A stretch of DNA of 64,000 bases. Origin: Pseudobutyrivibrio sp. ACV-2. Its GTDB lineage: Bacteria; Bacillota; Clostridia; Lachnospirales; Lachnospiraceae. The first letter of the stretch is position 1. Every line of letters begins with the position of its first letter. This document shows positions 1-64,000 of this stretch, in pieces. The notes beneath the pieces were generated by a model. The model made no database searches and was not told where the DNA came from. It saw only the letters and a program-made list of their open reading frames with translations. Where the stretch lies: contig NZ_FNQZ01000003.1 of the NCBI RefSeq assembly GCF_900107545.1, forward strand, positions 1 to 64,000, read 5' to 3'. The position numbers were made by a program, and so were the translations under genes.

Positions 1-26
1 GCTAGAGTAAAATTTCACTCGGAAAA
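1..26 (+). repeat. Left terminal inverted repeat of the IS
   Basis: Matches the reverse complement of 1923-1948 at 20 of 26 positions, with the inner ten bases identical. It may extend beyond the window. Confidence 0.8.
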
Positions 27-38
27 TTGAATAAATAA

Positions 39-106
39 AAAAGAACATCCTTCTTTGTGATAAAGTTATTTTTGCGAAAAAACAAAACAAGGGAGGATGT
101 TCTTTT
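39..106 (+). promoter_or_regulatory. Hairpin that would sequester the transposase RBS
   Basis: Bases 39-51 (AAAAGAACATCCT) are a perfect 13-bp inverted repeat of 94-106, which overlaps the GGGAGG ribosome binding site (91-96) and ends directly before the ATG at 107. RNA that starts outside the element would contain both arms and could hide the RBS. RNA starting between the arms would not. Several other IS families use this arrangement to block expression from neighbouring promoters; its use here is inferred. Confidence 0.6.
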
Positions 107-1603
107 ATGGAAGAAATTATAAGCTATTTTTACGAGGTTTTCATCCCTAAAATCATTGATGTTAGGATAAATTTTTATAAAGATGAGCATCATTGTGTTG
201 GAGACCTTGCTTTAGCTACGAAAAATGAGACTGATAAACTAGGAAGGAAGGTCCTTGAATGCTTTATTTCAGAGATGGATTTGCTAATAAAGGAACTTCC
301 TGAGAGGAAGCGACAGTGGTATGTTGAGCGTTCTGCAGATAAGAAAAGTTTAACTACAACATTAGGCGAAATTGTTTTTACAAAGACTTTGTATACATCA
401 AAAACAGAATTGACTGACGATGGAAAAGAACTCCAATGTTACTTGTTAGATAAATTCCTAAAGTTAGAGGAAAATCAATCAATGACTGAGGATGTAGTGT
501 CAAAAATCTACGAAGAGGCGGTTGATACATCATATCAAAAAGCAGGTGTTGAATGTGCACCTGAAGGGATTACGAAGCAGACGGTAAAGAATCTTCTTCA
601 TAAGACACAGTTTCCAAGAAGCTTTCAGATTCCAGAAACGAAAAAGACAGTCGATTATCTTTACATTGATGCTGACGAAGATCATTATCATTTGCAGTTT
701 CATGAGGCTCGAGGTGACATAGAAGTAAATGAGAATGGCAGAAAGAATAATGGTGCTATGACAAAAATGATTTACGTGTATGAAGGTATAGAGCCAGAAG
801 CACCAAAGAGTGACCGCAATAAACTTATAAATACACACTACTTCTTGAGGGGCTATGACCAGTCTAGTAAAGATATGTGGAAAGAGGTTTTTGAATATAT
901 AGATGTAACATATGATGTCGATAAGATAAAGAAGATTTATATTAATTCAGATGGTGGCCAATGGATAAAGACAGGATATAGAGGGTTAGCTGATACCACA
1001 TTTGTTTTAGATGAATTTCACTTATCTAAGTATGTGTTCAAAATGATAGCTCACACTAAGGACACTCAAGATGATGCAAGAAATGAGATTTATTCATGCA
1101 TTAGAAATCAAACAAAGGAAGATTTTTTCAAAGTCGTTGAAAAGCTAAAAGGATGCACAACATCAGAAAAGACTCATAAAAAGATTGATGATGCAGCCAA
1201 GTACATGACTTCCAACTGGACAGCAGCAAAACTTAGATTAAAGAAAAAAGAAGGAGTTGTAGGAAGTTCAACTGAAGGCCATGTTTATCATGCGTTATCC
1301 AGAAGGATGAGCACACAAGCTCTTGGGTGGAGCACAGTTGGTGCAAACCAGATGGCAAGGCTCAGAGAATATAAATTGAATGGCGGAGATATGCTTGAGC
1401 TTGCGAAATATCAAAAGGAAGATGTTCCTTTAGCTGCAGGAGCTGAAGAAGTTGTTCTAAGTGCGACTGCTATTTTAGCATCAGAGAGAACAAATAGAAC
1501 TAAACTTCAAAAAGAGTATGGAAAATATGCACAGACTATGAGTTCAAGTTTATCCATACAAAGTTCAAAACGATTAACATTTTATCTACATGGAAAACTG
1601 TAA
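107..1603 (+). CDS. ISLre2-family (UPF0236) transposase
   Basis: A 498-aa protein recognisable as an ISLre2/UPF0236 transposase. Visible landmarks are the acidic YIDADEDHYHLQ segment near residue 186, INSDGGQWIKTG near residue 278 and DEFHLSKY near residue 300, which probably contribute the catalytic acidic residues. The length is normal for the family and the frame is unbroken, so it may be active. The ATG at 107 follows GGGAGG by ten bases. It is the only gene of its element and should act by DNA cut-and-paste at the flanking inverted repeats. Confidence 0.9.
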   Translation: MEEIISYFYEVFIPKIIDVRINFYKDEHHCVGDLALATKNETDKLGRKVLECFISEMDLLIKELPERKRQWYVERSADKKSLTTTLGEIVFTKTLYTSKTELTDDGKELQCYLLDKFLKLEENQSMTEDVVSKIYEEAVDTSYQKAGVECAPEGITKQTVKNLLHKTQFPRSFQIPETKKTVDYLYIDADEDHYHLQFHEARGDIEVNENGRKNNGAMTKMIYVYEGIEPEAPKSDRNKLINTHYFLRGYDQSSKDMWKEVFEYIDVTYDVDKIKKIYINSDGGQWIKTGYRGLADTTFVLDEFHLSKYVFKMIAHTKDTQDDARNEIYSCIRNQTKEDFFKVVEKLKGCTTSEKTHKKIDDAAKYMTSNWTAAKLRLKKKEGVVGSSTEGHVYHALSRRMSTQALGWSTVGANQMARLREYKLNGGDMLELAKYQKEDVPLAAGAEEVVLSATAILASERTNRTKLQKEYGKYAQTMSSSLSIQSSKRLTFYLHGKL

Positions 1604-1683
1604 AAAGGAAACAACACCTTACGGTGTTGCCTTGAATAAAGTGCTACGCACGGACCTAATCTTTCATTTGCTTGATTACAGTG

Positions 1684-1758
1684 TATCTGCCAAGAAATGG
1701 GTGTCAAGGATGCTTTGCACCGAAGGCATAGTCCTTGACACGCATTTCAAGGCAGATA
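1684..1758 (+). other. Long imperfect hairpin inside the IS
   Basis: Arms 1684-1713 and 1726-1758 are near-complementary (about 30 nt each, core GTGTCAAGGA against TCCTTGACAC), and pairing continues into the loop. There is no T-run, so it is not a classic terminator. It lies between the transposase stop and the right inverted repeat. It could be a structured 3' UTR, an IS-encoded RNA or a relic of another palindromic element. The function is unknown. Confidence 0.6.
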
Positions 1759-1922
1759 AAATATCAACAAGCAACCGAAGGATTATTTGTTGTACAAGAA
1801 AGTTAGGCATTGAGCATTAATCAGCGGCCTGCGGAGCAGGGCTTCCTTTTAAAAGAGAAAAAGAGTAAGATAATCTCAAATCTAATTCTTATCACAAATG
1901 CACAGGGATAGTCTTTTCTGTG

Positions 1923-1948
1923 TTTTCCGAGTACAAATTTACGCTGCC
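1923..1948 (-). repeat. Right terminal inverted repeat of the IS
   Basis: Reverse complement of the left end with six mismatches in 26. It marks the right border of the element. Confidence 0.8.
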
Positions 1949-2049
1949 AAATAAGAGTATTATATTGAAGTTGATACTATAAAAAAGTATAATCGTCTAT
2001 GCTTTTAGATTTAATCTTGCAGGATTCTATTTGAAAAGGATGGTTTTTT

Positions 2050-3012
2050 ATGGCATCAACGTTTATAGCTATAGTTTTATTTCCATTGTTAGTAATTAAG
2101 GCTTTCATGAATAAATATGAAGGCAATCAACAGGAAGAATTCTTTAACATCAGGCAAACCACTACAATCAAAGGTATTATGATAATGATTGTGTTTTTTC
2201 ATCACTACTCACATATTGTGCCAAATGTAGATACAATTGAGCTTGCATATCGAATTGGTCAGGTATGTATATGCGTGTTTTTCTTTATTTCAGGATATGC
2301 AACATTCTTAGGATATTCAAAATCAGCCTCAATTGACCTGAAAAAAGTATGGCAAAAAAGGGCATGGCGCCTGTATCTTCCAGTAACGATTCTTGGATTT
2401 TTTCAAAGTAATTTTATAAATGCTATTCTAATTTTTTTACTTGCATCAGATTTGGCATTCATATTTTTTAAAACAAACACTAAAAGATTATTATTTATCA
2501 CTGCTGTAAATATTTTGTATTTTGTAGCTTGTATATTAATAGGCCTTGGTGAATGGTGGTATGATGATGTACTTACATTTGCCCTGGGAGCTGCTTTTGC
2601 TATATACAAAGATCAGCTTGTTGAAATTATGAAAAATAAAAAGATATACACTGTTGCAATGATTGGTCTGTGCATTGCTTGCGTACCATTTATGTACATG
2701 GGTATTAATTACATGTATTTTAATGTTTCGGTTACCATATATTCATTTTTGGCATGTATTGTTGTCGTTCTTCTTATGATGAAAGTTAATGTGACATCTT
2801 CCATATTTTATTTCCTGGGACAATATACATGGGAAATATTTTTAACACATCAGATGTTTATGGTGTTATTCAACAAAATCTTTACACATAATATTTTAAT
2901 CATGGTATGTTCGTTTGCAGCATCAGTTGGATTTAGTGTATTATTGCAGAGTGGTGTTAAAAGAATGAGAAGTAGATTTTTAACAAAAGCTAATTCTCAT
3001 GTATCAGCATAA
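2050..3012 (+). CDS. Acyltransferase-3 family membrane protein
   Basis: A 320-aa polytopic protein with about eight to ten hydrophobic segments. After a first helix it has a TIKGIMIMIVFFHHYSH segment near residues 38-55, which fits the conserved start of membrane acyltransferase-3 proteins (RGIA..VVxFH with the catalytic His). Family members O-acylate surface sugars or exported metabolites; the substrate here cannot be told. It starts at ATG 2050 after AAAGGA. The histidine phosphatase follows 23 bases downstream, so the two may be co-transcribed. The IS lies just upstream and could affect its promoter. Confidence 0.7.
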   Translation: MASTFIAIVLFPLLVIKAFMNKYEGNQQEEFFNIRQTTTIKGIMIMIVFFHHYSHIVPNVDTIELAYRIGQVCICVFFFISGYATFLGYSKSASIDLKKVWQKRAWRLYLPVTILGFFQSNFINAILIFLLASDLAFIFFKTNTKRLLFITAVNILYFVACILIGLGEWWYDDVLTFALGAAFAIYKDQLVEIMKNKKIYTVAMIGLCIACVPFMYMGINYMYFNVSVTIYSFLACIVVVLLMMKVNVTSSIFYFLGQYTWEIFLTHQMFMVLFNKIFTHNILIMVCSFAASVGFSVLLQSGVKRMRSRFLTKANSHVSA

Positions 3013-3034
3013 TTCATTTTAAAGAGGCAATAAT

Positions 3035-3664
3035 TTGAGAGTATTATTATTAAGACATGGTCAAACGGACCTTAACGTACAAAAAAGATTACAGGGGAGC
3101 TCTGACATCCCACTTAATGAAAGGGGCAGAACCCAAGCCAGAGAAACTAAAAAGCTTTTAGAAGAACTTGGAATACATGTAACTAAAATCCTTTCCAGTC
3201 CACTTGAAAGAGCAATAGAAACCGGAAGTCTTGCCACAGGTATTCCTATGGAAGCCATCGAGACAGAGCAAAACCTTATAGAGATGAGCTTTGGAGTCTA
3301 TGAGCAGAAAAACATGAATGAGGAAAATCCTCAGTTTTTGGTGGATTGCTTTGATCAACCTGAGACCTATCAGCCTCCAGTAGGTGGTGAAAGCTATGAC
3401 GAAGTCCTGGCTCGTGCTAAATCAATCATTGAAAAGGTGCGCTCCATGATAGCTAACGGCACTCTAGAGGAAGATGACACTCTGCTTTTAGTAAGCCACG
3501 GCGCCCTCAGCCACGCTATTTTTGAATACATCAAAAATACTCCACGCTCAGCCTATTGGGATGTGGATTTCAACAACTGTGCCATAGCAGAATTGTTTAT
3601 AACTACCGATGGTACAGCAGATGATTATCGATTCATCTCTGAGGGGTTCGAGAAAAACTGGTAA
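3035..3664 (+). CDS. Histidine phosphatase family protein (phosphoglycerate mutase-like)
   Basis: A 209-aa protein with the RHG signature near its start (LLLRHGQTD, phospho-accepting His at about residue 8). It also has a second His in LLVSHGALSHA near residue 155 and the usual Arg in SSPLERAIET. These define the histidine phosphatase superfamily; the substrate (sugar phosphate, cobalamin intermediate or other) is not resolved. The start is an unusual TTG at 3035, chosen because AAAGAGG lies 8 bases upstream and the RHG motif begins at once. It is probably in an operon with the preceding acyltransferase. Confidence 0.85.
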   Translation: MRVLLLRHGQTDLNVQKRLQGSSDIPLNERGRTQARETKKLLEELGIHVTKILSSPLERAIETGSLATGIPMEAIETEQNLIEMSFGVYEQKNMNEENPQFLVDCFDQPETYQPPVGGESYDEVLARAKSIIEKVRSMIANGTLEEDDTLLLVSHGALSHAIFEYIKNTPRSAYWDVDFNNCAIAELFITTDGTADDYRFISEGFEKNW

Positions 3665-3701
3665 AAATATTTTTTAGTTTCACAAAATCAACAGATTTTT
3701 T

Positions 3702-3734
3702 GAGCTTCGTGATACATTCCGCGAAGCTCTTTGT
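3702..3734 (+). terminator. Likely terminator after the histidine phosphatase
   Basis: Perfect 8-bp stem GAGCTTCG/CGAAGCTC (3702-3709 and 3722-3729) followed by a short T-run. The remainder of the space to 3889 holds no gene. It includes the 13-base motif GCCGTAGGCATTC (3784-3796) that reappears at 13347. Confidence 0.6.
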
Positions 3735-3889
3735 TAATAACTTCAACTAGACAACGACATAATATTAATGGTATTATACTCTGGCCGTAGGCATTCATAC
3801 TTGTTCATTTCTATAACAATTCTGATGGAAAGTTTTTTTGTTTTTTTGTTTCCGAATTTCCGATTCATGATATAATTAAAGGAGTAGAA

Positions 3890-4738
3890 ATGACAAAAGT
3901 TAATAGAGAATACAAAGATAGATTGTTTAGATTACTGTTTGGTACAGAGGAGATGAAGGAGAATATTCTTCAACTTTACAATGCACTAAATGGAAGTAAC
4001 TATGAAGACGCAAGTGAGCTTGAACTTACAACAATCGAGGATGTAATTTACATCCGAATGAAGAATGATGTCTCATTTTTATTTGACAGTTTTTTGTCTG
4101 TGTGGGAACAACAAAGCAGCTTTAATCCAAACATGCCGGTCAGAGGATTGATGTATTTTGGGATGCTTTATGAGCAGTATATAAAGTCTCATGGCATAAA
4201 TGTATATTCCAGGGGCCTAAAGAAAATCCCCACTCCAAGGTACATAGTTTTCTATAATGGATTAGAAGACAGACCGCCAATTGAAAAGCTAAGGCTGTCT
4301 GATGCTTTTATAAATGAAGATAAAAGTGGAGATTTTGAGTGGACTGCTACAGGGTACAATCTTAACAAAGGCAAAAATGAGCGGCTGTTAGAGAAATGTA
4401 AGCCCCTTAGGGAGTACATGGAGCTAATCAACAGAATCAGGATAAATTCATTTGATTACGATATAGAAAAAGCTGTAGACTTAGCTGTTGATTCCTGTAT
4501 TAAAGATGGCATTTTAAAGGATTTTTTGGAGAAGCATAAAGCGGAGGTGAGTGGTATGGTATTAACTGAATTTGATGAAAAAGTCTTTGTTGATGATACG
4601 CGCGAAGAAGCCCGTACAGAAGAAAAATTAGAAAATATCAAAAAACTCATGAATAAATTGAGTCTCACAGCAGAAAAAGCTATGGAAGTTTTAGATGTTC
4701 CAAAAGAAGACTATGATAAGTTCAAAGCAATGCTATAA
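3890..4738 (+). CDS. Rpn family recombination-promoting nuclease/putative transposase
   Basis: A 282-aa protein of the Rpn/PD-(D/E)XK-like family common in Lachnospiraceae. The nuclease core is in the first half: NDVSFLFDSFLSVWEQQSSF near residues 63-82 has the Asp and the E-x-Q variant of the PD-(D/E)XK site. A TPRYIVFYNG strand follows near residue 117. The C-terminus is charged and helical (EEARTEEKLENIKKLMNKL). Rpn proteins act on DNA and promote RecA-independent recombination. A shortened paralogue with matching upstream motif, C-terminus and terminator is at 13347-13597. Confidence 0.8.
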   Translation: MTKVNREYKDRLFRLLFGTEEMKENILQLYNALNGSNYEDASELELTTIEDVIYIRMKNDVSFLFDSFLSVWEQQSSFNPNMPVRGLMYFGMLYEQYIKSHGINVYSRGLKKIPTPRYIVFYNGLEDRPPIEKLRLSDAFINEDKSGDFEWTATGYNLNKGKNERLLEKCKPLREYMELINRIRINSFDYDIEKAVDLAVDSCIKDGILKDFLEKHKAEVSGMVLTEFDEKVFVDDTREEARTEEKLENIKKLMNKLSLTAEKAMEVLDVPKEDYDKFKAML

Positions 4739-4770
4739 AGGTATTCTCAAAGTTTATAAAAATGCTTAAT

Positions 4771-4812
4771 AAAAGTCCCTGTTAATTACATTGTGATTAA
4801 TGGGGACTTTTT
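4771..4812 (+). terminator. Terminator of the Rpn gene
   Basis: Inverted repeat AAAAGTCCC...GGGGACTTTTT with inner TTAAT/ATTAA pairing and a T-run. A similar hairpin follows the truncated paralogue at 13634. Confidence 0.75.
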
Positions 4813-4854
4813 ACGTGTAAACCCAATGTTTTTAGTACAAAGGGAAAATAGTAC

Positions 4855-4878
4855 AGGGGCTCCCGCGAGGGAGCCCCT
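4855..4878 (-). terminator. Terminator of the left flagellin gene
   Basis: Perfect 10-bp stem AGGGGCTCCC/GGGAGCCCCT with a four-base loop, 55 bases past the stop codon. The identical hairpin follows the right flagellin. The T-run is weak, but position and conservation support termination. Confidence 0.75.
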
Positions 4879-4933
4879 AATGTGTTATTTGAAGCCACAA
4901 TCAAAGTGACTAGGTCATACTCTTGTTATGAAA

Positions 4934-6883
4934 TTATCCAAGTATTGAAAGTACGCCCTGTGTTGACTGGTTAGCCTGAGCAAGCATTGACTGACCTGCC
5001 TGAGCAAGAATGTTGTTCTTGCTGAAACTAACCATCTCATCAGCCATGTCTGTATCACGGATACGTGATTCAGCAGCTGTAGAGTTCTCAACTACGTTAT
5101 CAACGTTAGCGATTGTGTGCTCTAATCTGTTCTGAACAGCACCAAGTGCTGATCTCTGAGCAGATACCTTTGCAACAGCATCGGCAATGGCATCGATTGC
5201 GTATGTAGCTGACATGCCGGTATCATCACTTACATTTAATCCTTTAACACCAAGACTAGCTGCTGACATTGAAGCGATGTCTACATTAATCTTGTTTGTC
5301 ATATCAGCATCAGCTCCAACATGAAGGTTAAAGTTGAGTTTGTCAACATACTCTACAGTACCCTGTTTGATTTCGAAGCTGCCTGAGTTGTTGCTTGTAA
5401 CAACAGCCTTATCGTCAGCACCGATTGAAGAAGCCTTTGTAAGCTCTTCAGCCATCATCTTGTAAGCATCTTTGACTGAGAGGACATCCTCGTCGTCACT
5501 GATTGCTTTCTTCTCAACTGCTGTGTATGTTGTTCCTGATGTAAGACTTGCAACGAGCATAGCACTTTTAGCTTCGGCAGAGTTAGCTGTGATTTTTACT
5601 TCATCTCTGTCATTAAGTAATGCAAGAGCATCATCAATAGTGAGTTTATTTGCACCGATATCTGTTTTATCTGATATTGTAAATGCTTTGCCTCCTATTT
5701 CGATTGTGTCAGCTGCTACAGCAGGATCAGTTTGCTCAGGCTTGAGAGCTTTAACAATTTCTTTAATTGTATCCATATTTGCAGGATCACTTGTTGTAGC
5801 TGTGATTTCTTCGCCTGATAGAGTAACTTTGTCACCTGCGGCGAGTGCACTACCCTTTAAGGCTGTGCCTAATTCTGCTACAGTAATAGTACCGGCAGTG
5901 GTTGCAGTAAATCCCATAGATGATTTTTCATTTGTATCAAGTCCGGATACAATATCGACATTGACCTCTTCATTAGCTTTATATATACCAGCTGCAGCAG
6001 AACCAATCTGTATAAGCGTTGCTTTTTTTCCATCTGCAAGAGCTTCACTAACTAGCTTTTGTGCGTCATTAGCTTTTAGCTTACCTGTAGTTAATTCAGT
6101 TGCAGTATCTATGGCGTATTCCTTACCATCAATATTTATCTTAGAGCCGGTTGCATAAAGACCTGTTGCATTCGTAGCTTTAGCTACTAAAGTCTTGGTT
6201 TGAGTCTTTCCATTTGCATCAACCCATGATACAGAATCGCCTACTGAAGCGACCTTTGTATTTAAAGTAGCAAGCTTCTGGAATCCATCAGTAGAAGTCT
6301 CTTTAGATCCAATAGTGTAATTCTTTCCAGCAATAGTGACTTTATCGCCATCCTCAAGTGCTTTCTTGAGTGTGAATGTAGATGTGCCATTTCCATTAGC
6401 TGTAAGTGTTCCATCGAGACCCGCATCATGTGCATTGACAGCCCTTGTAACTTTTGTGCCATTTGCATCACCTCTAAGAAGGTAAGTCTCATTGAACTTT
6501 GTAGTTTCAGCTACACGATCGATTTCAGTTGTAAGCTGAGATATTTCATCTTGGATTGAGCTTCTGTCAGTTTCACTGTTTGTACCGTTTGATGCTTGAA
6601 CTGCCAACTCATTCATACGCTGAAGCATTGAGTGCACTTCTGTGAGTGCACCTTCAGCTGTCTGCACTGCAGATACACCGTCCTGAGCATTTGTAGATGC
6701 TTGATCAAGCCCCCTTATCTGTTTACGCATTTTTTCTGAAATTGAAAGGCCAGCTGCGTCATCAGCTGCGCGGTTAATTCTGAAACCTGATGAGAGTTTC
6801 TCAGTAGACTTAGCCTGAGCGCTAGATGTGATACCGAGCATTCTAGATGCATTAGCTGCTTGCATGTTGTGTTGTACTACCAT
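4934..6883 (-). CDS. fliC: Flagellin, left (predicted ON) copy with large variable domain
   Basis: 649-aa flagellin. Residues 1 to about 140 are the D0/D1 N-terminus (LSSGFRINRAADDAAGLSIS; LQRMNELAVQ, the region TLR5 recognises in other flagellins). The last 170 or so residues are the conserved C-terminus ending in QSMLAQANQSTQGVLSILG. The Ala/Thr/Asp-rich middle of about 330 residues differs from the right copy and should be the surface-exposed domain. There is no signal peptide, as expected for type III export. The ATG follows CAAGGAGG. It lies downstream of csrA on the minus strand and is, in this orientation, the cassette addressed by the sigma-28 promoter at 7447-7473. Confidence 0.95.
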   Translation of the reverse strand: MVVQHNMQAANASRMLGITSSAQAKSTEKLSSGFRINRAADDAAGLSISEKMRKQIRGLDQASTNAQDGVSAVQTAEGALTEVHSMLQRMNELAVQASNGTNSETDRSSIQDEISQLTTEIDRVAETTKFNETYLLRGDANGTKVTRAVNAHDAGLDGTLTANGNGTSTFTLKKALEDGDKVTIAGKNYTIGSKETSTDGFQKLATLNTKVASVGDSVSWVDANGKTQTKTLVAKATNATGLYATGSKINIDGKEYAIDTATELTTGKLKANDAQKLVSEALADGKKATLIQIGSAAAGIYKANEEVNVDIVSGLDTNEKSSMGFTATTAGTITVAELGTALKGSALAAGDKVTLSGEEITATTSDPANMDTIKEIVKALKPEQTDPAVAADTIEIGGKAFTISDKTDIGANKLTIDDALALLNDRDEVKITANSAEAKSAMLVASLTSGTTYTAVEKKAISDDEDVLSVKDAYKMMAEELTKASSIGADDKAVVTSNNSGSFEIKQGTVEYVDKLNFNLHVGADADMTNKINVDIASMSAASLGVKGLNVSDDTGMSATYAIDAIADAVAKVSAQRSALGAVQNRLEHTIANVDNVVENSTAAESRIRDTDMADEMVSFSKNNILAQAGQSMLAQANQSTQGVLSILG

Positions 6884-6892
6884 AAAATTTTT

Positions 6893-6968
6893 CCTCCTTG
6901 AAATAAATATGGTGATGATACAGATTCAAGATTTATGAATCGTATCTATGAGATGTCCATCCTTGGAC
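6893..6968 (-). promoter_or_regulatory. Flagellin leader with two CsrA-type sites (left)
   Basis: On the minus strand a GTCC-AAGGAT-GGAC hairpin (6955-6968) presents GGA in its loop and contains CAAGGATG. The flagellin RBS itself is CAAGGAGG (6893-6900). Both fit the CsrA consensus CANGGANG, and the pair resembles the two CsrA sites in the Bacillus subtilis hag leader. Other conserved hairpins lie between and upstream. CsrA bound here should block ribosome access; this is inferred. Confidence 0.75.
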
Positions 6969-7077
6969 ACTCTTTTGCATATTAAATTTTTCTTGCGATT
7001 CAGTTTTTTTGAAACTGAATCAATATAATAAGTCACCTCATTGGCCTAGGATTGAAATGACATTACTATCATAAATT

Positions 7078-7368
7078 TCAAAAGGTCCAGTTCTTCGTTG
7101 AAGTCCTAGTTCCATTTTTTTTAATTAATTCTTTGTGCTTGTTTAACTGGCGTTCCTCTTTATAGATTCTTCCAATCTTTTTCTTTGCACTATCAGAGAT
7201 TTTCTGGTGCGGGACATAAGAATCATCCTTTTGTTCTCTTGCAATTTGGATATTTTTTGGTGCATCTATAAGGACTTTGATGCGTCCTGCTTCTGCACCT
7301 GCAAACATTACTTTGACGTCAGAACCGATATTGATAGATTGACCTTCTTTGAGTGTTAAACTAAGCAT
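7078..7368 (-). CDS. csrA: CsrA translational repressor, left copy
   Basis: 96-aa CsrA/RsmA. MLSLTLKEGQSINIG and the following beta strands are the RNA-binding fold. ATG 7368 is chosen because it matches the family start and follows GGAGG; the frame is open further upstream. A helical, basic tail (GRIYKEERQLNKHKELIKK) makes it longer than the usual 60-75 aa. It precedes the left flagellin, with no FliW gene in the window. Compared with the right copy the last residues are out of register, at a run of eight A on the coding strand. It probably represses flagellin translation through the leader sites. Confidence 0.93.
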   Translation of the reverse strand: MLSLTLKEGQSINIGSDVKVMFAGAEAGRIKVLIDAPKNIQIAREQKDDSYVPHQKISDSAKKKIGRIYKEERQLNKHKELIKKNGTRTSTKNWTF

Positions 7369-7410
7369 TTTTCTACCTCCTCGTAGTATAATTAGAATCC
7401 ATTCTTTGGA

Positions 7411-7434
7411 GTAACAATTCATACAAATTGTTAC
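7411..7434 (-). repeat. Recombination site 1 (left end of the invertible segment)
   Basis: Perfect 9-bp arms GTAACAATT and AATTGTTAC around a 6-bp spacer TGTATG (minus strand). This is the geometry of a tyrosine-recombinase core site. It is inverted relative to site 2 at 8211, and the spacers are identical. Confidence 0.85.
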
Positions 7435-7446
7435 CTTGTACTTCCT

Positions 7447-7473
7447 ATATCGGATGCCCTTTGAAAAACTTAA
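7447..7473 (-). promoter_or_regulatory. Sigma-28 (FliA/SigD) type flagellar promoter
   Basis: On the minus strand TTAAGTTT (7473-7466), 11 bases, then TCCGATAT (7454-7447). The flagellar sigma-28 consensus is TAAAGTTT, 11 bases, GCCGATAA (GCCGATAT in Bacillus). Thirteen of sixteen positions agree, with exact spacing. Transcription would start near 7440, cross site 1 and enter the left csrA and flagellin genes. The promoter lies inside the invertible segment. Confidence 0.82.
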
Positions 7474-7531
7474 CCCCTAAAATAATATTTTTTAAAATTA
7501 TTTTTAGCAGTCATTTCTCTAAGTTGTTTTC

Positions 7532-7559
7532 ATTCTATAACGTTTTTGAATAAAGTCAA
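7532..7559 (-). promoter_or_regulatory. Possible housekeeping promoter inside the invertible segment
   Basis: Minus-strand TTGACT (7559-7554), 16 bases, TAGAAT (7537-7532): five of six matches in each box. It begins a few bases after the recombinase stop codon and points the same way as the sigma-28 promoter, giving a second outward start toward csrA. Confidence 0.5.
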
Positions 7560-7563
7560 TTGA

Positions 7564-8166
7564 TTACACAGATTGTTCATATTTAAAATTCAGATTAAGG
7601 TACACGCTATCCTTTTCATCCTGGGTAATCCCAATGTAGCGTTTGGTGATCTCAAATGATGAATGATTGAAGATACTCATTAAAAGTATTGGGTTAGCCC
7701 CGTTTTTGTATGCGAAGTAGCCAAAGGTCTTTCGTAATGAGTGACAACCTATATGGGTATGATTGGAGATGGTCATTTGGGCCGCCTTTCTTATAATTCT
7801 ATAAGCCTGAATTCTCGATATTGGTTTAAAACAATCATCCTTAGAATGAAACAAATACTGGGATGGGGCGACATTATCGCTGCTTTCCTTTAATAGCTTG
7901 AGAGCCCACTTTAATTCCTCATTGATTACAATGTTCTGTATTTTCTTAGTTTTCATTTCAGTCAATTTCAGATGGGTTTTACAGCAATCAAGCTCGAAAT
8001 CATACACCTCGTCCCAGGTTATGTTAAGAATGTCGCTAATGCGTAAAGCTGTGTTTAGGCCCGTTACTATCAAGCAATAATTTCTCGGATTACAATGCTC
8101 CTCCTTGTAAAAATTCATGAAATCCCTCAATTCTCCAGAATTTCTAATTGGTTCTGTTACTGACAT
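7564..8166 (-). CDS. FimB/FimE-sized tyrosine recombinase, predicted flagellin invertase
   Basis: 200-aa tyrosine recombinase consisting of the catalytic domain only. It has Arg42 in TGLNTALRISDIL, a beta-hairpin Lys near 72-75, HSLR at 142-145, His168 and the nucleophile Tyr177 in SSFEITKRYIGI. All catalytic residues are present. The length equals that of E. coli FimB/FimE, which also lack the N-terminal core-binding domain and invert a promoter between 9-bp repeats. The ATG at 8166 follows GGGAGG. The gene lies wholly within the segment it is predicted to invert. A weak promoter (TTGTTA in the inner arm of site 2, 17 bases, TATGTA) may move with it. Confidence 0.88.
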   Translation of the reverse strand: MSVTEPIRNSGELRDFMNFYKEEHCNPRNYCLIVTGLNTALRISDILNITWDEVYDFELDCCKTHLKLTEMKTKKIQNIVINEELKWALKLLKESSDNVAPSQYLFHSKDDCFKPISRIQAYRIIRKAAQMTISNHTHIGCHSLRKTFGYFAYKNGANPILLMSIFNHSSFEITKRYIGITQDEKDSVYLNLNFKYEQSV

Positions 8167-8210
8167 ATCTATTCCTCCCTCTTGATATTACATATGAATC
8201 CTACCACTAG

Positions 8211-8234
8211 GTAACAATTTGTATGAATTGTTAT
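8211..8234 (+). repeat. Recombination site 2 (right end of the invertible segment)
   Basis: Arms GTAACAATT and AATTGTTAT around spacer TGTATG on the plus strand, with one mismatch to site 1 at the last base. It is oriented opposite to site 1, so recombination between them inverts. It is oriented the same way as site 3 (13250), so recombination between those two would delete. Confidence 0.85.
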
Positions 8235-8277
8235 ACAAAAGAATGGATTCTGATTTTGCTACAAGGAGGTAGAAAAT

Positions 8278-8559
8278 ATGCTTAGTTTAACACTCAGAGA
8301 GGGTCAATCCATCAATATTGGCTCAGATGTTAAGGTAATATTCGCAGGTACAGATGGCAGTCACATTAAAGTGCTGATAGATGCTCCAAAATGCATCAAA
8401 ATAGCCCGCGAACAAAAGGATGACACCTATATCCCACAAGCAAAGCTTTCCAACAGTGCCAAAGAAAAAATTGGACGCATCTACAAAGAGGAACGCCAGT
8501 TAAACAAGCACAAGGAATTAATAAAAAAGAAGAAGCTGGAACTAGAATTACAGCATTAA
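8278..8559 (+). CDS. csrA: CsrA translational repressor, right copy
   Basis: 93-aa CsrA, close to the left copy through MLSLTLREGQSINIG, IKVLIDAP and the helical GRIYKEERQLNKHKELIKK tail, then ending KKLELELQH. Its own RBS reads CAAGGAGG, a full CsrA consensus, so it could control itself; the left csrA RBS (CGAGGAGG) is a poorer match. It sits 43 bases outside site 2 and ahead of the right flagellin. With the invertible segment as it is, no promoter points at it, so it should be silent along with its flagellin. Confidence 0.93.
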   Translation: MLSLTLREGQSINIGSDVKVIFAGTDGSHIKVLIDAPKCIKIAREQKDDTYIPQAKLSNSAKEKIGRIYKEERQLNKHKELIKKKKLELELQH

Positions 8560-8635
8560 CAAAAAGCTTCTCTTCTTGAAATTAATGTTAATAATGTCAT
8601 TTCAATCCTAGGCTAACGAGGTGACTTATTATATA

Positions 8636-8763
8636 GATTCAGTTTAAAAACTTGAATCACAGATAACAATTTAATAGTCGAAAGAGAGTCCAAGGATGGA
8701 CATCTCATAGATACGATTCACATCTATTGAATACGTATCGTCACCATATTTATTTCAAGGAGG
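8636..8763 (+). promoter_or_regulatory. Structured flagellin leader with CsrA-type sites (right)
   Basis: Contains hairpin GATTCAGTTT/AACTTGAATC (8636-8658), the CsrA-type hairpin GTCC-AAGGAT-GGAC (8688-8701), a GATACGATTCA...TGAATACGTATC hairpin, and the RBS CAAGGAGG (8756-8763). The same layout occurs on the left. Arm bases differ between copies while pairing is largely kept, which suggests a selected RNA structure. Confidence 0.7.
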
Positions 8764-8772
8764 AAAAATTTT

Positions 8773-10797
8773 ATGGTAGTACAACACAATTTACAGGCTC
8801 ATAACGCATCTAGAATGCTCGGTATCACATCTAGCGCTCAGGCTAAATCTACTGAGAAACTTTCATCAGGTTTCAGAATCAATCGTGCCGCTGACGACGC
8901 AGCTGGTCTTTCAATTTCAGAAAAAATGCGTAAGCAGATTAGAGGTCTTGATCAGGCATCTACAAATGCTCAGGATGGTGTATCTGCAGTGCAGACAGCT
9001 GAAGGTGCCCTCACAGAAGTGCACTCAATGCTTCAGCGTATGAATGAGCTTGCAGTTCAGGCAGCTAATGGTACAAACAGTGAGACTGACCGTCAGTCAA
9101 TCCAGGATGAGATAGAACAGCTTACTACAGAAATCGACCGTGTTGCAGAGACAACAAAGTTCAACGAGACATACCTACTTAAAGGTAATGCTGATGGCAC
9201 AAAGGTTACTAAGGCTGTAAACGCTCATGATGCAGGTCTCAACGGTAATTTAGTTGACAAGGGCAACGGAGTTACAAAGTTCTCTCTTAAAGAGAAGCTT
9301 AAAGATGGCGATAGCGTATCTATTGGTGGCGCAGAGTACAAGATTGGCTCTGGTAAGACAGAGGATAGCTATAAACTCGCCAGCAAATTAGGATCTACCG
9401 TAGCAAATGTCGGTGATAGCGTAACAATTTCTGGTAAGGAATATACCCTTACAAATAATGTAAAGATTTCTACACTTACGAATACAGGTACTGGTGACAA
9501 TCAATACACAGCATCACTGGGCGATCAGATTATTGCAAAAGATGGTACTGTCTATGAATACTATGTAAAGGCTGACGGTACAAACACAATTGCCAATGGA
9601 AAAGCTAATACTACAACCGTTACAACAGGCTGGTATAAGAAGGATGAGTTCCAGGATACTGCTAGTTTCGAAGCTGGTGGTAATATGAAGACCCTAGGCT
9701 CTATCGCTAAAGAGGGTGCAACACTTAAACTTAAGACAGCTCAGGATAAAAACGGATTAGACACTTTTAATATTACAAGGAATCTTAATGATGGTGATGT
9801 TTCAGCATGGAAATTAGGTAGTAACGCTTCTGGCGATGCTAATAAGGGCAAAATTGATATGGATAATCTCAAAGGTGCTGCTTTAGGAGACTCATCAAAA
9901 ACAATTAGTGCCGGTGACTCTATCACAACTAAGGGTGAGACTCTAACAGCTGTTGATACTGACTTTACACCTACAAAGCTTTCAGATGTAGCTAAAGAAA
10001 TTGGTGCACTCGAAGCTAACAGTCAGGTAACAATCTCTAATATTGATGGTTCTAATAGTACAACATACAAGGTTGCCCAGAATTCAGCAACAGAGGATGA
10101 GGGTCAGTCTCCACAGGTTCTTACAAGAGAGCATATCGTTCAACTTCTTGAGGAAGGCCAGCAGGTTACTCTTAAAGATAAGGATGGAAACGATATAACT
10201 GGCAAAACATTTACTGTAGCTGGCGTTGATGCAGGCGACGAAGATAAGATTTCTGCACAAAGAGCTTACACCCTTATGGCTGAAGAGCTTCAGAAAGCAT
10301 CTTCAATTGGAGCTGATACAGAAGCTAAAGTTACAAACAACAACGATGGTACATTTGACATTAAGCAGGGTACTGTTACATACGCAGACAAGCTTTCATT
10401 CAACCTTCACGTTGGCGCAGATGCTGACATGACAAACAAGATTAATGTAGATGTTCACTCTATGAGCGCTGCATCTCTTGGCATCAAGGGCATCAATTTA
10501 AAGGATGATACTGGTAATGCTGCTACATACGCAATCGATGCCATCGCTGACGCTGTTGCAAAGGTTTCTCAGCAGAGATCTGCACTCGGTGCTGTTCAGA
10601 ATAGATTAGAGCACACAATCGCTAACGTTGACAACGTAGTTGAGAACTCTACAGCTGCTGAATCTCGTATCCGTGATACAGATATGGCTGAAGAGATGGT
10701 TAACTACAGCAAGAACAACATTCTTGCTCAGGCAGGTCAGTCAATGCTTGCTCAGGCTAACCAGTCAACACAGGGCGTACTTTCAATTCTTGGATAA
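8773..10797 (+). CDS. fliC: Flagellin, right (predicted OFF) copy with different variable domain
   Basis: 674-aa flagellin. The N-terminal 140 or so and C-terminal 170 or so residues are nearly the same as in the left copy, including LQRMNELAVQ and the ending QSMLAQANQSTQGVLSILG. The central region, rich in Lys, Asp, Gly and Thr, is distinct in sequence and longer. It retains faint similarity to the left copy (KAVNAHDAGL; repeated GxxxxI/L-G-S-type strands), so the two central domains look like diverged homologues. The frame is intact, so the copy is silent only through promoter position, not decay. It is preceded by csrA in the same direction. Confidence 0.95.
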   Translation: MVVQHNLQAHNASRMLGITSSAQAKSTEKLSSGFRINRAADDAAGLSISEKMRKQIRGLDQASTNAQDGVSAVQTAEGALTEVHSMLQRMNELAVQAANGTNSETDRQSIQDEIEQLTTEIDRVAETTKFNETYLLKGNADGTKVTKAVNAHDAGLNGNLVDKGNGVTKFSLKEKLKDGDSVSIGGAEYKIGSGKTEDSYKLASKLGSTVANVGDSVTISGKEYTLTNNVKISTLTNTGTGDNQYTASLGDQIIAKDGTVYEYYVKADGTNTIANGKANTTTVTTGWYKKDEFQDTASFEAGGNMKTLGSIAKEGATLKLKTAQDKNGLDTFNITRNLNDGDVSAWKLGSNASGDANKGKIDMDNLKGAALGDSSKTISAGDSITTKGETLTAVDTDFTPTKLSDVAKEIGALEANSQVTISNIDGSNSTTYKVAQNSATEDEGQSPQVLTREHIVQLLEEGQQVTLKDKDGNDITGKTFTVAGVDAGDEDKISAQRAYTLMAEELQKASSIGADTEAKVTNNNDGTFDIKQGTVTYADKLSFNLHVGADADMTNKINVDVHSMSAASLGIKGINLKDDTGNAATYAIDAIADAVAKVSQQRSALGAVQNRLEHTIANVDNVVENSTAAESRIRDTDMAEEMVNYSKNNILAQAGQSMLAQANQSTQGVLSILG

Positions 10798-10852
10798 TTC
10801 TATAACAAGAGTATGACCTAGCTACTTTGATTGTGGCTTCAAATAACACATC

Positions 10853-10876
10853 AGGGGCTCCCTCGCGGGAGCCCCT
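10853..10876 (+). terminator. Terminator of the right flagellin gene
   Basis: Same perfect 10-bp stem as at 4855-4878, followed by TTTAG. It marks the outer end of the inverted-repeat arm. Confidence 0.75.
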
Positions 10877-10910
10877 TTAGCTATTTTATCAGATTAAATT
10901 TTTAAAGAAA

Positions 10911-12665
10911 CTACTCTAATATACCTACAATACAGCTTTTCTTGCAGAAGCATATTCCGTAATTTACAGAACCAATGTAGCCATCTTCTAGAATGCCATC
11001 CTGATATTTTTGAGTAGCAATCTGGTCTAGAGCCTCTTGTAAGCATCCATCCATTTCATTAAACTTTTTGCAAGCCTTCAATTCAAAAATATACGCTGGA
11101 TCTTTTGGCTTGTTCGGATAAAGAACAATATCAGGTCTGCCATCGCCTTCTTCCCTATTAGACCTTGCAGAGTAGTTTGGTAAGCCATACAAAAGAGACA
11201 AAAAGAACCCATGATAAAAACTTTCTTCACTATCAAAATAGCTTATGCTCTTTGAAAGTAGGCTACTGATAAATTCCTCTATTTCAGTACAATTTTTATC
11301 TTTGATAGCTTCATAAAGAGGAGAATAGTCTAATCCCTTGATACTCTTATCAAACCACTGACGCAGTTGATTTTTATAGACATATCCTATTTCTTTATTT
11401 GGTATCTTCATGGTGATGAATATGGTTTCATTTTCAAATCTTTCAGAAACCTTTTTCATATAGCCGGTAAAATACAGGAAGTTCCACAGATTGTCTTCAT
11501 TTTCATGAATATCACCATAAGTGATATCTTCATGAATAGGCTTTTCTATGGTTCCACCAGAAATCAGTGTGTCAAGTTCCGCCCTTACATTGTCATCTGC
11601 ATCATCAATCATTTCTTTAATTATGGAATTTGACGAGGTATTTGACCAATACGGAACAGGGAATGCAGTCTCGTCTAAAACATGGTCTCTTACATAATTT
11701 ATTACACTCCATGGATTATAGACTTCAGTCTTGCCAAATAAATATCCATCATACCAGTCTTTTAGAATATCCACATTGTTTGAAAGTACATATTCTTTCA
11801 GCATTTCTTCTGTCTCTTCCTGGGTGAATCCAAAATACTCACCAAAGTCAAGGCTATTGATAGAATTCACCTGTAGATTATTCAGACCAGTAAAAATGCT
11901 TTCTTTACTTATTCTCAGGCAACCTGTAACCACAGAGAAATCAAGGGCATCATTTGTCTTGAGCGCCGATTCAAAAAGCGACCTGATAAAGCCTATCATT
12001 TCGTCATAAAATCCAAATTGATATGCATTTTCCAGAGGCACGTCGTATTCATCAAGTAGTATTACAACCGTTTTTCCTAAATACTTTTGCAAATTAACAG
12101 AAAGCAATTTTAGAGAAGTGGCGTATTTTGCTACTTCGTTGCGAATAGCGGCCTTTCGCTCATCATCTGTATGGAATGTTTTCTCTTTTTGAAGCCATAT
12201 ATTTCTACCGAATTCATATTCCTCATATTCTTCAATGCTGCTTGTATCATCCCCCATAAACTGTTTTATGTAGCTATGGCGCTCAAATTCACTTATAATC
12301 TCATCTCGAATTTTGAGAAATGCTGCGGCAAAATCATTCTGCTTCCCAGACTTAAGAGAAAGCCTAATGACAGGATGCTGACCCATTTTTGAAATAACAT
12401 TATCTGAGCCATTAAGTAAAATCTTTTTCCCTTCAAAATATCTGCTGTTATCTACCTTATTTCCAGCTCTATCTCTTTCATCCTCAAAAAAAGTTTGAAG
12501 CATAGAAAGAGCCAGTGTCTTTCCAAAACGCCTAGGTCTGGTAAAAAGTGTAACCATTCCCCCAACTTCAATCACATCCTTAATAAGCAATGTTTTATCA
12601 ACATAATAGCAATTATCATCTATTAACCTTTTATAGTTTTCATATCCAATGCCGATTTTCTTCAT
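10911..12665 (-). CDS. AAA-ATPase-like protein with C-terminal PD-(D/E)XK nuclease domain
   Basis: 584-aa member of the AAA-ATPase-like/DUF1703 family. The N-terminus has YVDKT, then a Walker A variant TRPRRFGKTL near residues 42-51. Walker B is VVILLDEYDVPLE near residue 205. The C-terminus has GDGRPDIVLYP and IFELKACK near residues 525-550, giving the Asp and E-x-K of a PD-(D/E)XK nuclease. The biological role of the family is unsettled; many copies occur per genome in gut anaerobes. The start at 12665 follows GAGGAA. A truncated paralogue lies just upstream on the same strand. Confidence 0.85.
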   Translation of the reverse strand: MKKIGIGYENYKRLIDDNCYYVDKTLLIKDVIEVGGMVTLFTRPRRFGKTLALSMLQTFFEDERDRAGNKVDNSRYFEGKKILLNGSDNVISKMGQHPVIRLSLKSGKQNDFAAAFLKIRDEIISEFERHSYIKQFMGDDTSSIEEYEEYEFGRNIWLQKEKTFHTDDERKAAIRNEVAKYATSLKLLSVNLQKYLGKTVVILLDEYDVPLENAYQFGFYDEMIGFIRSLFESALKTNDALDFSVVTGCLRISKESIFTGLNNLQVNSINSLDFGEYFGFTQEETEEMLKEYVLSNNVDILKDWYDGYLFGKTEVYNPWSVINYVRDHVLDETAFPVPYWSNTSSNSIIKEMIDDADDNVRAELDTLISGGTIEKPIHEDITYGDIHENEDNLWNFLYFTGYMKKVSERFENETIFITMKIPNKEIGYVYKNQLRQWFDKSIKGLDYSPLYEAIKDKNCTEIEEFISSLLSKSISYFDSEESFYHGFFLSLLYGLPNYSARSNREEGDGRPDIVLYPNKPKDPAYIFELKACKKFNEMDGCLQEALDQIATQKYQDGILEDGYIGSVNYGICFCKKSCIVGILE

Positions 12666-12739
12666 GCCTATATTCCTCTGTACTTTAATTTAATTGAATA
12701 GGAGTCTTTTACAAATTTGAAATGAACCAGGTAAGACTT

Positions 12740-13078
12740 TTACTCTATGCAATATTCCTTTAATATTCTTTCAAGATTCCCTTTTTCACTATAATTTTGA
12801 CCATTAAAATCAAAATATATTACGGGATATTTCGTCCAAGGGCTCTTGTTATTTGTTTCTAAATCTTCGATAGCTAACCCCTTAAATAATTCCTGCTTCC
12901 CTTCAAAATAGGCCTTCATCGTTGAAAGCAATAAACTTTTTCCAAAGCGACGTGGGCGACTCAAAAAATATGGAACATTATTCTGCGCCAAATCATAAAT
13001 ATATTTTGTTTTGTCTACGTAACAGAAATCATCTTCACGTATCTTTTCAAATGATTGTATTCCAACTGGGAGTTTCAT
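12740..13078 (-). pseudogene. Truncated AAA-ATPase-like protein (N-terminal fragment)
   Basis: 112 codons matching only the N-terminal fifth of the preceding family: YVDKTKYIYDL and the Walker A variant SRPRRFGKSLLLS, then a stop after ILKEYCIE. Full relatives are above 500 aa, and the Walker B and nuclease regions are missing. It is best read as a remnant left by a deletion or rearrangement next to recombination site 3, though a short product could still be made. Confidence 0.75.
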
Positions 13079-13249
13079 GTTTTCAATCTCTTTCTAATTA
13101 CAAGTGGTCGCTACATTTAATTATATGAAATAGTAATGGAGACATCAATTTTTTCGTAATCAAAATTAATACTTCACAATAAAAAAAGTTCTTTTGACAC
13201 CTCAAAATAAATCACTTGGAGCAATGACTCCTGATTTCTAGTAAAGACG

Positions 13250-13273
13250 GTAACACTTTGTATGAATTGTTAC
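13250..13273 (+). repeat. Third copy of the flagellin recombination site
   Basis: Arms GTAACACTT and AATTGTTAC around spacer TGTATG, one mismatch in the left arm against site 1. It is in direct orientation to site 2 and inverted to site 1. The AGAATGGATTCT flank and csrA are absent here. The rest of the gap 13079-13346 shows no gene. Confidence 0.75.
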
Positions 13274-13346
13274 CTTTTTTACTATAAATTAGGGATTATA
13301 TAAATATAGATAGACAATCTGATGTTATTACTATAATTATATTTTT

Positions 13347-13597
13347 GCCGTAGGCATTCTTTGGAGAAGCATAAAGCGGAGGTGAGCGGTATGGTATTAA
13401 CTGAATTCGATGAAAAAGTCTTTGCTGATGATATGCGCGAAGAAGGTCGTATAGAAGGTCGTATAGAAGGCCGTACTGAAGAAAAATTAGAAAATATCAA
13501 AAAGCTCATGAACAATTTAAATCTCACAGTGGAGCAAGCCATGGAAGCATTGGATGTTCCAAAAGCAGACTATGATAAGTTCAAGGCAATGCTATAA
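13347..13597 (+). pseudogene. Internally deleted copy of the Rpn-family gene
   Basis: Bases 13347-13359 repeat GCCGTAGGCATTC found 94 bases upstream of the intact Rpn gene (3784-3796). The next base joins directly to sequence equivalent to position 4525 of that gene. About 728 bp, including the start and the whole nuclease core, are missing. What remains encodes LEKHKAEVSGMVLTEFDEK and the charged tail, expanded by a 12-base tandem repeat (IEGR units). No function is expected. Confidence 0.85.
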
Positions 13598-13633
13598 AGA
13601 TATTCTCAAAGTTTAGCAATATGCTTAAATAAA

Positions 13634-13674
13634 ATCATCCCCCATTAATGACATTGGCATTAATGGGGGATTTA
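13634..13674. terminator. Bidirectional terminator between the Rpn remnant and capA
   Basis: Long stem ATCCCCCATTAATG/CATTAATGGGGGAT with A/T runs on both sides, serving the Rpn remnant (plus strand) and capA (minus strand). Confidence 0.8.
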
Positions 13675-13696
13675 TTGTTTAAGAAATGTATTAAAT

Positions 13697-14863
13697 TTAT
13701 TTTGCAGAAATCGTACCATCGCTGCCTACAGCTACATTAGTCGAGATGCTTTCTACATAGGAATAGCCTGAATCATCGATGCTTGTGTTAGCGCCGGTTG
13801 CAGTGATAGGGATGATGCGGTAGGTGACATTGTCATTTTCATCTAGGGTGACTTCAACAGCACCGCCGCCACCATGTTTGATGTTTTGATTGAATATAAA
13901 ATTGCCTAAGCTGTAAAAAATTGGTTTGCCATTGTACATTTCCACTGGCTGGAGACAGTGGCTGTGCATTCCGATAACTGCATCTGCGCCGGCATCTATA
14001 AATTTGTGTCCGTCATTTGTCTGATAGTCCGTGAGCTCGGTGGTGTGTTCCACGCCCCAGTGCACCATGACAAACAGATAATCCACCTGGCTGTCAGCAG
14101 CTTGTATGGCTTCTAGCAATCTGGTTTCATCATAGAAGCAGAATTCGCCAGGCTGAGAGGACTCTACATTCCAGCTTGCCACTGGAATTACATGGCTTGC
14201 TGCTAGGAATCCGTATTTACGGCCTTTGGCATCTGTTTTAATTATCAGTTTGGCAGCCTCATCTACGCTGTTGCCAGCACCTGTATATTCAATGCCTGCA
14301 TTTGAAAGTGTGGTAAAGGTATCAGTCAGAGCATCCTTTCCATAGTCCAACACATGGTTGTTGGCAAGGCCTGCAATGTCTACACCAAGGTCATTGAAAA
14401 GACTTACATAGGAAGGATTTACCCTGAAAGTGTATTGTTTGTCCGGAGCCTTTTGACCACGCTCTGAAAAGCAAAACTCGTTGTTTATCATTGTAAATGT
14501 GGCATCCCTCAAGAGACTTTGAACTTCAGGTGAACATACACCATCAGCTCCCTTTGAAGAGTAGTTGGACTGGACATATTCACTGAGCTCCACATCTCCA
14601 GTGAAAACAATCTTTGTGGTTAAATCTTCTGCGGTTATTTCAGGCTCTACCTCAGTCATTTCCTCCTGAGTCTCTTCTAATAATACATCTTCTTCAGGAT
14701 TGATCTCTGTCACCTCAATAGTTTCATCACCGCGGATTTTTGCTAGTATTTCCTGACCCTTGTCTGAAAATGGGCCATCCACCCCGAAGGCGTACCAGCA
14801 TCCTGCCAATATAAGAACGAGAATTAAAAAGGTTTTTAATAAAGCTGCAAAGAATCTTTTCAT
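13697..14863 (-). CDS. CapA family protein (poly-gamma-glutamate synthesis-like)
   Basis: 388-aa extracytoplasmic protein of the CapA/PGA_cap family, with a metallophosphatase-like fold. The first 22 residues form a hydrophobic signal ending in LAGC, a plausible lipobox (Cys22), so a lipoprotein is likely. An acidic linker (about 40-80) is followed by the domain start KIVFTGDVELSE, NNEFCF, GLANNHVLDYG, VMVHWGVEH and GMHSHCLQPVEMYNGKPIFYSLGNFIFNQ. Some homologues take part in capsule formation, but no capB/capC genes are near, so the role is uncertain. It starts three bases after the DUF4250 gene and is probably co-transcribed. Confidence 0.85.
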   Translation of the reverse strand: MKRFFAALLKTFLILVLILAGCWYAFGVDGPFSDKGQEILAKIRGDETIEVTEINPEEDVLLEETQEEMTEVEPEITAEDLTTKIVFTGDVELSEYVQSNYSSKGADGVCSPEVQSLLRDATFTMINNEFCFSERGQKAPDKQYTFRVNPSYVSLFNDLGVDIAGLANNHVLDYGKDALTDTFTTLSNAGIEYTGAGNSVDEAAKLIIKTDAKGRKYGFLAASHVIPVASWNVESSQPGEFCFYDETRLLEAIQAADSQVDYLFVMVHWGVEHTTELTDYQTNDGHKFIDAGADAVIGMHSHCLQPVEMYNGKPIFYSLGNFIFNQNIKHGGGGAVEVTLDENDNVTYRIIPITATGANTSIDDSGYSYVESISTNVAVGSDGTISAK

Positions 14864-14865
14864 AA

Positions 14866-15042
14866 TTATCTGAATTTATTCATAGATGGATCATAGTGAT
14901 AATCGATTGATGCAAGCTTTGCGATTATCTCATCACCATCTATTTCATTATCCTCCACTAAAGCATCAAAACTACTATAATAATCGCGTAATGCGGTATT
15001 CACAGCGGAAAGCAGCATTACGGGGTCCTTTGGGAATTTCAT
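14866..15042 (-). CDS. DUF4250-like small protein
   Basis: 58-aa reading frame starting at ATG 15042 after GAGG. The protein begins MKFPKDPVMLLSAVNTALRD and ends IDYHYDPSMNKFR. The K-DP-MLLS-VNT-LRD start and IDYHYDP ending are what I recall of the DUF4250 family, typical of Lachnospiraceae. No function is known. Its stop lies two bases before the capA start, suggesting one transcript. Confidence 0.75.
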   Translation of the reverse strand: MKFPKDPVMLLSAVNTALRDYYSSFDALVEDNEIDGDEIIAKLASIDYHYDPSMNKFR

Positions 15043-15321
15043 TGTATTACTACCTCAAAAATAATATTAACCAAGTTATTTTAACACAGTTCATCTTATA
15101 TAAACATAGGAGTATATCATAAATTCTCTCATTAAAAAGCATATTTGATAAAATTTTAACAAAAATACAAAAAAGTACAAAATTAAGAACATTAATCAAA
15201 TCCACTGTTTTTTCATAAAAAAGTAGTATCATATCAAGTGGTTTCAAAAAACTAACACCTCTTTAGGTACCTAGCCAGGGAGGTTTGAATATTTATTAGA
15301 GAAAGAAAAGAGGAAATTAAA

Positions 15322-16305
15322 ATGGCAGGATTTGGAGCATTAATCGACATCCTTAAAAAGGATCCAAAGAAAATCGTTTTTACAGAGGGTACAGACCCAC
15401 GTATCATTGAGGCATCTAGCCGTCTTTTAGGTTCAGACTTCCTTCAGCCTATTCTTATTGGTAACGAAGAGGAAATCAAGGCAGCAGCAGAGGATGCTGG
15501 TTTTAACATCCGTGGCGCTGTTATCATTGACCCAGCAAACTATGACAGATTTGATGAAATGTGCGAGCTTTTCTGCGAACTCAGAAAGTCAAAGGGCGTT
15601 ACAATGGAGCAGGCAAAGGCTACATGCTCTGCAGCAAACTACTTCGGTACAATGCTTGTAAAGATGGGCGTTGCTGATGCACTTCTTGGCGGTGCTACAT
15701 ACTCTACAGCAGATACTGTTCGTCCAGCACTTCAGGTTATCAAGACAAAGCCAGGCAACAGCATCGTATCTTCATGCTTCATCATGGTTCGTAACTCAGC
15801 TACAGGTGATAGAGAAGTCCTTGCTATGGGTGACTGCGCTATCAATATCAAGCCAAACGCTGATGAGCTTGCTGAAATCGCAGGTGAGACAGCAGAGTGC
15901 GCTAAAATCTTTGGTGTAGATCCTAAGATTGCTATGCTTTCATACTCAACACTTGGCTCAGGAAAGGGCGAGGATGTTGACAAGATGCGCGAAGCTACAG
16001 CAAAGGCTAAGGAAAAGTATCCTAACCTTGACATCGAGGGCGAGCTTCAGTTTGATGCAGCTGTATCTCCACGTGTTGCAAAGACAAAGTGCCCAGATTC
16101 TACAGTAGCTGGTCATGCAAATACATTTATCTTCCCAGACATCAACGCAGGTAACATCGGTTACAAGATTGCTCAGCGTCTTGGACAGTTTGATGCTTAC
16201 GGTCCTATCCTTCTTGGACTTAATGCACCAATCAACGACCTTTCAAGAGGTTGCAACGCACAGGAAGTTTATTCAATGGCTATAATAACAGCTGCATTAG
16301 CATAA
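15322..16305 (+). CDS. pta: Phosphate acetyltransferase
   Basis: 327-aa enzyme interconverting acetyl-CoA and acetyl phosphate, feeding acetate kinase for ATP in fermentation. Family signs are KIVFTEGTDPRIIEAS at the start, TADTVRPALQVIKT near residue 130 and SCFIMVR. The length matches the short, single-domain Pta. ATG follows GAGG. No ackA is present in the window, so the two genes are separated here. The 279-base upstream gap is AT-rich with a palindromic TAGGTACCTA at about 15266, but no gene is seen there and the promoter could not be fixed. Codon use is strongly biased, as for a highly expressed gene. Confidence 0.95.
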   Translation: MAGFGALIDILKKDPKKIVFTEGTDPRIIEASSRLLGSDFLQPILIGNEEEIKAAAEDAGFNIRGAVIIDPANYDRFDEMCELFCELRKSKGVTMEQAKATCSAANYFGTMLVKMGVADALLGGATYSTADTVRPALQVIKTKPGNSIVSSCFIMVRNSATGDREVLAMGDCAINIKPNADELAEIAGETAECAKIFGVDPKIAMLSYSTLGSGKGEDVDKMREATAKAKEKYPNLDIEGELQFDAAVSPRVAKTKCPDSTVAGHANTFIFPDINAGNIGYKIAQRLGQFDAYGPILLGLNAPINDLSRGCNAQEVYSMAIITAALA

Positions 16306-16311
16306 AATGCA

Positions 16312-16400
16312 GAGGGGAGGGCCCCATTTATGGGAGTTGCCCCGCTGCCACAAACCAGCCCCATTGGGCGAAGCCCAATTATAATGGCTGTGTTTTTTCC
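16312..16400 (+). repeat. Structured intergenic repeat, copy 1
   Basis: GGGGAG start, inner stem with GGGC-GAA-GCCC flanked by ATT/AAT and CCAGCC/GGCTG, and a TTTTTTCC end that can pair with the start. The layout is shared with 32709-32795 and 32819-32893. Confidence 0.5.
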
Positions 16401-16409
16401 GTACATTTT

Positions 16410-16440
16410 ATCCCCATCCAGTTTATGGATGGGGATTTTT
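16410..16440 (+). terminator. Terminator of pta
   Basis: Perfect stem TCCCCATCCA/TGGATGGGGA with a short loop followed by five T. Confidence 0.88.
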
Positions 16441-16515
16441 GTCTTCTTTTCAAACTTTTATAACAGATATTTCATCATTGCTCATTAAAGTATAGGCGAG
16501 GATTGTTGTGTACAT

Positions 16516-17232
16516 ATGGAGCAAAATATGAAGCCTTTAATCAAATTTGAAAACGTAGGAAAAATATATCGCACAGGAGATGTGGAGTATGAGGCGCTAC
16601 ACGATGTGAATTTGACTATAGATGAAGGGGAGCTGGTTGTAATCTTGGGTCCTTCCGGGGCTGGAAAGAGTACTCTTCTTAATATGCTTGGCGGTTTGGA
16701 CTCTGCCACATCAGGCACTATTACCTTTGGTGAAAAGGAAGTAACAGCACTGAACGATTATGAGCTTGGTAAATTTCGGGCTGTGGAGGTAGGGATTATC
16801 TTTCAGTTTTATAATTTGATTCCCACTCTTACAGCACTTGAAAATGTGGCTCTTATGGAGGAATTGGGAATAGATATCATGGATCCAATGGAAGCATTGA
16901 GGCTGGTAGATTTAGAACGAGTGGCAAACAATTTTCCGCCCCAGATGTCTGGTGGTCAGCAGCAGCGAGTTTCCATTGCAAGGGCTGTCGCAAAACGTCC
17001 CAGACTATTACTTTGCGATGAGCCGACGGGTGCTCTTGATACCAAAACGGGAAAAGAAGTGATGGAGCTTCTTCAGAAGCAAAGCCGCAAGGAGCATATC
17101 ACGGTTGTCATGGTTACCCATAACAATGCATTTGCTGATTTGGCGGACAAGGTAATACTAGTCAAGAATGGAACGGTGACAGATATTGTAATAAATGAAA
17201 ATCCAAAGACCGCTGATGAAATAGCTTGGTAA
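16516..17232 (+). CDS. ABC transporter ATP-binding protein (MacB/LolD type)
   Basis: 238-aa ATPase with Walker A GPSGAGKST (about residues 41-49), Q-loop FQFYNLIPTLTA, signature MSGGQQQR, Walker B LLLCDEPTGALD and the H-loop His. It energises the permease encoded two genes downstream. ATG 16516 has GAGGA 13 bases upstream. An alternative ATG at 16528 has GGAG six bases upstream and may be the true start. It is the first gene of a three-gene exporter operon (ATPase, membrane fusion protein, FtsX permease), the layout of MacAB-like antibiotic or peptide efflux and cell-envelope systems. Confidence 0.92.
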   Translation: MEQNMKPLIKFENVGKIYRTGDVEYEALHDVNLTIDEGELVVILGPSGAGKSTLLNMLGGLDSATSGTITFGEKEVTALNDYELGKFRAVEVGIIFQFYNLIPTLTALENVALMEELGIDIMDPMEALRLVDLERVANNFPPQMSGGQQQRVSIARAVAKRPRLLLCDEPTGALDTKTGKEVMELLQKQSRKEHITVVMVTHNNAFADLADKVILVKNGTVTDIVINENPKTADEIAW

Positions 17233-17246
17233 GGAGGCCGCTTCGT

Positions 17247-18698
17247 ATGAAAAAAAATTATAAAAACATTGCAAAGGGAAAGGGCAAGCTGATTGCAGCC
17301 ATAGTTGTAGTGGTGGCTTTGATACTTGGCGGGCTTTACTATTTTTCACCTGAAACAGTGGAGGTACAGCAAGCGGAAAAGGCTGACATCAAGTCCATTG
17401 TCAGTGAAACAGGGCACATAGCAGGTGATGATGAGGTTACGGTTTATTCTCCAGTGACAGGAAGACTATCCGAGATTTCATTTGCTGTAAATCAGCAGGT
17501 AAAAACAGGTGACATTCTTGCCCAGTTCGATTTAACTACCTTTGAGGATGATGTAAAGCAGGCTTCTGTTAATAAGGCTTCTCAGAGTGATGGCTATAAT
17601 GCAGCAGTGGCGAAAAATAATCAGTACAAGAAAATGCTTGAAAAAGCATCAGTAGAGGGAGAGGCTAATCTTGGCATCATGGTAGGCCTTATGGAAAACC
17701 GTGATGGGCTGGATATCACAAGGTATTCCAAGGACTTATCCAACCAAAATAAGTTAAAGGAAATCGAGGCAAATCTCACAAACCTTTCAGCACAGATGCA
17801 GGTAGCTGAGGCAAACTATCAGGCGGTAGCAAGTGCTGGTGGAGATACAAGTGATGCCAGAGGTAGAGTTAACGATTTGCAGGGGCAGATTGAAAATAAT
17901 AGAAAAAATTATTTGGCAACACCAATTGAGTCCATGAACACAGAGGAGTATGGCTTGTATTTGACCATTGGCAGGCAGCTTGATTTGATTGACCGATTTT
18001 ATAATCAGAATGTTCAGGATAAAGCAATAGCAGAGCAGGCGATTGTCCCTGAGGCTCAGTTAAGGCAGTATTCAGATTTAGTGGAGCTTGCAGAACTTTC
18101 GGAGGAGCAGGCTAAGCGCGCCTTAAACAAGGCTACAGCAGGAGTGGTTTCTGGCTACGAAGGAACCATCGTTGAGAGAATGGTTGATCCCGGCGCAGTG
18201 GTTGCTGAGGGTACGCCACTCTTTAGGCTTCAACCGAGCACAGGCCTGAAAGCTAAGGTCATGATATCCAGATTTGATATAGGAAGCATTGAGTTAGGCC
18301 AGGCTGCGACAGCAACAATTGGCAATAATAAGTATACAGGCAAGGTGTCAGCTATCGCTCCAGTGGCAACCACCGATGCGTCAGGCAAGCCAAAGGTAGA
18401 GGTAACTGTTGAGCTCGATAAGGGGCAAAAACCAACTATTGGTCTTGAGGCTACGGTAGAAATAGAGACCAATAACGTAAAAGACACGCTATCGATAGCA
18501 GCTTTGTCTTTGTATTCAGATGATGAAGGAGACTATGTCTACCTTATCAATGATGGCGTGGTTGAAAAACGATACGTAACCATTGGGGTTAAGGGAAAGA
18601 ATAATGTTCAGATTTTAGATGGAGTCTCTGAGGGGGAGCAGGTAATCACCTCACCGCTTACAGATGATGATATAGGAATGCGTGTTTCTACAAAATAG
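17247..18698 (+). CDS. HlyD/MacA-like membrane fusion (adaptor) protein
   Basis: 483-aa periplasmic-adaptor-like protein of an ABC exporter. A transmembrane anchor near residues 13-33 (LIAAIVVVVALILGGLYYF) is followed by half of a biotinyl-lipoyl-like domain (VYSPVTGRLSEISFAVNQQVKTGDILAQFD). Next come a long helical hairpin (about 110-280), the second lipoyl half (GTIVERMVDPGAVVAEGTPL) and beta-barrel/membrane-proximal domains. ATG 17247 was chosen over an upstream in-frame TTG because AAGGAGG lies nine bases before it. In a Gram-positive cell the adaptor links permease and substrate at the outer face. Confidence 0.9.
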   Translation: MKKNYKNIAKGKGKLIAAIVVVVALILGGLYYFSPETVEVQQAEKADIKSIVSETGHIAGDDEVTVYSPVTGRLSEISFAVNQQVKTGDILAQFDLTTFEDDVKQASVNKASQSDGYNAAVAKNNQYKKMLEKASVEGEANLGIMVGLMENRDGLDITRYSKDLSNQNKLKEIEANLTNLSAQMQVAEANYQAVASAGGDTSDARGRVNDLQGQIENNRKNYLATPIESMNTEEYGLYLTIGRQLDLIDRFYNQNVQDKAIAEQAIVPEAQLRQYSDLVELAELSEEQAKRALNKATAGVVSGYEGTIVERMVDPGAVVAEGTPLFRLQPSTGLKAKVMISRFDIGSIELGQAATATIGNNKYTGKVSAIAPVATTDASGKPKVEVTVELDKGQKPTIGLEATVEIETNNVKDTLSIAALSLYSDDEGDYVYLINDGVVEKRYVTIGVKGKNNVQILDGVSEGEQVITSPLTDDDIGMRVSTK

Positions 18699-18707
18699 GT
18701 GTAGTCT

Positions 18708-21035
18708 ATGCTTTTAAGAAAAGTATTTAGAGACTTAAAACAAAATGCTACTCAGTTTGTAGCAATTTTCATAATGACCTTCTTTGCACTGCTTGTATCT
18801 GCGGGATTTGATGCGAATGATACAGGAATTCTTTTGTCTGCCTCGAACTATTATATCGATTATAATTTCAAGGATTTAGAGGTGCAGGGTGACCTTTTTA
18901 ATAATGGTCAAATCACTATGCTCTCTGATATGGATGAGATTGTAGCTGTGGATGGAGTATATCAGGCAGAGGGAAAGATTTCCCTAGATAAGGAAAGACC
19001 GCTGCTTGTAAATTACATAAGCAGTAATGATGTATCACGATTTTTATATGTGGCAGGAGAAGAATATAAGCCTGGTGCAGCAGGCGCCTGGTTAGAAGCG
19101 AGATTTGCAGAACCTATGGGGCTCAACGTGGGGGACTTCATTACCATAGATAGCGAGAGGACTATTCAGAGACAGGAGATAAAGGGATTGATTTATTCTC
19201 CGGAAATGGCATACTACGTTCCTAACAATTCATACTCAGAGCCGGAGTATGGAACCCATGGCTTTGTATATATGGATATTTCTCAAAAACCAGGAGACCC
19301 TTATATTTACTCTGGACTGAATATTGATTTGAAAGAGGTTAATGGTCAGGGATATTCTCTCACAGCAAAAGAGAAATCATATATGTCTGGAATGCGCCAG
19401 AAGATTTTGGACAGACTCGATAATCAGGAACTGATTGTTAGAACTAAGACTGAAACTGAAGTTTATAAATGGTTTATAACCTCTATAAATGATAATTCGG
19501 CATTGGGAATAGTATTTCCTCTGATTTTCATGATAGTAGCCTTGCTTGGTATTGTATCAACGATGACAAGGCTTACTAGCAAGCAGCGCATTCAGATAGG
19601 AACTATGAAGGCTCTTGGATTTTCAAAAAAGAAAATCACTTTTCACTATCTGTCCTATTCAGTGGTAATAGCAGGCTTGGGAGGAATAAGTGGTGCCATA
19701 GTTGGCAGATACACTTTAGGAACATTTTTATATGATACTCATATGTATTATTATGAAGATCCTTATGCAAGCTTGCAGCTTTCGTATAAGACCTTAGTAA
19801 TGATAGGAATTGCCATTATACTATGTGCTTTTGCGACATATAGCTGTACCAGAAAGATTCTTGCTGAAAATGCAGCTGTTATTCTAAAGCCTGAAGCACC
19901 GAAGATGGGCGGGAAAAGCATCTTTGAAGGGACAGTATTCTGGCAAATTATCAGTTTTAGTACAAAGTGGAATATTAGAGACATTGAGCGCAACAAGCTA
20001 AGAACGCTAACAAGTGTTTTTGGAATAATGGTTACATCCATGCTGATTTTCACAGCATTCGGCTTCGGGGAGACAGTAAAAAAGCAGGTAGACTGGATGT
20101 ATGGGACTACAATACCGGCAAAGTACCAGATTGCTTTTGCTGATGATGTAGGTGCAGATACAGTTTATGATTATGCATGTAAATATAAAGGGCAGCAGGC
20201 ACAGAAAGTTTACGTAACTGTATGGTCGAAGAATGCAGATGCCACAAAGTATGTTTCTATTATTGATAGTGGAAATCTTTGTAGAGTTCAAAATGAGGAC
20301 CTGGAATTTATAGATATTCCTAATGATGGAGCACTTTTTACTACAAAAGCAGCAGATTACTTAGGTGTAGCTGTGGGGGATACTGTTAGCTTCAGAGTCC
20401 CTAATGATACAAAACTATATACAGTGACAATCAAAGGTTTGGCTCGTCAAGCTGAGGAGCAGGGAGTGTTGATGAGCAGAACTGCATGGGAAAAAATGCA
20501 GGGTGATTTTCGACCTAATATCGTATATACGAATATGACTGTTCCATTGAATCTTCATGATAAGGATTCTCAGGTTTTGTCTGTAAACACTGCAGAACAG
20601 TTGAGACGAAGTTTGGAGGTTTCAAACCAAGTTAGTTATGCAATCTCTGGAGTTATTTCTATCATAGCAGTTGTTATGGGGCTGGTAGTACTTTACAACC
20701 TTGGAATTCTTTCATACTCAGAAAAGATAAGAGAGATTGCAACTATGAAGGTTTTAGGATTCCAGACAAAGACCATACAGATTATTTTGATGCAGCAGAA
20801 TCTGACGATATCCATTTTGGGGGCGATTCTTGGAATTCCATTTGGTCTGATTGTGCTCTATGAATTGGCGGACTCGCTTTATGCAGAGGATTCTGACACT
20901 ATTATCCAACCTGGTATAATGCCATATCTTGCAGCTGTAGTTGGAACATTACTGGTGTCCTACGTGGTTAATCTCTATGTTACCTCAAAGATAAAGGACA
21001 TCGATATGGTGGAGGCTCTGAAAGGGGTGGAATAA
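18708..21035 (+). CDS. ABC transporter permease with two FtsX domains
   Basis: 775-aa membrane protein. After an N-terminal helix (FVAIFIMTFFALLVSAGF) comes a large extracellular domain, then a first FtsX core (IVFPLIFMIVALLGIVSTMTRLTSKQRIQIGTMKALGFSKKKI; shown here only as landmark). A second helix and domain follow, then a C-terminal FtsX core (ISIIAVVMGLVVLYNLGILSY; IREIATMKVLGF). The two EI/QIGTMKxLGF coupling motifs should contact the ATPase. Together with the two upstream genes it forms a complete exporter. The substrate is unknown. Confidence 0.9.
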   Translation: MLLRKVFRDLKQNATQFVAIFIMTFFALLVSAGFDANDTGILLSASNYYIDYNFKDLEVQGDLFNNGQITMLSDMDEIVAVDGVYQAEGKISLDKERPLLVNYISSNDVSRFLYVAGEEYKPGAAGAWLEARFAEPMGLNVGDFITIDSERTIQRQEIKGLIYSPEMAYYVPNNSYSEPEYGTHGFVYMDISQKPGDPYIYSGLNIDLKEVNGQGYSLTAKEKSYMSGMRQKILDRLDNQELIVRTKTETEVYKWFITSINDNSALGIVFPLIFMIVALLGIVSTMTRLTSKQRIQIGTMKALGFSKKKITFHYLSYSVVIAGLGGISGAIVGRYTLGTFLYDTHMYYYEDPYASLQLSYKTLVMIGIAIILCAFATYSCTRKILAENAAVILKPEAPKMGGKSIFEGTVFWQIISFSTKWNIRDIERNKLRTLTSVFGIMVTSMLIFTAFGFGETVKKQVDWMYGTTIPAKYQIAFADDVGADTVYDYACKYKGQQAQKVYVTVWSKNADATKYVSIIDSGNLCRVQNEDLEFIDIPNDGALFTTKAADYLGVAVGDTVSFRVPNDTKLYTVTIKGLARQAEEQGVLMSRTAWEKMQGDFRPNIVYTNMTVPLNLHDKDSQVLSVNTAEQLRRSLEVSNQVSYAISGVISIIAVVMGLVVLYNLGILSYSEKIREIATMKVLGFQTKTIQIILMQQNLTISILGAILGIPFGLIVLYELADSLYAEDSDTIIQPGIMPYLAAVVGTLLVSYVVNLYVTSKIKDIDMVEALKGVE

Positions 21036-21087
21036 TTCTGGTAAAATAATTAAAATATAAACACAAAACACTCAGGAGAATAATTTA

Positions 21088-22851
21088 ATGAGCAAATGGA
21101 TATTACAACGCAAAGCTGCGGATTACGCGGGACTCAGTGCGCGCCTTAAGGTGGATCCAGTCATAGTCAGACTGATGGTCAACCGAGGTCTCAGCACTTG
21201 TGAGGAGATGGAGGAATACCTTCATCCTACCTTGGATAATTTCCCGAATCCGCATCTTTTTGCTGATATGGATAATGCCTGCGAGCTTCTAATGGAGGCC
21301 ATCGATGATGGTGTGAAGATTCGCGTGGTGGGTGACTATGATGTGGACGGAATCATGTCCACTTATATTTTGACTACAGCCATCAGAGAGGCTGGCGGTG
21401 ATGTGGATTATGCCGTACCCCATAGAATGGTGGATGGCTATGGCATCAACCCTGATATGGTGCAGCAGGCTTATGATGATGGTGTTAGCTTCATAATTAC
21501 TTGCGATAACGGAATTGCTGCAGCACCAGCTATTGATTTGGCAAAGAGCTTGGGGATGACCTTTGTGGTGACAGATCATCATGAGGTGCCTTTTGAAATG
21601 GCAGAGGATGGAGTGACTAAGCTTCAAAAGCTTCCAAACGCTGATGCAGTGGTGGACCCAAAGCGTGATGACTGTGACTATCCTTTCAAGGGAATCTGCG
21701 GAGCCCAGGTGGCCTGGAAGTTGACAGAGGTGCTCTATGAATTCCTCGGTCTTGAGAAGGAAGCATCAGATGTTTTCCTTCAGTTTGCCAGCATTGCCAC
21801 CGTCTGTGATGTTATGGAGCTAAAGGGGGAAAATCGCGCCACAGTTTATCATGGAATAAAAGCAATTGAAGCCTCAGACAATATTGGATTAAACGCTTTG
21901 CTTGCCCGTACAGAGCTTAAGGGTAAGCTGCTGAGCTGTTATCATTTGGGCTTTATTATAGGTCCATGCTTAAATGCCAGCGGACGACTTGATACAGCCA
22001 CCCGCGCTATCGAGCTTTTGATGGAGACAGATCAGGCCAAAGCTTTAGCTACAGCCAATGAACTTGTTGAGCTTAATGCCCAGCGTAAAAATATGACTCA
22101 AATAGGCATCGACAAAGCCAAAGAGCTTATTGAAAACAGCGATTTGAAAAACGATAGAGTACTTGTGGTCTACATCCCTGAGCTTCATGAATCACTGGCT
22201 GGTATTGTTGCAGGCAGAATTCGTGAAAGCTACAGCAGACCGGTGCTTGTGATTACTGATGCTGAGGATGGGGCAAAGGGAAGCGGTAGATCAATTCCTG
22301 CTTATAACATGTTTGAGGAATTGACAGGGGTAAAAGATGTGTTTACCAAATTTGGTGGGCATCCCATGGCTGCTGGAGTATCTCTTCCTACTGAAAAAAT
22401 AGATGAGCTTCGTCGCAGACTAAATGAGCGTTGCACCCTTACTGAAGAGGATATGCAGGAAATAATCAAGTTGGATTGTGATATGCCTCTTTCTTATATT
22501 ACCGAAGAACTTGTGGACAGTCTTGATTTGCTGGCTCCATTTGGTACAGGTAACACAAAACCACTTTTTGCTCTTAAAAATGTACCTATCCTTAGTGCTA
22601 CCCACATAGGAAAAGAAGGACAGTACCTTCGTTTGGCTGTAGGCACAGGAAATGGTCAGATGACAGCCATGCTGTTCAGAAAGGTGGAGGAGTTCGAGAC
22701 ACTGGTTACAGAAAAATTCGGCGCTTCTGCCTGGAACAATCTTTGTGCTGGTCAGAATACTGGCGTAACTATGAGTATTGTTTATGAGCCTTCCATCAAT
22801 GAATTTCGTGGCAATAGAAGTATTCAGATTATGATAGAGGACTTTTGCTAG
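21088..22851 (+). CDS. recJ: Single-stranded-DNA-specific exonuclease RecJ
   Basis: 587-aa 5'-3' ssDNA exonuclease for recombination and mismatch repair. DHH-family motifs are clear: VVGDYDVDGIMS (about 81-92), DNGIA, VTDHHEVP (about 155), DPKRDDC, and the DHHA1 region GIVAGRIRE and FGGHPMAAG. A C-terminal OB-like region completes the normal architecture. ATG 21088 follows CAGGAG. It stands 52 bases after the exporter operon and has its own terminator. Confidence 0.93.
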   Translation: MSKWILQRKAADYAGLSARLKVDPVIVRLMVNRGLSTCEEMEEYLHPTLDNFPNPHLFADMDNACELLMEAIDDGVKIRVVGDYDVDGIMSTYILTTAIREAGGDVDYAVPHRMVDGYGINPDMVQQAYDDGVSFIITCDNGIAAAPAIDLAKSLGMTFVVTDHHEVPFEMAEDGVTKLQKLPNADAVVDPKRDDCDYPFKGICGAQVAWKLTEVLYEFLGLEKEASDVFLQFASIATVCDVMELKGENRATVYHGIKAIEASDNIGLNALLARTELKGKLLSCYHLGFIIGPCLNASGRLDTATRAIELLMETDQAKALATANELVELNAQRKNMTQIGIDKAKELIENSDLKNDRVLVVYIPELHESLAGIVAGRIRESYSRPVLVITDAEDGAKGSGRSIPAYNMFEELTGVKDVFTKFGGHPMAAGVSLPTEKIDELRRRLNERCTLTEEDMQEIIKLDCDMPLSYITEELVDSLDLLAPFGTGNTKPLFALKNVPILSATHIGKEGQYLRLAVGTGNGQMTAMLFRKVEEFETLVTEKFGASAWNNLCAGQNTGVTMSIVYEPSINEFRGNRSIQIMIEDFC

Positions 22852-22868
22852 TGTGAATACTATAGCAG

Positions 22869-22902
22869 TGACTCCCATTAATTTTGGGGGTCATTCTTTT
22901 TT
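22869..22902 (+). terminator. Terminator of recJ
   Basis: Stem TGACTCCC/GGGGGTCA followed by TTCTTTTTT. It lies between convergent recJ and araR. Confidence 0.8.
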
Positions 22903-23968
22903 AAAGGGTTGTTTTTCTTTCCACCAACTCTGGTTTTAACAACACGTGAGCGTCCTTACGGCTGATAGTGCCATCTATAAGTCCTGTGAGAGTTGATGCG
23001 GCTATCTTTCCCAGCTCCTCTTGAGGGTGCGCTATAGTAGTGATTCCTCTGCTGCTAGCTAAAAGCGAGTTGTCGAAACCTGTAACTGAAATGTCATGTG
23101 GGACGTTTCTTCCAATATTGGTTAGACCTTTAATAATATCTGCGGCTATTTCGTCGTTGTAGCAAACAACTGCATGGAAGGGATGGCCGTATTCTATCAG
23201 GCGAAGAATTCCCTCCATAGGCTTCATTTTTTTATCTTTGGTGTGGAACCATATGACTAAGTCGGGGTCATATGGAATGCCAGCCTCCTGAAGAGCCTTC
23301 ACATAGCCCTTGTGTCGTAAAATCCCCTGATTATCATCAGCTTTAAAAATTCCGGCAATTCTTTTATGACCTAGTTCTATCAGATGATTAGTGATTAATC
23401 GGCCACCCTCCACATCGTCAAGCATCACGTATGGTCTGTCCATCATTGCCTCGTAACAGCCCTGAATGAAAACGTATGGTATTCCCAGTGAATCCATCTG
23501 GTCATAGAGCACCTGATGCTGGCAGCTGATGGCACTCTGGCTTGGCTCGATAATCATTCCGTCTATATTTTTTGAAAGCAATTCCTCCATGCACCAGGCT
23601 TCCCCCTTGCGGGAATTGTTGGTGGTTTTTAAAAGGATGCTGTAGCCTTTGTCGGAGAGAACCTGATTGATACCCTGAATTACCATAGGGAAAATGTAGT
23701 CAGACATGTAGGTGGAAACCACGGCGATATTTTTGCTGTTTCCTCTTTTTATGATGCGCTTGGACACAAATGTACCACTGCCGTGTCTGGCATACAGCTC
23801 ACCTTCCTGTTCAAGGGCACGAAGGGCTTTTCTAACAGTCTGACGACTGACCTTGTATTCGGCAGCCAGCTGATTTTCAGATGGAATTTTAGTGTCCACC
23901 GGATACTTGCCTGTGTTAATGGCTTTTTTAATATCTTTAATTATCATTTCATATTTATTGTTAATCAT
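22901..23968 (-). CDS. araR: AraR-like arabinose repressor (GntR DNA-binding, LacI effector domain)
   Basis: 355-aa regulator. Residues 1-70 are a GntR winged helix (YPVDTKIPSENQLAAEYKVS, RQTVRKALRALEQEG). Residues 80-355 are a LacI/periplasmic-binding-type sugar sensor (NIAVVSTYMSDYIFP; VTGFDNSLLA; TTIAHPQEELG). This hybrid is the AraR architecture. Divergent transcription from araA and operator-like repeats between the two genes support control of the arabinose genes, released by L-arabinose. No clear RBS is visible before ATG 23968. Confidence 0.9.
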   Translation of the reverse strand: MINNKYEMIIKDIKKAINTGKYPVDTKIPSENQLAAEYKVSRQTVRKALRALEQEGELYARHGSGTFVSKRIIKRGNSKNIAVVSTYMSDYIFPMVIQGINQVLSDKGYSILLKTTNNSRKGEAWCMEELLSKNIDGMIIEPSQSAISCQHQVLYDQMDSLGIPYVFIQGCYEAMMDRPYVMLDDVEGGRLITNHLIELGHKRIAGIFKADDNQGILRHKGYVKALQEAGIPYDPDLVIWFHTKDKKMKPMEGILRLIEYGHPFHAVVCYNDEIAADIIKGLTNIGRNVPHDISVTGFDNSLLASSRGITTIAHPQEELGKIAASTLTGLIDGTISRKDAHVLLKPELVERKTTL

Positions 23969-23985
23969 GTATTTATAGTATCAGA

Positions 23986-24098
23986 TTGACATCAACTTGT
24001 ACACTCTAAATGTGACTTGTACATAGTCGTAAATCCCATAAATTCAACAAATAATTAAATAAATATACAACTTGAGTGATACCATGTACAAGTTGTAT
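23986..24098. promoter_or_regulatory. araR-araA control region with AraR-like operators
   Basis: TTGACA at 23986-23991 is a good -35 box. ACTTGTACA occurs at about 23995-24003 and again at 24015-24023, and inverted in CATGTACAAGTTGTAT (24083-24098). The last is half of a perfect 10-bp inverted repeat, ATACAACTTG (24065-24074) and CAAGTTGTAT (24089-24098). Bacillus AraR also binds TTGTAC-containing palindromes, often cooperatively at two sites. Confidence 0.7.
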
Positions 24099-24174
24099 TC
24101 TTTTCTTAAGGGATTTGAGAAATAGCAATACAGACAAGCTATTTCCTTTTGTTAGAAAGTCAGGGAGGTATTTT

Positions 24175-25674
24175 ATGAAGACACAGCTTAACTACAAATT
24201 TTGGTTCTGTACTGGTTCACAGGACCTGTATGGTGATGAGTGCTTATCACATGTAGCAGCTCATTCACAGGAAATTGTAGAATGCCTGAACAAATCAGGC
24301 AGACTTCCATTCGAAGTAGTGTGGAAGCCTACAATGATTACAAACGAAGTAATCAGACGTACATTTAACGAGGCAAACAACGATCCAACATGTGCAGGTG
24401 TTATCACATGGATGCACACCTTCTCACCAGCAAAGTCATGGATTTTAGGACATCAGGAGTACAGAAAGCCACTTTGCCATCTCCACACACAGTACAATCG
24501 TGAGATTCCATACGAAACAATGGATATGGATTTCATGAACGAGAATCAGGCAGCACATGGTGATAGAGAATATGCCCACATTCTTACACGTATGGGCATC
24601 GAGAGAAAGATTATCGTTGGATATTGGCAGGACCCAGAGGTGCAGGACAAGCTTGCATCATGGATGCGCACAGCAATCGGCGTTGTAGAGTCAAGCCACA
24701 TCCGTGTTATGAGAGTTGCAGACAACATGCGTAACGTTGCAGTTACAGAAGGCGACAAGGTTGAGGCTCAGCTTAAGTTTGGTTGGGAAGTAGATGCATA
24801 TCCAGTAAATGAAATCGTAAAATCTGTTGATGCAGTATCTCAGTCAGATGTAAATGCGCTTGTTGATGAGTACTATGAGAAATATGATATTTGCCTTGAG
24901 GGCAGAGATCCAGAAGAATTCAAGAAGCATGTAGCTGTTCAGGCACAGATTGAGCTTGGCTTTGAGAGATTCCTTGAAGAGAAAAATTATCAGGCTATCG
25001 TAACACACTTTGGAGATTTAGGTGGATTAAAGCAGCTCCCAGGTCTTGCTATTCAGCGCCTTATGGAAAAGGGCTATGGCTTCGGTGCTGAAGGTGACTG
25101 GAAGGTTGCCGCTATGGTTCGCTTAATGAAGATTATGACCACAGGTATGAAGGATGCAAAGGGTACTTCAATGCTTGAGGATTACACATACAACCTTGTA
25201 AAGGGCAAGGAAGGTATCATTCAGGCTCACATGCTTGAGATTTGCCCAACTATCTCAGATGGTCCAATCCAGATTAAGGTTCAGCCACTTTCAATGGGCG
25301 ACCGCGAGGATCCAGCTCGTCTTGTATTCCAGTCAAAGACAGGCAAGGGTATTGCTACATCACTTATCGATTTAGGTGACCGCTTCCGTCTCATCATTCA
25401 GGATGTTGATTGCAAGAGAGTAGAAAAGCCACTTCCAAAGCTTCCTACAGCTATCAACTTCTGGGAGCCACAGCCAGACTTCTACACAGGTACAGAAGCA
25501 TGGCTCCTTGCAGGTGGTGCACACCACACAGCTTTCACCTACGACCTTACAGCAGAGCAGATGGGTGACTGGGCAGCAGCAATGGGAATCGAAGCCGTAT
25601 ACATCGACAAAGACACACGCATCCGCGACTTCAAGCGTGACCTTGCCCTTGGCAACCTCGTATACAGAAAGTAA
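24175..25674 (+). CDS. araA: L-arabinose isomerase
   Basis: 499-aa enzyme converting L-arabinose to L-ribulose. It begins MKTQLNYKFWFCTGSQDLYG, typical of AraA. Other family landmarks are MHTFSPAKSWI, NRFI-equivalent GAEGDWKVAAM (metal-binding Glu), MLEICPTI and HHTAFTYDL (metal-binding His). ATG 24175 follows GGGAGG; an in-frame upstream ATG overlaps the operator region and lacks a site. It is the first gene of the arabinose cluster under predicted AraR control. Confidence 0.95.
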   Translation: MKTQLNYKFWFCTGSQDLYGDECLSHVAAHSQEIVECLNKSGRLPFEVVWKPTMITNEVIRRTFNEANNDPTCAGVITWMHTFSPAKSWILGHQEYRKPLCHLHTQYNREIPYETMDMDFMNENQAAHGDREYAHILTRMGIERKIIVGYWQDPEVQDKLASWMRTAIGVVESSHIRVMRVADNMRNVAVTEGDKVEAQLKFGWEVDAYPVNEIVKSVDAVSQSDVNALVDEYYEKYDICLEGRDPEEFKKHVAVQAQIELGFERFLEEKNYQAIVTHFGDLGGLKQLPGLAIQRLMEKGYGFGAEGDWKVAAMVRLMKIMTTGMKDAKGTSMLEDYTYNLVKGKEGIIQAHMLEICPTISDGPIQIKVQPLSMGDREDPARLVFQSKTGKGIATSLIDLGDRFRLIIQDVDCKRVEKPLPKLPTAINFWEPQPDFYTGTEAWLLAGGAHHTAFTYDLTAEQMGDWAAAMGIEAVYIDKDTRIRDFKRDLALGNLVYRK

Positions 25675-25762
25675 AAATTCTGCTACTAAAGCGTAAGATT
25701 TTTGATTGTGGATACACCAGCGTATATTTAAAATGGTTGTTGTATTTAAGAAAGTTATAATA

Positions 25763-25900
25763 TCTAGCAAGCGTCATATATCTTAAATGTCTCCGAAGAT
25801 GTAATACTTGCTATTTCAATGAATATAGTGAAAACGATATTGAAATAGCTAGTATTACACGAGGAGACTCATAGACTAAAGTTCGCTTGCGTAGGCTAGA
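25763..25900 (+). other. About 140-nt extended hairpin between araA and the transaldolase
   Basis: Outer pairs TCTAGC/GCTAGA and AAGCG/CGCTT enclose GTCTCC/GGAGAC, then a 20-bp inner stem (25801-25820 against 25839-25858) with one mismatch. The loop is AT-rich. There is no T-run and no open frame. It may stabilise or separate parts of the arabinose transcript, or be a palindromic insertion. Confidence 0.6.
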
Positions 25901-25918
25901 AAAAGGAGAAAAGAAAAA

Positions 25919-26575
25919 ATGAAGTTATTTGTAGACACAGGAAAAATTGAAGACATTAAGAAAGCAAACGACCTTGGAGTAATCTGCGGCGTTACAACAA
26001 ACCCATCACTTATCGCAAAAGAGGGTGGACGTAGCCAGGAAGAAATCCTTAAGGAAATCGCTTCAATCGTTGATGGTCCTATCTCAGGTGAGGTTAAGGC
26101 AACAACAGTTGACGCTGAAGGTATGATCAAGGAAGGCCGCGAAATCGCTGCTATGCATCCAAACATGATCGTTAAGATTCCTATGACTGCAGAAGGACTT
26201 AAGGCTGTAAAGGTTCTTTCATCTGAAGGCATCAAGACAAACGTAACACTTATCTTCTCAGCAAACCAGGCTATCCTTGCTGCTAATGCAGGTGCAACAT
26301 ATGTATCTCCATTCCTTGGAAGACTTGATGACATCAACATGGCTGGTATCGACCTTATCCGTGACATCGCTGAAATCTTTGACATCTATGGATATGAGAC
26401 AGAAATCATCGCAGCTTCAGTTCGTAACCCTATCCATGTTACAGACTGTGCTCTTGCAGGTGCTGATATTGCTACAGTTCCTTATAGCGTAATCGAAACA
26501 ATGATTAACCATCCACTTACAACTGCTGGTATCGAGAAGTTCCAGAAGGACTACATCGCAGTATTTGGAGAGTAG
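25919..26575 (+). CDS. Transaldolase / fructose-6-phosphate aldolase family
   Basis: 218-aa short transaldolase (TalC/MipB-Fsa type). The Schiff-base Lys is in MIVKIPMT near residue 85. It also has GVTTNPSL near residue 25 and the barrel segments [11 protein letters not shown] and ATVPYSVIE. The length fits this subfamily rather than the 310-aa TalB type. Encoded between araA and the ribulokinase gene, it probably links xylulose 5-phosphate from arabinose to glycolysis. Transaldolase versus F6P aldolase activity cannot be decided by eye. RBS AAGGAG. Confidence 0.9.
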
Positions 26576-26585
26576 GATAATTTAG

Positions 26586-26860
26586 GCTATGGCTCGCTGG
26601 TTACGGCTACAAGCATAATGTGAGTTGTGGCTCGCTGGTTACGGCTACAAACATTATGTGTCTACGCTCAGCTTAGAATGCTTCGCTTAAGACACATAAT
26701 ATTTGAAGCCTACCAGCTATCGTTACGGTGACTTAGCTTGAAGCCTACCAGCTATCTGCAGTTTAGGGCTCGCTGGTTACGGCTACAAACATTATGTATC
26801 CACGCTCAGCTAGGGATGCTTCGCTTAGGATACATAATATTTGAAGCTTACCAGCTATTT
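26586..26860 (+). repeat. Array of palindromic repeats with conserved apical loop
   Basis: GGCTCGCTGGTTACGGCTAC occurs at about 26591, 26629 and 26767. Each of two complete units continues into a short variable stem, a conserved 26-nt loop beginning ACGCTCAGCT and ending ATGCTTCGCTTA, the matching stem, and TTGAAGCYTACCAGCTAT. The first unit is split by insertion of the second. This fills the gap between the transaldolase and kinase genes; nothing coding is seen. Confidence 0.75.
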
Positions 26861-26915
26861 ATACTATACACATACCTACATGTTTTAATGGGATTTACGA
26901 CGGGGGATTTTGCGT

Positions 26916-28511
26916 ATGAATATTAACGAGATTATTGCTGAGGGCAAGACTACTGCTCTTGGTATTGAATTTGGTTCTACACGTATCAAGGCTGTTCTTG
27001 TGGACGAGGATAATAAGGTGCTCGCTCAGGGGGACCATGAGTGGGAGAACCATTTGGATAATGGAATCTGGACCTACCCACTTGAAGAGGTTTGGGAAGG
27101 TGTTCAGGATTGCTATGCAAAGCTTAAGAGCGATGTTTATAGCAAATATGATGTAAAGCTTACAAAAATCGGTGCAATCGGTTTTTCAGCTATGATGCAC
27201 GGCTATCTTGCATTTGATAAGGATGATAATTTGCTCGTGCCATTTAGAACCTGGAGAAACACAATCACAGGTGAGGCAGCTGCTGAGCTTAGCAAAGAAC
27301 TCAATTTCAACATGCCTCAGCGCTGGAGCATCTCGCATTATTATCAGTGCATTTTGAATAAAGAGCCACATGTTAAAAATGTAGCATATTTCATGACACT
27401 TGCCTGCTATGTTCACTTTAAGATGACAGGCAAAAAGGTGGCAGGTGTTGGTGAAGCTTCTGGTATGTTCCCAATTGATTCAAAGACATGCCAGTACGAC
27501 AAGATTATGCTTGATAAATTCAACAACCTTGCAGCAGCACATGGCATTACTACAAAGGTAGAGGATTTAATGCCACAGGTACTTGTTGCAGGAGAGGATG
27601 CAGGTACACTTACAGCTGAAGGTGCAAAGCTTCTTGATCCAACAGGAGAGCTTGAGCCAGGCTGCCCACTTGCTCCACCAGAAGGTGATGCAGGTACAGG
27701 TATGGTTGCTACAAACGCTGTATCTGTTGGAACAGGTAATGTTTCTGCTGGTACATCAGTATTCTCTATGGTTGTTTTGGACAAGGCACTTTCAAAGCCA
27801 TACGAGGAAATTGATATGGTTACCACACCTACAGGTGAGGCCGTTGCCATGGTTCACTGCAACAACTGTACATCAGATCTTAATTCATGGATTGGCATCT
27901 TCAAGGAATTTGCAGAAGCCTTTGGCATGGATATTTCAATGAATGATATTTACGGAACTCTTTACCGCAAGGCACTTACAGAGGATGTAAACTGCGGTGG
28001 TGTTCTTTCATATAACTATTTCGGTGGTGAGCCTGTTGTTGGAGTAAATGAAGGACGTCCTATGGTTGTAAGACAGCCAGATGCTAAATTTACCCTTGCC
28101 AACTTCATGCGCTCAAATCTTTACGGAGCCCTCGGCGTACTTAAGATTGGTAACGATATCCTCCTTAAGGAAGAGCATGTGCCTATCAAATCTATCACAG
28201 GTCACGGTGGTTTCTTCAAGACTAAGGGTGTAGGACAGTCTGTACTTGCAGCAGCTTTAAATGCTCCTATCACAGTTATGGCTACAGCTGGTGAAGGTGG
28301 TGCATGGGGCATGGCAGTACTTGCAAACTATTGTATCCGCCAGAACAAGGATATGAAGCTTCAGCAGTATCTTGATGAAAAGGTATTTGCAGGACAGGAG
28401 TCAACCACTATGGAGCCAGATCCAGAGATGGTTCATGGCTACGACGAGTGGATTGCAGAATACAAGAAAGCACTTAAAGCTGAGGCTGCCGCTGTTGCCG
28501 AGTGGCGTTAA
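26916..28511 (+). CDS. araB: FGGY carbohydrate kinase, probable L-ribulokinase
   Basis: 531-aa FGGY-family sugar kinase. The N-terminal ATPase motif is LGIEFGSTRIKAVLVD (about 14-29), the hinge/second domain GFSAMMHGYLAF, and the C-terminal phosphate-binding region TGHGGFFKTKGVGQ and TAGEGGAWGMA. Its place among araA, transaldolase and araD makes phosphorylation of L-ribulose the likely reaction, though the family also includes xylulokinases. ATG 26916 has GGGGGA eight bases upstream; the in-frame TTG at 26910 lies too close to it. Confidence 0.85.
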   Translation: MNINEIIAEGKTTALGIEFGSTRIKAVLVDEDNKVLAQGDHEWENHLDNGIWTYPLEEVWEGVQDCYAKLKSDVYSKYDVKLTKIGAIGFSAMMHGYLAFDKDDNLLVPFRTWRNTITGEAAAELSKELNFNMPQRWSISHYYQCILNKEPHVKNVAYFMTLACYVHFKMTGKKVAGVGEASGMFPIDSKTCQYDKIMLDKFNNLAAAHGITTKVEDLMPQVLVAGEDAGTLTAEGAKLLDPTGELEPGCPLAPPEGDAGTGMVATNAVSVGTGNVSAGTSVFSMVVLDKALSKPYEEIDMVTTPTGEAVAMVHCNNCTSDLNSWIGIFKEFAEAFGMDISMNDIYGTLYRKALTEDVNCGGVLSYNYFGGEPVVGVNEGRPMVVRQPDAKFTLANFMRSNLYGALGVLKIGNDILLKEEHVPIKSITGHGGFFKTKGVGQSVLAAALNAPITVMATAGEGGAWGMAVLANYCIRQNKDMKLQQYLDEKVFAGQESTTMEPDPEMVHGYDEWIAEYKKALKAEAAAVAEWR

Positions 28512-28523
28512 TTTAGCATAGAG

Positions 28524-28653
28524 AATAAGGCAACAACACAACCTTGGCGAGCGCGAGCAGGAGGGCCCTGTACCGAGTGAGGAGCTACTGCACCGGAGCG
28601 AGAGTATGGGAGGTGGCCTGCGGGAGCATGAAATACTAGGAGGTTGCCTTATT
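28524..28653 (+). repeat. Hairpin-closed purine-rich intergenic element
   Basis: 11-bp inverted repeat AATAAGGCAAC/GTTGCCTTATT closes about 108 nt of G-rich sequence with repeated GAGCGCGAGCAGGAG, GAGTGAGGAG and GAGCGAGAG-like units. It lies between araB and araD and has no open frame. Confidence 0.55.
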
Positions 28654-28669
28654 ATTTAGGAGAAAAAAG

Positions 28670-29365
28670 ATGTTAGAAGAATTAAAAAAGCAGGTTTACG
28701 AGGCAAATATGGAGCTTCCAAAGCGTGGCCTCGTAACATACACTTGGGGAAATGTTTCAGGCATTGACCGTGAGAGCGGAATTTTTGCCATCAAGCCATC
28801 AGGCGTGGAATATGAAGATTTAAAGCCAGAGGATATGGTGCTTGTAAATCTTGATGGTGAAGTGGTAGAGGGCAAGTATCGCCCAAGCTCTGACACTGCC
28901 ACACACTGCGAGCTCTACAAAAAGTATGAGAATATCGGCGGTGTTGTACATACTCATTCTACTTATGCAGTAGCATGGGCACAGGCAGGCCGTGACATTC
29001 CTTTGTATGGAACAACTCATGCTGATTATTTCTGCGGAACCATTCCATGCACACGCAATCTTACACCAGAAGAAATTGATGAAGCATATGAAGTAAACAC
29101 AGGCAAGGTTATCATCGAAACCTTCGAGGAGAGAGGAATAAATACAAAATATGTACCTGGCGTTATCTGCAAGAATCACGGCCCATTCACTTGGGGCAAG
29201 GATGCAGACCAGGCGGTTTACAATGCAGTAGTTCTTGAAGAGGTGGCAAAGATGGCTCTCTTCACAGAGCAGGTCAACCCACAGGTTGAGCCAGCTCCAG
29301 ACTGCATTCGCGATAAGCACTTCAATCGTAAGCATGGAGCCAACGCATACTACGGACAGAATTAA
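28670..29365 (+). CDS. araD: L-ribulose-5-phosphate 4-epimerase
   Basis: 231-aa class II aldolase-fold enzyme that makes D-xylulose 5-phosphate. It has [17 protein letters not shown] near residue 20, the Zn-binding [12 protein letters not shown] near residue 95 and the third His in [10 protein letters not shown] near residue 164. ATG 28670 follows AGGAG. It is the last arabinose gene before a strong terminator. Confidence 0.95.
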
Positions 29366-29371
29366 ATCTAT

Positions 29372-29415
29372 ACACCTGCAGTAGCCTTTTAAAAGGTTAT
29401 TGCAGGTGTTTTTTA
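29372..29415 (+). terminator. Terminator of the arabinose cluster
   Basis: Long stem ACACCTGCA...TGCAGGTGT with inner AGCCTTTT/AAAAGGTT pairing, then six T. Confidence 0.88.
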
Positions 29416-29490
29416 TAAGGCTTGTTTTGTTCACCAAATATCCATTATTTTCATTTAACATAATGTGGAAAATAAAATTTGAAAAAACTA

Positions 29491-29545
29491 TTGACAAACA
29501 AAATTGAATTGCGTACAATTTAAACATCAAAACGGTTGCGCACAA
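29491..29545 (+). promoter_or_regulatory. gpx promoter with paired TTGCGNACAA motifs
   Basis: TTGACA (29491-29496), 17 bases, TACAAT (29514-29519): a near-perfect housekeeping promoter. TTGCGTACAA (29509-29518) covers the -10 box and TTGCGCACAA (29536-29545) lies just after the start. Both are short palindromes (TTG-4-CAA) of the kind MarR/OhrR-type repressors bind. Confidence 0.75.
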
Positions 29546-29624
29546 TCTATTTTATACAAAGTCAAGTGTAAAGGGCTTTGAAGTAGAAATGAAAATTAAT
29601 TTGTGATTATTTGGAGGTTAAAAA

Positions 29625-30167
29625 ATGGGATTTTATGATTTATCAGTAGAGCAGGCAAACGGCGAGCAGCTTTCAATGAAGGATTTTGAGGGCAAGGTAG
29701 TAATGGTTGTTAATACAGCTACAGGCTGTGGTTTCACACCTCACTACAAGGATATCGAGGCAATTTACGAGGCACACCATGATCAGGGCTTTGAGGTAAT
29801 TGATGTACCTTGTAATCAGTTCGCAGGTCAGACACCGGGAACAGATGATGAAATTCATGAGTTCTGCCAGCTCAACTATAACACACAGTTCCCTCAGATG
29901 AAGAAGGCTGATGTAAACGGTGAAACAGCTATTGAGCTTTTCAAGTATCTTAAGTCACAGAAGGGCTTCGAAGGCTTTGGTAAGGGACCTAAGGCACTTG
30001 CCATGAGCGCTATGCTCAAGACAATCGACAAGGATTACAAGAACAATCCAGAAATCAAGTGGAACTTCACTAAATTCATCATCGACCGTCAGGGAAATGT
30101 AGTTGCCAGATTTGAGCCTACAACAGATATGAAGGAAGTAGCAAAGTGCGTTGCATCACTTATGTAA
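29625..30167 (+). CDS. Glutathione peroxidase-like thiol peroxidase
   Basis: 180-aa Gpx/BsaA family protein that reduces peroxides. The peroxidatic Cys is in NTATGCGFTPHY (about residue 35), and VPCNQFAGQTPG and WNFTKFIIDRQG supply the Gln and Trp-Asn of the active site. Bacterial forms usually use thioredoxin rather than glutathione. Single gene with its own strong promoter and possible redox-sensitive operators. RBS GGAGG. Confidence 0.92.
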   Translation: MGFYDLSVEQANGEQLSMKDFEGKVVMVVNTATGCGFTPHYKDIEAIYEAHHDQGFEVIDVPCNQFAGQTPGTDDEIHEFCQLNYNTQFPQMKKADVNGETAIELFKYLKSQKGFEGFGKGPKALAMSAMLKTIDKDYKNNPEIKWNFTKFIIDRQGNVVARFEPTTDMKEVAKCVASLM

Positions 30168-30242
30168 AATAGGTACAATATTCTTCAGGGAGTATTGCTG
30201 AACAGATTTACTGTTCAGAGGTATTGGATTGGAGAATGTGTG

Positions 30243-32354
30243 ATGAACTTTGAATTTTTATTTGAAAACTTAAATAATTATAAAGCTAGTCTCAGTAAGG
30301 AGTGGCTTTTAACAAACGGCCTTGGCGGGTATGCAGGTAGCACCATTATTGGTGCTCACATGCGTACCCATCAAGGCTATTTAATTGCCAGTTTAAAACC
30401 ACCAGTGGATAGGTTTCTTGTTTTTTCCAAGACTAACGAGCGCCTGGTTTGCGGAAGTCGTATATACGATTTAACCACCTCACAGCACAAGGGACCATAC
30501 ACAAGTGAATACAACCAGGGCAATATGCACCTGAAATCCTTTAAGTACGATGGTGCAATCACATATGTATATGAAGCGGGGGGATTGCGTCTTACCAAAA
30601 CTATCGCATTAGTATATGGAAAGAACCAGTGCGTCATTGCGTATACTTTGGAAAATAGCGGCCCAGCAGCAGGTGTTGTTATCACACCTCTCATGAACTA
30701 CAGAGACCATGGTGAGCACATGACCGTTGATGATTTACGTTTTGAGCTTCCAGCTGAGGTGTTCAAAGAGATTAGAGATGAAGCATCAGGAAATGTGGGC
30801 TTTTATTATAGCCCTGTCAGCAATCCTGATGTGAGAGTATCACTGGTTTCAGCAGGATGTGAGATGGTGAAACGTAACAACATCTACGATGAAAACATGG
30901 AGCTTCAGTTTGAACTCGACAATGATGCAGATGGTCTTGATTGTCACATCAAGCCATATGATTTTGTTATCGAAGTAGCGGAAGGTGGCGTTTCCACGGC
31001 TACCTTTGTGTGCACAGCCGACATCAAGCAGACAGAGGGCAAGAAAAAGGGAGCTTTCCCGGCTATCGCCACTATTTCAAAGGAGACAGCCTTCGAAGAA
31101 ATTACAAAGGCCAAAAACAGAGTAAACGAACTTATTGAGCAGTCAGGGTTTGATAATGAGGATGAGTTGGCTGGAGTGCTTACAGTTGCAGCTGACCAGT
31201 TTATCACAGACAGAAAATCCACAGGTGAAAAGACAATCATGGCAGGCTACCCTTGGTTTACTGACTGGGGCAGAGATACGATGATTGCCTTCACAGGACT
31301 TTGTCTTGAAACCAAAAGGTTTGAGGATGCCAAATCAATCCTGATTTCATTTTCAAAATATATTAAAAATGGTCTCATTCCAAATATGTTTCCAGATGAT
31401 GGCAAGGAACCATTGTACAATACAGCAGATGCCTCACTTTGGTATTTTTACGCTGTTTATAACTATCTTAAATATGTAAATACTGAGGAGGCATGGAAGT
31501 TCGTAGAAAATGAAATCTTCCCTGGCCTTCAGGAGATAATGGGTGCATATCGCAAGGGTACAATGTTTTCAATAGGTATGGACGACGACGCCCTTATGAG
31601 AGCAGGTGGCGGACTGGATCAAATCACATGGATGGATGTGCGCATAGGTGATGAAGTAATTACACCTCGTCACGGCAAGCCAGTGGAGATAAATGCTCTT
31701 TGGTACAACGCTCTAAAATCTATGGAGGAAATTTCCCGCGGCATCGCAAAGCGCACACACAATAAACCGGAAAATTATCTTGCCTATGCTGGTGGTTGCA
31801 GTGATCTTGCAAAATGGGTTAAGGAAGCCTTTGTTGAGGAATTCTGGTATGAGGAAGGTGGATACCTTTACGATGTAGTAGGAGAGGATTTCAAAGATGC
31901 CACTCTTAGACCAAATCAGATATTTGCAGTAAGCCTCCCATTTACCATGCTTGATGCTCAAAAGGCAAAAGCGGTAGTAAACGTAGTTAAGGACAGATTA
32001 TATGTTGGAGAGGGCCTTCGTTCCCTAGATGTAGATGATCCTCAGTACATCGGTATATATCAGGGGTGCATGGAAAAACGTGACCGAGCATATCATCAGG
32101 GCACAGCCTGGGGCTTTTTACTTGGTCCATTCATCGAAAGCTTCCTTAAAATAAATGGCTTCAGCGATGAGTCAAAGGAAGAGGCAAAAACCTTTTTTGA
32201 GCCAATAAAACAGCACCTGGTTCACAACTGCATAGGCTCCATCTCAGAAATCTTCGACGGAGATGCCCCACACCCTGGGCGCGGCTGCTACGCACAGGCC
32301 TGGTCAGTAGGTGAAGTGCTAAGGGCTTATGCCTTATTGAAAAAGGATGTCTAG
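30243..32354 (+). CDS. Glycogen debranching enzyme (amylo-alpha-1,6-glucosidase)
   Basis: 703-aa protein. The N-terminal bacterial/archaeal GDE domain starts with KEWLLTNGLGGYAGSTIIG; the C-terminal (alpha/alpha)6 domain has MAGYPWFTDWGRDTMIAFTGL, NMFPDDGKEPLYNTADASLW and GCYAQAWSVGEVLRA. The Asp and Glu residues in these segments are the expected catalytic ones. It hydrolyses the alpha-1,6 branch after transferase action on storage glycogen. ATG 30243 follows GGAGAA; an in-frame TTG at 30195 is possible but less likely. Confidence 0.9.
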   Translation: MNFEFLFENLNNYKASLSKEWLLTNGLGGYAGSTIIGAHMRTHQGYLIASLKPPVDRFLVFSKTNERLVCGSRIYDLTTSQHKGPYTSEYNQGNMHLKSFKYDGAITYVYEAGGLRLTKTIALVYGKNQCVIAYTLENSGPAAGVVITPLMNYRDHGEHMTVDDLRFELPAEVFKEIRDEASGNVGFYYSPVSNPDVRVSLVSAGCEMVKRNNIYDENMELQFELDNDADGLDCHIKPYDFVIEVAEGGVSTATFVCTADIKQTEGKKKGAFPAIATISKETAFEEITKAKNRVNELIEQSGFDNEDELAGVLTVAADQFITDRKSTGEKTIMAGYPWFTDWGRDTMIAFTGLCLETKRFEDAKSILISFSKYIKNGLIPNMFPDDGKEPLYNTADASLWYFYAVYNYLKYVNTEEAWKFVENEIFPGLQEIMGAYRKGTMFSIGMDDDALMRAGGGLDQITWMDVRIGDEVITPRHGKPVEINALWYNALKSMEEISRGIAKRTHNKPENYLAYAGGCSDLAKWVKEAFVEEFWYEEGGYLYDVVGEDFKDATLRPNQIFAVSLPFTMLDAQKAKAVVNVVKDRLYVGEGLRSLDVDDPQYIGIYQGCMEKRDRAYHQGTAWGFLLGPFIESFLKINGFSDESKEEAKTFFEPIKQHLVHNCIGSISEIFDGDAPHPGRGCYAQAWSVGEVLRAYALLKKDV

Positions 32355-32436
32355 TTGGTTAGATAAAACTGACTCGCTATTTAAATAAATATATGATAAA
32401 GTAATCTTGTTTAATAAAGATATTGGAGGAAACAAA

Positions 32437-32703
32437 ATGTTACCAGAGCAAACAATTGAATTTAGATATGACACACAGCTTCTCATCGAGGGCGAGGATC
32501 TTGATGAGGATGCAATTAACGATTACATCACAGAGAACTTTGTAGGTGATTCACTTCTTGCAGTAGGAGATGAGGAGCTTATCAAAATCCACTATCACAC
32601 CAACGAGCCATGGAAGGTACTTGAGTACTGTCGCACACTTGGTGAAATCTATGATATCGTAGTTGAAGATATGGATAGACAGGCAAGAGGACTACAGGGA
32701 TAG
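32437..32703 (+). CDS. Stand-alone DAK phosphatase/FakA C-terminal-like domain protein
   Basis: 88-aa protein resembling only the C-terminal part of FakA/DhaL-related fatty acid kinase proteins. It has GDSLLAVGDEELIKIHYHTNEPWKVLEYC and GEIYDIVVEDMDRQARG, seen in FakA as the VGD-D-VKVHVHT-P-VLEYA region. The kinase and middle domains are absent and no fakB-like gene is near. ATG 32437 follows GGAGG. Role unknown; a binding or regulatory domain is possible. Confidence 0.65.
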   Translation: MLPEQTIEFRYDTQLLIEGEDLDEDAINDYITENFVGDSLLAVGDEELIKIHYHTNEPWKVLEYCRTLGEIYDIVVEDMDRQARGLQG

Positions 32704-32708
32704 GAAAT

Positions 32709-32795
32709 AGGGGGGACCCTTTAGGGGAGAACCTGTTTCCCACAGCAGGCCAATTGCCGGAGGCAATTTGCATGGGCCTTGCTTTCCCGCTAGCA
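32709..32795 (+). repeat. Structured intergenic repeat, copy 2
   Basis: GGGGGGACCC start, CAGGCC-AATTGCC-GGAGGCAATT-GGGCCTTG stem, and TTTCCCGCTAGC end. Same plan as copies at 16312 and 32819; the next copy follows after 23 bases. Confidence 0.55.
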
Positions 32796-32818
32796 ATCCA
32801 AAGAAAAAAGGCTAGCCA

Positions 32819-32893
32819 AATGGGGAGACCCTATCTCAACAACCCAGCCCATTGCCGAAGGCAATCATAGATGGCTGGGTTTTCCCGTTAGCC
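32819..32893 (+). repeat. Structured intergenic repeat, copy 3
   Basis: GGGGAGACCC start, CCCAGCC-ATTGCC-GAAGGCAAT-GGCTGGG stem and TTTTCCCGTTAGCC end. It lies directly upstream of the guanine deaminase RBS, so a cis-acting role is conceivable, but copies elsewhere precede unrelated genes. Confidence 0.55.
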
Positions 32894-32922
32894 CTGAAGC
32901 CCAAGAATTAGGAGATGATAAT

Positions 32923-34221
32923 ATGAGCGATAACAGCAGTTTCGTCCTCAGAGGCGGTATCGCATTCTCAGAATCAATTAACAACATAGTTACTTATTAT
33001 AGAGGCTACTTGGTATGTGTTGATGGCATATGTCAGGGGGCCTTTAGTGAACTTCCGGAAAAATACAAGGACCTTCCACTGTATGACTATGGTGAGCGCC
33101 TTATTATTCCGGGTATGACAGATTTACATGTTCATGCGCCTCAGTATACCTTCCGTGGTATCGGTATGGACTGCGAGCTTTTAGAGTGGCTCAACACATA
33201 CACCTTCCCTGAGGAAGCAAAATACCAGGATATAGTATATGCTCGCAAGGCCTACAGCTTTTTTACATATGATTTAATGCGCTGTTTCACCACTCGTGCA
33301 GTTGTATTTGGTACACTTCATCATGAAGCAACCTTAGAGCTCATGAACCAGCTGGAGGAAACCGGACTTATTACCTATGTGGGTAAAGTCAACATGGATC
33401 GAAATGGTGGCGAGCATCTTCAGGAGGCTGATGCAAAAGCTTCTCTTGAAGCTACTGTAAAATGGCTTGATACAATAAAAGGAAAGTTCCAAAATACCAT
33501 GCCGATATTGACACCCCGCTTCATACCATCATGTTCTGATGAACTTATGAAGGGGCTGGGTCAACTTTCCAAAGAGAAAGGCCTTAGAATTCAGTCGCAC
33601 TTATCAGAGAACCTTTCAGAGGTGGCCTGGGTGAAGGAACTTGTTCCACAGTCTAGCTGCTATGCCAATGCTTACGAGCTTTTTGATACCATGGGTACTC
33701 CAGAGTGTCCTACAATCATGGCTCACTGTGTTCACTCTGATGAAATGGAAATGGATATTTTGAAAAAGCACGGTGCATTTATCGCACATTGTGCCGATTC
33801 AAATATGAATCTTACATCAGGTATTGCACCTATTAAGAAATTCATAGACGCAGGTGTTAATATTGGTCTTGGAACAGATGTAGCAGCCGGTTCATCAATG
33901 AATATGCTAAAAACTATGCTTATTACCTTACAGGCATCAAAGATGTACTACCGTCTGGTGGATCAATCTGTTAAGCCACTTACATTTGAAGAGGTATTTT
34001 ATCTGGCTACAGCAGGTGGTGGAAAATACTTTGGTCAGGTTGGAACCTTTAAGCCAGGCTATGACTTTGATGCAGTTGTTATTGATGATAGCAAAATGTT
34101 TACAATGCGTGATATGTCTATCAGAGAACGTATCGAGAGAATGTGTTATAACGATGCCGATGCTATCATAAAAGATAAGTATGTAAAGGGTAAAAAAATG
34201 TTCTCGTCCATGGTAGTATAG
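32923..34221 (+). CDS. guaD: Guanine deaminase
   Basis: 432-aa amidohydrolase. DLHVHAPQYTFRG near residue 67 is the guanine deaminase form of the metal-binding HxH. Other metal ligands are in IMAHCVHSDE and LGTDVAAGSSMNML, with the substrate-binding QSHLSENLSEVAWV between them. It converts guanine to xanthine and ammonia in purine salvage or nitrogen release. No other purine gene is adjacent. ATG follows AGGAGATG. Confidence 0.88.
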   Translation: MSDNSSFVLRGGIAFSESINNIVTYYRGYLVCVDGICQGAFSELPEKYKDLPLYDYGERLIIPGMTDLHVHAPQYTFRGIGMDCELLEWLNTYTFPEEAKYQDIVYARKAYSFFTYDLMRCFTTRAVVFGTLHHEATLELMNQLEETGLITYVGKVNMDRNGGEHLQEADAKASLEATVKWLDTIKGKFQNTMPILTPRFIPSCSDELMKGLGQLSKEKGLRIQSHLSENLSEVAWVKELVPQSSCYANAYELFDTMGTPECPTIMAHCVHSDEMEMDILKKHGAFIAHCADSNMNLTSGIAPIKKFIDAGVNIGLGTDVAAGSSMNMLKTMLITLQASKMYYRLVDQSVKPLTFEEVFYLATAGGGKYFGQVGTFKPGYDFDAVVIDDSKMFTMRDMSIRERIERMCYNDADAIIKDKYVKGKKMFSSMVV

Positions 34222-34275
34222 AGAAAAACGTTATAAAAAAGCTAAAATAAAAAGAATTGAAATTTTTGTTAAATA

Positions 34276-34307
34276 AAAGTGTCCAGCATTGACTGGACAC
34301 TTTTTTG
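34276..34307 (+). terminator. Terminator of guaD
   Basis: Stem AAAAGTGTCCAG/CTGGACACTTTT with a six-base loop and T-run. The remaining bases up to the atpB start show no gene and probably hold the ATP synthase promoter, which I could not fix. Confidence 0.9.
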
Positions 34308-34477
34308 GGTATATGGTGAAAACAGACGGTATTGGTTAGGCCTAGGATATACACATTGCAATATTTGTATCTTACATTTTTGTGCAAAAAGGCTAAAATG
34401 AAGCATATGTCAAATGGAAGTTCCATAGTTTATTTTTTGGAAATCCGAGACTTAATCAAGTGATAGGAGGTGTTTTC

Positions 34478-35164
34478 TTGAGTTTAGCAGAAAGGCTTGT
34501 TGAAGAGCTAAATTGCGAGACTGTCTTTACCATCCATATAGGTAGTTTAGAGATACCTGTACTGGAGTCGGTTGTGGTTACCTGGATTGTCATGGCTGTT
34601 CTTATACTTCTGGCCGTTTTTTTGACAGCAGGACTTAAAACCCAAAATATCAGTAAAAGACAGGCATTTGCCGAATTTATCTACGAAAAACTTACAGGCA
34701 TCGTTGGAGGAATGTTAGGCGAAGAGGGCAAGGCTTATGTACCATATCTGGTTACAGTGCTTTTGTACATTGCTTTATCCGACGTAATTGGTCTGTTTGG
34801 TTTTAAATCCCCAACAAAGGATTTGAATGTTACAGCAGCTCTAGCAGTTATGAGTATCATTCTCGTTGAAGGAGCTGGCATCTACCACAAGGGTGTTAAA
34901 AAATGGCTACATTCGTTCATCGAACCAGTACCAATCGTTACCCCATTCAACATCCTTGACGTATTCACAAGACCATTGTCATTGTGTATGCGACTTTTCG
35001 GAAATGTACTTGGTGCGTTCGTTATTATGGAGCTTCTTAAGCTTGTAGTTCCACCAATCATTCCAGCCGTCTTCAGTATCTACTTCGATCTGTTCGACGG
35101 AATCCTACAAGCGTACGTATTCGTATTCCTTACTTCTTTATATATTAAGGAAGCCATCGAATAA
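34478..35164 (+). CDS. atpB: F-type ATP synthase subunit a
   Basis: 228-aa membrane subunit forming the proton half-channels against the c-ring. The key helix is RPLSLCMRLFGNVLGAFVIMELL with the essential Arg, preceded by PFNILDVFTRP. Several other hydrophobic segments match subunit a. TTG 34478 was chosen as start because AGGAGG ends seven bases before it; an upstream GTG in frame would overlap that RBS. First gene of the atp operon. Confidence 0.92.
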   Translation: MSLAERLVEELNCETVFTIHIGSLEIPVLESVVVTWIVMAVLILLAVFLTAGLKTQNISKRQAFAEFIYEKLTGIVGGMLGEEGKAYVPYLVTVLLYIALSDVIGLFGFKSPTKDLNVTAALAVMSIILVEGAGIYHKGVKKWLHSFIEPVPIVTPFNILDVFTRPLSLCMRLFGNVLGAFVIMELLKLVVPPIIPAVFSIYFDLFDGILQAYVFVFLTSLYIKEAIE

Positions 35165-35204
35165 ACTAGCGTATATTATTCGTACTACAATAAATTTTAA
35201 ATGA

Positions 35205-35289
35205 GCATTGTAGCTGTCAATATTGATATATCTTAAGCGAAGCATTCCTAGCTGAGCGTAGATATATCAATATTGATAGCGAACGATGC
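35205..35289 (+). repeat. Long hairpin between atpB and atpE (conserved-loop repeat)
   Basis: GTCAATATTGATATATCT pairs with AGATATATCAATATTGAT around a loop that is the reverse complement of the 26-nt loop of the repeats at 26586-26860. Weaker outer pairing GCATTGT/ACGATGC extends it. It precedes the atpE RBS by about 30 bases. Confidence 0.75.
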
Positions 35290-35329
35290 GGACTTAATTA
35301 TTCATTCATTAATTTCAGGAGGAAAAATT

Positions 35330-35551
35330 ATGAACACACTTATTGCAATTGGAGCAGGTATCGCAGTTATCACAGGTCTCGGCGCAGGTATCGGTATCGG
35401 TATCGCTACAGGTAAGGCATGCGAAGGTATCGCACGTCAGCCAGAAGCAGAAGGAAAGATTCAGAAGTCTCTTATCTTAGGTTGTGCACTTGCAGAGGCA
35501 ACAGCTATTTACGGTTTCGTTATCGCTCTTATGATAATGCTCGTATTATAA
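35330..35551 (+). CDS. atpE: F-type ATP synthase subunit c
   Basis: 73-aa two-helix proteolipid of the rotor ring. Helix 1 has the glycine-rich [15 protein letters not shown]; the loop is ARQPEA; helix 2 has the ion-binding Glu in [10 protein letters not shown]. Positions that bind Na+ in known sodium-type rings (Gln in helix 1, Ser after the Glu) are Ile and Ala here, so proton coupling is more likely. ATG 35330 follows CAGGAGG, the strongest RBS in the operon, in line with the need for many copies. Confidence 0.93.
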
Positions 35552-35592
35552 TATTTTCTAAACAATGGATTAGAAGGATAGGTATTTAACAT

Positions 35593-36075
35593 ATGATTAC
35601 TATTTCTTTTTGGAATATTCTTTGGACAGTTATAAATCTCCTTATCCTTGCTGTTGCATTTAAGATTTTATTCTTCAAACCTATCGCAAAGACTATCGAA
35701 AAGCGTCAGGAAGAGGCTAATGAAGTAATTAATAAGGCTACAGTTAAAGAAAAGGAAGCTACAAAGCTTGCTAAAGAATATGAGGATAAATTAGCTTCTG
35801 CAGAGCAGGAGAAGAAGCAGATTTTAGCTGAGGCAAGAAAATCTGCAGATGGACAGTATCAGCAGATTGTTTCTGATGCAAAAGAAAATGCTAAGACAAT
35901 TCGCGATACTGCTGTTATTGAGGCATATAACGAGAAACAGAAGATTATTGCCAGTGCAAAGAAGGAAATTGCTGAGATGGTTGTTGATGCAACTACAAAG
36001 GTAATTGGTAGCAAAGCAGGAGCTGCAGTTGACAGCGAACTGTTTGATGATTTTTTAGATAAAGCAGGTGAATAA
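35593..36075 (+). CDS. atpF: F-type ATP synthase subunit b
   Basis: 160-aa peripheral-stalk subunit: one N-terminal membrane helix (about residues 6-28, [21 protein letters not shown]) followed by a long charged, Ala/Lys/Glu-rich helix that dimerises and holds the delta region. The next gene starts three bases after its stop. Confidence 0.93.
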
Positions 36076-36077
36076 AA

Positions 36078-38096
36078 TTGACACAGACTACTAATAATTA
36101 CGTTAGAGAATTATATAGCCTAAGAAATGCAAGCTCATACATTAAGTCAACAGCTTCTATCATCGAGGCAGTGCCTGCAATTGGAGAAGAACTTTCTGAT
36201 CCTACAGTCACACTTGCCAAGAAAAACCAAATCATCGATAGGATTTTCCCATTTGAAATTCGCAGTTTCTTAAAGCTTCTTTGCGAAAATGGTGATTTTG
36301 ATATTTTTGATGATATAGTTGCTGAATATAAGGCGGCTCGCGAAAACAATGCAGGAAAGGTTTCTACTGCAAAGCTTCGTTATGTAACAGAGCCATCCGA
36401 GGAGCAGCTTGCTGGTATTAGAAAATTCCTAGCAAAAGAATATGACAATGAATATATAGACATCCAGTTAGAGAAGGATGAATCACTTGGAAGTGGTTTC
36501 GTTCTTACAGCTGGTGCAAAAGAATATGATTGGAGCGAGCAGGGACGTATCGAACAGCTTTCTGCAAAGCTCAAGGCTGCCGTTGGCGTCAGCACAGTTG
36601 ATAAGGGCATCCTTTCTATCCTTAAGTCTAGCATCGAGGACTTTGAGCTTGAGGCAAAGGATAAGGAAGTCGGTGTTGTTACATGGGTTGGTGATGGTAT
36701 TGCCAATGTTGATGGTATCGACCATGCATTCTACGGTGAAATCGTTGTATTTGACTGTGGTGTAAATGGTATGGTTCAGGATATTCGTCGCGACGAAATC
36801 GGTGTTATCCTCTTTGGTCGTGACACAGGTGTAAAGGAAGGCTCAAAGGTTTGCCGTACAGGCAAAATGGCAGGTATCCCTGTTGGTGAAGGCTTCCTTG
36901 GACGTATCGTTGATGCTCTTGGTGAGCCACTTGACGGTAAAGGACAGATTGAGTCTGCAGGCTTCCGTCCAGTTGAGTGTCCAGCACCTTCTATCGTTGA
37001 CAGACAGTCTGTTAGCCAGCCAATGGAGACAGGTCTTCTTTCAATCGATTCAATGTTCCCAATCGGACGTGGACAGCGTGAGCTTATCATCGGTGATAGA
37101 CAGACTGGTAAGACTTCTATCGCAACAGATACAATCATCAACCAGAAGGGTAAGGACGTAATCTGTATTTATGTTGCCATCGGACAGAAGGCATCTACTA
37201 TTGCAAAGCTTGTTAATACTTTAAAAGAGCATGAGGCTATGGATTACACTATCATCGTTAGTGCTACAGCTTCAGATCCAGCTCCTTTACAGTATATTGC
37301 ACCATATTCAGGTACAGCCCTTGCAGAATACTTCATGTACTCAGGCAAGGATGTACTTATCATTTATGATGATTTATCAAAGCACGCAGTTGCATACCGT
37401 GCTATTTCACTTTTGCTTGAGCGTTCACCAGGACGTGAGGCATACCCAGGTGATGTATTCTACTTACACTCAAGACTTCTTGAGCGTTCAGCTAGAATTA
37501 CACAGGAGGCAGGCGGCGGATCTATCACAGCCCTTCCTATTATTGAAACACAGGCAGGCGATTTGTCTGCATACATCCCTACAAACGTTATTTCTATTAC
37601 AGATGGTCAGATATTCCTTGAGACACAGCTCTTTAACTCTGGCCAAAGACCAGCCGTAAACGTAGGTCTTTCTGTATCCCGTGTAGGTGGTGCAGCTCAG
37701 ACAAAGGCTATGAAAAAGGCAGCAGGTTCAATTCGTATTGACCTTGCACAGTACCGTGAGATGGAAGTCTTCACACAGTTCGCATCAGATCTTGATGATG
37801 CTACCAAGAGACAGCTTGCTCATGGACGTGCCCTTATGGAACTTTTAAAGCAGCCTCTTAATAAGCCATTTACAATGGCTGAGCAGGTTGTAATCCTTGT
37901 TGCAGCAAATGCTCATATCTTCAGTGATATTGAGGTTTCAAAGATTAAACAGTTCAGAGCAGATATGCTTGAATATTTTGCAGCAGAGCATTCATACATT
38001 TTCGGCTCCCTTTCTACATCTAAAGAACTTACAGATGACCTTAAGGCTGCCATCGTTGATGCTGCAACTGAGTTTAAAAAGAATTATCAGGAGTAA
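36078..38096 (+). CDS. Fused F1 delta-alpha subunit of ATP synthase
   Basis: One 672-aa frame combining delta (atpH, about residues 1-172, ending [27 protein letters not shown]) and alpha (atpA, about 175-672). Alpha landmarks are [14 protein letters not shown], the P-loop GDRQTGKTS near residue 340, and [15 protein letters not shown]. No stop, RBS or plausible start codon occurs at the junction, so separate translation of alpha is not evident. Delta and alpha are normally adjacent but separate proteins. The start is TTG 36078, immediately after atpF. The fusion would tie the stalk to one alpha subunit or yield three delta domains per F1 unless it is processed. Confidence 0.9.
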
Positions 38097-38099
38097 TCT

Positions 38100-40525
<2,426 letters not shown>

Positions 40526-40528
40526 CTT

Positions 40529-40951
40529 ATGGCATCATTATTTAATTTTACAGTTATTGCCTGTGATGGTGTTTTTTATGATGGTCCATGCGAGATGGTT
40601 ATAGTCCCGGGTGTGGGCGGTGAAGTTGGTATTTTAAACCATCACGAGCCTATGACAGGCATTGTAGAAGTTGGAGAGATTCGCTTTAAGGTGGACAATG
40701 AGTGGCGTAGGGCTATTGTTTCAGATGGTCTTGTCACAGTCGAGCCAGATGGTTCAGTAAGGATTGTGGCATACTCATGTGAGCGTCCAGAGGATATCGA
40801 TACCTACCGCGCGCAGGAAGCATTAGAGCGTGCTCAGGAACAGCTTCAGCAGAAACAGAGCCGTATCGATTACATGATTTCTACAAACAATATGGCTCGC
40901 GCTATGGCCCGTCTAAAAGGCGCTGGCGCAAAGAATATGTATAAAATATAA
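40529..40951 (+). CDS. atpC: F-type ATP synthase subunit epsilon
   Basis: 140-aa subunit with an N-terminal beta-sandwich (VPGVGGEVGILNHHEPM) and a C-terminal helical hairpin (ALERAQEQLQQKQSRIDY) that can regulate ATP hydrolysis. Last gene of the operon. Confidence 0.93.
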   Translation: MASLFNFTVIACDGVFYDGPCEMVIVPGVGGEVGILNHHEPMTGIVEVGEIRFKVDNEWRRAIVSDGLVTVEPDGSVRIVAYSCERPEDIDTYRAQEALERAQEQLQQKQSRIDYMISTNNMARAMARLKGAGAKNMYKI

Positions 40952-40969
40952 AACGGCTTTCAATACTCA

Positions 40970-41016
40970 CAGCCTTCCCCTTAAGGGGAAGGTGGCCGAA
41001 GGCCGGATGAGGTGCA
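40970..41016 (+). repeat. Dispersed palindromic repeat (CTTCCCCTTAAGGGGAAG type)
   Basis: Perfect palindrome CTTCCCCTTAAGGGGAAG, then GTGGCC-GAA-GGCC and GGATGAGGTG. I recall such units as abundant intergenic repeats in Lachnospiraceae and related Firmicutes. Function unknown. Confidence 0.6.
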
Positions 41017-41024
41017 CCGTACCT

Positions 41025-41057
41025 AAAGGCTTTCTAAAAACTGAAAGCCTTTTTTTA
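41025..41057 (+). terminator. Terminator of the atp operon
   Basis: Stem AAAGGCTTTC/GAAAGCCTTT followed by a T-run. Confidence 0.9.
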
Positions 41058-41123
41058 TTATTGTAACCCACCCCTAAATGCTCTAAAATAGGTAATACTT
41101 AAGGGGTTTTTGGAGGTAATGTT

Positions 41124-42068
41124 ATGGTTAAACAAGAGGAGTATAATTTTAATTCGTCGGATGGACATTCCGTGATTCACTGCAGAAAATGGATTCCAGA
41201 GTGTGAACCCATAGCCGTGTTACAGTTGGTGCATGGTATGGTTGATTACATAGAAAGATACGATGAGCTTGCCACTTTTTTGGCAGAGAGAGGTTATGTA
41301 GTAGTAGGTCACGATCATATAGGCCACGGACATTCCGTTGCAAATGATGATGAGCTTGGAGTTATGTCAGGCAAGCATCCATCAGATTTTATGGTGGAGG
41401 ATATCTACACACATTTTTCAATGACCAGAAAGGCATATCCTTCCATTAAATATTTTATTTTAGGACATTCCATGGGTTCTTATATGCTTAGAAAGTTCCT
41501 TTCTGTAAGGGCTGCATATCTTGAAAAGCTTAGTGGTGCCATAATTATGGGGACTGGTCAGGAGTCTGCAGGTTTTTGCAATGTAGGTCTTGTTGCAATA
41601 GCTGTTCTTTCCCTGTTAAAAGGCAGAAATTATCGAAGCAGATTTATTCAGAGTTTAACGTATAGTGCTCCATACAAGCAGTTTGATTGTTATGGCAAGG
41701 ATTATAGTAAATCATGGCTTTCTAAAGATGTGAAAAGCGTAGAAAAATATTATCACGATAAATATTGCACATTTTTATTTACACTTAACGCTTATAAAGC
41801 GCTGGGCGAAGCAACTAAATATGCCTGCTCTGAAGAGTGTGTCTCAAAGATTAGAAAAAACCTGCCAATTCTTGTTATTTCAGGGGATTCTGATCCGGTT
41901 GGAAATCTTGGAAAAGGTACAACTGCTGCCGCCAACGCATTAAAAAAAGCGGGAATTGAAGACGTAATTTTAAAGCTATATAAAGATGATAGACACGAGC
42001 TATTACATGAACTTGATAGACAGCAGGTCTGCGAAGATATCTATCAATGGCTTGAAGCACATAGATAA
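41124..42068 (+). CDS. Alpha/beta hydrolase (serine aminopeptidase S33/monoacylglycerol lipase-like)
   Basis: 314-aa hydrolase. VHGMVDYIERYDELATFLAE supplies the oxyanion-hole region, GHSMGSYM near residue 117 the nucleophilic Ser, ISGDSDPVG the Asp, and DDRHELLHE the His. The HGxxxxxxRYDxLA pattern is typical of the lysophospholipase/S33-like group, acting on an ester or lipid in the cytoplasm. ATG follows TGGAGG. Confidence 0.85.
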   Translation: MVKQEEYNFNSSDGHSVIHCRKWIPECEPIAVLQLVHGMVDYIERYDELATFLAERGYVVVGHDHIGHGHSVANDDELGVMSGKHPSDFMVEDIYTHFSMTRKAYPSIKYFILGHSMGSYMLRKFLSVRAAYLEKLSGAIIMGTGQESAGFCNVGLVAIAVLSLLKGRNYRSRFIQSLTYSAPYKQFDCYGKDYSKSWLSKDVKSVEKYYHDKYCTFLFTLNAYKALGEATKYACSEECVSKIRKNLPILVISGDSDPVGNLGKGTTAAANALKKAGIEDVILKLYKDDRHELLHELDRQQVCEDIYQWLEAHR

Positions 42069-42100
42069 TTTTTAATCGAAAAATTTTAATCGGAGTAGAT

Positions 42101-43144
42101 ATGGATTCACTGGAGCATCTGATTACAAGGTCAATAAAAACATATTACAAAAATAGGCTATATGCTCCTATCATATTTTTATTGCTTTTGTTGGTTCTTT
42201 CAGGTGTATTTCCGATATGGCATCTATTGATTCCAAAGACTTATAAGGCTGAGGATGTTAGCTTGTATCAGATTTACAACAACAAGGAAGTATATGCCAG
42301 ATTCGATTTAAAGAATCTTTATTTTACAGGCTACACCAGCAAGTGGCTGGATAATACCAGGGGATATTATTACTACACCATGCTTAATTCAGAGTGCGTA
42401 ATAGTATTGCTTACCCCTGATACCTGTGAGCAGGGAGCCCCTACAATCGATGAGGTCACCATCAAGGGGGAAATCCTATATGAATCTCAGGCTGCCAGAA
42501 ATCTTCTGACAAATCTGGCCAGAGATTTGAACTGGAATGAGGATGGAATATTATCCACAGTATCCTCCTACACCATTTCTGAGCCTGATGCTACAGGTAT
42601 TACAACACAGGCCTTTGAATTATTTTTCATTTTATTTGCAGCATACAGCATCATTCTTATAATTGTTTGTTGTATATTTATTGCATTTCCTGTATTATCA
42701 ATACCTGTGCAAAAGACCAGAGCATATGGAAAGCCATCTGAGATTTTGGCTGAGGCAGAGGAAGAATTGGCTACATTGCCACAGCTTGCCACTGAGGACA
42801 TGTTTATTACAGAACACTATTTCATCGAAACCAGTAGCTATGGTGTTGCCATTGTTCCTATTGATGCTATAATTTGGATTTACAAATATTCCACCATGCA
42901 CAAATTTTTGTGGCATCACTTTTCTATCACATATACACTATATATCACTGCTGGAAAGCGTCACTACATCAAGTGTCCTAAAAACATTAAAAGTGATATA
43001 GATGGTATTATGGACTACCTGGCTGAGGCTAATCATGACATTCTTGTTGGTTTCTCAGAGGAAAATCGTCTCAAGGTTGAGGAAATACAAAACGATTTTG
43101 ATATTATTAGAAAGATAAGTGGCTTTTTATCTAAGAGGGTATAG
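42101..43144 (+). CDS. Uncharacterised membrane protein
   Basis: 347 aa; I do not recognise a characterised family. One transmembrane helix near residues 23-41 (APIIFLLLLLVLSGVFPIW), an extracytoplasmic domain of about 145 residues, a second helix pair near 195-220 (FFILFAAYSIILIIVCCIFIAF) and a cytoplasmic domain to the end. Starts 32 bases after the hydrolase and ends six bases before the methyltransferase, so these genes probably form one operon. Confidence 0.75.
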   Translation: MDSLEHLITRSIKTYYKNRLYAPIIFLLLLLVLSGVFPIWHLLIPKTYKAEDVSLYQIYNNKEVYARFDLKNLYFTGYTSKWLDNTRGYYYYTMLNSECVIVLLTPDTCEQGAPTIDEVTIKGEILYESQAARNLLTNLARDLNWNEDGILSTVSSYTISEPDATGITTQAFELFFILFAAYSIILIIVCCIFIAFPVLSIPVQKTRAYGKPSEILAEAEEELATLPQLATEDMFITEHYFIETSSYGVAIVPIDAIIWIYKYSTMHKFLWHHFSITYTLYITAGKRHYIKCPKNIKSDIDGIMDYLAEANHDILVGFSEENRLKVEEIQNDFDIIRKISGFLSKRV

Positions 43145-43150
43145 TATAAG

Positions 43151-43894
43151 ATGGAAGCTTATTCAAGCTTTGCAGCTGTGTACGACAGATACATGGACAA
43201 TGTTCCCTATGACACATGGACTGCAAATATTAAGACATTATTTGAAAAATACAATATGCCAATGGAAATCGTTTGCGATTTGGGCTGTGGTACAGGTCAA
43301 ATCACAAGGAGACTTGCGTCCCTTGGCTATGACATGATAGGCATCGATGTTTCCTACGATATGCTGATGGAGGCTATGACCAGAGAGGATTCCGCTGGAA
43401 TCCTTTATCTTTGTCAGGATATGAGAGAGTTTGAGCTTTACGGAACAGTTGGTGCCGTAGTCAGCCTTTGTGACAGCATCAATTATCTCAGGGATACAGA
43501 TGAATTGTTGACGGTGTGCAAGCTCGTTAATAACTATTTAGATCCAAAGGGACTCTTCATTTTTGATATTAAAACAGCGCATTTCTATGAGCAGCTTGGC
43601 ATTAAAACAATAGCTGAGAATCGTGAGGAAGGAAGCTTTATCTGGGAAAATGATTACGACCCTTCAACCAGAGACAATGCTTATTTCCTTACTATCTATG
43701 AGGAAAACGAGGATGGCACCTTTGATAGATTTGAAGAGGAGCATCTACAGCACGCCTTCACAAAGGATGAAGTTATAAGTGCCATAGAAGCAAGCGGTCT
43801 GGAGCTTCTTGATGTTCTTGATGTAGCTACTATGTCTTCTCCAAAAGAGGACAGTGATAGATTGTATTTTATAGCAAGAGAGGTAACAAAATAA
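43151..43894 (+). CDS. Class I SAM-dependent methyltransferase
   Basis: 247-aa Rossmann-fold methyltransferase with motif I VCDLGCGTGQITRRLA near residue 40 and motif II GIDVSYDML. The acceptor cannot be assigned. The start YSSFAAVYDRYMDNVPYDTW is common to a Firmicutes group often found near RNA- or stress-related genes. Its stop codon overlaps the Hsp33 start by one base (TAATG), indicating coupling. Confidence 0.88.
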   Translation: MEAYSSFAAVYDRYMDNVPYDTWTANIKTLFEKYNMPMEIVCDLGCGTGQITRRLASLGYDMIGIDVSYDMLMEAMTREDSAGILYLCQDMREFELYGTVGAVVSLCDSINYLRDTDELLTVCKLVNNYLDPKGLFIFDIKTAHFYEQLGIKTIAENREEGSFIWENDYDPSTRDNAYFLTIYEENEDGTFDRFEEEHLQHAFTKDEVISAIEASGLELLDVLDVATMSSPKEDSDRLYFIAREVTK

Positions 43895-44763
43895 TGAGTG
43901 ATTATATAGTTAGAGCAACAGCAGCAAATGACGCAATCAGAGCATTTGCCATCACAAGCCATGATATGGTAGAAGAGGCTAGAACACGCCATAATACATC
44001 CCCAATCGTAACAGCAGCATTGGGGCGTATGCTTTCTGCTGGTTCTATGATGGGTGTAATGCTCAAAGGAGAGGATGATTTAGTTACTCTTCAGATTCAG
44101 GGCTCAGGTCCAATGAAAGGTATTACAGTTACAGCCAATAGCAAGGGCGAGGTAAAGGGCTTCCCTAATGTGGCTGTAGTCGATTTACCACCAAAGAACG
44201 GCAAGCTTGATGTAGGCGGTGCTATCGACCTTGGAATTCTTCGAGTGATCAAGGATATGGGCTTAAAGGAGCCTTATGTAGGGACTGTTGAGCTTCAGAC
44301 TGGTGAAATTGCAGAGGATTTGACATACTACTACGCAGTTTCTGAACAGATTCCTTCAACAGTAGGTCTAGGCGTACTTATGAACAAGGATAACACGGTA
44401 AATTGTGCTGGTGGATTCATAGTTCAACTTATGCCATTTACATCAGATGAGGTCATATCTCAGATCGAGGAGAATCTTAAGACCCTTCCATCAGTTACCG
44501 ACATGCTTTCTAGCGGCAAGACCCCTGAACAGATGCTTGAAACTGTTTTAGCAGGTCTTGATTTACAGGTAATGGAGACTTATCCAGCTGCTTACAAATG
44601 CGACTGCAGTCGTGACAGAGTTATCAAAAGCCTTGCATCTTTAGGTAAAGAAGATATGGATGACATCATTGCTGATGGCAAGCCAGTAGAGGTAAAATGC
44701 CAGTTCTGTAACGAGGCATATGAGTTTACTATTGATGAGCTAAAAAGCTTTAGGAAAAATTAA
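43894..44763 (+). CDS. hslO: Redox-regulated chaperone Hsp33
   Basis: 289-aa Hsp33. The C-terminal redox switch shows the C-x-C pair (CDCSRDR) and the C-x-x-C pair (VKCQFCNEAYEF) that bind Zn and form disulphides on oxidative unfolding. The N-terminal domain starts DYIVRATAANDAIRAFA, as in the family. Translation is probably coupled to the methyltransferase. Confidence 0.95.
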   Translation: MSDYIVRATAANDAIRAFAITSHDMVEEARTRHNTSPIVTAALGRMLSAGSMMGVMLKGEDDLVTLQIQGSGPMKGITVTANSKGEVKGFPNVAVVDLPPKNGKLDVGGAIDLGILRVIKDMGLKEPYVGTVELQTGEIAEDLTYYYAVSEQIPSTVGLGVLMNKDNTVNCAGGFIVQLMPFTSDEVISQIEENLKTLPSVTDMLSSGKTPEQMLETVLAGLDLQVMETYPAAYKCDCSRDRVIKSLASLGKEDMDDIIADGKPVEVKCQFCNEAYEFTIDELKSFRKN

Positions 44764-44816
44764 TGATTATAGGAAGGTTTGACGCAAAACTTTAGTTGAT
44801 TTTACGCCCGCTTTTC

Positions 44817-44845
44817 TTGTAAACTATCACACGGAAAGATTATAT
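44817..44845 (+). promoter_or_regulatory. Possible promoter of the L,D-transpeptidase gene
   Basis: TTGTAA, 17 bases, TTATAT, with an overlapping TATAAT. It lies about 20 bases before the coding start in the only sizeable gap here. Confidence 0.4.
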
Positions 44846-44863
44846 AATTCAGAGGGAAAGAAA

Positions 44864-46663
44864 ATGAGTGGGTCAAAGTTAAAGAAAGCTCATAAGAAAA
44901 ACAAATTCAATAGATTCTATTACAATAAACAAAAAACAATGCTCAAGGTTGAAATAGGCGTGGGCATTGTTTTATTTGTGTATTTAGCAGGCAGCCTTTT
45001 CTTTTCAAGTCATTTCTACATCCGCAGTAAGGTAAATGGTGTGGGCGCATCTTTTAGGAGTGCTCAGAGCACCTACGACAAAATCCTTACCAACGCTGAT
45101 AAATACACTATCACCTTTGAAAACGCTGATGGCGACGTAGTCAACGAAGTAAGCGCAGCTGATTTAGGTGTAGATGTAAACTATCAGGTTGATCAGGTGC
45201 AGACACTGCTTGACAGCCAGACAGGCTTCAACTGGGTTGGGCGTCTTTTGGTTCCAGCAGAATACTATACTAAGACGGGTAACTCTTACGATGCCAATGA
45301 AGTCAAAAAAGTTGCAAGCAGCCTTGATTTCTCTCATCAGAAATCCACTAAAGAGTCTGAGGATGCTTACATCCAATTCAACGGCAAAGAATTCGAAATT
45401 GTAGATGAGGTATATGGCGACGTTATCGATGAAGAGGGCGTTGAAGAAGCTATCATCTATGCGGTCGAAAATCTCCAGACTGTCATAAATCTTACAGATG
45501 GTACCTGCTATAACAAGCCAGATGTCAAGGCTGACGACAAAAAGATTCAAAAAGCAAAGGACCAGCTTAATAAATACCTTGATACAGACATTCACTATGA
45601 TTTAGGCGAAGGCATCACTGAAGAAATTCCGTTAGACACAAAGGCTACCTGGTTTACTTGGGATAAAAAGACCTTTGATATATCATTCAATAGAGATGCA
45701 ATCGGTGAATATGTAAATTCCATGGGTGACAAATACAACACCTATGGTAAAAAGAAAGAATTCACCACCTCTTCTGGACAGGAAATCACTGTTCCAGCAG
45801 GTTCCTTTGGATGGCGTATTGCATACGAGGGTGAAATCGATCAAATCATTTCTGATCTTGAGGCTGGAGAGGATGTTACCAGAGATTTCACTTATATTTA
45901 CAAGGGCACCAGTCATGGGGAAAAAGACTATGGCAATTCCTACGTTGAGGTCAATCTTACAACTCAACATGTATATGTATACAAAGACGGCGAAATGGTA
46001 TTTGATACAGCCTGTGTATCTGGAAATGTGTCAAAGGGTCATGGAACACATACCGGTGTTTACCCAATCGCATACAAGCAAAAGGATGCGACACTTAAAG
46101 GCGATAACTACGAGTCTCATGTAAAATTCTGGATGCCATTTAATATGGGCGAAGGACTTCACGATGCTACATGGCGTTCAAAGTTTGGTGGAACTTTATA
46201 TAAAAACGGTGGCAGCCACGGTTGCGTAAATCTTCCACTTTCAGCAGCTGAAAAAATATACGGCATAGTAGAGGCAGGATGGCCAGTGCTTGTTTTCTAC
46301 ACTGGAGATGAGGAAGAAGAGAACTTCAAGATCAGTAATCCTCAGATAGATGTTATCAATATGATTGCAGATATAGGAGAGGTTAGCTTATCTTCTGAAG
46401 CAAAAATCGCTGCCGCTCGTCAGAAATATAATGGGCTTACTGAAGAACAAAAAGCCCTTGTTACAAATTACCAGACTTTGGTTAATGCAGAGACAACACT
46501 TGCAACTATAAAACAGCAGTTTGCTCCAATGCTTGATCCTTCAACTGAAGGCACAGAGGAAACAATCAGTCCAGATGGAGCAGCACCAGCAGTTACACCT
46601 GAACAGGTTGCACCTGCACCAGATGCCACTGCACAGCCTGAGGTGGTTCTCCCACAGGAATAA
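44864..46663 (+). CDS. L,D-transpeptidase with YkuD domain
   Basis: 599-aa membrane-anchored cell-wall enzyme. A basic N-terminus and one helix (about 27-46) are followed by a substrate-binding-like region of two repeats (about 60-340), then the YkuD domain (about 360-480) with SHGCVNLPLSAAEKIY containing the catalytic Cys. After it come a small helical repeat (YNGLTEEQKALVTNYQTLV) and a Pro/Ala-rich tail (APAVTPEQVAPAPDATAQP). It should make 3-3 peptidoglycan cross-links or attach molecules to the wall. Confidence 0.92.
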   Translation: MSGSKLKKAHKKNKFNRFYYNKQKTMLKVEIGVGIVLFVYLAGSLFFSSHFYIRSKVNGVGASFRSAQSTYDKILTNADKYTITFENADGDVVNEVSAADLGVDVNYQVDQVQTLLDSQTGFNWVGRLLVPAEYYTKTGNSYDANEVKKVASSLDFSHQKSTKESEDAYIQFNGKEFEIVDEVYGDVIDEEGVEEAIIYAVENLQTVINLTDGTCYNKPDVKADDKKIQKAKDQLNKYLDTDIHYDLGEGITEEIPLDTKATWFTWDKKTFDISFNRDAIGEYVNSMGDKYNTYGKKKEFTTSSGQEITVPAGSFGWRIAYEGEIDQIISDLEAGEDVTRDFTYIYKGTSHGEKDYGNSYVEVNLTTQHVYVYKDGEMVFDTACVSGNVSKGHGTHTGVYPIAYKQKDATLKGDNYESHVKFWMPFNMGEGLHDATWRSKFGGTLYKNGGSHGCVNLPLSAAEKIYGIVEAGWPVLVFYTGDEEEENFKISNPQIDVINMIADIGEVSLSSEAKIAAARQKYNGLTEEQKALVTNYQTLVNAETTLATIKQQFAPMLDPSTEGTEETISPDGAAPAVTPEQVAPAPDATAQPEVVLPQE

Positions 46664-46701
46664 TGTTACTTGTAGATAAGGCTTACGTAAGGAGAATAAA
46701 G

Positions 46702-47766
46702 ATGTCAAGTTGGAAAGAATCAGTTCGTCGTGTTACACCTTATACACCTGGCGAGCAGCCAAAGCTTAGCAGAGTGATAAAACTCAACACCAATGAAAAT
46801 CCATACCCACCAAGCCCAAGGGTTGCAGAGGCCATAGCTTCTGTTTCGATGGATTCCCTTCGCAAGTATCCTGACCCAGGGTGTGCTGATTTAATATCAG
46901 CTATCGCGGATTATCATAGTGTAGATTCCTCAAATGTATTTGTAGGTGTAGGCTCTGATGATGTTCTTGCAATGAGTTTCCTTACATTTTTTAATTCTGA
47001 TAAGCCTGTACTTTTCCCAGATATCACATATTCATTTTATGATGTTTGGGCAGATTTATTCAGAATACCATATGTACAAAAGCCTCTTGATGCTGATTTT
47101 AAAATCAAATCCAGCGATTATACATCACCATGTGGAGGCATAGTTATTCCAAATCCTAACGCCCCTACGGGTGTCGCTGAGCCAGTAAGCTTTTTCGAAA
47201 ACATTGTAGCTGCACACCCGGAGTGTGTAGTGATTATTGATGAGGCTTATGTGGATTTTGGATCACAGTCTTGCCTTGACCTTACACGTAAATACGATAA
47301 TGTTCTTGTGGTTCGTACATACTCTAAATCCAGAGCTATGGCAGGCAATCGTATTGGTTATGCTATAGGTTCAGCAGAACTTATTAAATATCTTTCAGAT
47401 TGTAAATTTTCATTTAATTCCTACACTATGGATACCATCACACTTGCGGCTGGTGTTGCGTCTATTCAGGATGATGATTATTTCAAGGCTAGAGTAGCAG
47501 ATGTAATAGTTACCCGTGAATGGACAAAGGAAAAGCTTTTAGAACTTGGTTTTACATTTCCTGAATCCATGAGCAATTTTATTTTTGCAAAACATGAAAG
47601 TGTGGGTGCTACTTATATTTTTGAAGAGCTTAAGAAGCGCGGCATATTTGTTCGTCATTTTTCTAAGCCTGCACGCATTGCTGATTATTTGCGTATTAGT
47701 ATCGGAACTGATGAAGAAATGGCTGCTTTCATAGAGTCAGTAAAAGAGATTATAGCTGGACGCTAG
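46702..47766 (+). CDS. hisC: Histidinol-phosphate aminotransferase
   Basis: 354-aa class I/II aminotransferase with KLNTNENPYPPSP at the start, IPNPNAPTG, VIIDEAYVDF and the PLP-binding Lys in TYSKSRAMAGNRIGYAI. These are HisC hallmarks. It stands alone without other his genes. ATG 46702 follows AAGGAGA; an in-frame ATG at 46663 overlaps the previous stop and lacks support. Confidence 0.9.
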   Translation: MSSWKESVRRVTPYTPGEQPKLSRVIKLNTNENPYPPSPRVAEAIASVSMDSLRKYPDPGCADLISAIADYHSVDSSNVFVGVGSDDVLAMSFLTFFNSDKPVLFPDITYSFYDVWADLFRIPYVQKPLDADFKIKSSDYTSPCGGIVIPNPNAPTGVAEPVSFFENIVAAHPECVVIIDEAYVDFGSQSCLDLTRKYDNVLVVRTYSKSRAMAGNRIGYAIGSAELIKYLSDCKFSFNSYTMDTITLAAGVASIQDDDYFKARVADVIVTREWTKEKLLELGFTFPESMSNFIFAKHESVGATYIFEELKKRGIFVRHFSKPARIADYLRISIGTDEEMAAFIESVKEIIAGR

Positions 47767-47797
47767 TTATCATATATTAATACTAAGGAGTTGTATA

Positions 47798-48289
47798 ATG
47801 TTTAAGTATATTTCAGTATTTTTTGTTTCAATGGTGCCTTTGGTAGAGCTTAGAGGAGCTATTCCATACGCTTATGTATACAAGGCTGCAGATCCTAACT
47901 TCAACCTTTTACTGGCATATGTATTAATTGCCATTGGTAACATGCTTCCAATGCCAATCATTTATTTCTTTGCTCGTAAAGTACTTGAGTGGGGAAAAGA
48001 TAAGCCGGTGATAGGTGGGTTCTTTACTTTTTGCCTTGAAAAGGGCGAGAAGGGTGGACAGAAGCTTCAGGAGAAAGCAGGACGTGGTCTCTTTTTAGCA
48101 CTTCTCTTATTCGTAGGTATTCCAGTTCCTGGCACAGGAGCATGGACAGGTACACTTGCAGCATCAATTCTTGATATGGATTTTAAATCATCAGTCCTTG
48201 CTGTAATAGGTGGTATAGCACTAGCAGGTTGCATTATCGGATTACTTTGTACTTTAGGTCTTGGTGCATTCATAGGAGTAACAGCTTAG
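47798..48289 (+). CDS. Small multidrug export protein family (COG2426)
   Basis: 163-aa membrane protein with about four helices, starting MFKYISVFFVSMVPLVELRGAIP-like and containing GNMLPMPIIYFF and GIPVPGTGAWTG. These match the COG2426 'small multidrug export' family; actual transport function is poorly established. RBS AAGGAG. Confidence 0.8.
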   Translation: MFKYISVFFVSMVPLVELRGAIPYAYVYKAADPNFNLLLAYVLIAIGNMLPMPIIYFFARKVLEWGKDKPVIGGFFTFCLEKGEKGGQKLQEKAGRGLFLALLLFVGIPVPGTGAWTGTLAASILDMDFKSSVLAVIGGIALAGCIIGLLCTLGLGAFIGVTA

Positions 48290-48290
48290 T

Positions 48291-48467
48291 ATGGACACAG
48301 CAAGTATGTTGATTAACGTGGCGGCCATAATGGCAGGCCTGGTTATCTACATTTTTATTTCAAATACAAAATGGGGTCATACACATCAGCAGTTTCAGTA
48401 TGCCATTATGCTTATGGCCACAATGGCAGCTGTTCTTTTAGGAGGTCTTGCAAGATGGCTAATGTAG
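48291..48467 (+). CDS. 58-aa two-helix membrane protein
   Basis: Begins MDTASMLINVAAIMAGLVIY and has a second hydrophobic segment FQYAIMLMATMAAVLLGGLA before a stop at 48465. Starts one base after the previous stop and overlaps the next gene by 13 bases, so it fits a translationally coupled operon. No family recognised. Confidence 0.65.
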   Translation: MDTASMLINVAAIMAGLVIYIFISNTKWGHTHQQFQYAIMLMATMAAVLLGGLARWLM

Positions 48468-48655
48468 CAAAGAAAAAGGGGCAGACAGCCTGTGAGTATT
48501 GCAATAACTTTGTCTGGGACGAGGAAGATGAGCAGTATTATTGCGAAATGGATATGGACGAAGACGACTATGTAAGACTAGTATCCGGACATTACAGCGA
48601 ATGCCCATATTTTGTAAATGGAGATGAATATAAGGTGGTACGACACCAAATGTAA
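48455..48655 (+). CDS. DUF6472-like small cysteine protein
   Basis: 66-aa protein with CEYCNNFVWDEEDEQYYC and SECPYF, four Cys in a metal-site-like arrangement amid acidic residues. It resembles what I recall of DUF6472. ATG 48455 follows AGGAGG (48440-48445), which lies inside the preceding gene. Function unknown; a small Zn protein is plausible. Confidence 0.75.
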   Translation: MANVAKKKGQTACEYCNNFVWDEEDEQYYCEMDMDEDDYVRLVSGHYSECPYFVNGDEYKVVRHQM

Positions 48656-48662
48656 AGGCGGT

Positions 48663-48691
48663 AGGCAAAAGTTCTATTGCCTTTTATTTTT
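48663..48691 (+). terminator. Terminator after the small-protein operon
   Basis: Short stem GGCAA/TTGCC followed by TTTTATTTTT. Confidence 0.7.
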
Positions 48692-48786
48692 ACAAAAGAT
48701 TTTTACATAAAATCTTCATAATTATTTAGAAACAAAAAAAGGAAAATGTGATAATATTAAATTAGATTTTTTAGGAGGGTAATGCG

Positions 48787-50427
48787 GTGAAAAGATTAAA
48801 ATTAAGTAATTTATTTAAGTCATTTACTGCCCTTGCCTTGGCTACAGTGATGGCTTTTTCTTCGCCAATTTCAGCAAACGCAGCTGGAATTCAGGGTATC
48901 GATGTATCCAAGTACCAGGGTAACATTAACTGGACATCAGTTGCACAGTCTGGTGTTAGCTATGCATTTTTAAAGGTTGGTAGTGTAAAAAGTGGTATCG
49001 ACCCTTATTTTGCAAAAAATGTAGCTGGAGCACAGGCAGCAGGTATTCGTACAGGTGCGTATATTTATTCATATGCAACTACTGTGGAGGCCGCTGCGCA
49101 GGAAGCTAATCTTGTTCTTCAGTGGATAGCTCCTTACAACATTAATTTCCCAATAGCATTTGATATTGAGGATAGTGTACAAAAGGGACTTGATGCAAAT
49201 ACATGTACTGCAATTGCAAATACATTCTGCACCATTATTTCTCAGGCTGGTTACACACCTCTTCTTTACACCTATAGCAATTTCTACAAGACACACTTTA
49301 CATCAGCTCTTGTAGCAGAAAAATGGATCGCCCAGTATTCTGATCACAACGACATAGCAGGTTGGACTATCTGGCAGTATTCTTCAAATGGCGCAGTACC
49401 TGGTATCGCAGGCAGAGTTGATATGAATATGGCGGTCAAGGATTATGCAGCCTTCATTCCTCAGGTAGGACTTTGCGATTATGGTGCTGGAAACCTGTTT
49501 TTCTTTAACAATTTCCGTAGACAGTTCGGTTGGGTAGATGTAGCAGGTGTTAAATACCACACAGATCCAACATCAGGTATTGTTACTACAGGTTGGTTTG
49601 CTGATGAAACTGGTTCATATTACTTTATGCCGGGTACAGCAAATGCAGTAACAGGTCTTAACACTATCGACAAGGGAATATACTACTTTAACGATGCTGC
49701 GCAGCTTCAGACAGGTTGGCTAGATTTAGGTGGTAATACATTCTTCTTTAACCCAGATGATAATGGTAAACTTTATACAGGATGGTGGACAGACCCGGCA
49801 GTAGGAACACGCTACTTAGACCCAACTGATGGTCATATGGTTATTGGGCTTGCTGGCATTGATACCGACACATACTACTTTAACGAGCAGGGACTCCTTC
49901 AGACAGGTTGGGTTGAGCTTAATCACTTAACATATATGTTCAATCCAAATGACAATGGTAAGCTTTACAAGGGATGGTGGAATGATGCCACAGGAGCTTA
50001 CTATTTGGATCCAACAGACGCTCATCGCGTAACAGGTCTTGCAGCTATCGATGGAGCAGTATATTACTTCAATGAAATCGGACAGATGCAGGTTGGTCTT
50101 GTTAATGCAAATGGCAAGATTTATGATTTCGGCCCAGATGGCAAGATGCTTACAGGAATGCAGGCAGTTGGTGATGGAGTTTACTACTTCGGCGCTGATG
50201 GTGTTATGGTTACAGGCCTCATTCAGGAAAAAGATGGCATTTATTATGCAGGCAAGGATGGAAAGGTTGTAACAGCTCAGACAGTAAAGATTGGCAAAGC
50301 TCAGTATCTATTCGGCGTAGATGGAAAGCTTGTTGTTAATCAATTAGTTCAGATTGGTAAATGGTTATATCAGACTGATGAAACAGGTGCTGTTATTGCA
50401 TCTGCACCAGCACCAACTACAAAATAA
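48787..50427 (+). CDS. Secreted GH25 lysozyme with cell-wall-binding repeats
   Basis: 546 aa, start GTG 48787 after AGGAGGG. Signal peptide of about 32 residues ending SANAA. GH25 muramidase domain (about 33-225): GIDVSKYQGNINW and the catalytic-site FPIAFDIEDS, then WIAQYSDHNDIAGWTIWQYSS. The rest is a run of about ten aromatic repeats of the GW-YYF/GYYF choline- or glucan-binding type (TGWFADETGSYYF, TGLNTIDKGIYYFN). It probably cleaves peptidoglycan for turnover or attack on other cells. Confidence 0.93.
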   Translation: MKRLKLSNLFKSFTALALATVMAFSSPISANAAGIQGIDVSKYQGNINWTSVAQSGVSYAFLKVGSVKSGIDPYFAKNVAGAQAAGIRTGAYIYSYATTVEAAAQEANLVLQWIAPYNINFPIAFDIEDSVQKGLDANTCTAIANTFCTIISQAGYTPLLYTYSNFYKTHFTSALVAEKWIAQYSDHNDIAGWTIWQYSSNGAVPGIAGRVDMNMAVKDYAAFIPQVGLCDYGAGNLFFFNNFRRQFGWVDVAGVKYHTDPTSGIVTTGWFADETGSYYFMPGTANAVTGLNTIDKGIYYFNDAAQLQTGWLDLGGNTFFFNPDDNGKLYTGWWTDPAVGTRYLDPTDGHMVIGLAGIDTDTYYFNEQGLLQTGWVELNHLTYMFNPNDNGKLYKGWWNDATGAYYLDPTDAHRVTGLAAIDGAVYYFNEIGQMQVGLVNANGKIYDFGPDGKMLTGMQAVGDGVYYFGADGVMVTGLIQEKDGIYYAGKDGKVVTAQTVKIGKAQYLFGVDGKLVVNQLVQIGKWLYQTDETGAVIASAPAPTTK

Positions 50428-50432
50428 AAAAG

Positions 50433-50464
50433 AGCTCCCTGACAAATTAGCCAGGGAGCTTTTT
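50433..50464. terminator. Bidirectional terminator between the lysozyme and def
   Basis: Stem AGCTCCCTG/CCAGGGAGCT with A-run before and T-run after; serves both convergent genes. Confidence 0.85.
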
Positions 50465-50500
50465 AAATATTAAATATAGTATTAAGAAACATATCTATTT

Positions 50501-51001
50501 CTATGCTTCTTCATCCTCATCTTCAATTTCTTCCATTAAATCTTCCACATCATAAAGCTGTCCTTCAACAAGCTCTGTGTATATCTTACCATCCAGATGG
50601 TCAATTTCGTGGAGAAGTGCACGTGCCATAAGGCCTTCACCTTCTACGATGATCTCTTCCATATCCTCATTGAGAGCCTTTACCTTAGCGTAATTAGGTC
50701 TAGTAACCTGACCTGTTTTGCCAGGAACTGAAAGACAGCCCTCATTTCCTGTCTGTTCACCAGAAGTCTCAAGAACTTCAGGATTGATGAGAGTAACAGG
50801 GCCTTCACCAACATCGATAACACAGATTCGTCTTAAAACTCCAACCTGTGGAGCAGCAAGACCAACACCATCTGCATCATACATTGTATCATACATATCC
50901 TCAATAAGAGTCTTTAAACGAGGAGTAAGAGTCTTTACAGGCTTACAAACCTTTAAAAGTACATCGTCCTTACCCCATTCTCTAATTTCTAATAATGCCA
51001 T
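50501..51001 (-). CDS. def: Peptide deformylase
   Basis: 166-aa metalloenzyme removing N-formyl from new proteins. Motifs GVGLAAPQVG, EGCLSVPG (metal Cys) and HEIDHLDG (two metal His) are all present. An acidic tail closes the protein. It follows priA by 32 bases on the minus strand, with RBS AAGGAA. Confidence 0.96.
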   Translation of the reverse strand: MALLEIREWGKDDVLLKVCKPVKTLTPRLKTLIEDMYDTMYDADGVGLAAPQVGVLRRICVIDVGEGPVTLINPEVLETSGEQTGNEGCLSVPGKTGQVTRPNYAKVKALNEDMEEIIVEGEGLMARALLHEIDHLDGKIYTELVEGQLYDVEDLMEEIEDEDEEA

Positions 51002-51033
51002 AATAATTCCTTTCTATACCCAGTGGGCTTATA

Positions 51034-53265
51034 TTATAAAGTGTTAATTGGATCAAAATCAAACCATGTCATAGTGTTCCTGTATTGCTTTTGTTCAAGC
51101 AAAAATCTGTCGATTACATCTTTGATGTACACAAGACGTCTGTAATCAGTATCCCGCAAATAAATCACCCTGCGATAAACATCCTTTAGCTTGCCTATGT
51201 AGGCATCCTCAGGACCCAAAATATTAATCTCATTATCAGTTCTTTTAATCAAATCAGCAAGTATATCCGCCTGGTTAATAGCGTCTTTTTGATTCGCTGA
51301 GCTAACCTGTATGCCAAGAATGTGAGAGCAGGGTGGGTAGGATAATAATCGCCTATAAGCGATTTCCTGCTCATAGAAGCTGACATAATCCTGTGAGGCA
51401 GATGTGACTACAGCGTAGTTATCAGGCTGATAGGTCTGAATGACAGCGATACCTGGCTCACTTCCACGGCCGGCACGTCCAACAGCCTGAGTAAGTAGCT
51501 GAAAGGTACGTTCGCCGCTATGATAATCAGATTCATTTAATGATATATCTGCTGCAACAATGCCAACCAGCGTGACATTTGCAAAATCGTGACCCTTAAC
51601 AATCATCTGGGTGCCTATAAGCACGTCAGCCTCGTGGGCTGCAAATGTAGACAGGATTTCTTCATGTCCATCCTTACCTTTTGTGGTATCCGCATCCATT
51701 CTAAGAACTCTGGCCTGTGGAAAGGCTTGCTTAACCATTTCCTCCAAACGTTGTGTTCCAGCTTTGAAGCTGCCGATATATTTGCTGCCGCAGCTAGGGC
51801 AGGTTTTGGTGGCCATAGATGTAAATCCACAGTAGTGACATTTCATGGTGCCATCCTTGTGGAGGTGAAGTGCCACATCGCAGTGAGGACATTTTAACAC
51901 ATGGCCGCAGGCTCTACAAGAAACAAAGCCCATAAGACCACGCCTGTTAAGAAACAGCATGATTTGTTGCTTTTTATTTAATCGATCAGCCATTAACTCT
52001 AAAAGTCTGCGGCTAAGCATTGAGCGATTACCACTTTTTAGCTCTTCACGTAAATCTACTACTTCAACACTTGCCATATCCTGGCCCTTAGCGCGCCTAT
52101 TTAGAGTGATAAGGTCGTATTTGCCCGCCATAGCCCTGCTGTAAGCCTCAAGGCTAGGGGTGGCAGAACCTAATATAACAGAAGCACCGGCAAGATGCGC
52201 TCTGAAAACAGCAGTTTCTCTGGCATGATAACGTGGAACTACCTCGGATTTGTAGCTTGGTTCATGCTCCTCGTCTATTATAATAAGGCCTAGATTTGTA
52301 AATGGTGTGAACAAAGCAGAGCGAGGACCTACCATTATGCTCACATCTCCTGATTTTGCACGTTCAAACTGATCGAATCGCTCACCTGGTGACATGCGGC
52401 TGTTTAATATGCTGACCTTGTCTCCAAACCTGGTGTAAAATCTCATTACCGTCTGATATGTCAGTGCAATTTCAGGGATGAGGACAATAACCTGCTGTCC
52501 CATGGATATAACATGTTCCATTACATCCATGTAGACCTCTGTTTTGCCGGAACCTGTCACGCCATGAATCAGATATGTCTTTTTTCGTCCTGTATCTATA
52601 TCTGCCTTTATTTTTTCTGCGGCAGATTCCTGTTCTTCATTGAGGATAATGTGCTTCGGTGTAACATTTTTATTAATATGTGGATTTCTAAAGGTGCGAA
52701 CCTCTTCGATTTTAATAATTCCCCTTTTTTCAAGGTCTCGAATGTTTGTTGATGGAACATTCAACTTTTTAGTTGCAAGCTCCCAGTCTAAAACATCTAT
52801 CTCTAAAAGCTCTTTGAGTAAGCGTTCTTTGCCTACTGCATGATTCTTTTTAGTAAGAAGTTCTGTAAGCTCAATCCTGGCTTGGTCAACGGATACGTTC
52901 AGGCTTATTTCCTTTTTAAACTTATCCTTTTCACGTTTTTTAATAGGGATGACAGTTTTTAGAGCCTGATTCATCGTTGAGCCATAATTTCGTTTGATAA
53001 ATGCAGCCAAAGAAATAAGCTGAGACTCTATTGCAATACTATCTTTTACAACTCGCGCAATAGGCTTCAGCTTTGTGACATCGAATTCAGGCTTATCATG
53101 AAGGCCGACTACATATCCAGTGATAGCACGATTGCCCTGACCGAAGGGAATAACTACCTGAACTCCTTCAGCAACCTGACCTTCAAGCTGATCTGGAACT
53201 ATATATTCAAATGTTTTGTCCAATCTCTCATGGGAGATATCGATAATAATATCTGCATATTTCAT
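51034..53265 (-). CDS. priA: Primosomal protein N' (PriA helicase)
   Basis: 743-aa replication-restart helicase from the start chosen. N-terminal DNA-binding domain begins KYADIIIDISHERLDKTFEY; Walker A GVTGSGKTEVY, DEEH box IIIDEEHEPSYK; zinc-binding Cys cluster CRACGHVLKCPHCDVAL and CHYCG...CPSCGS; helicase motifs GTQMIVKGHDF and QAVGRAGRG. ATG 53265 matches the family start; an in-frame ATG ten codons upstream is possible, and neither has a strong RBS. In an operon with def. Confidence 0.94.
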   Translation of the reverse strand: MKYADIIIDISHERLDKTFEYIVPDQLEGQVAEGVQVVIPFGQGNRAITGYVVGLHDKPEFDVTKLKPIARVVKDSIAIESQLISLAAFIKRNYGSTMNQALKTVIPIKKREKDKFKKEISLNVSVDQARIELTELLTKKNHAVGKERLLKELLEIDVLDWELATKKLNVPSTNIRDLEKRGIIKIEEVRTFRNPHINKNVTPKHIILNEEQESAAEKIKADIDTGRKKTYLIHGVTGSGKTEVYMDVMEHVISMGQQVIVLIPEIALTYQTVMRFYTRFGDKVSILNSRMSPGERFDQFERAKSGDVSIMVGPRSALFTPFTNLGLIIIDEEHEPSYKSEVVPRYHARETAVFRAHLAGASVILGSATPSLEAYSRAMAGKYDLITLNRRAKGQDMASVEVVDLREELKSGNRSMLSRRLLELMADRLNKKQQIMLFLNRRGLMGFVSCRACGHVLKCPHCDVALHLHKDGTMKCHYCGFTSMATKTCPSCGSKYIGSFKAGTQRLEEMVKQAFPQARVLRMDADTTKGKDGHEEILSTFAAHEADVLIGTQMIVKGHDFANVTLVGIVAADISLNESDYHSGERTFQLLTQAVGRAGRGSEPGIAVIQTYQPDNYAVVTSASQDYVSFYEQEIAYRRLLSYPPCSHILGIQVSSANQKDAINQADILADLIKRTDNEINILGPEDAYIGKLKDVYRRVIYLRDTDYRRLVYIKDVIDRFLLEQKQYRNTMTWFDFDPINTL

Positions 53266-53361
53266 GAAAAATATTTTAGCATAAAAGGGTTTCATTTTGT
53301 ATTCAATATGGTAAAATGAATTGATTTTGAACAGTAATAATCATATTCAGGGAGGATACCT

Positions 53362-54276
53362 ATGCGTCATCTAATGAGCCCTCTAGATTTTTCTAGAGAG
53401 GAGTTGGAGCAGCTTATGGACCTGGCCGATGATATCAAAAATCATCCGCAGAATTACAGCGAAAAGTGCCACGGCAAAAAGCTTGCCACCTGCTTCTACG
53501 AACCTAGTACAAGAACAAGACTTTCCTTTGAGGCTGCCATGTTAAATCTTGGTGGTTCTGTACTTGGTTTTTCTTCAGCTGATTCATCCTCAGCAGCAAA
53601 AGGCGAAAGTGTTTCTGATACTATTCGCGTCATTTCTTCTTACGCAGATATATGCGCTATGCGTCATCCAAAGGAAGGCGCTCCATTAGTCGCTTCTCAG
53701 CGATCTCTTATTCCCGTTATTAACGCCGGTGACGGTGGTCATCAGCACCCAACTCAAACACTTACCGATTTATTTACCATTCGTTCATTGCGTGGTGAAA
53801 TCAAAGACCTTACCATCGGACTTTGCGGTGATTTAAAGTTTGGACGTACAGTTCATTCTCTTATTAACGCGCTTGTTCGTTATCCTGGTATCAAATTTAT
53901 CCTTATTTCGCCAGAAGAGTTGAGGGTGCCAGAATATATCAGGGAAGATGTTTTGGAGAAAAACGGATACGAATACGAGGAAGTAGATTCTTTAGATAAT
54001 GTCATGGGTGAGCTTGATATCCTATACATGACCAGAGTACAAAGAGAGCGCTTCTTCAACGAGGAAGACTACATTAGATTAAAGGACTTCTTTATTCTTA
54101 CTCCAGAAAAAATGCGTCTTGCTAAAAAAGATATGATGGTGCTGCACCCGCTTCCACGTGTCAACGAAATCTCAGTAGCTGTGGATGATGACCCAAGAGC
54201 AATGTACTTCACTCAGGCAAAATACGGAGTTTATATACGAATGGCTCTGATATTAACTCTGCTGGATTTGGTATAG
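53362..54276 (+). CDS. pyrB: Aspartate carbamoyltransferase catalytic subunit
   Basis: 304-aa pyrimidine enzyme. The carbamoyl-phosphate motif [15 protein letters not shown] is near residue 47, with [14 protein letters not shown] and [11 protein letters not shown] following. The unusually long catalytic chain is not fused; the regulatory chain is encoded next. RBS GGGAGG. Divergent from priA across 96 bases, which should contain both promoters. Confidence 0.95.
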
Positions 54277-54288
54277 GAGGAAATAGGA

Positions 54289-54726
54289 ATGTTAAATATA
54301 AGTGGAATTCATCAGGGATTCGTACTTGACCACATTAAGGCTGGAGAATCCATGACCATATACAATGATTTGCATTTGGCACAGCTTGGCTGTGATTGTA
54401 CAATTGCCATGATTATGAATGCTAAATCCAACAAAATGGGGCGCAAGGATATCATTAAAATAGAGTGTCCGATAGAGAGTGTGGATTTGGATATATTGGG
54501 CTTCATTGACCACAATATCACCTGCAATATTATCAAAGATGACTCAATTGTGGAAAAACGCCAGCTTGCTCTTCCAAAGGAGATTAAAAATGTTATTTCC
54601 TGCAAAAATCCTAGATGCATAAGCACAGTAGAGCAGGGGCTTGACCAGATATTTATTCTCACAGATGAAGAAAACGAAGTATACCGTTGCAAATATTGTG
54701 AGGAGAAATACACAGGTAAGAAATAG
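54289..54726 (+). CDS. pyrI: Aspartate carbamoyltransferase regulatory subunit
   Basis: 145-aa subunit with an allosteric nucleotide domain and a C-terminal Zn site: CKNPRCIS and RCKYCEEKY provide the four Cys. It would confer feedback control on PyrB. Starts 12 bases after pyrB with AGGAGG. Confidence 0.95.
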   Translation: MLNISGIHQGFVLDHIKAGESMTIYNDLHLAQLGCDCTIAMIMNAKSNKMGRKDIIKIECPIESVDLDILGFIDHNITCNIIKDDSIVEKRQLALPKEIKNVISCKNPRCISTVEQGLDQIFILTDEENEVYRCKYCEEKYTGKK

Positions 54727-54746
54727 TAACTCCATATGAATTGTAC

Positions 54747-54800
54747 AAAAGCGTCTTAAAATGGTACACTAATTGTATCGTTTTAGGACGTTTTATTTTT
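54747..54800 (+). terminator. Terminator of pyrBI
   Basis: Stem AAAAGCGTCTTAAAA / TTTTAGGACGTTTT with wobble pairs and trailing T-run; overlaps the likely promoter region of fmt. Confidence 0.7.
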
Positions 54801-54826
54801 GTGCGCATTTTGAAAGGATTTTATAG

Positions 54827-55762
54827 ATGAAAGTTGTATTTATGGGTACACCGGATTTTGCGGTGGAGACATTAAAGGCTATATATGAGGCAGGCCATGA
54901 AGTAATTCTTGTTGTCAGCCAGCCAGACAAGCCAAAGGGCCGTAGCGGTAAGCTTCAACCTACTCCAGTAAAGGAGTTCGCAGTGGAGCATGACATCCCG
55001 GTATATCAGCCAGTGAAAATCAGAGCTGAGGAATCGGTGGAATATTTAAAGCAGTATCAGGCTGATGTATTTGTAGTGGCAGCCTTCGGACAGATATTAC
55101 CAAAGGTTATCCTTGATATGCCTCGCCTTGGCTGTGTAAATGTACACGGCTCACTTCTTCCAAAATACAGGGGTGCTGCACCTATTCAGTGGGCAGTAAT
55201 CAACGGTGAAAAAATATCTGGCAACACCACAATGCTCATGGGACCAGGTCTTGACGATGGCGATATGCTTCTTAAATCAGAAATTGAGCTTGCGGCCGAT
55301 GAGACAGGAGGAAGCCTTTTTGACAAGCTTGCCATCGATGGTGGACAGCTTGCAGTAAAAACTATCGAAGCCCTAGAGCGTGGAGAAATCACTCCAATTC
55401 CTCAGGATGAAGCACAGGCTACACACGTGGGCATGATTAAAAAGGAAATGGGTAATATTGATTGGAATAAGTCTGCCATAGAAATTGAGCGGCTTATCAG
55501 GGGCTTAAATCCATGGCCATCAGCTTTTACATATTTAAACGGCAAGCAAGTCAAACTATGGAAGGCCGTAGTGGTAGATAAAACAGGTGAGCCGGGCACT
55601 GTTATTTCGGTAGATAAAAATGGATTCACAGTGGCATGTGGCAATCAGGCTCTTGAAGTATGTGAACTTCAGCTTGAAGGCAAAAAGCGCATGGCAGCAG
55701 GAGATTTCTTAAGAGGCTATGCCCTTGAAACAGGAGCTACATTCTCTTTAAGCAAAGAATAA
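54827..55762 (+). CDS. fmt: Methionyl-tRNA formyltransferase
   Basis: 311-aa enzyme formylating initiator Met-tRNA. It has VFMGTPDFAVETL at the start, QPDKPKGR, the catalytic HGSLLPKYRGAAPIQWA region and the C-terminal tRNA-binding domain. Partner of def, which lies on the other strand 4 kb away. First gene of the run fmt-rsmB-rlmN-stp-prkC-rsgA-rpe-thiN. Confidence 0.96.
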   Translation: MKVVFMGTPDFAVETLKAIYEAGHEVILVVSQPDKPKGRSGKLQPTPVKEFAVEHDIPVYQPVKIRAEESVEYLKQYQADVFVVAAFGQILPKVILDMPRLGCVNVHGSLLPKYRGAAPIQWAVINGEKISGNTTMLMGPGLDDGDMLLKSEIELAADETGGSLFDKLAIDGGQLAVKTIEALERGEITPIPQDEAQATHVGMIKKEMGNIDWNKSAIEIERLIRGLNPWPSAFTYLNGKQVKLWKAVVVDKTGEPGTVISVDKNGFTVACGNQALEVCELQLEGKKRMAAGDFLRGYALETGATFSLSKE

Positions 55763-55784
55763 TAATTAATTAAGAGGATATTAA

Positions 55785-57056
55785 ATGGCAGGAATCAGCA
55801 ACAGAGAAATCGCCCTTGATACTTTAATAGAGATATTGGAGCATGGGCAGTTTTCTCATATTTATTTAAAAGCTGTACTTGATAAATATTCATATCTGGA
55901 TAAAAACGAAAGAGCATTTATCAATCGTCTTGTGAATGGTACTGTAGAACGCAAGATCCAGTTAGATTATATTATCGATAGTTTTTCAAAAACAAAAGTC
56001 AAAAAAATGAAGCCACTTATTCGCACTGTGATGAGAATGGGTGTCTATGAGATTTTTTATATGGATGCAGTTCCGGACTCAGCCACCTGCAATGAATACG
56101 TTAAACTAGCCAAAAAACGTGGATTTTCAGGTCTGTCTGGGTTTATAAATGGTGTACTTCGTAACATTTCCCGCAAGAAATCGGATATAACTATAGACGA
56201 ACAGTGGATAAAGTATTCAATGCCACAGTGGATTGTGGATAAATGGAACTTAGACTACGGCAAGGAACAGACAGAAGAAATCCTAAAGGGCTTTTATGAG
56301 CCACAGGAGCTTTGCATACGTGTGAATCTTTCAAAGCTTTCTAGAGATGAGCTTGCAGAAAGGTTAAGCCAGGCTGGCGTTGTAGTTCGTAAATGTGATA
56401 CAGTTGAAAGTGCCTGCTACATTTCAGAATATGATTCACTGAGTGCTATTCCAGAATTCAATCAGGGATTGTTTTATGTACAGGATTATTCATCTCAGTT
56501 GGTTCCATATTATGCCGGGGTGAAATCCACAGATAAAATAATAGATGTCTGCGCAGCCCCTGGTGGAAAGGCACTTCACTGCGGCGAGCTTGCCTGTGAA
56601 GGCAGTGTTTTGGCACGTGACTTGACAGATGCAAAGGTCAGCCTGATAAATGAAAACATCGCAAGAATCGGCCTTGAAAATGTCGGTGCCGAGAAGTGGG
56701 ATGCAACCCAATTTGACCAGGACGCTGAAAATGCATATGATGTAGTAATTGCGGATTTGCCATGTTCAGGCCTTGGAATTATCAGAAAAAAGCCTGACAT
56801 CAAATACAATCAGGCCAAAGAGTCATTAGAGGAACTTGCAGCGTTGCAGCAGCAGATTTTAGATACAGTTAGCCGCTATGTAAAACCAGGCGGAACTCTT
56901 TGCTACAGCACCTGCACTATTAATAAAGATGAAAATGAAAACCAGGTGGAAAACTTTTTGTCATCACATCCAGAATTTAAAATGGAAAAGATGACTCAGC
57001 TTTTCCCTGACAAGGAACACGACGGATTTTTTATATGTGTAATGAAAAAGAATTAA
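55785..57056 (+). CDS. rsmB: 16S rRNA (cytosine-967-C5) methyltransferase
   Basis: 423 aa: N-terminal NusB-like RNA-binding domain (REIALDTLIEILEHGQFSH), then the Nol1/Nop2/Sun methyltransferase with DVCAAPGGKALH (SAM site), DLPCSGLGI and the catalytic Cys motif CYSTCTINKDENE. Overlaps the rlmN start by 22 bases. Confidence 0.93.
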   Translation: MAGISNREIALDTLIEILEHGQFSHIYLKAVLDKYSYLDKNERAFINRLVNGTVERKIQLDYIIDSFSKTKVKKMKPLIRTVMRMGVYEIFYMDAVPDSATCNEYVKLAKKRGFSGLSGFINGVLRNISRKKSDITIDEQWIKYSMPQWIVDKWNLDYGKEQTEEILKGFYEPQELCIRVNLSKLSRDELAERLSQAGVVVRKCDTVESACYISEYDSLSAIPEFNQGLFYVQDYSSQLVPYYAGVKSTDKIIDVCAAPGGKALHCGELACEGSVLARDLTDAKVSLINENIARIGLENVGAEKWDATQFDQDAENAYDVVIADLPCSGLGIIRKKPDIKYNQAKESLEELAALQQQILDTVSRYVKPGGTLCYSTCTINKDENENQVENFLSSHPEFKMEKMTQLFPDKEHDGFFICVMKKN

Positions 57057-58096
57057 CCGATATTCGGTCATTGAATTTAACAGAGCTTACAGATTATATT
57101 ACAGAAGAGCTGGGGGAGCCTAAATTCAGAGCAAAACAGCTTTATGAGTGGATGCATCAGCATTTAGCATTAAACTATGATGAAATGAAAAACATCCCAA
57201 AGGTCCTAAAGGAAAAGCTTCAAGCAAACTGTAACTATCATCCATTAAAGCAGATTGATTTGCAGGTTTCTAAAATCGATGGGACCAGAAAATACCTGTT
57301 TGAGCTTTTTGATGGTCAGATGGTGGAAAGTGTTTGGATGAGCTACAAGCATGGCAATTCTGTATGCATCAGCTCTCAGGTTGGTTGCAAAATGGGCTGT
57401 CGTTTCTGCGCTTCAACCTTGGATGGATGGGTTAGAAATCTGACACCATCAGAAATGTTAGGTCAGATTTATGCCATCCAAAGAGATACCGGTGAGAGAG
57501 TATCAAACCTTGTAGTCATGGGTACTGGTGAGCCAATGGACAACTATGACAATATTGTAAAGTTTGTAAGACTTCTTTCCGATGAAAATGGTCTCAATAT
57601 TTCACAGCGTAATATTACAGTCAGTACCTGTGGCATCGTGCCTCGCATCAAGCAGCTTGCAGAAGAGGATTTAACCATCACTTTGGCGATTTCTTTACAT
57701 GCCCCTAATCAACAAAAGCGTGCAGAGCTTATGCCTATAGCCAATAAATACGAGATTCATGAGCTTATCGATGCCTGCGAGTATTACTTCAAAAAAACAG
57801 GTCGCCGCATTACCTTTGAGTATTCCTTGGTGGGAGGTGTCAATGACAGAGACGAGGATGCAGCAGAATTAGGTCAGCTTATAGGACATCTGAACTGTCA
57901 TGTTAATCTCATTCCGGTTAATCCAATCAAGGAACGAGATTTTGTCAGCCCATCTATGGACAGAGCCTATGCATTCCAAAAAAAGATTGAAAAATATGTG
58001 AATAATGCTACTATTAGAAGGGAAATGGGCCGCGATATTGACGGGGCTTGTGGACAATTAAGAAAGCGAAAGATGGATACACTATCTGAAAGATAA
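57035..58096 (+). CDS. rlmN: Dual-specificity 23S rRNA A2503/tRNA A37 methyltransferase
   Basis: 353-aa radical-SAM enzyme with the cluster motif CKMGCRFCAS near residue 118. It also has VVMGTGEPMDNYDN and the catalytic Cys near the C-terminus (GRDIDGACGQL). ATG 57035 lies inside rsmB, suggesting coupled translation. Confidence 0.95.
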   Translation: MCNEKELTDIRSLNLTELTDYITEELGEPKFRAKQLYEWMHQHLALNYDEMKNIPKVLKEKLQANCNYHPLKQIDLQVSKIDGTRKYLFELFDGQMVESVWMSYKHGNSVCISSQVGCKMGCRFCASTLDGWVRNLTPSEMLGQIYAIQRDTGERVSNLVVMGTGEPMDNYDNIVKFVRLLSDENGLNISQRNITVSTCGIVPRIKQLAEEDLTITLAISLHAPNQQKRAELMPIANKYEIHELIDACEYYFKKTGRRITFEYSLVGGVNDRDEDAAELGQLIGHLNCHVNLIPVNPIKERDFVSPSMDRAYAFQKKIEKYVNNATIRREMGRDIDGACGQLRKRKMDTLSER

Positions 58097-58108
58097 AGGG
58101 AATTTTAA

Positions 58109-58828
58109 ATGATAAGTTACGGTATAACTGATGTCGGAATTAGGCGCAAGGTCAATCAGGACACCGTTTATTTTAGCGACAGCAGTGTAGGGAATCTTCC
58201 TAATCTCTACATTGTTGCGGATGGTATGGGCGGAGAACTTGCAGGAGATTATGCCTCTGCCAAATGTGTTGAAACGGTTGTAAACAGCGTTCTAAATTCT
58301 AGAGAATCAGAGCCTATCAAGCTTCTTGAACAGGCAATTCAATCAGCTAACCAAATAATAAATATTGAGGCGTTAAGTGATCCAGGAAAGGCTGGAATGG
58401 GTACCACTTTAGTTATTGCCACGGTTATCGAAGGCCATCTTTACGTGGCAAATGTTGGAGACAGCAGACTATATGTAGCCACCAGCAGAAAGCTTTTGCA
58501 AATAACAAAGGATCACTCAGTTGTAGCGGAATTGGTTCGTACCGGCGAATTGGATGAGTACGATGCCAGAACTGACAAACGTAAAAACATGATTACCAGA
58601 GCCATCGGTGCAGAGAAAAAGGTCACACCAGACTATTTCGATGTTGCCCTTAAAGGTGGCGAGCAGATATTACTTTGTTCTGACGGTCTTACAAATATGG
58701 TTGATGACAGGGAAATATACTCTATTGTCACCTCAGATGAAACTCTTATTACAAGAGTTAAAAAACTGATTAGATTGGCGAACAGTAACGGCGGGAAAGA
58801 TAATATCTCAGTTATAATTATAGAATAG
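58109..58828 (+). CDS. stp: PP2C-type serine/threonine phosphatase
   Basis: 239-aa PrpC/Stp phosphatase with metal-binding DGMGGELAGDYAS, NVGDSRLY and SDGLTNMVDD. It reverses phosphorylation by the adjacent kinase. Confidence 0.93.
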   Translation: MISYGITDVGIRRKVNQDTVYFSDSSVGNLPNLYIVADGMGGELAGDYASAKCVETVVNSVLNSRESEPIKLLEQAIQSANQIINIEALSDPGKAGMGTTLVIATVIEGHLYVANVGDSRLYVATSRKLLQITKDHSVVAELVRTGELDEYDARTDKRKNMITRAIGAEKKVTPDYFDVALKGGEQILLCSDGLTNMVDDREIYSIVTSDETLITRVKKLIRLANSNGGKDNISVIIIE

Positions 58829-58868
58829 TTTTGCGGAGTATATAATTAAAGGTTTAAAAGGAGAATAC

Positions 58869-60737
58869 ATGATTACACAAGGTGTTTTTATTGCAGATAG
58901 ATATGAAATAATTGACAGAGTTGGTTCAGGCGGAATGTCTGATGTGTACCGTGCCAAGGACCATATCCTTGGTCGTGAAGTAGCTATCAAGATTTTAAAG
59001 CAGGAATTTTCCGAGGATGCAACCTTTGTTGCTAAATTCAGAACAGAAGCTCAGTCAGCAGCTGGTCTTGAGCACCCAAATATTGTTAATATATACGACG
59101 TAGGCTCTGAAAATGGCATGTATTTCATCGTTATGGAATACGTAGAGGGCATCACTCTTAAGACATATATTGAGAAAAAGGGGCAACTTAATTTTAAAGA
59201 AGCCATCAGTATCGCCATTCAGGTGGGACGTGGTATTGAAGCCGCTCATCAAAAGGGGATTATTCATCGTGACATCAAGCCACAGAATATCATCATTTCA
59301 ACAGAGGGCAAAGTAAAGGTTACAGACTTTGGTATTGCCAGAGCAGCAAGCTCAAACACCATCCATGCCGATGTGATGGGTTCAGTTCACTATTCATCAC
59401 CAGAGCAGGCTAGAAATGGTTTCGTTGATGGAAAAAGCGATATCTATTCCCTTGGTATCGTAATGTACGAAATGGTTACAGGCCGTGTTCCATTCGATGG
59501 TGATAATACAGTGGCAGTTGCTATTCAGCATCTTCAGGAGGAAATGGTAGCACCTTCAGCATATGCTCCAGAACTTCCTATTTCACTAGAAAAAATCATT
59601 CTTAAAGCCACAATGAAAAAGGCAGACAGACGTTATGCCACAATTTCAGACTTGTTAGTAGACTTAAAGAAGGCTCTTGTTAGCCCAAATGAGGATTTTG
59701 TTACAATCGTTGAAAGTGACCTTGGCAAGACTCAGGTTATGAGAAAGCCTACACCAGAGCAGGAAGAGTCACTTACCAAAAGAGCAGCAGAGGCCCTCAC
59801 CTTCGAGGATGATTACGATGATGAGGAAGAGGACTACGACGACGATTATTACGAAGACGATTACGATGATGACGAATACGAGGATGAGTCTAGGATGGAC
59901 CGCATTCTCACAATCTCAGGTGTCGTTGCAGCTATTGCTATTGTAGCTATTTTGGTAGCGATATTAGGAAATGTTGCTGGCGTATTTAGCTTTGGCGCTA
60001 AAAAAGTTACAATGGTAAATCTTGTAGGAACTCAGTATGAGGAAGCATTAGGTCAGCTTGAAGATTTAGGACTTAATGAGAAAAATGTTGTAGTTTCAAC
60101 GGAAGCCAGTGATGAAGCAGAGGGAACTATCATCAATCAGTCAGTAGCAGAAGGCAAGGAATTCTCTCTTAACGATACACTTAGAATTACTGTAGCAGGC
60201 AAGGGCGAGACAGCAGATAATTCATCTAACAGCTCTTCAAACACACAGACTGCACCAGAAACAACTGAGGAGCCAGAAGAGGAAGAAACAGTAGCTGTTC
60301 CTTCAGTAATCGGTCTTTCACAGGCAGATGCTACAAAGCTTCTTGATGAAAAGGGCATCGTAGTTACAAGCACAAGCCAGGAGTTTTCTGATGATGTTGC
60401 TTCAGGCAAGGTAATCAGCCAGTCTATTTCAGCTGGTCAGGAGGTAGCAAAAAATACTTCAATCACTCTTACCATCAGCAAGGGAAAGAAGGAGACTACA
60501 TATAGCTACAGCATCGCCAACCCTTATGAAGGCGAATGCAAATATGAGATTACAGAGCTTGGCAAGTCAGGCACAATTCCAAAGAATGGCTCTATCAACA
60601 TTTCTGAGGTTAAGGTTTCTAGTCTTACAGTAAAGCTTACATACACACCGACCTTTACTACTGAGGATGGTACTACAATCAATCTTGACGACAAGACAGA
60701 AAGCACAACACAAACTGTTCAGGGAACAGCAAACTAA
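58869..60737 (+). CDS. prkC: PASTA-domain Ser/Thr kinase (PrkC type)
   Basis: 622 aa. Kinase domain 10-270 (GSGGMSDVYRAKDHI, catalytic HRDIKPQNIII, DFGIARA). A very acidic Asp/Glu/Tyr run at about 313-341 precedes a transmembrane helix at about 346-372. Two PASTA domains follow (about 379-445 and 474-542), then a Thr/Ser-rich beta-type end. The PASTA part senses muropeptides or lipid II outside; the kinase controls growth and envelope proteins. Two PASTA units is fewer than the three of B. subtilis PrkC. Confidence 0.93.
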   Translation: MITQGVFIADRYEIIDRVGSGGMSDVYRAKDHILGREVAIKILKQEFSEDATFVAKFRTEAQSAAGLEHPNIVNIYDVGSENGMYFIVMEYVEGITLKTYIEKKGQLNFKEAISIAIQVGRGIEAAHQKGIIHRDIKPQNIIISTEGKVKVTDFGIARAASSNTIHADVMGSVHYSSPEQARNGFVDGKSDIYSLGIVMYEMVTGRVPFDGDNTVAVAIQHLQEEMVAPSAYAPELPISLEKIILKATMKKADRRYATISDLLVDLKKALVSPNEDFVTIVESDLGKTQVMRKPTPEQEESLTKRAAEALTFEDDYDDEEEDYDDDYYEDDYDDDEYEDESRMDRILTISGVVAAIAIVAILVAILGNVAGVFSFGAKKVTMVNLVGTQYEEALGQLEDLGLNEKNVVVSTEASDEAEGTIINQSVAEGKEFSLNDTLRITVAGKGETADNSSNSSSNTQTAPETTEEPEEEETVAVPSVIGLSQADATKLLDEKGIVVTSTSQEFSDDVASGKVISQSISAGQEVAKNTSITLTISKGKKETTYSYSIANPYEGECKYEITELGKSGTIPKNGSINISEVKVSSLTVKLTYTPTFTTEDGTTINLDDKTESTTQTVQGTAN

Positions 60738-60739
60738 AT

Positions 60740-61627
60740 ATGATAGGTAAAATAATTAAAGGTATCGCTGGATTCTACTACGTTCAGGTAGCAGAGTCTG
60801 GCGTATACGAATGCAAGGCCAAAGGGGCCTTTCGGAAAGATAAAATAAAACCTCTTGTAGGAGATGATGTTGAAATAGATGTCATTTCCGAGGATGAGAA
60901 AACGGGCAATGTGATTAGTATCTTACCCAGAAAGTCTGAGCTCATCAGACCTGCTGTGGCAAACGTAGATCAGGCATTGCTCATTTTTGCTACTAAAAAC
61001 CCTGAACCAAATCTGAATCTTTTGGACAGATTTTTATGTATGATGGAAGAACAGCAGCTTCCAATTGTTATTTGTTTTAACAAGGACGACCTGGCAGATG
61101 AGGATTTCACCTCTAATATGCGAAGCACTTATGAGCCAGCCGGATATAAAATGATTTTCACCAGTGCCAAACATGAAGCTGGAATAGATCAGATAAAATC
61201 AATCCTAAAGGGCAAAACTACTACAGTGGCAGGCCCATCAGGAGTTGGGAAAAGCACCATTGTAAACCTTTTGACCGAAGGTCAAAGCATGGAAACCGGT
61301 GAAGTTTCAGAAAAGATAGGGCGAGGTAAACATACCACCCGTCATTCTGAGCTTTTATACATAGGCGAGGATTCCTACATAATGGATACTCCAGGGTTTT
61401 CATCACTATTTGTACCAAAGGTTGAAGCTGTAGATTTATATACTCTTTTTCCAGAGTTTATAGAGCCTGCAGCCAATTGCAGATTTACAGGTTGTGCCCA
61501 TAATAAAGAGCCGGACTGTGGTGTAAAGGCTGCAGTTGAAGCCGGGGAGATAGCAGCCAGTCGTTATGAAAACTATCTACAGATATATTCTGAGATGATT
61601 GAACAACAAAATAACAAATATAGGTAG
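60740..61627 (+). CDS. rsgA: Ribosome small-subunit biogenesis GTPase
   Basis: 295-aa circularly permuted GTPase: N-terminal OB fold, G4 FNKDDLAD before G1 GPSGVGKST and G3 DTPGFSS, then the Zn knuckle NCRFTGCAHNKEPDCGV. Starts two bases after prkC. Confidence 0.95.
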   Translation: MIGKIIKGIAGFYYVQVAESGVYECKAKGAFRKDKIKPLVGDDVEIDVISEDEKTGNVISILPRKSELIRPAVANVDQALLIFATKNPEPNLNLLDRFLCMMEEQQLPIVICFNKDDLADEDFTSNMRSTYEPAGYKMIFTSAKHEAGIDQIKSILKGKTTTVAGPSGVGKSTIVNLLTEGQSMETGEVSEKIGRGKHTTRHSELLYIGEDSYIMDTPGFSSLFVPKVEAVDLYTLFPEFIEPAANCRFTGCAHNKEPDCGVKAAVEAGEIAASRYENYLQIYSEMIEQQNNKYR

Positions 61628-61636
61628 GATAGTATT

Positions 61637-62290
61637 ATGGAAAGATGTTTAGCGCCATCAATTTTATCAGCAGATTTTGGTATACTTAAAGAGCAGTTAG
61701 GTCTTATAGACGAAGCAGGAGCACAATACGTCCATTTTGATGTAATGGACGGCATGTTTGTTCCTAGCATCAGCTTTGGACTGCCTGTGTTGAAATCTAT
61801 AAGGAAAGATACAGACAGATTAATAGATGTGCATCTTATGATTGTTGACCCTGAGCGCTATGTTAAGGAGTTTGCAGAGGCAGGAGCAGATATTATCACA
61901 GTTCATGCAGAAGCCTGCAAGCATTTGGATGCTACAATCGATTTAATAAAAAGCTGTGGAGTAATGGCTGGTGTTGCCATAAATCCTGCTACTCCAGTTT
62001 CAAATATCATCCATGTTCTTGAAAAAGTGGATATGGTTCTCATTATGACAGTCAATCCAGGCTTTGGCGGGCAAAGCCTTATTCCTTACACTATTGACAA
62101 AATCAGAGAGCTTTCATTAATCTGTAGAGAGAAGAAATTAAAGCTTGATATAGAAGTTGATGGTGGAATCAACAAGAATACAATAGATGATGTTTTAGAG
62201 GCAGGCGCCAATATTATCGTAGCTGGTTCTGCTGTATTCAACGGCGATATACAGAATAATGTTAAGAATTTGTTGGAGAAGATGAGATGA
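61637..62290 (+). CDS. rpe: Ribulose-phosphate 3-epimerase
   Basis: 217-aa TIM barrel with LAPSILSADFG, HFDVMDGMFVP, DVHLMI, TVNPGFGGQ and EVDGGINK. Interconverts ribulose and xylulose 5-phosphate. Its stop overlaps the thiN start (ATGA). Confidence 0.96.
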   Translation: MERCLAPSILSADFGILKEQLGLIDEAGAQYVHFDVMDGMFVPSISFGLPVLKSIRKDTDRLIDVHLMIVDPERYVKEFAEAGADIITVHAEACKHLDATIDLIKSCGVMAGVAINPATPVSNIIHVLEKVDMVLIMTVNPGFGGQSLIPYTIDKIRELSLICREKKLKLDIEVDGGINKNTIDDVLEAGANIIVAGSAVFNGDIQNNVKNLLEKMR

Positions 62291-62952
62291 CAGTTTTAAT
62301 TGTAGCTGGAGGGGAAATAGATAAAGAATTTACAAAAAGCTATATTAAGTATATAGACAACCACGCGCTATATATCATAGCCTGTGACAAGGGATATGAG
62401 GCATGTGAAGCACTTGGCATCACTCCCAAGGTGTTAGTCGGGGACTTTGATTCTGTAGACGATGCTGCACAAAATCGTGCAAAGTCTGCAGGAATAGAGA
62501 TGGTTAAGCTTAATCCAATAAAGGATGATACTGATGTAGAGGTTGCACTTAATCATGCATTTTCAGTCACCAACCCAGGCGATGAAATTTATATGATTGG
62601 TTGCACAGGTGGCAGATTAGACCATACCATAGGCAATTTCCATCTGATGGGTATGGGTGCAAAATGCGAACGTGCAGTTATAATAGTGGACAGTCACAAT
62701 CATATAGAGATGATAACTCCGGGTGAAACCTACGTAGTAGAGCCAGAGACTCAATTTGGCAAATACGTATCTGTATTTCCATTTATGGGACCAGTTACAG
62801 GTTTGACTATGACAGGTTTTAAATATCCTGTTACAAACAAAACCTTAGAGGGGTTTGACACTCTTACTGTGAGCAATGAAGTGAAAACTTCTTCTTATGC
62901 GGAAATTACCATTGAGTCTGGATACCTTATTGTTATGGAGACTCGTGACTAA
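62287..62952 (+). CDS. thiN: Thiamine pyrophosphokinase
   Basis: 221-aa enzyme making thiamine diphosphate. Landmarks are CDKGYEACEALGITPKVLVGDFDS, KDDTDVEVALNHA and GCTGGRLDHTIGNFHLM. Usual neighbour of rpe and rsgA in Firmicutes. Confidence 0.94.
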   Translation: MTVLIVAGGEIDKEFTKSYIKYIDNHALYIIACDKGYEACEALGITPKVLVGDFDSVDDAAQNRAKSAGIEMVKLNPIKDDTDVEVALNHAFSVTNPGDEIYMIGCTGGRLDHTIGNFHLMGMGAKCERAVIIVDSHNHIEMITPGETYVVEPETQFGKYVSVFPFMGPVTGLTMTGFKYPVTNKTLEGFDTLTVSNEVKTSSYAEITIESGYLIVMETRD

Positions 62953-62965
62953 AAGGGAAATAATA

Positions 62966-63700
62966 ATGAAAATTACCTCAATAATAAGAGAATTATACAA
63001 GAGAAAAATGATTGTATTACTTGTTGCTATAGTTATTTTGTTTGCAATTCTTTTCAAGGCCGGAATGTTTGGTGATGCGGACACCAGAATCCGGGTGACT
63101 TGTGCAGGAGATAGCATTACATATGGAAGTGGCGTGCTTAAATCGAAAGAAATCGACAGTTATCCGGCACAGCTACAGACCAGACTGGGGACCTCATATC
63201 TGGTTTCCAATTTTGGCTTGCGCAATGCTACTGCTTCGCCTAATGGCGATTTGCCATATATTGATTCTGACGAATATAAAGATTCATTGGAATCTAAACC
63301 AGATGTTGTAGTATTGATGCTTGGAACTAATGATGCCAAACGCTTTAACTGGGATCAGAATTCCTACGAGAAGGGCTTAGAGTCATTAGTAAAGAGCTAT
63401 CAGGACTTACCAAGCAAGCCTGTGGTCTATCTTATGAGAAGTCCATACTGTTTTCCTATCAATAAGTCAGGTGAAATGGAATACAACATAAACGAAAAGG
63501 TAGTGTATTTTAAGCTTGCTCCGTCTATTGAAAAGGTCGCTGAAAAAACAGGTGTGGAAGTGATAGATTTATTTACAATCACGCAAAACAAGGAAGACCT
63601 TTATACAGATGGTGTTCACTTCAATGTAGAAGGATACTCAGTTATTTCAGATGCTGTGTATGATGTAATCAAAAAGCTGGATATTGATAAAACTAAATAA
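62966..63700 (+). CDS. Membrane-anchored SGNH/GDSL hydrolase
   Basis: 244 aa. One N-terminal helix (about 14-34), then block I CAGDSITYGSG with the Ser, LMLGTNDAKRF with the Asn, and DGVHFNVEGY with the Asp and His. Probably an extracellular esterase acting on wall or polysaccharide acyl groups. ATG 62966 follows AAGGGA; an upstream in-frame ATG lies within thiN. Confidence 0.85.
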   Translation: MKITSIIRELYKRKMIVLLVAIVILFAILFKAGMFGDADTRIRVTCAGDSITYGSGVLKSKEIDSYPAQLQTRLGTSYLVSNFGLRNATASPNGDLPYIDSDEYKDSLESKPDVVVLMLGTNDAKRFNWDQNSYEKGLESLVKSYQDLPSKPVVYLMRSPYCFPINKSGEMEYNINEKVVYFKLAPSIEKVAEKTGVEVIDLFTITQNKEDLYTDGVHFNVEGYSVISDAVYDVIKKLDIDKTK

Positions 63701-63715
63701 TAAATAATATCAAAT

Positions 63716-63746
63716 AAACCTGTTGACTTTATTGTTCAGCGGGTTT
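63716..63746 (+). terminator. Likely terminator after the SGNH hydrolase
   Basis: Stem AAACCTGTTGA / TCAGCGGGTTT with two G-T pairs; it overlaps the next promoter. Confidence 0.6.
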
Positions 63747-63787
63747 ATATTTATATCAACATATGAACAGATATTCAAATGTTCAAA
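63723..63787 (+). promoter_or_regulatory. Promoter and ArsR/SmtB-like operator
   Basis: TTGACT (63723-63728), 17 bases, TATATT. Downstream, ATATGAACAGATATTCAAAT (63761-63780) and a further GTTCAAAT resemble the ATATGAACA-type operators of metal-sensing ArsR/SmtB repressors. Confidence 0.5.
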
Positions 63788-63821
63788 TAATAGTGTTAGG
63801 GAAATTCCAAAGGAGGAACGT

Positions 63822-64000
63822 ATGAAAAAGACATATAAGATTGATGTGGATTGCGCAAACTGTGCAAACAAAATGGAGCAGGCAGCAAAGGATACTCCAG
63901 GTGTAGCAGATGCTACTGTAAACTTTATGGCACTTAAGATGAATGTAGAGTTCGAGGAAGGTGCAGATGTAAAGTCTGTTATGGCAGAAGTTCTCAAGAA
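63822..64000 (+). CDS. Heavy-metal-associated (HMA) domain protein, partial
   Basis: Starts MKKTYKIDVDCANCANKMEQ after AGGAGG and runs off the window. DCANCA carries the metal-binding C-x-x-C; the DCANCA form is typical of the N-terminal domain of Cd/Zn P-type ATPases (CadA/ZntA), though a free metallochaperone is possible. Confidence 0.8.
   Translation, partial: MKKTYKIDVDCANCANKMEQAAKDTPGVADATVNFMALKMNVEFEEGADVKSVMAEVLK

Follow-up and report, generated by a model that had tools for sequence, protein, structure and literature searches.

Two csrA-flagellin cassettes lie back to back at 4.85-10.88 kb of the window (by which we mean the whole 64-kb stretch of DNA that was analysed), flanking a segment of 824 bp, in a host genome of 3.66 Mb assembled as 45 contigs. 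All of the features named in a preliminary description of the locus were located, and these are listed here by their coordinates in the window, together with others lying to their right.

4854..4879, minus strand: terminator-like hairpin after flagellin A (called by the terminator scan on the minus strand, tail TACTATTTTC)
4934..6883, minus strand: flagellin A, 649 amino acids (Flagellin_N 156.1 bits and Flagellin_C 91.8 bits, above the cut-offs)
6954..6969, minus strand: GGA-loop hairpin in the flagellin A leader, a possible CsrA site (GTCCAAGGATGGAC, GGA at -79)
7078..7368, minus strand: csrA A, a divergent CsrA-like protein of 96 amino acids (PF02599 53.2 bits, cut-off 27)
7411..7434, no strand: recombination site L, a 24-nt palindrome with spacer CATACA
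7447..7473, minus strand: sigma-28-like promoter TTAAGTTT-N11-TCCGATAT (at the same position in the relatives Pseudobutyrivibrio sp. OR37 and G421)
7564..8166, minus strand: tyrosine recombinase, 200 amino acids (PF00589 81.5 bits, cut-off 27.1)
8211..8234, no strand: recombination site R, site L in inverted copy with 1 mismatch
8278..8559, plus strand: csrA B, a divergent CsrA-like protein of 93 amino acids (PF02599 51.0 bits, cut-off 27)
8688..8701, plus strand: GGA-loop hairpin in the flagellin B leader (GTCCAAGGATGGAC also present)
8773..10797, plus strand: flagellin B, 674 amino acids (Flagellin_N 157.2 bits and Flagellin_C 94.1 bits, above the cut-offs)
10852..10876, plus strand: GC-rich hairpin after flagellin B, a probable terminator (92% direct match to the flagellin A hairpin)
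10911..12665, minus strand: AAA-ATPase/PDDEXK_9 gene between flagellin B and site 3 (PF09820, PF08011)
13250..13273, no strand: third site (site 3), oriented as R and so inverted relative to L, from which it differs by 1 mismatch, the spacer being identical
13274..13288, plus strand: dead-end tail CTTTTTTACTATAAA, identical to the OR37 dead end over 15 nt

The two flagellins agree at 94.5% over their first 145 amino acids and at 95.6% over their last 90, with a centre at 39%. Assembly duplication of the cassettes is unlikely because they differ from each other, both in this flagellin centre and in the DNA of the arms (84%). The divergent CsrA-like proteins (csrA B is 71% identical to csrA A) did not reach the NCBIfam CsrA equivalog cut-offs, scoring 37.3 and 38.1 of 73 bits and 33.3 and 31.3 of 70.1 bits, and of three CsrA matches in the host genome the divergent ones are the two in this locus. 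Both flagellin leaders carry GTCCAAGGATGGAC and a GGA within the Shine-Dalgarno sequence. CsrA is known to prefer GGA loops, and leader hairpins accompanied by a Shine-Dalgarno GGA resemble CsrA sites. Cassette B is open and has a csrA, a leader hairpin and a ribosome site of its own; the hairpin following its flagellin gene was called by the terminator scan on the minus strand only and not on the plus strand. In the leader (83.5%) and the flagellin start (87.4%) the two cassettes are each other's closest match, but csrA B is closer to its OR37 counterpart (84.9%) than to csrA A (77.8%), so that the evidence for a recent inverted duplication of one cassette, a candidate which was not retained, is mixed. 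Flagellin_N has ten matches in the host genome; eight exceed 125 bits, and of these two belong to the locus. The six further flagellin genes elsewhere may dilute the effect of any switch.

The gene within the segment belongs to the tyrosine recombinases (Phage_integrase, PF00589) by score, conserved residues and fold. Residues R42, K72/K75, H142, R145, H168 and Y177, which we take to be the catalytic residues, were invariant in 16 of 16 aligned recombinases. The predicted model (pLDDT 90.0) matched the structures of the Tn1549 integrase, Xer and Cre (best E 2.9e-6), matches which confirm the fold and nothing beyond it, and a sequence search of solved structures gave no match at E 0.001. The best NCBIfam row was "site-specific tyrosine recombinase/integron integrase" at 51.2 of 220 bits, an integron-like idea that rests on this score only, without a search for attI or attC. 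The host genome has a single close copy of the recombinase and two distant ones (26% identity), and in the genus the recombinase and the divergent csrA co-occur, being found in the same 3 of 29 genomes.

In the palindromic sites L and R, arms of 9 bp enclose a spacer of 6 bp, which is common to both (CATACA/TGTATG), and in site R a single end base is changed. A simple base count predicts a 24-mer match of no more than one mismatch about 2e-6 times in the genome, and chance was therefore rejected as the origin of the sites. Only rows with 0-1 mismatch were used from the site-pattern search, the pattern at 2-3 mismatches being no more frequent than in the backwards control (17+21 compared to 20+18). 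The sigma-28-like promoter, called from the known sigma-28 consensus, sits inside the segment past the end of the recombinase gene and faces csrA A at present, and it was the only outward promoter called within the segment. Its -10 end lies 79 nt from csrA A and would lie 80 nt from csrA B after a flip. The score at 7447-7473 was the highest in the window, tied with three other places, but 34 places reach 14 or more, which makes the match weak evidence by itself; what gives the promoter call its weight is that the position stays constant across relatives. For the recombinase itself, no promoter stood above chance (25 sigma-70-like sites, 28.8 expected).

The preliminary description had proposed two csrA-flagellin cassettes facing apart around an 824-bp segment, which held once the genes had been mapped and assigned to Pfam families; inverted sites with an identical spacer bounding that segment, which held as 24-mers with one mismatch; and a sigma-28-like promoter aimed left, which held with the reservation just given. 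The FimB-sized tyrosine recombinase that it placed in the segment was upheld for size and family, but not by the curated FimB/FimE-type DNA invertase models (NF007370 and NF007371), at 31 of 221 and 42 of 222 bits. It missed the third site at 13250-13273, the one-sided relatives and the terminator-like dead end described below.

Relatives of the recombinase were found in 41 of 397 genomes of the family (E 1e-15) and 44 of 392 genomes of the order (E 1e-35), the window's own genome being counted in both, and in 39 of 77 genomes of genus g61 (E 1e-35); the genus search for G309 covered that single genome only. The scanned set comprised 120 fetched recombinase loci outside the window, and omits one place of the family search (in G179), three of the genus g61 search and most multi-copy places of the order search beyond 24 new loci. 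A csrA and/or flagellin gene lay beside the segment in 72 of the 120 loci, in each case on one side only, and was absent from the other 48. Cassettes on both sides, and with them the five-gene mirror layout, were found at none of the 120 loci, leaving the window as the only two-sided case found, although a second cassette cannot be excluded where the contig ends soon after the segment (16 nt in L049 and 10 nt in L057). The cassette-linked recombinases cluster in a tree made by a quick method (10 label changes compared to 37.2 in shuffles), in which the window is sister to OR37 (L041, whose recombinase is 84% identical) and then G421. In its basic form, shared by many relatives, the device is an ON/OFF switch with a cassette on one side, and the two-sided form is rare.

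A promoter was called in 65 of the 72 cassette-bearing loci (7 gave no call), and the sites were located at 63 of these 65. It was aimed away from the cassette (OFF) in 63 and towards it (ON) in 2, L113 and L165. For 2 of 65 ON the binomial P is about 1e-16, but this is valid only if the loci are independent, which they are not, as 46 of the 72 belong to genus g61 and the remainder are spread over 23 further genera, where a genus bearing two labels is counted once. This predominance of OFF assemblies suggests that flipping may be rare or biased, and selection, a bias of the enzyme or assembly could each underlie it. DNA comparison showed that the segment of the ON locus L165 is inverted relative to its cassette flank when set against 11 of 11 OFF loci of its genus, and against the closest five (L151, L156, L162, L163 and L169) most of the segment aligns, with the turn at the sites. 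There is almost no homology past the dead-end site, so that side gives no further test. This inversion between species shows that such segments flip in nature; it is shown for homologues only, and flipping of the window's own segment is not thereby demonstrated.

In 61 of 61 one-sided loci, the 14 nt past the site are richer in T on the cassette-free side than on the side of csrA (means of 9.18 and 2.70 T), L049 and L057 being left out of this count where their contigs end. For the OR37 dead end the folding energy is -14 kcal/mol (z -5.1), and the stem is followed by U; the csrA side of site L also folds (-11.4), without a U tract. From sequence alone, the T-rich dead end is read as a terminator for the OFF state. 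In the window the 14 nt hold 3 T on the A side, 2 on the B side and 8 at site 3.

Against the one-sided csrA-flagellin switch (OR37 L041 and about 70 further loci), the window shares the site, the promoter and recombinase inside the segment and the csrA-flagellin genes outside it. It meets the test for that switch on recombinase, promoter and sites and fails it on the single cassette and the dead end: in one-sided loci a T-rich dead end lies across the segment from the cassette, whereas the window carries a cassette on either side, with the dead end displaced to site 3. The Salmonella hin/fljBA system is alike in having an invertible promoter segment with its own recombinase gene and alternating flagellins (PMC11868660). 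Hin is a serine recombinase, and a repressor silences the second Salmonella flagellin; the window differs in its tyrosine recombinase (PF00589, so that the test for a Hin-type serine invertase is not met) and its two mirrored cassettes. The C. difficile RecV flagellar switch likewise combines a tyrosine recombinase, inverted repeats and flagellar genes; there a 154-bp segment upstream of the early flagellar operon is turned ON or OFF, and RecV inverts the cwpV switch too (PMC5386303). The RecV-type test, a recombinase encoded apart from its switch, is not met, as the window's gene lies between the sites. An intrinsic poly-U terminator has been proposed in the OFF transcript of cwpV, similar to that inferred for the dead end here, but the cwpV promoter is not part of the inverted segment and recV is not encoded nearby (PMC2784873), whereas in the window the promoter and the recombinase gene are both inside. 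FimB and FimE of E. coli are tyrosine recombinases of about 200 amino acids acting on a promoter segment. Invertases of this type are named in PMC2784873 and PMC5386303, and the window's recombinase differs from them in falling far under the curated cut-offs and in being encoded inside the segment.

No switch of this kind appears in passages of an inversion survey (PMC5903667) or a phase-variation review (PMC11868660), and a paper on Roseburia and Eubacterium motility (PMC3720852) contains no occurrence of recombinase, integrase or phase variation. A tyrosine-recombinase choice between two csrA-flagellin units, which had been put forward as unfamiliar, is without a description in the open-licence PMC literature searched, while subscription-journal inversion catalogues, outside that search, may list some of the loci. 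In its working the locus would resemble the known invertible-promoter phase switches.

We consider it likely that the locus is a self-contained two-way flagellin switch. The parts, the geometry, the family and the between-species inversion of a homologous segment are established by the sequence, while flipping, promoter use, translational control and exclusive expression are inferred in this strain. The recombinase encoded inside the segment would act at sites L and R to flip the 824 bp, and the one outward sigma-28-type promoter would then drive either csrA A-flagellin A, as at present, or csrA B-flagellin B, with the CsrA-like protein of each cassette probably tuning flagellin translation at the GGA-loop hairpin and the Shine-Dalgarno GGA. 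In the one-sided relatives the OFF-facing promoter would run into the dead end formed by the site palindrome and T-tract, and in the window this old dead end is found at site 3, with cassette B between it and the switch. The proposal that a flip exchanges flagellin A and CsrA A for flagellin B and CsrA B is therefore supported by anatomy (equal promoter distances, open cassettes, invariant residues, a single close recombinase copy and the inversion of the homologue), with flipping itself only inferred in this strain. Against it stands the absence of orientation, read and expression evidence for this strain, the make-up of the filament being likewise inferred.

As to how cassette B arrived, OR37 and G421 each carry two copies of the recombination site at the locus. 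In the window, csrA B-flagellin B and the AAA-ATPase gene are enclosed by two direct copies of the site (R and site 3) beside the old dead end. This arrangement, with the dead-end tail at site 3, suggests that the cassette was possibly captured and is possibly excisable. The terminator scan made no call at site 3, which has a mismatch in its left arm. On a bolder reading, which we offer as no more than a possibility, flipping the promoter and moving flagellin cassettes are both the work of the recombinase, and a circular module of csrA and flagellin may have been taken up at the dead-end site of a one-sided switch, turning ON/OFF into A/B. The direct-repeat layout fits the insertion of a circle by the recombinase and excision is therefore predicted; if this is true, the R and site 3 pair predicts exit of the module as a circle of about 5.04 kb, and flip site, terminator stem and cassette port would all be one and the same site.

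Among the alternatives, the best surviving is a fusion origin, in which two adjacent one-sided switches were inverted between their sites, leaving two cassettes on one segment; the second segment would later have been lost, only its dead-end site remaining as site 3. One spacer is common to the sites, so that sites of two switches could recombine, and the dead-end tail is present at site 3, but to the left of site 3 there was no significant trace of the end of a segment (shuffle P 0.084 against the window, 0.112 against OR37 and 0.560 against G421), and the balance tips slightly against this origin. It is improbable that the locus is in practice an ON/OFF switch for cassette A, with B a stored copy, seldom expressed and mainly a gene-conversion partner for the flagellin ends. 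The device does work as ON/OFF in relatives, and in leader and flagellin start A and B are each other's closest match, the outcome expected of gene conversion, with csrA B instead nearer OR37 than csrA A; but cassette B is open and fully equipped, and lies at the same distance from the flipped promoter. A fixed relic of an old inversion, with a segment that no longer flips and only cassette A in use, fits the lack of evidence of a second orientation for this strain and the changed end base of site R, but is highly improbable given an open recombinase with invariant catalytic-type residues and sites that are near-perfect despite diverged flanks.

With the two-way switch as the preferred reading, swapping the flagellin centre with the ends kept would, by inference, let commensals vary their surface against antibodies or against phages that bind the flagellum; antibodies to the flagellins of gut microbes have been studied in human disease (PMC11285207). 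In the one-sided family, which is mostly OFF, having a flagellin gene need not mean that the protein is made. The locus shows how an ON/OFF inversion switch can turn two-way, with its old end still visible.

The whole cluster of two csrA-flagellin cassettes and the recombinase segment is enclosed between the copies of a direct repeat (window 4521-4805 and 13356-13668, 80.5%), comprising the 3' end of the ORF at 3890-4738, which had no match in Pfam, and the hairpin downstream of that ORF. Beyond the right-hand copy lie two genes on opposite strands:

13697-14863, CapA-like gene
15322-16305, pta, on the strand opposite to the CapA-like gene

These two genes share one strand in all nine of the genus genomes in which both were seen (9/9), and the strand of the CapA-like gene relative to pta in the window suggests, by inference from sequence alone, that its region was probably inverted together with the insertion.

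Within the segment lies a further promoter-like site:

7532-7559, minus strand, sigma-70-like site scoring 10/12, immediately beyond the recombinase gene

This site is also directed at csrA A, and its counterpart looks alike, as judged by eye, in OR37 and G421, the closest relatives in the recombinase tree. The number of sigma-70-like sites in this region was not above chance.

Among the relatives' recombinase loci, L053, L080 and L091 (and L085) group together on a branch that has support, and their sigma-28-like promoter precedes the recombinase and faces the reverse way, yet is still directed away from the cassette; in L053 the recombinase is divided between two ORFs. The segment of L059 is longer (1773 bp) owing to two additional ORFs between recombinase and promoter (8912-9585), and its sites still match. 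The contigs carrying L057 and L049 stop 10 nt and 16 nt past the segment respectively, breaks which could possibly reflect the presence of both orientations among the reads.

A UPF0236 family gene (PF06782) was also observed at the window's left end (107-1603, plus strand).
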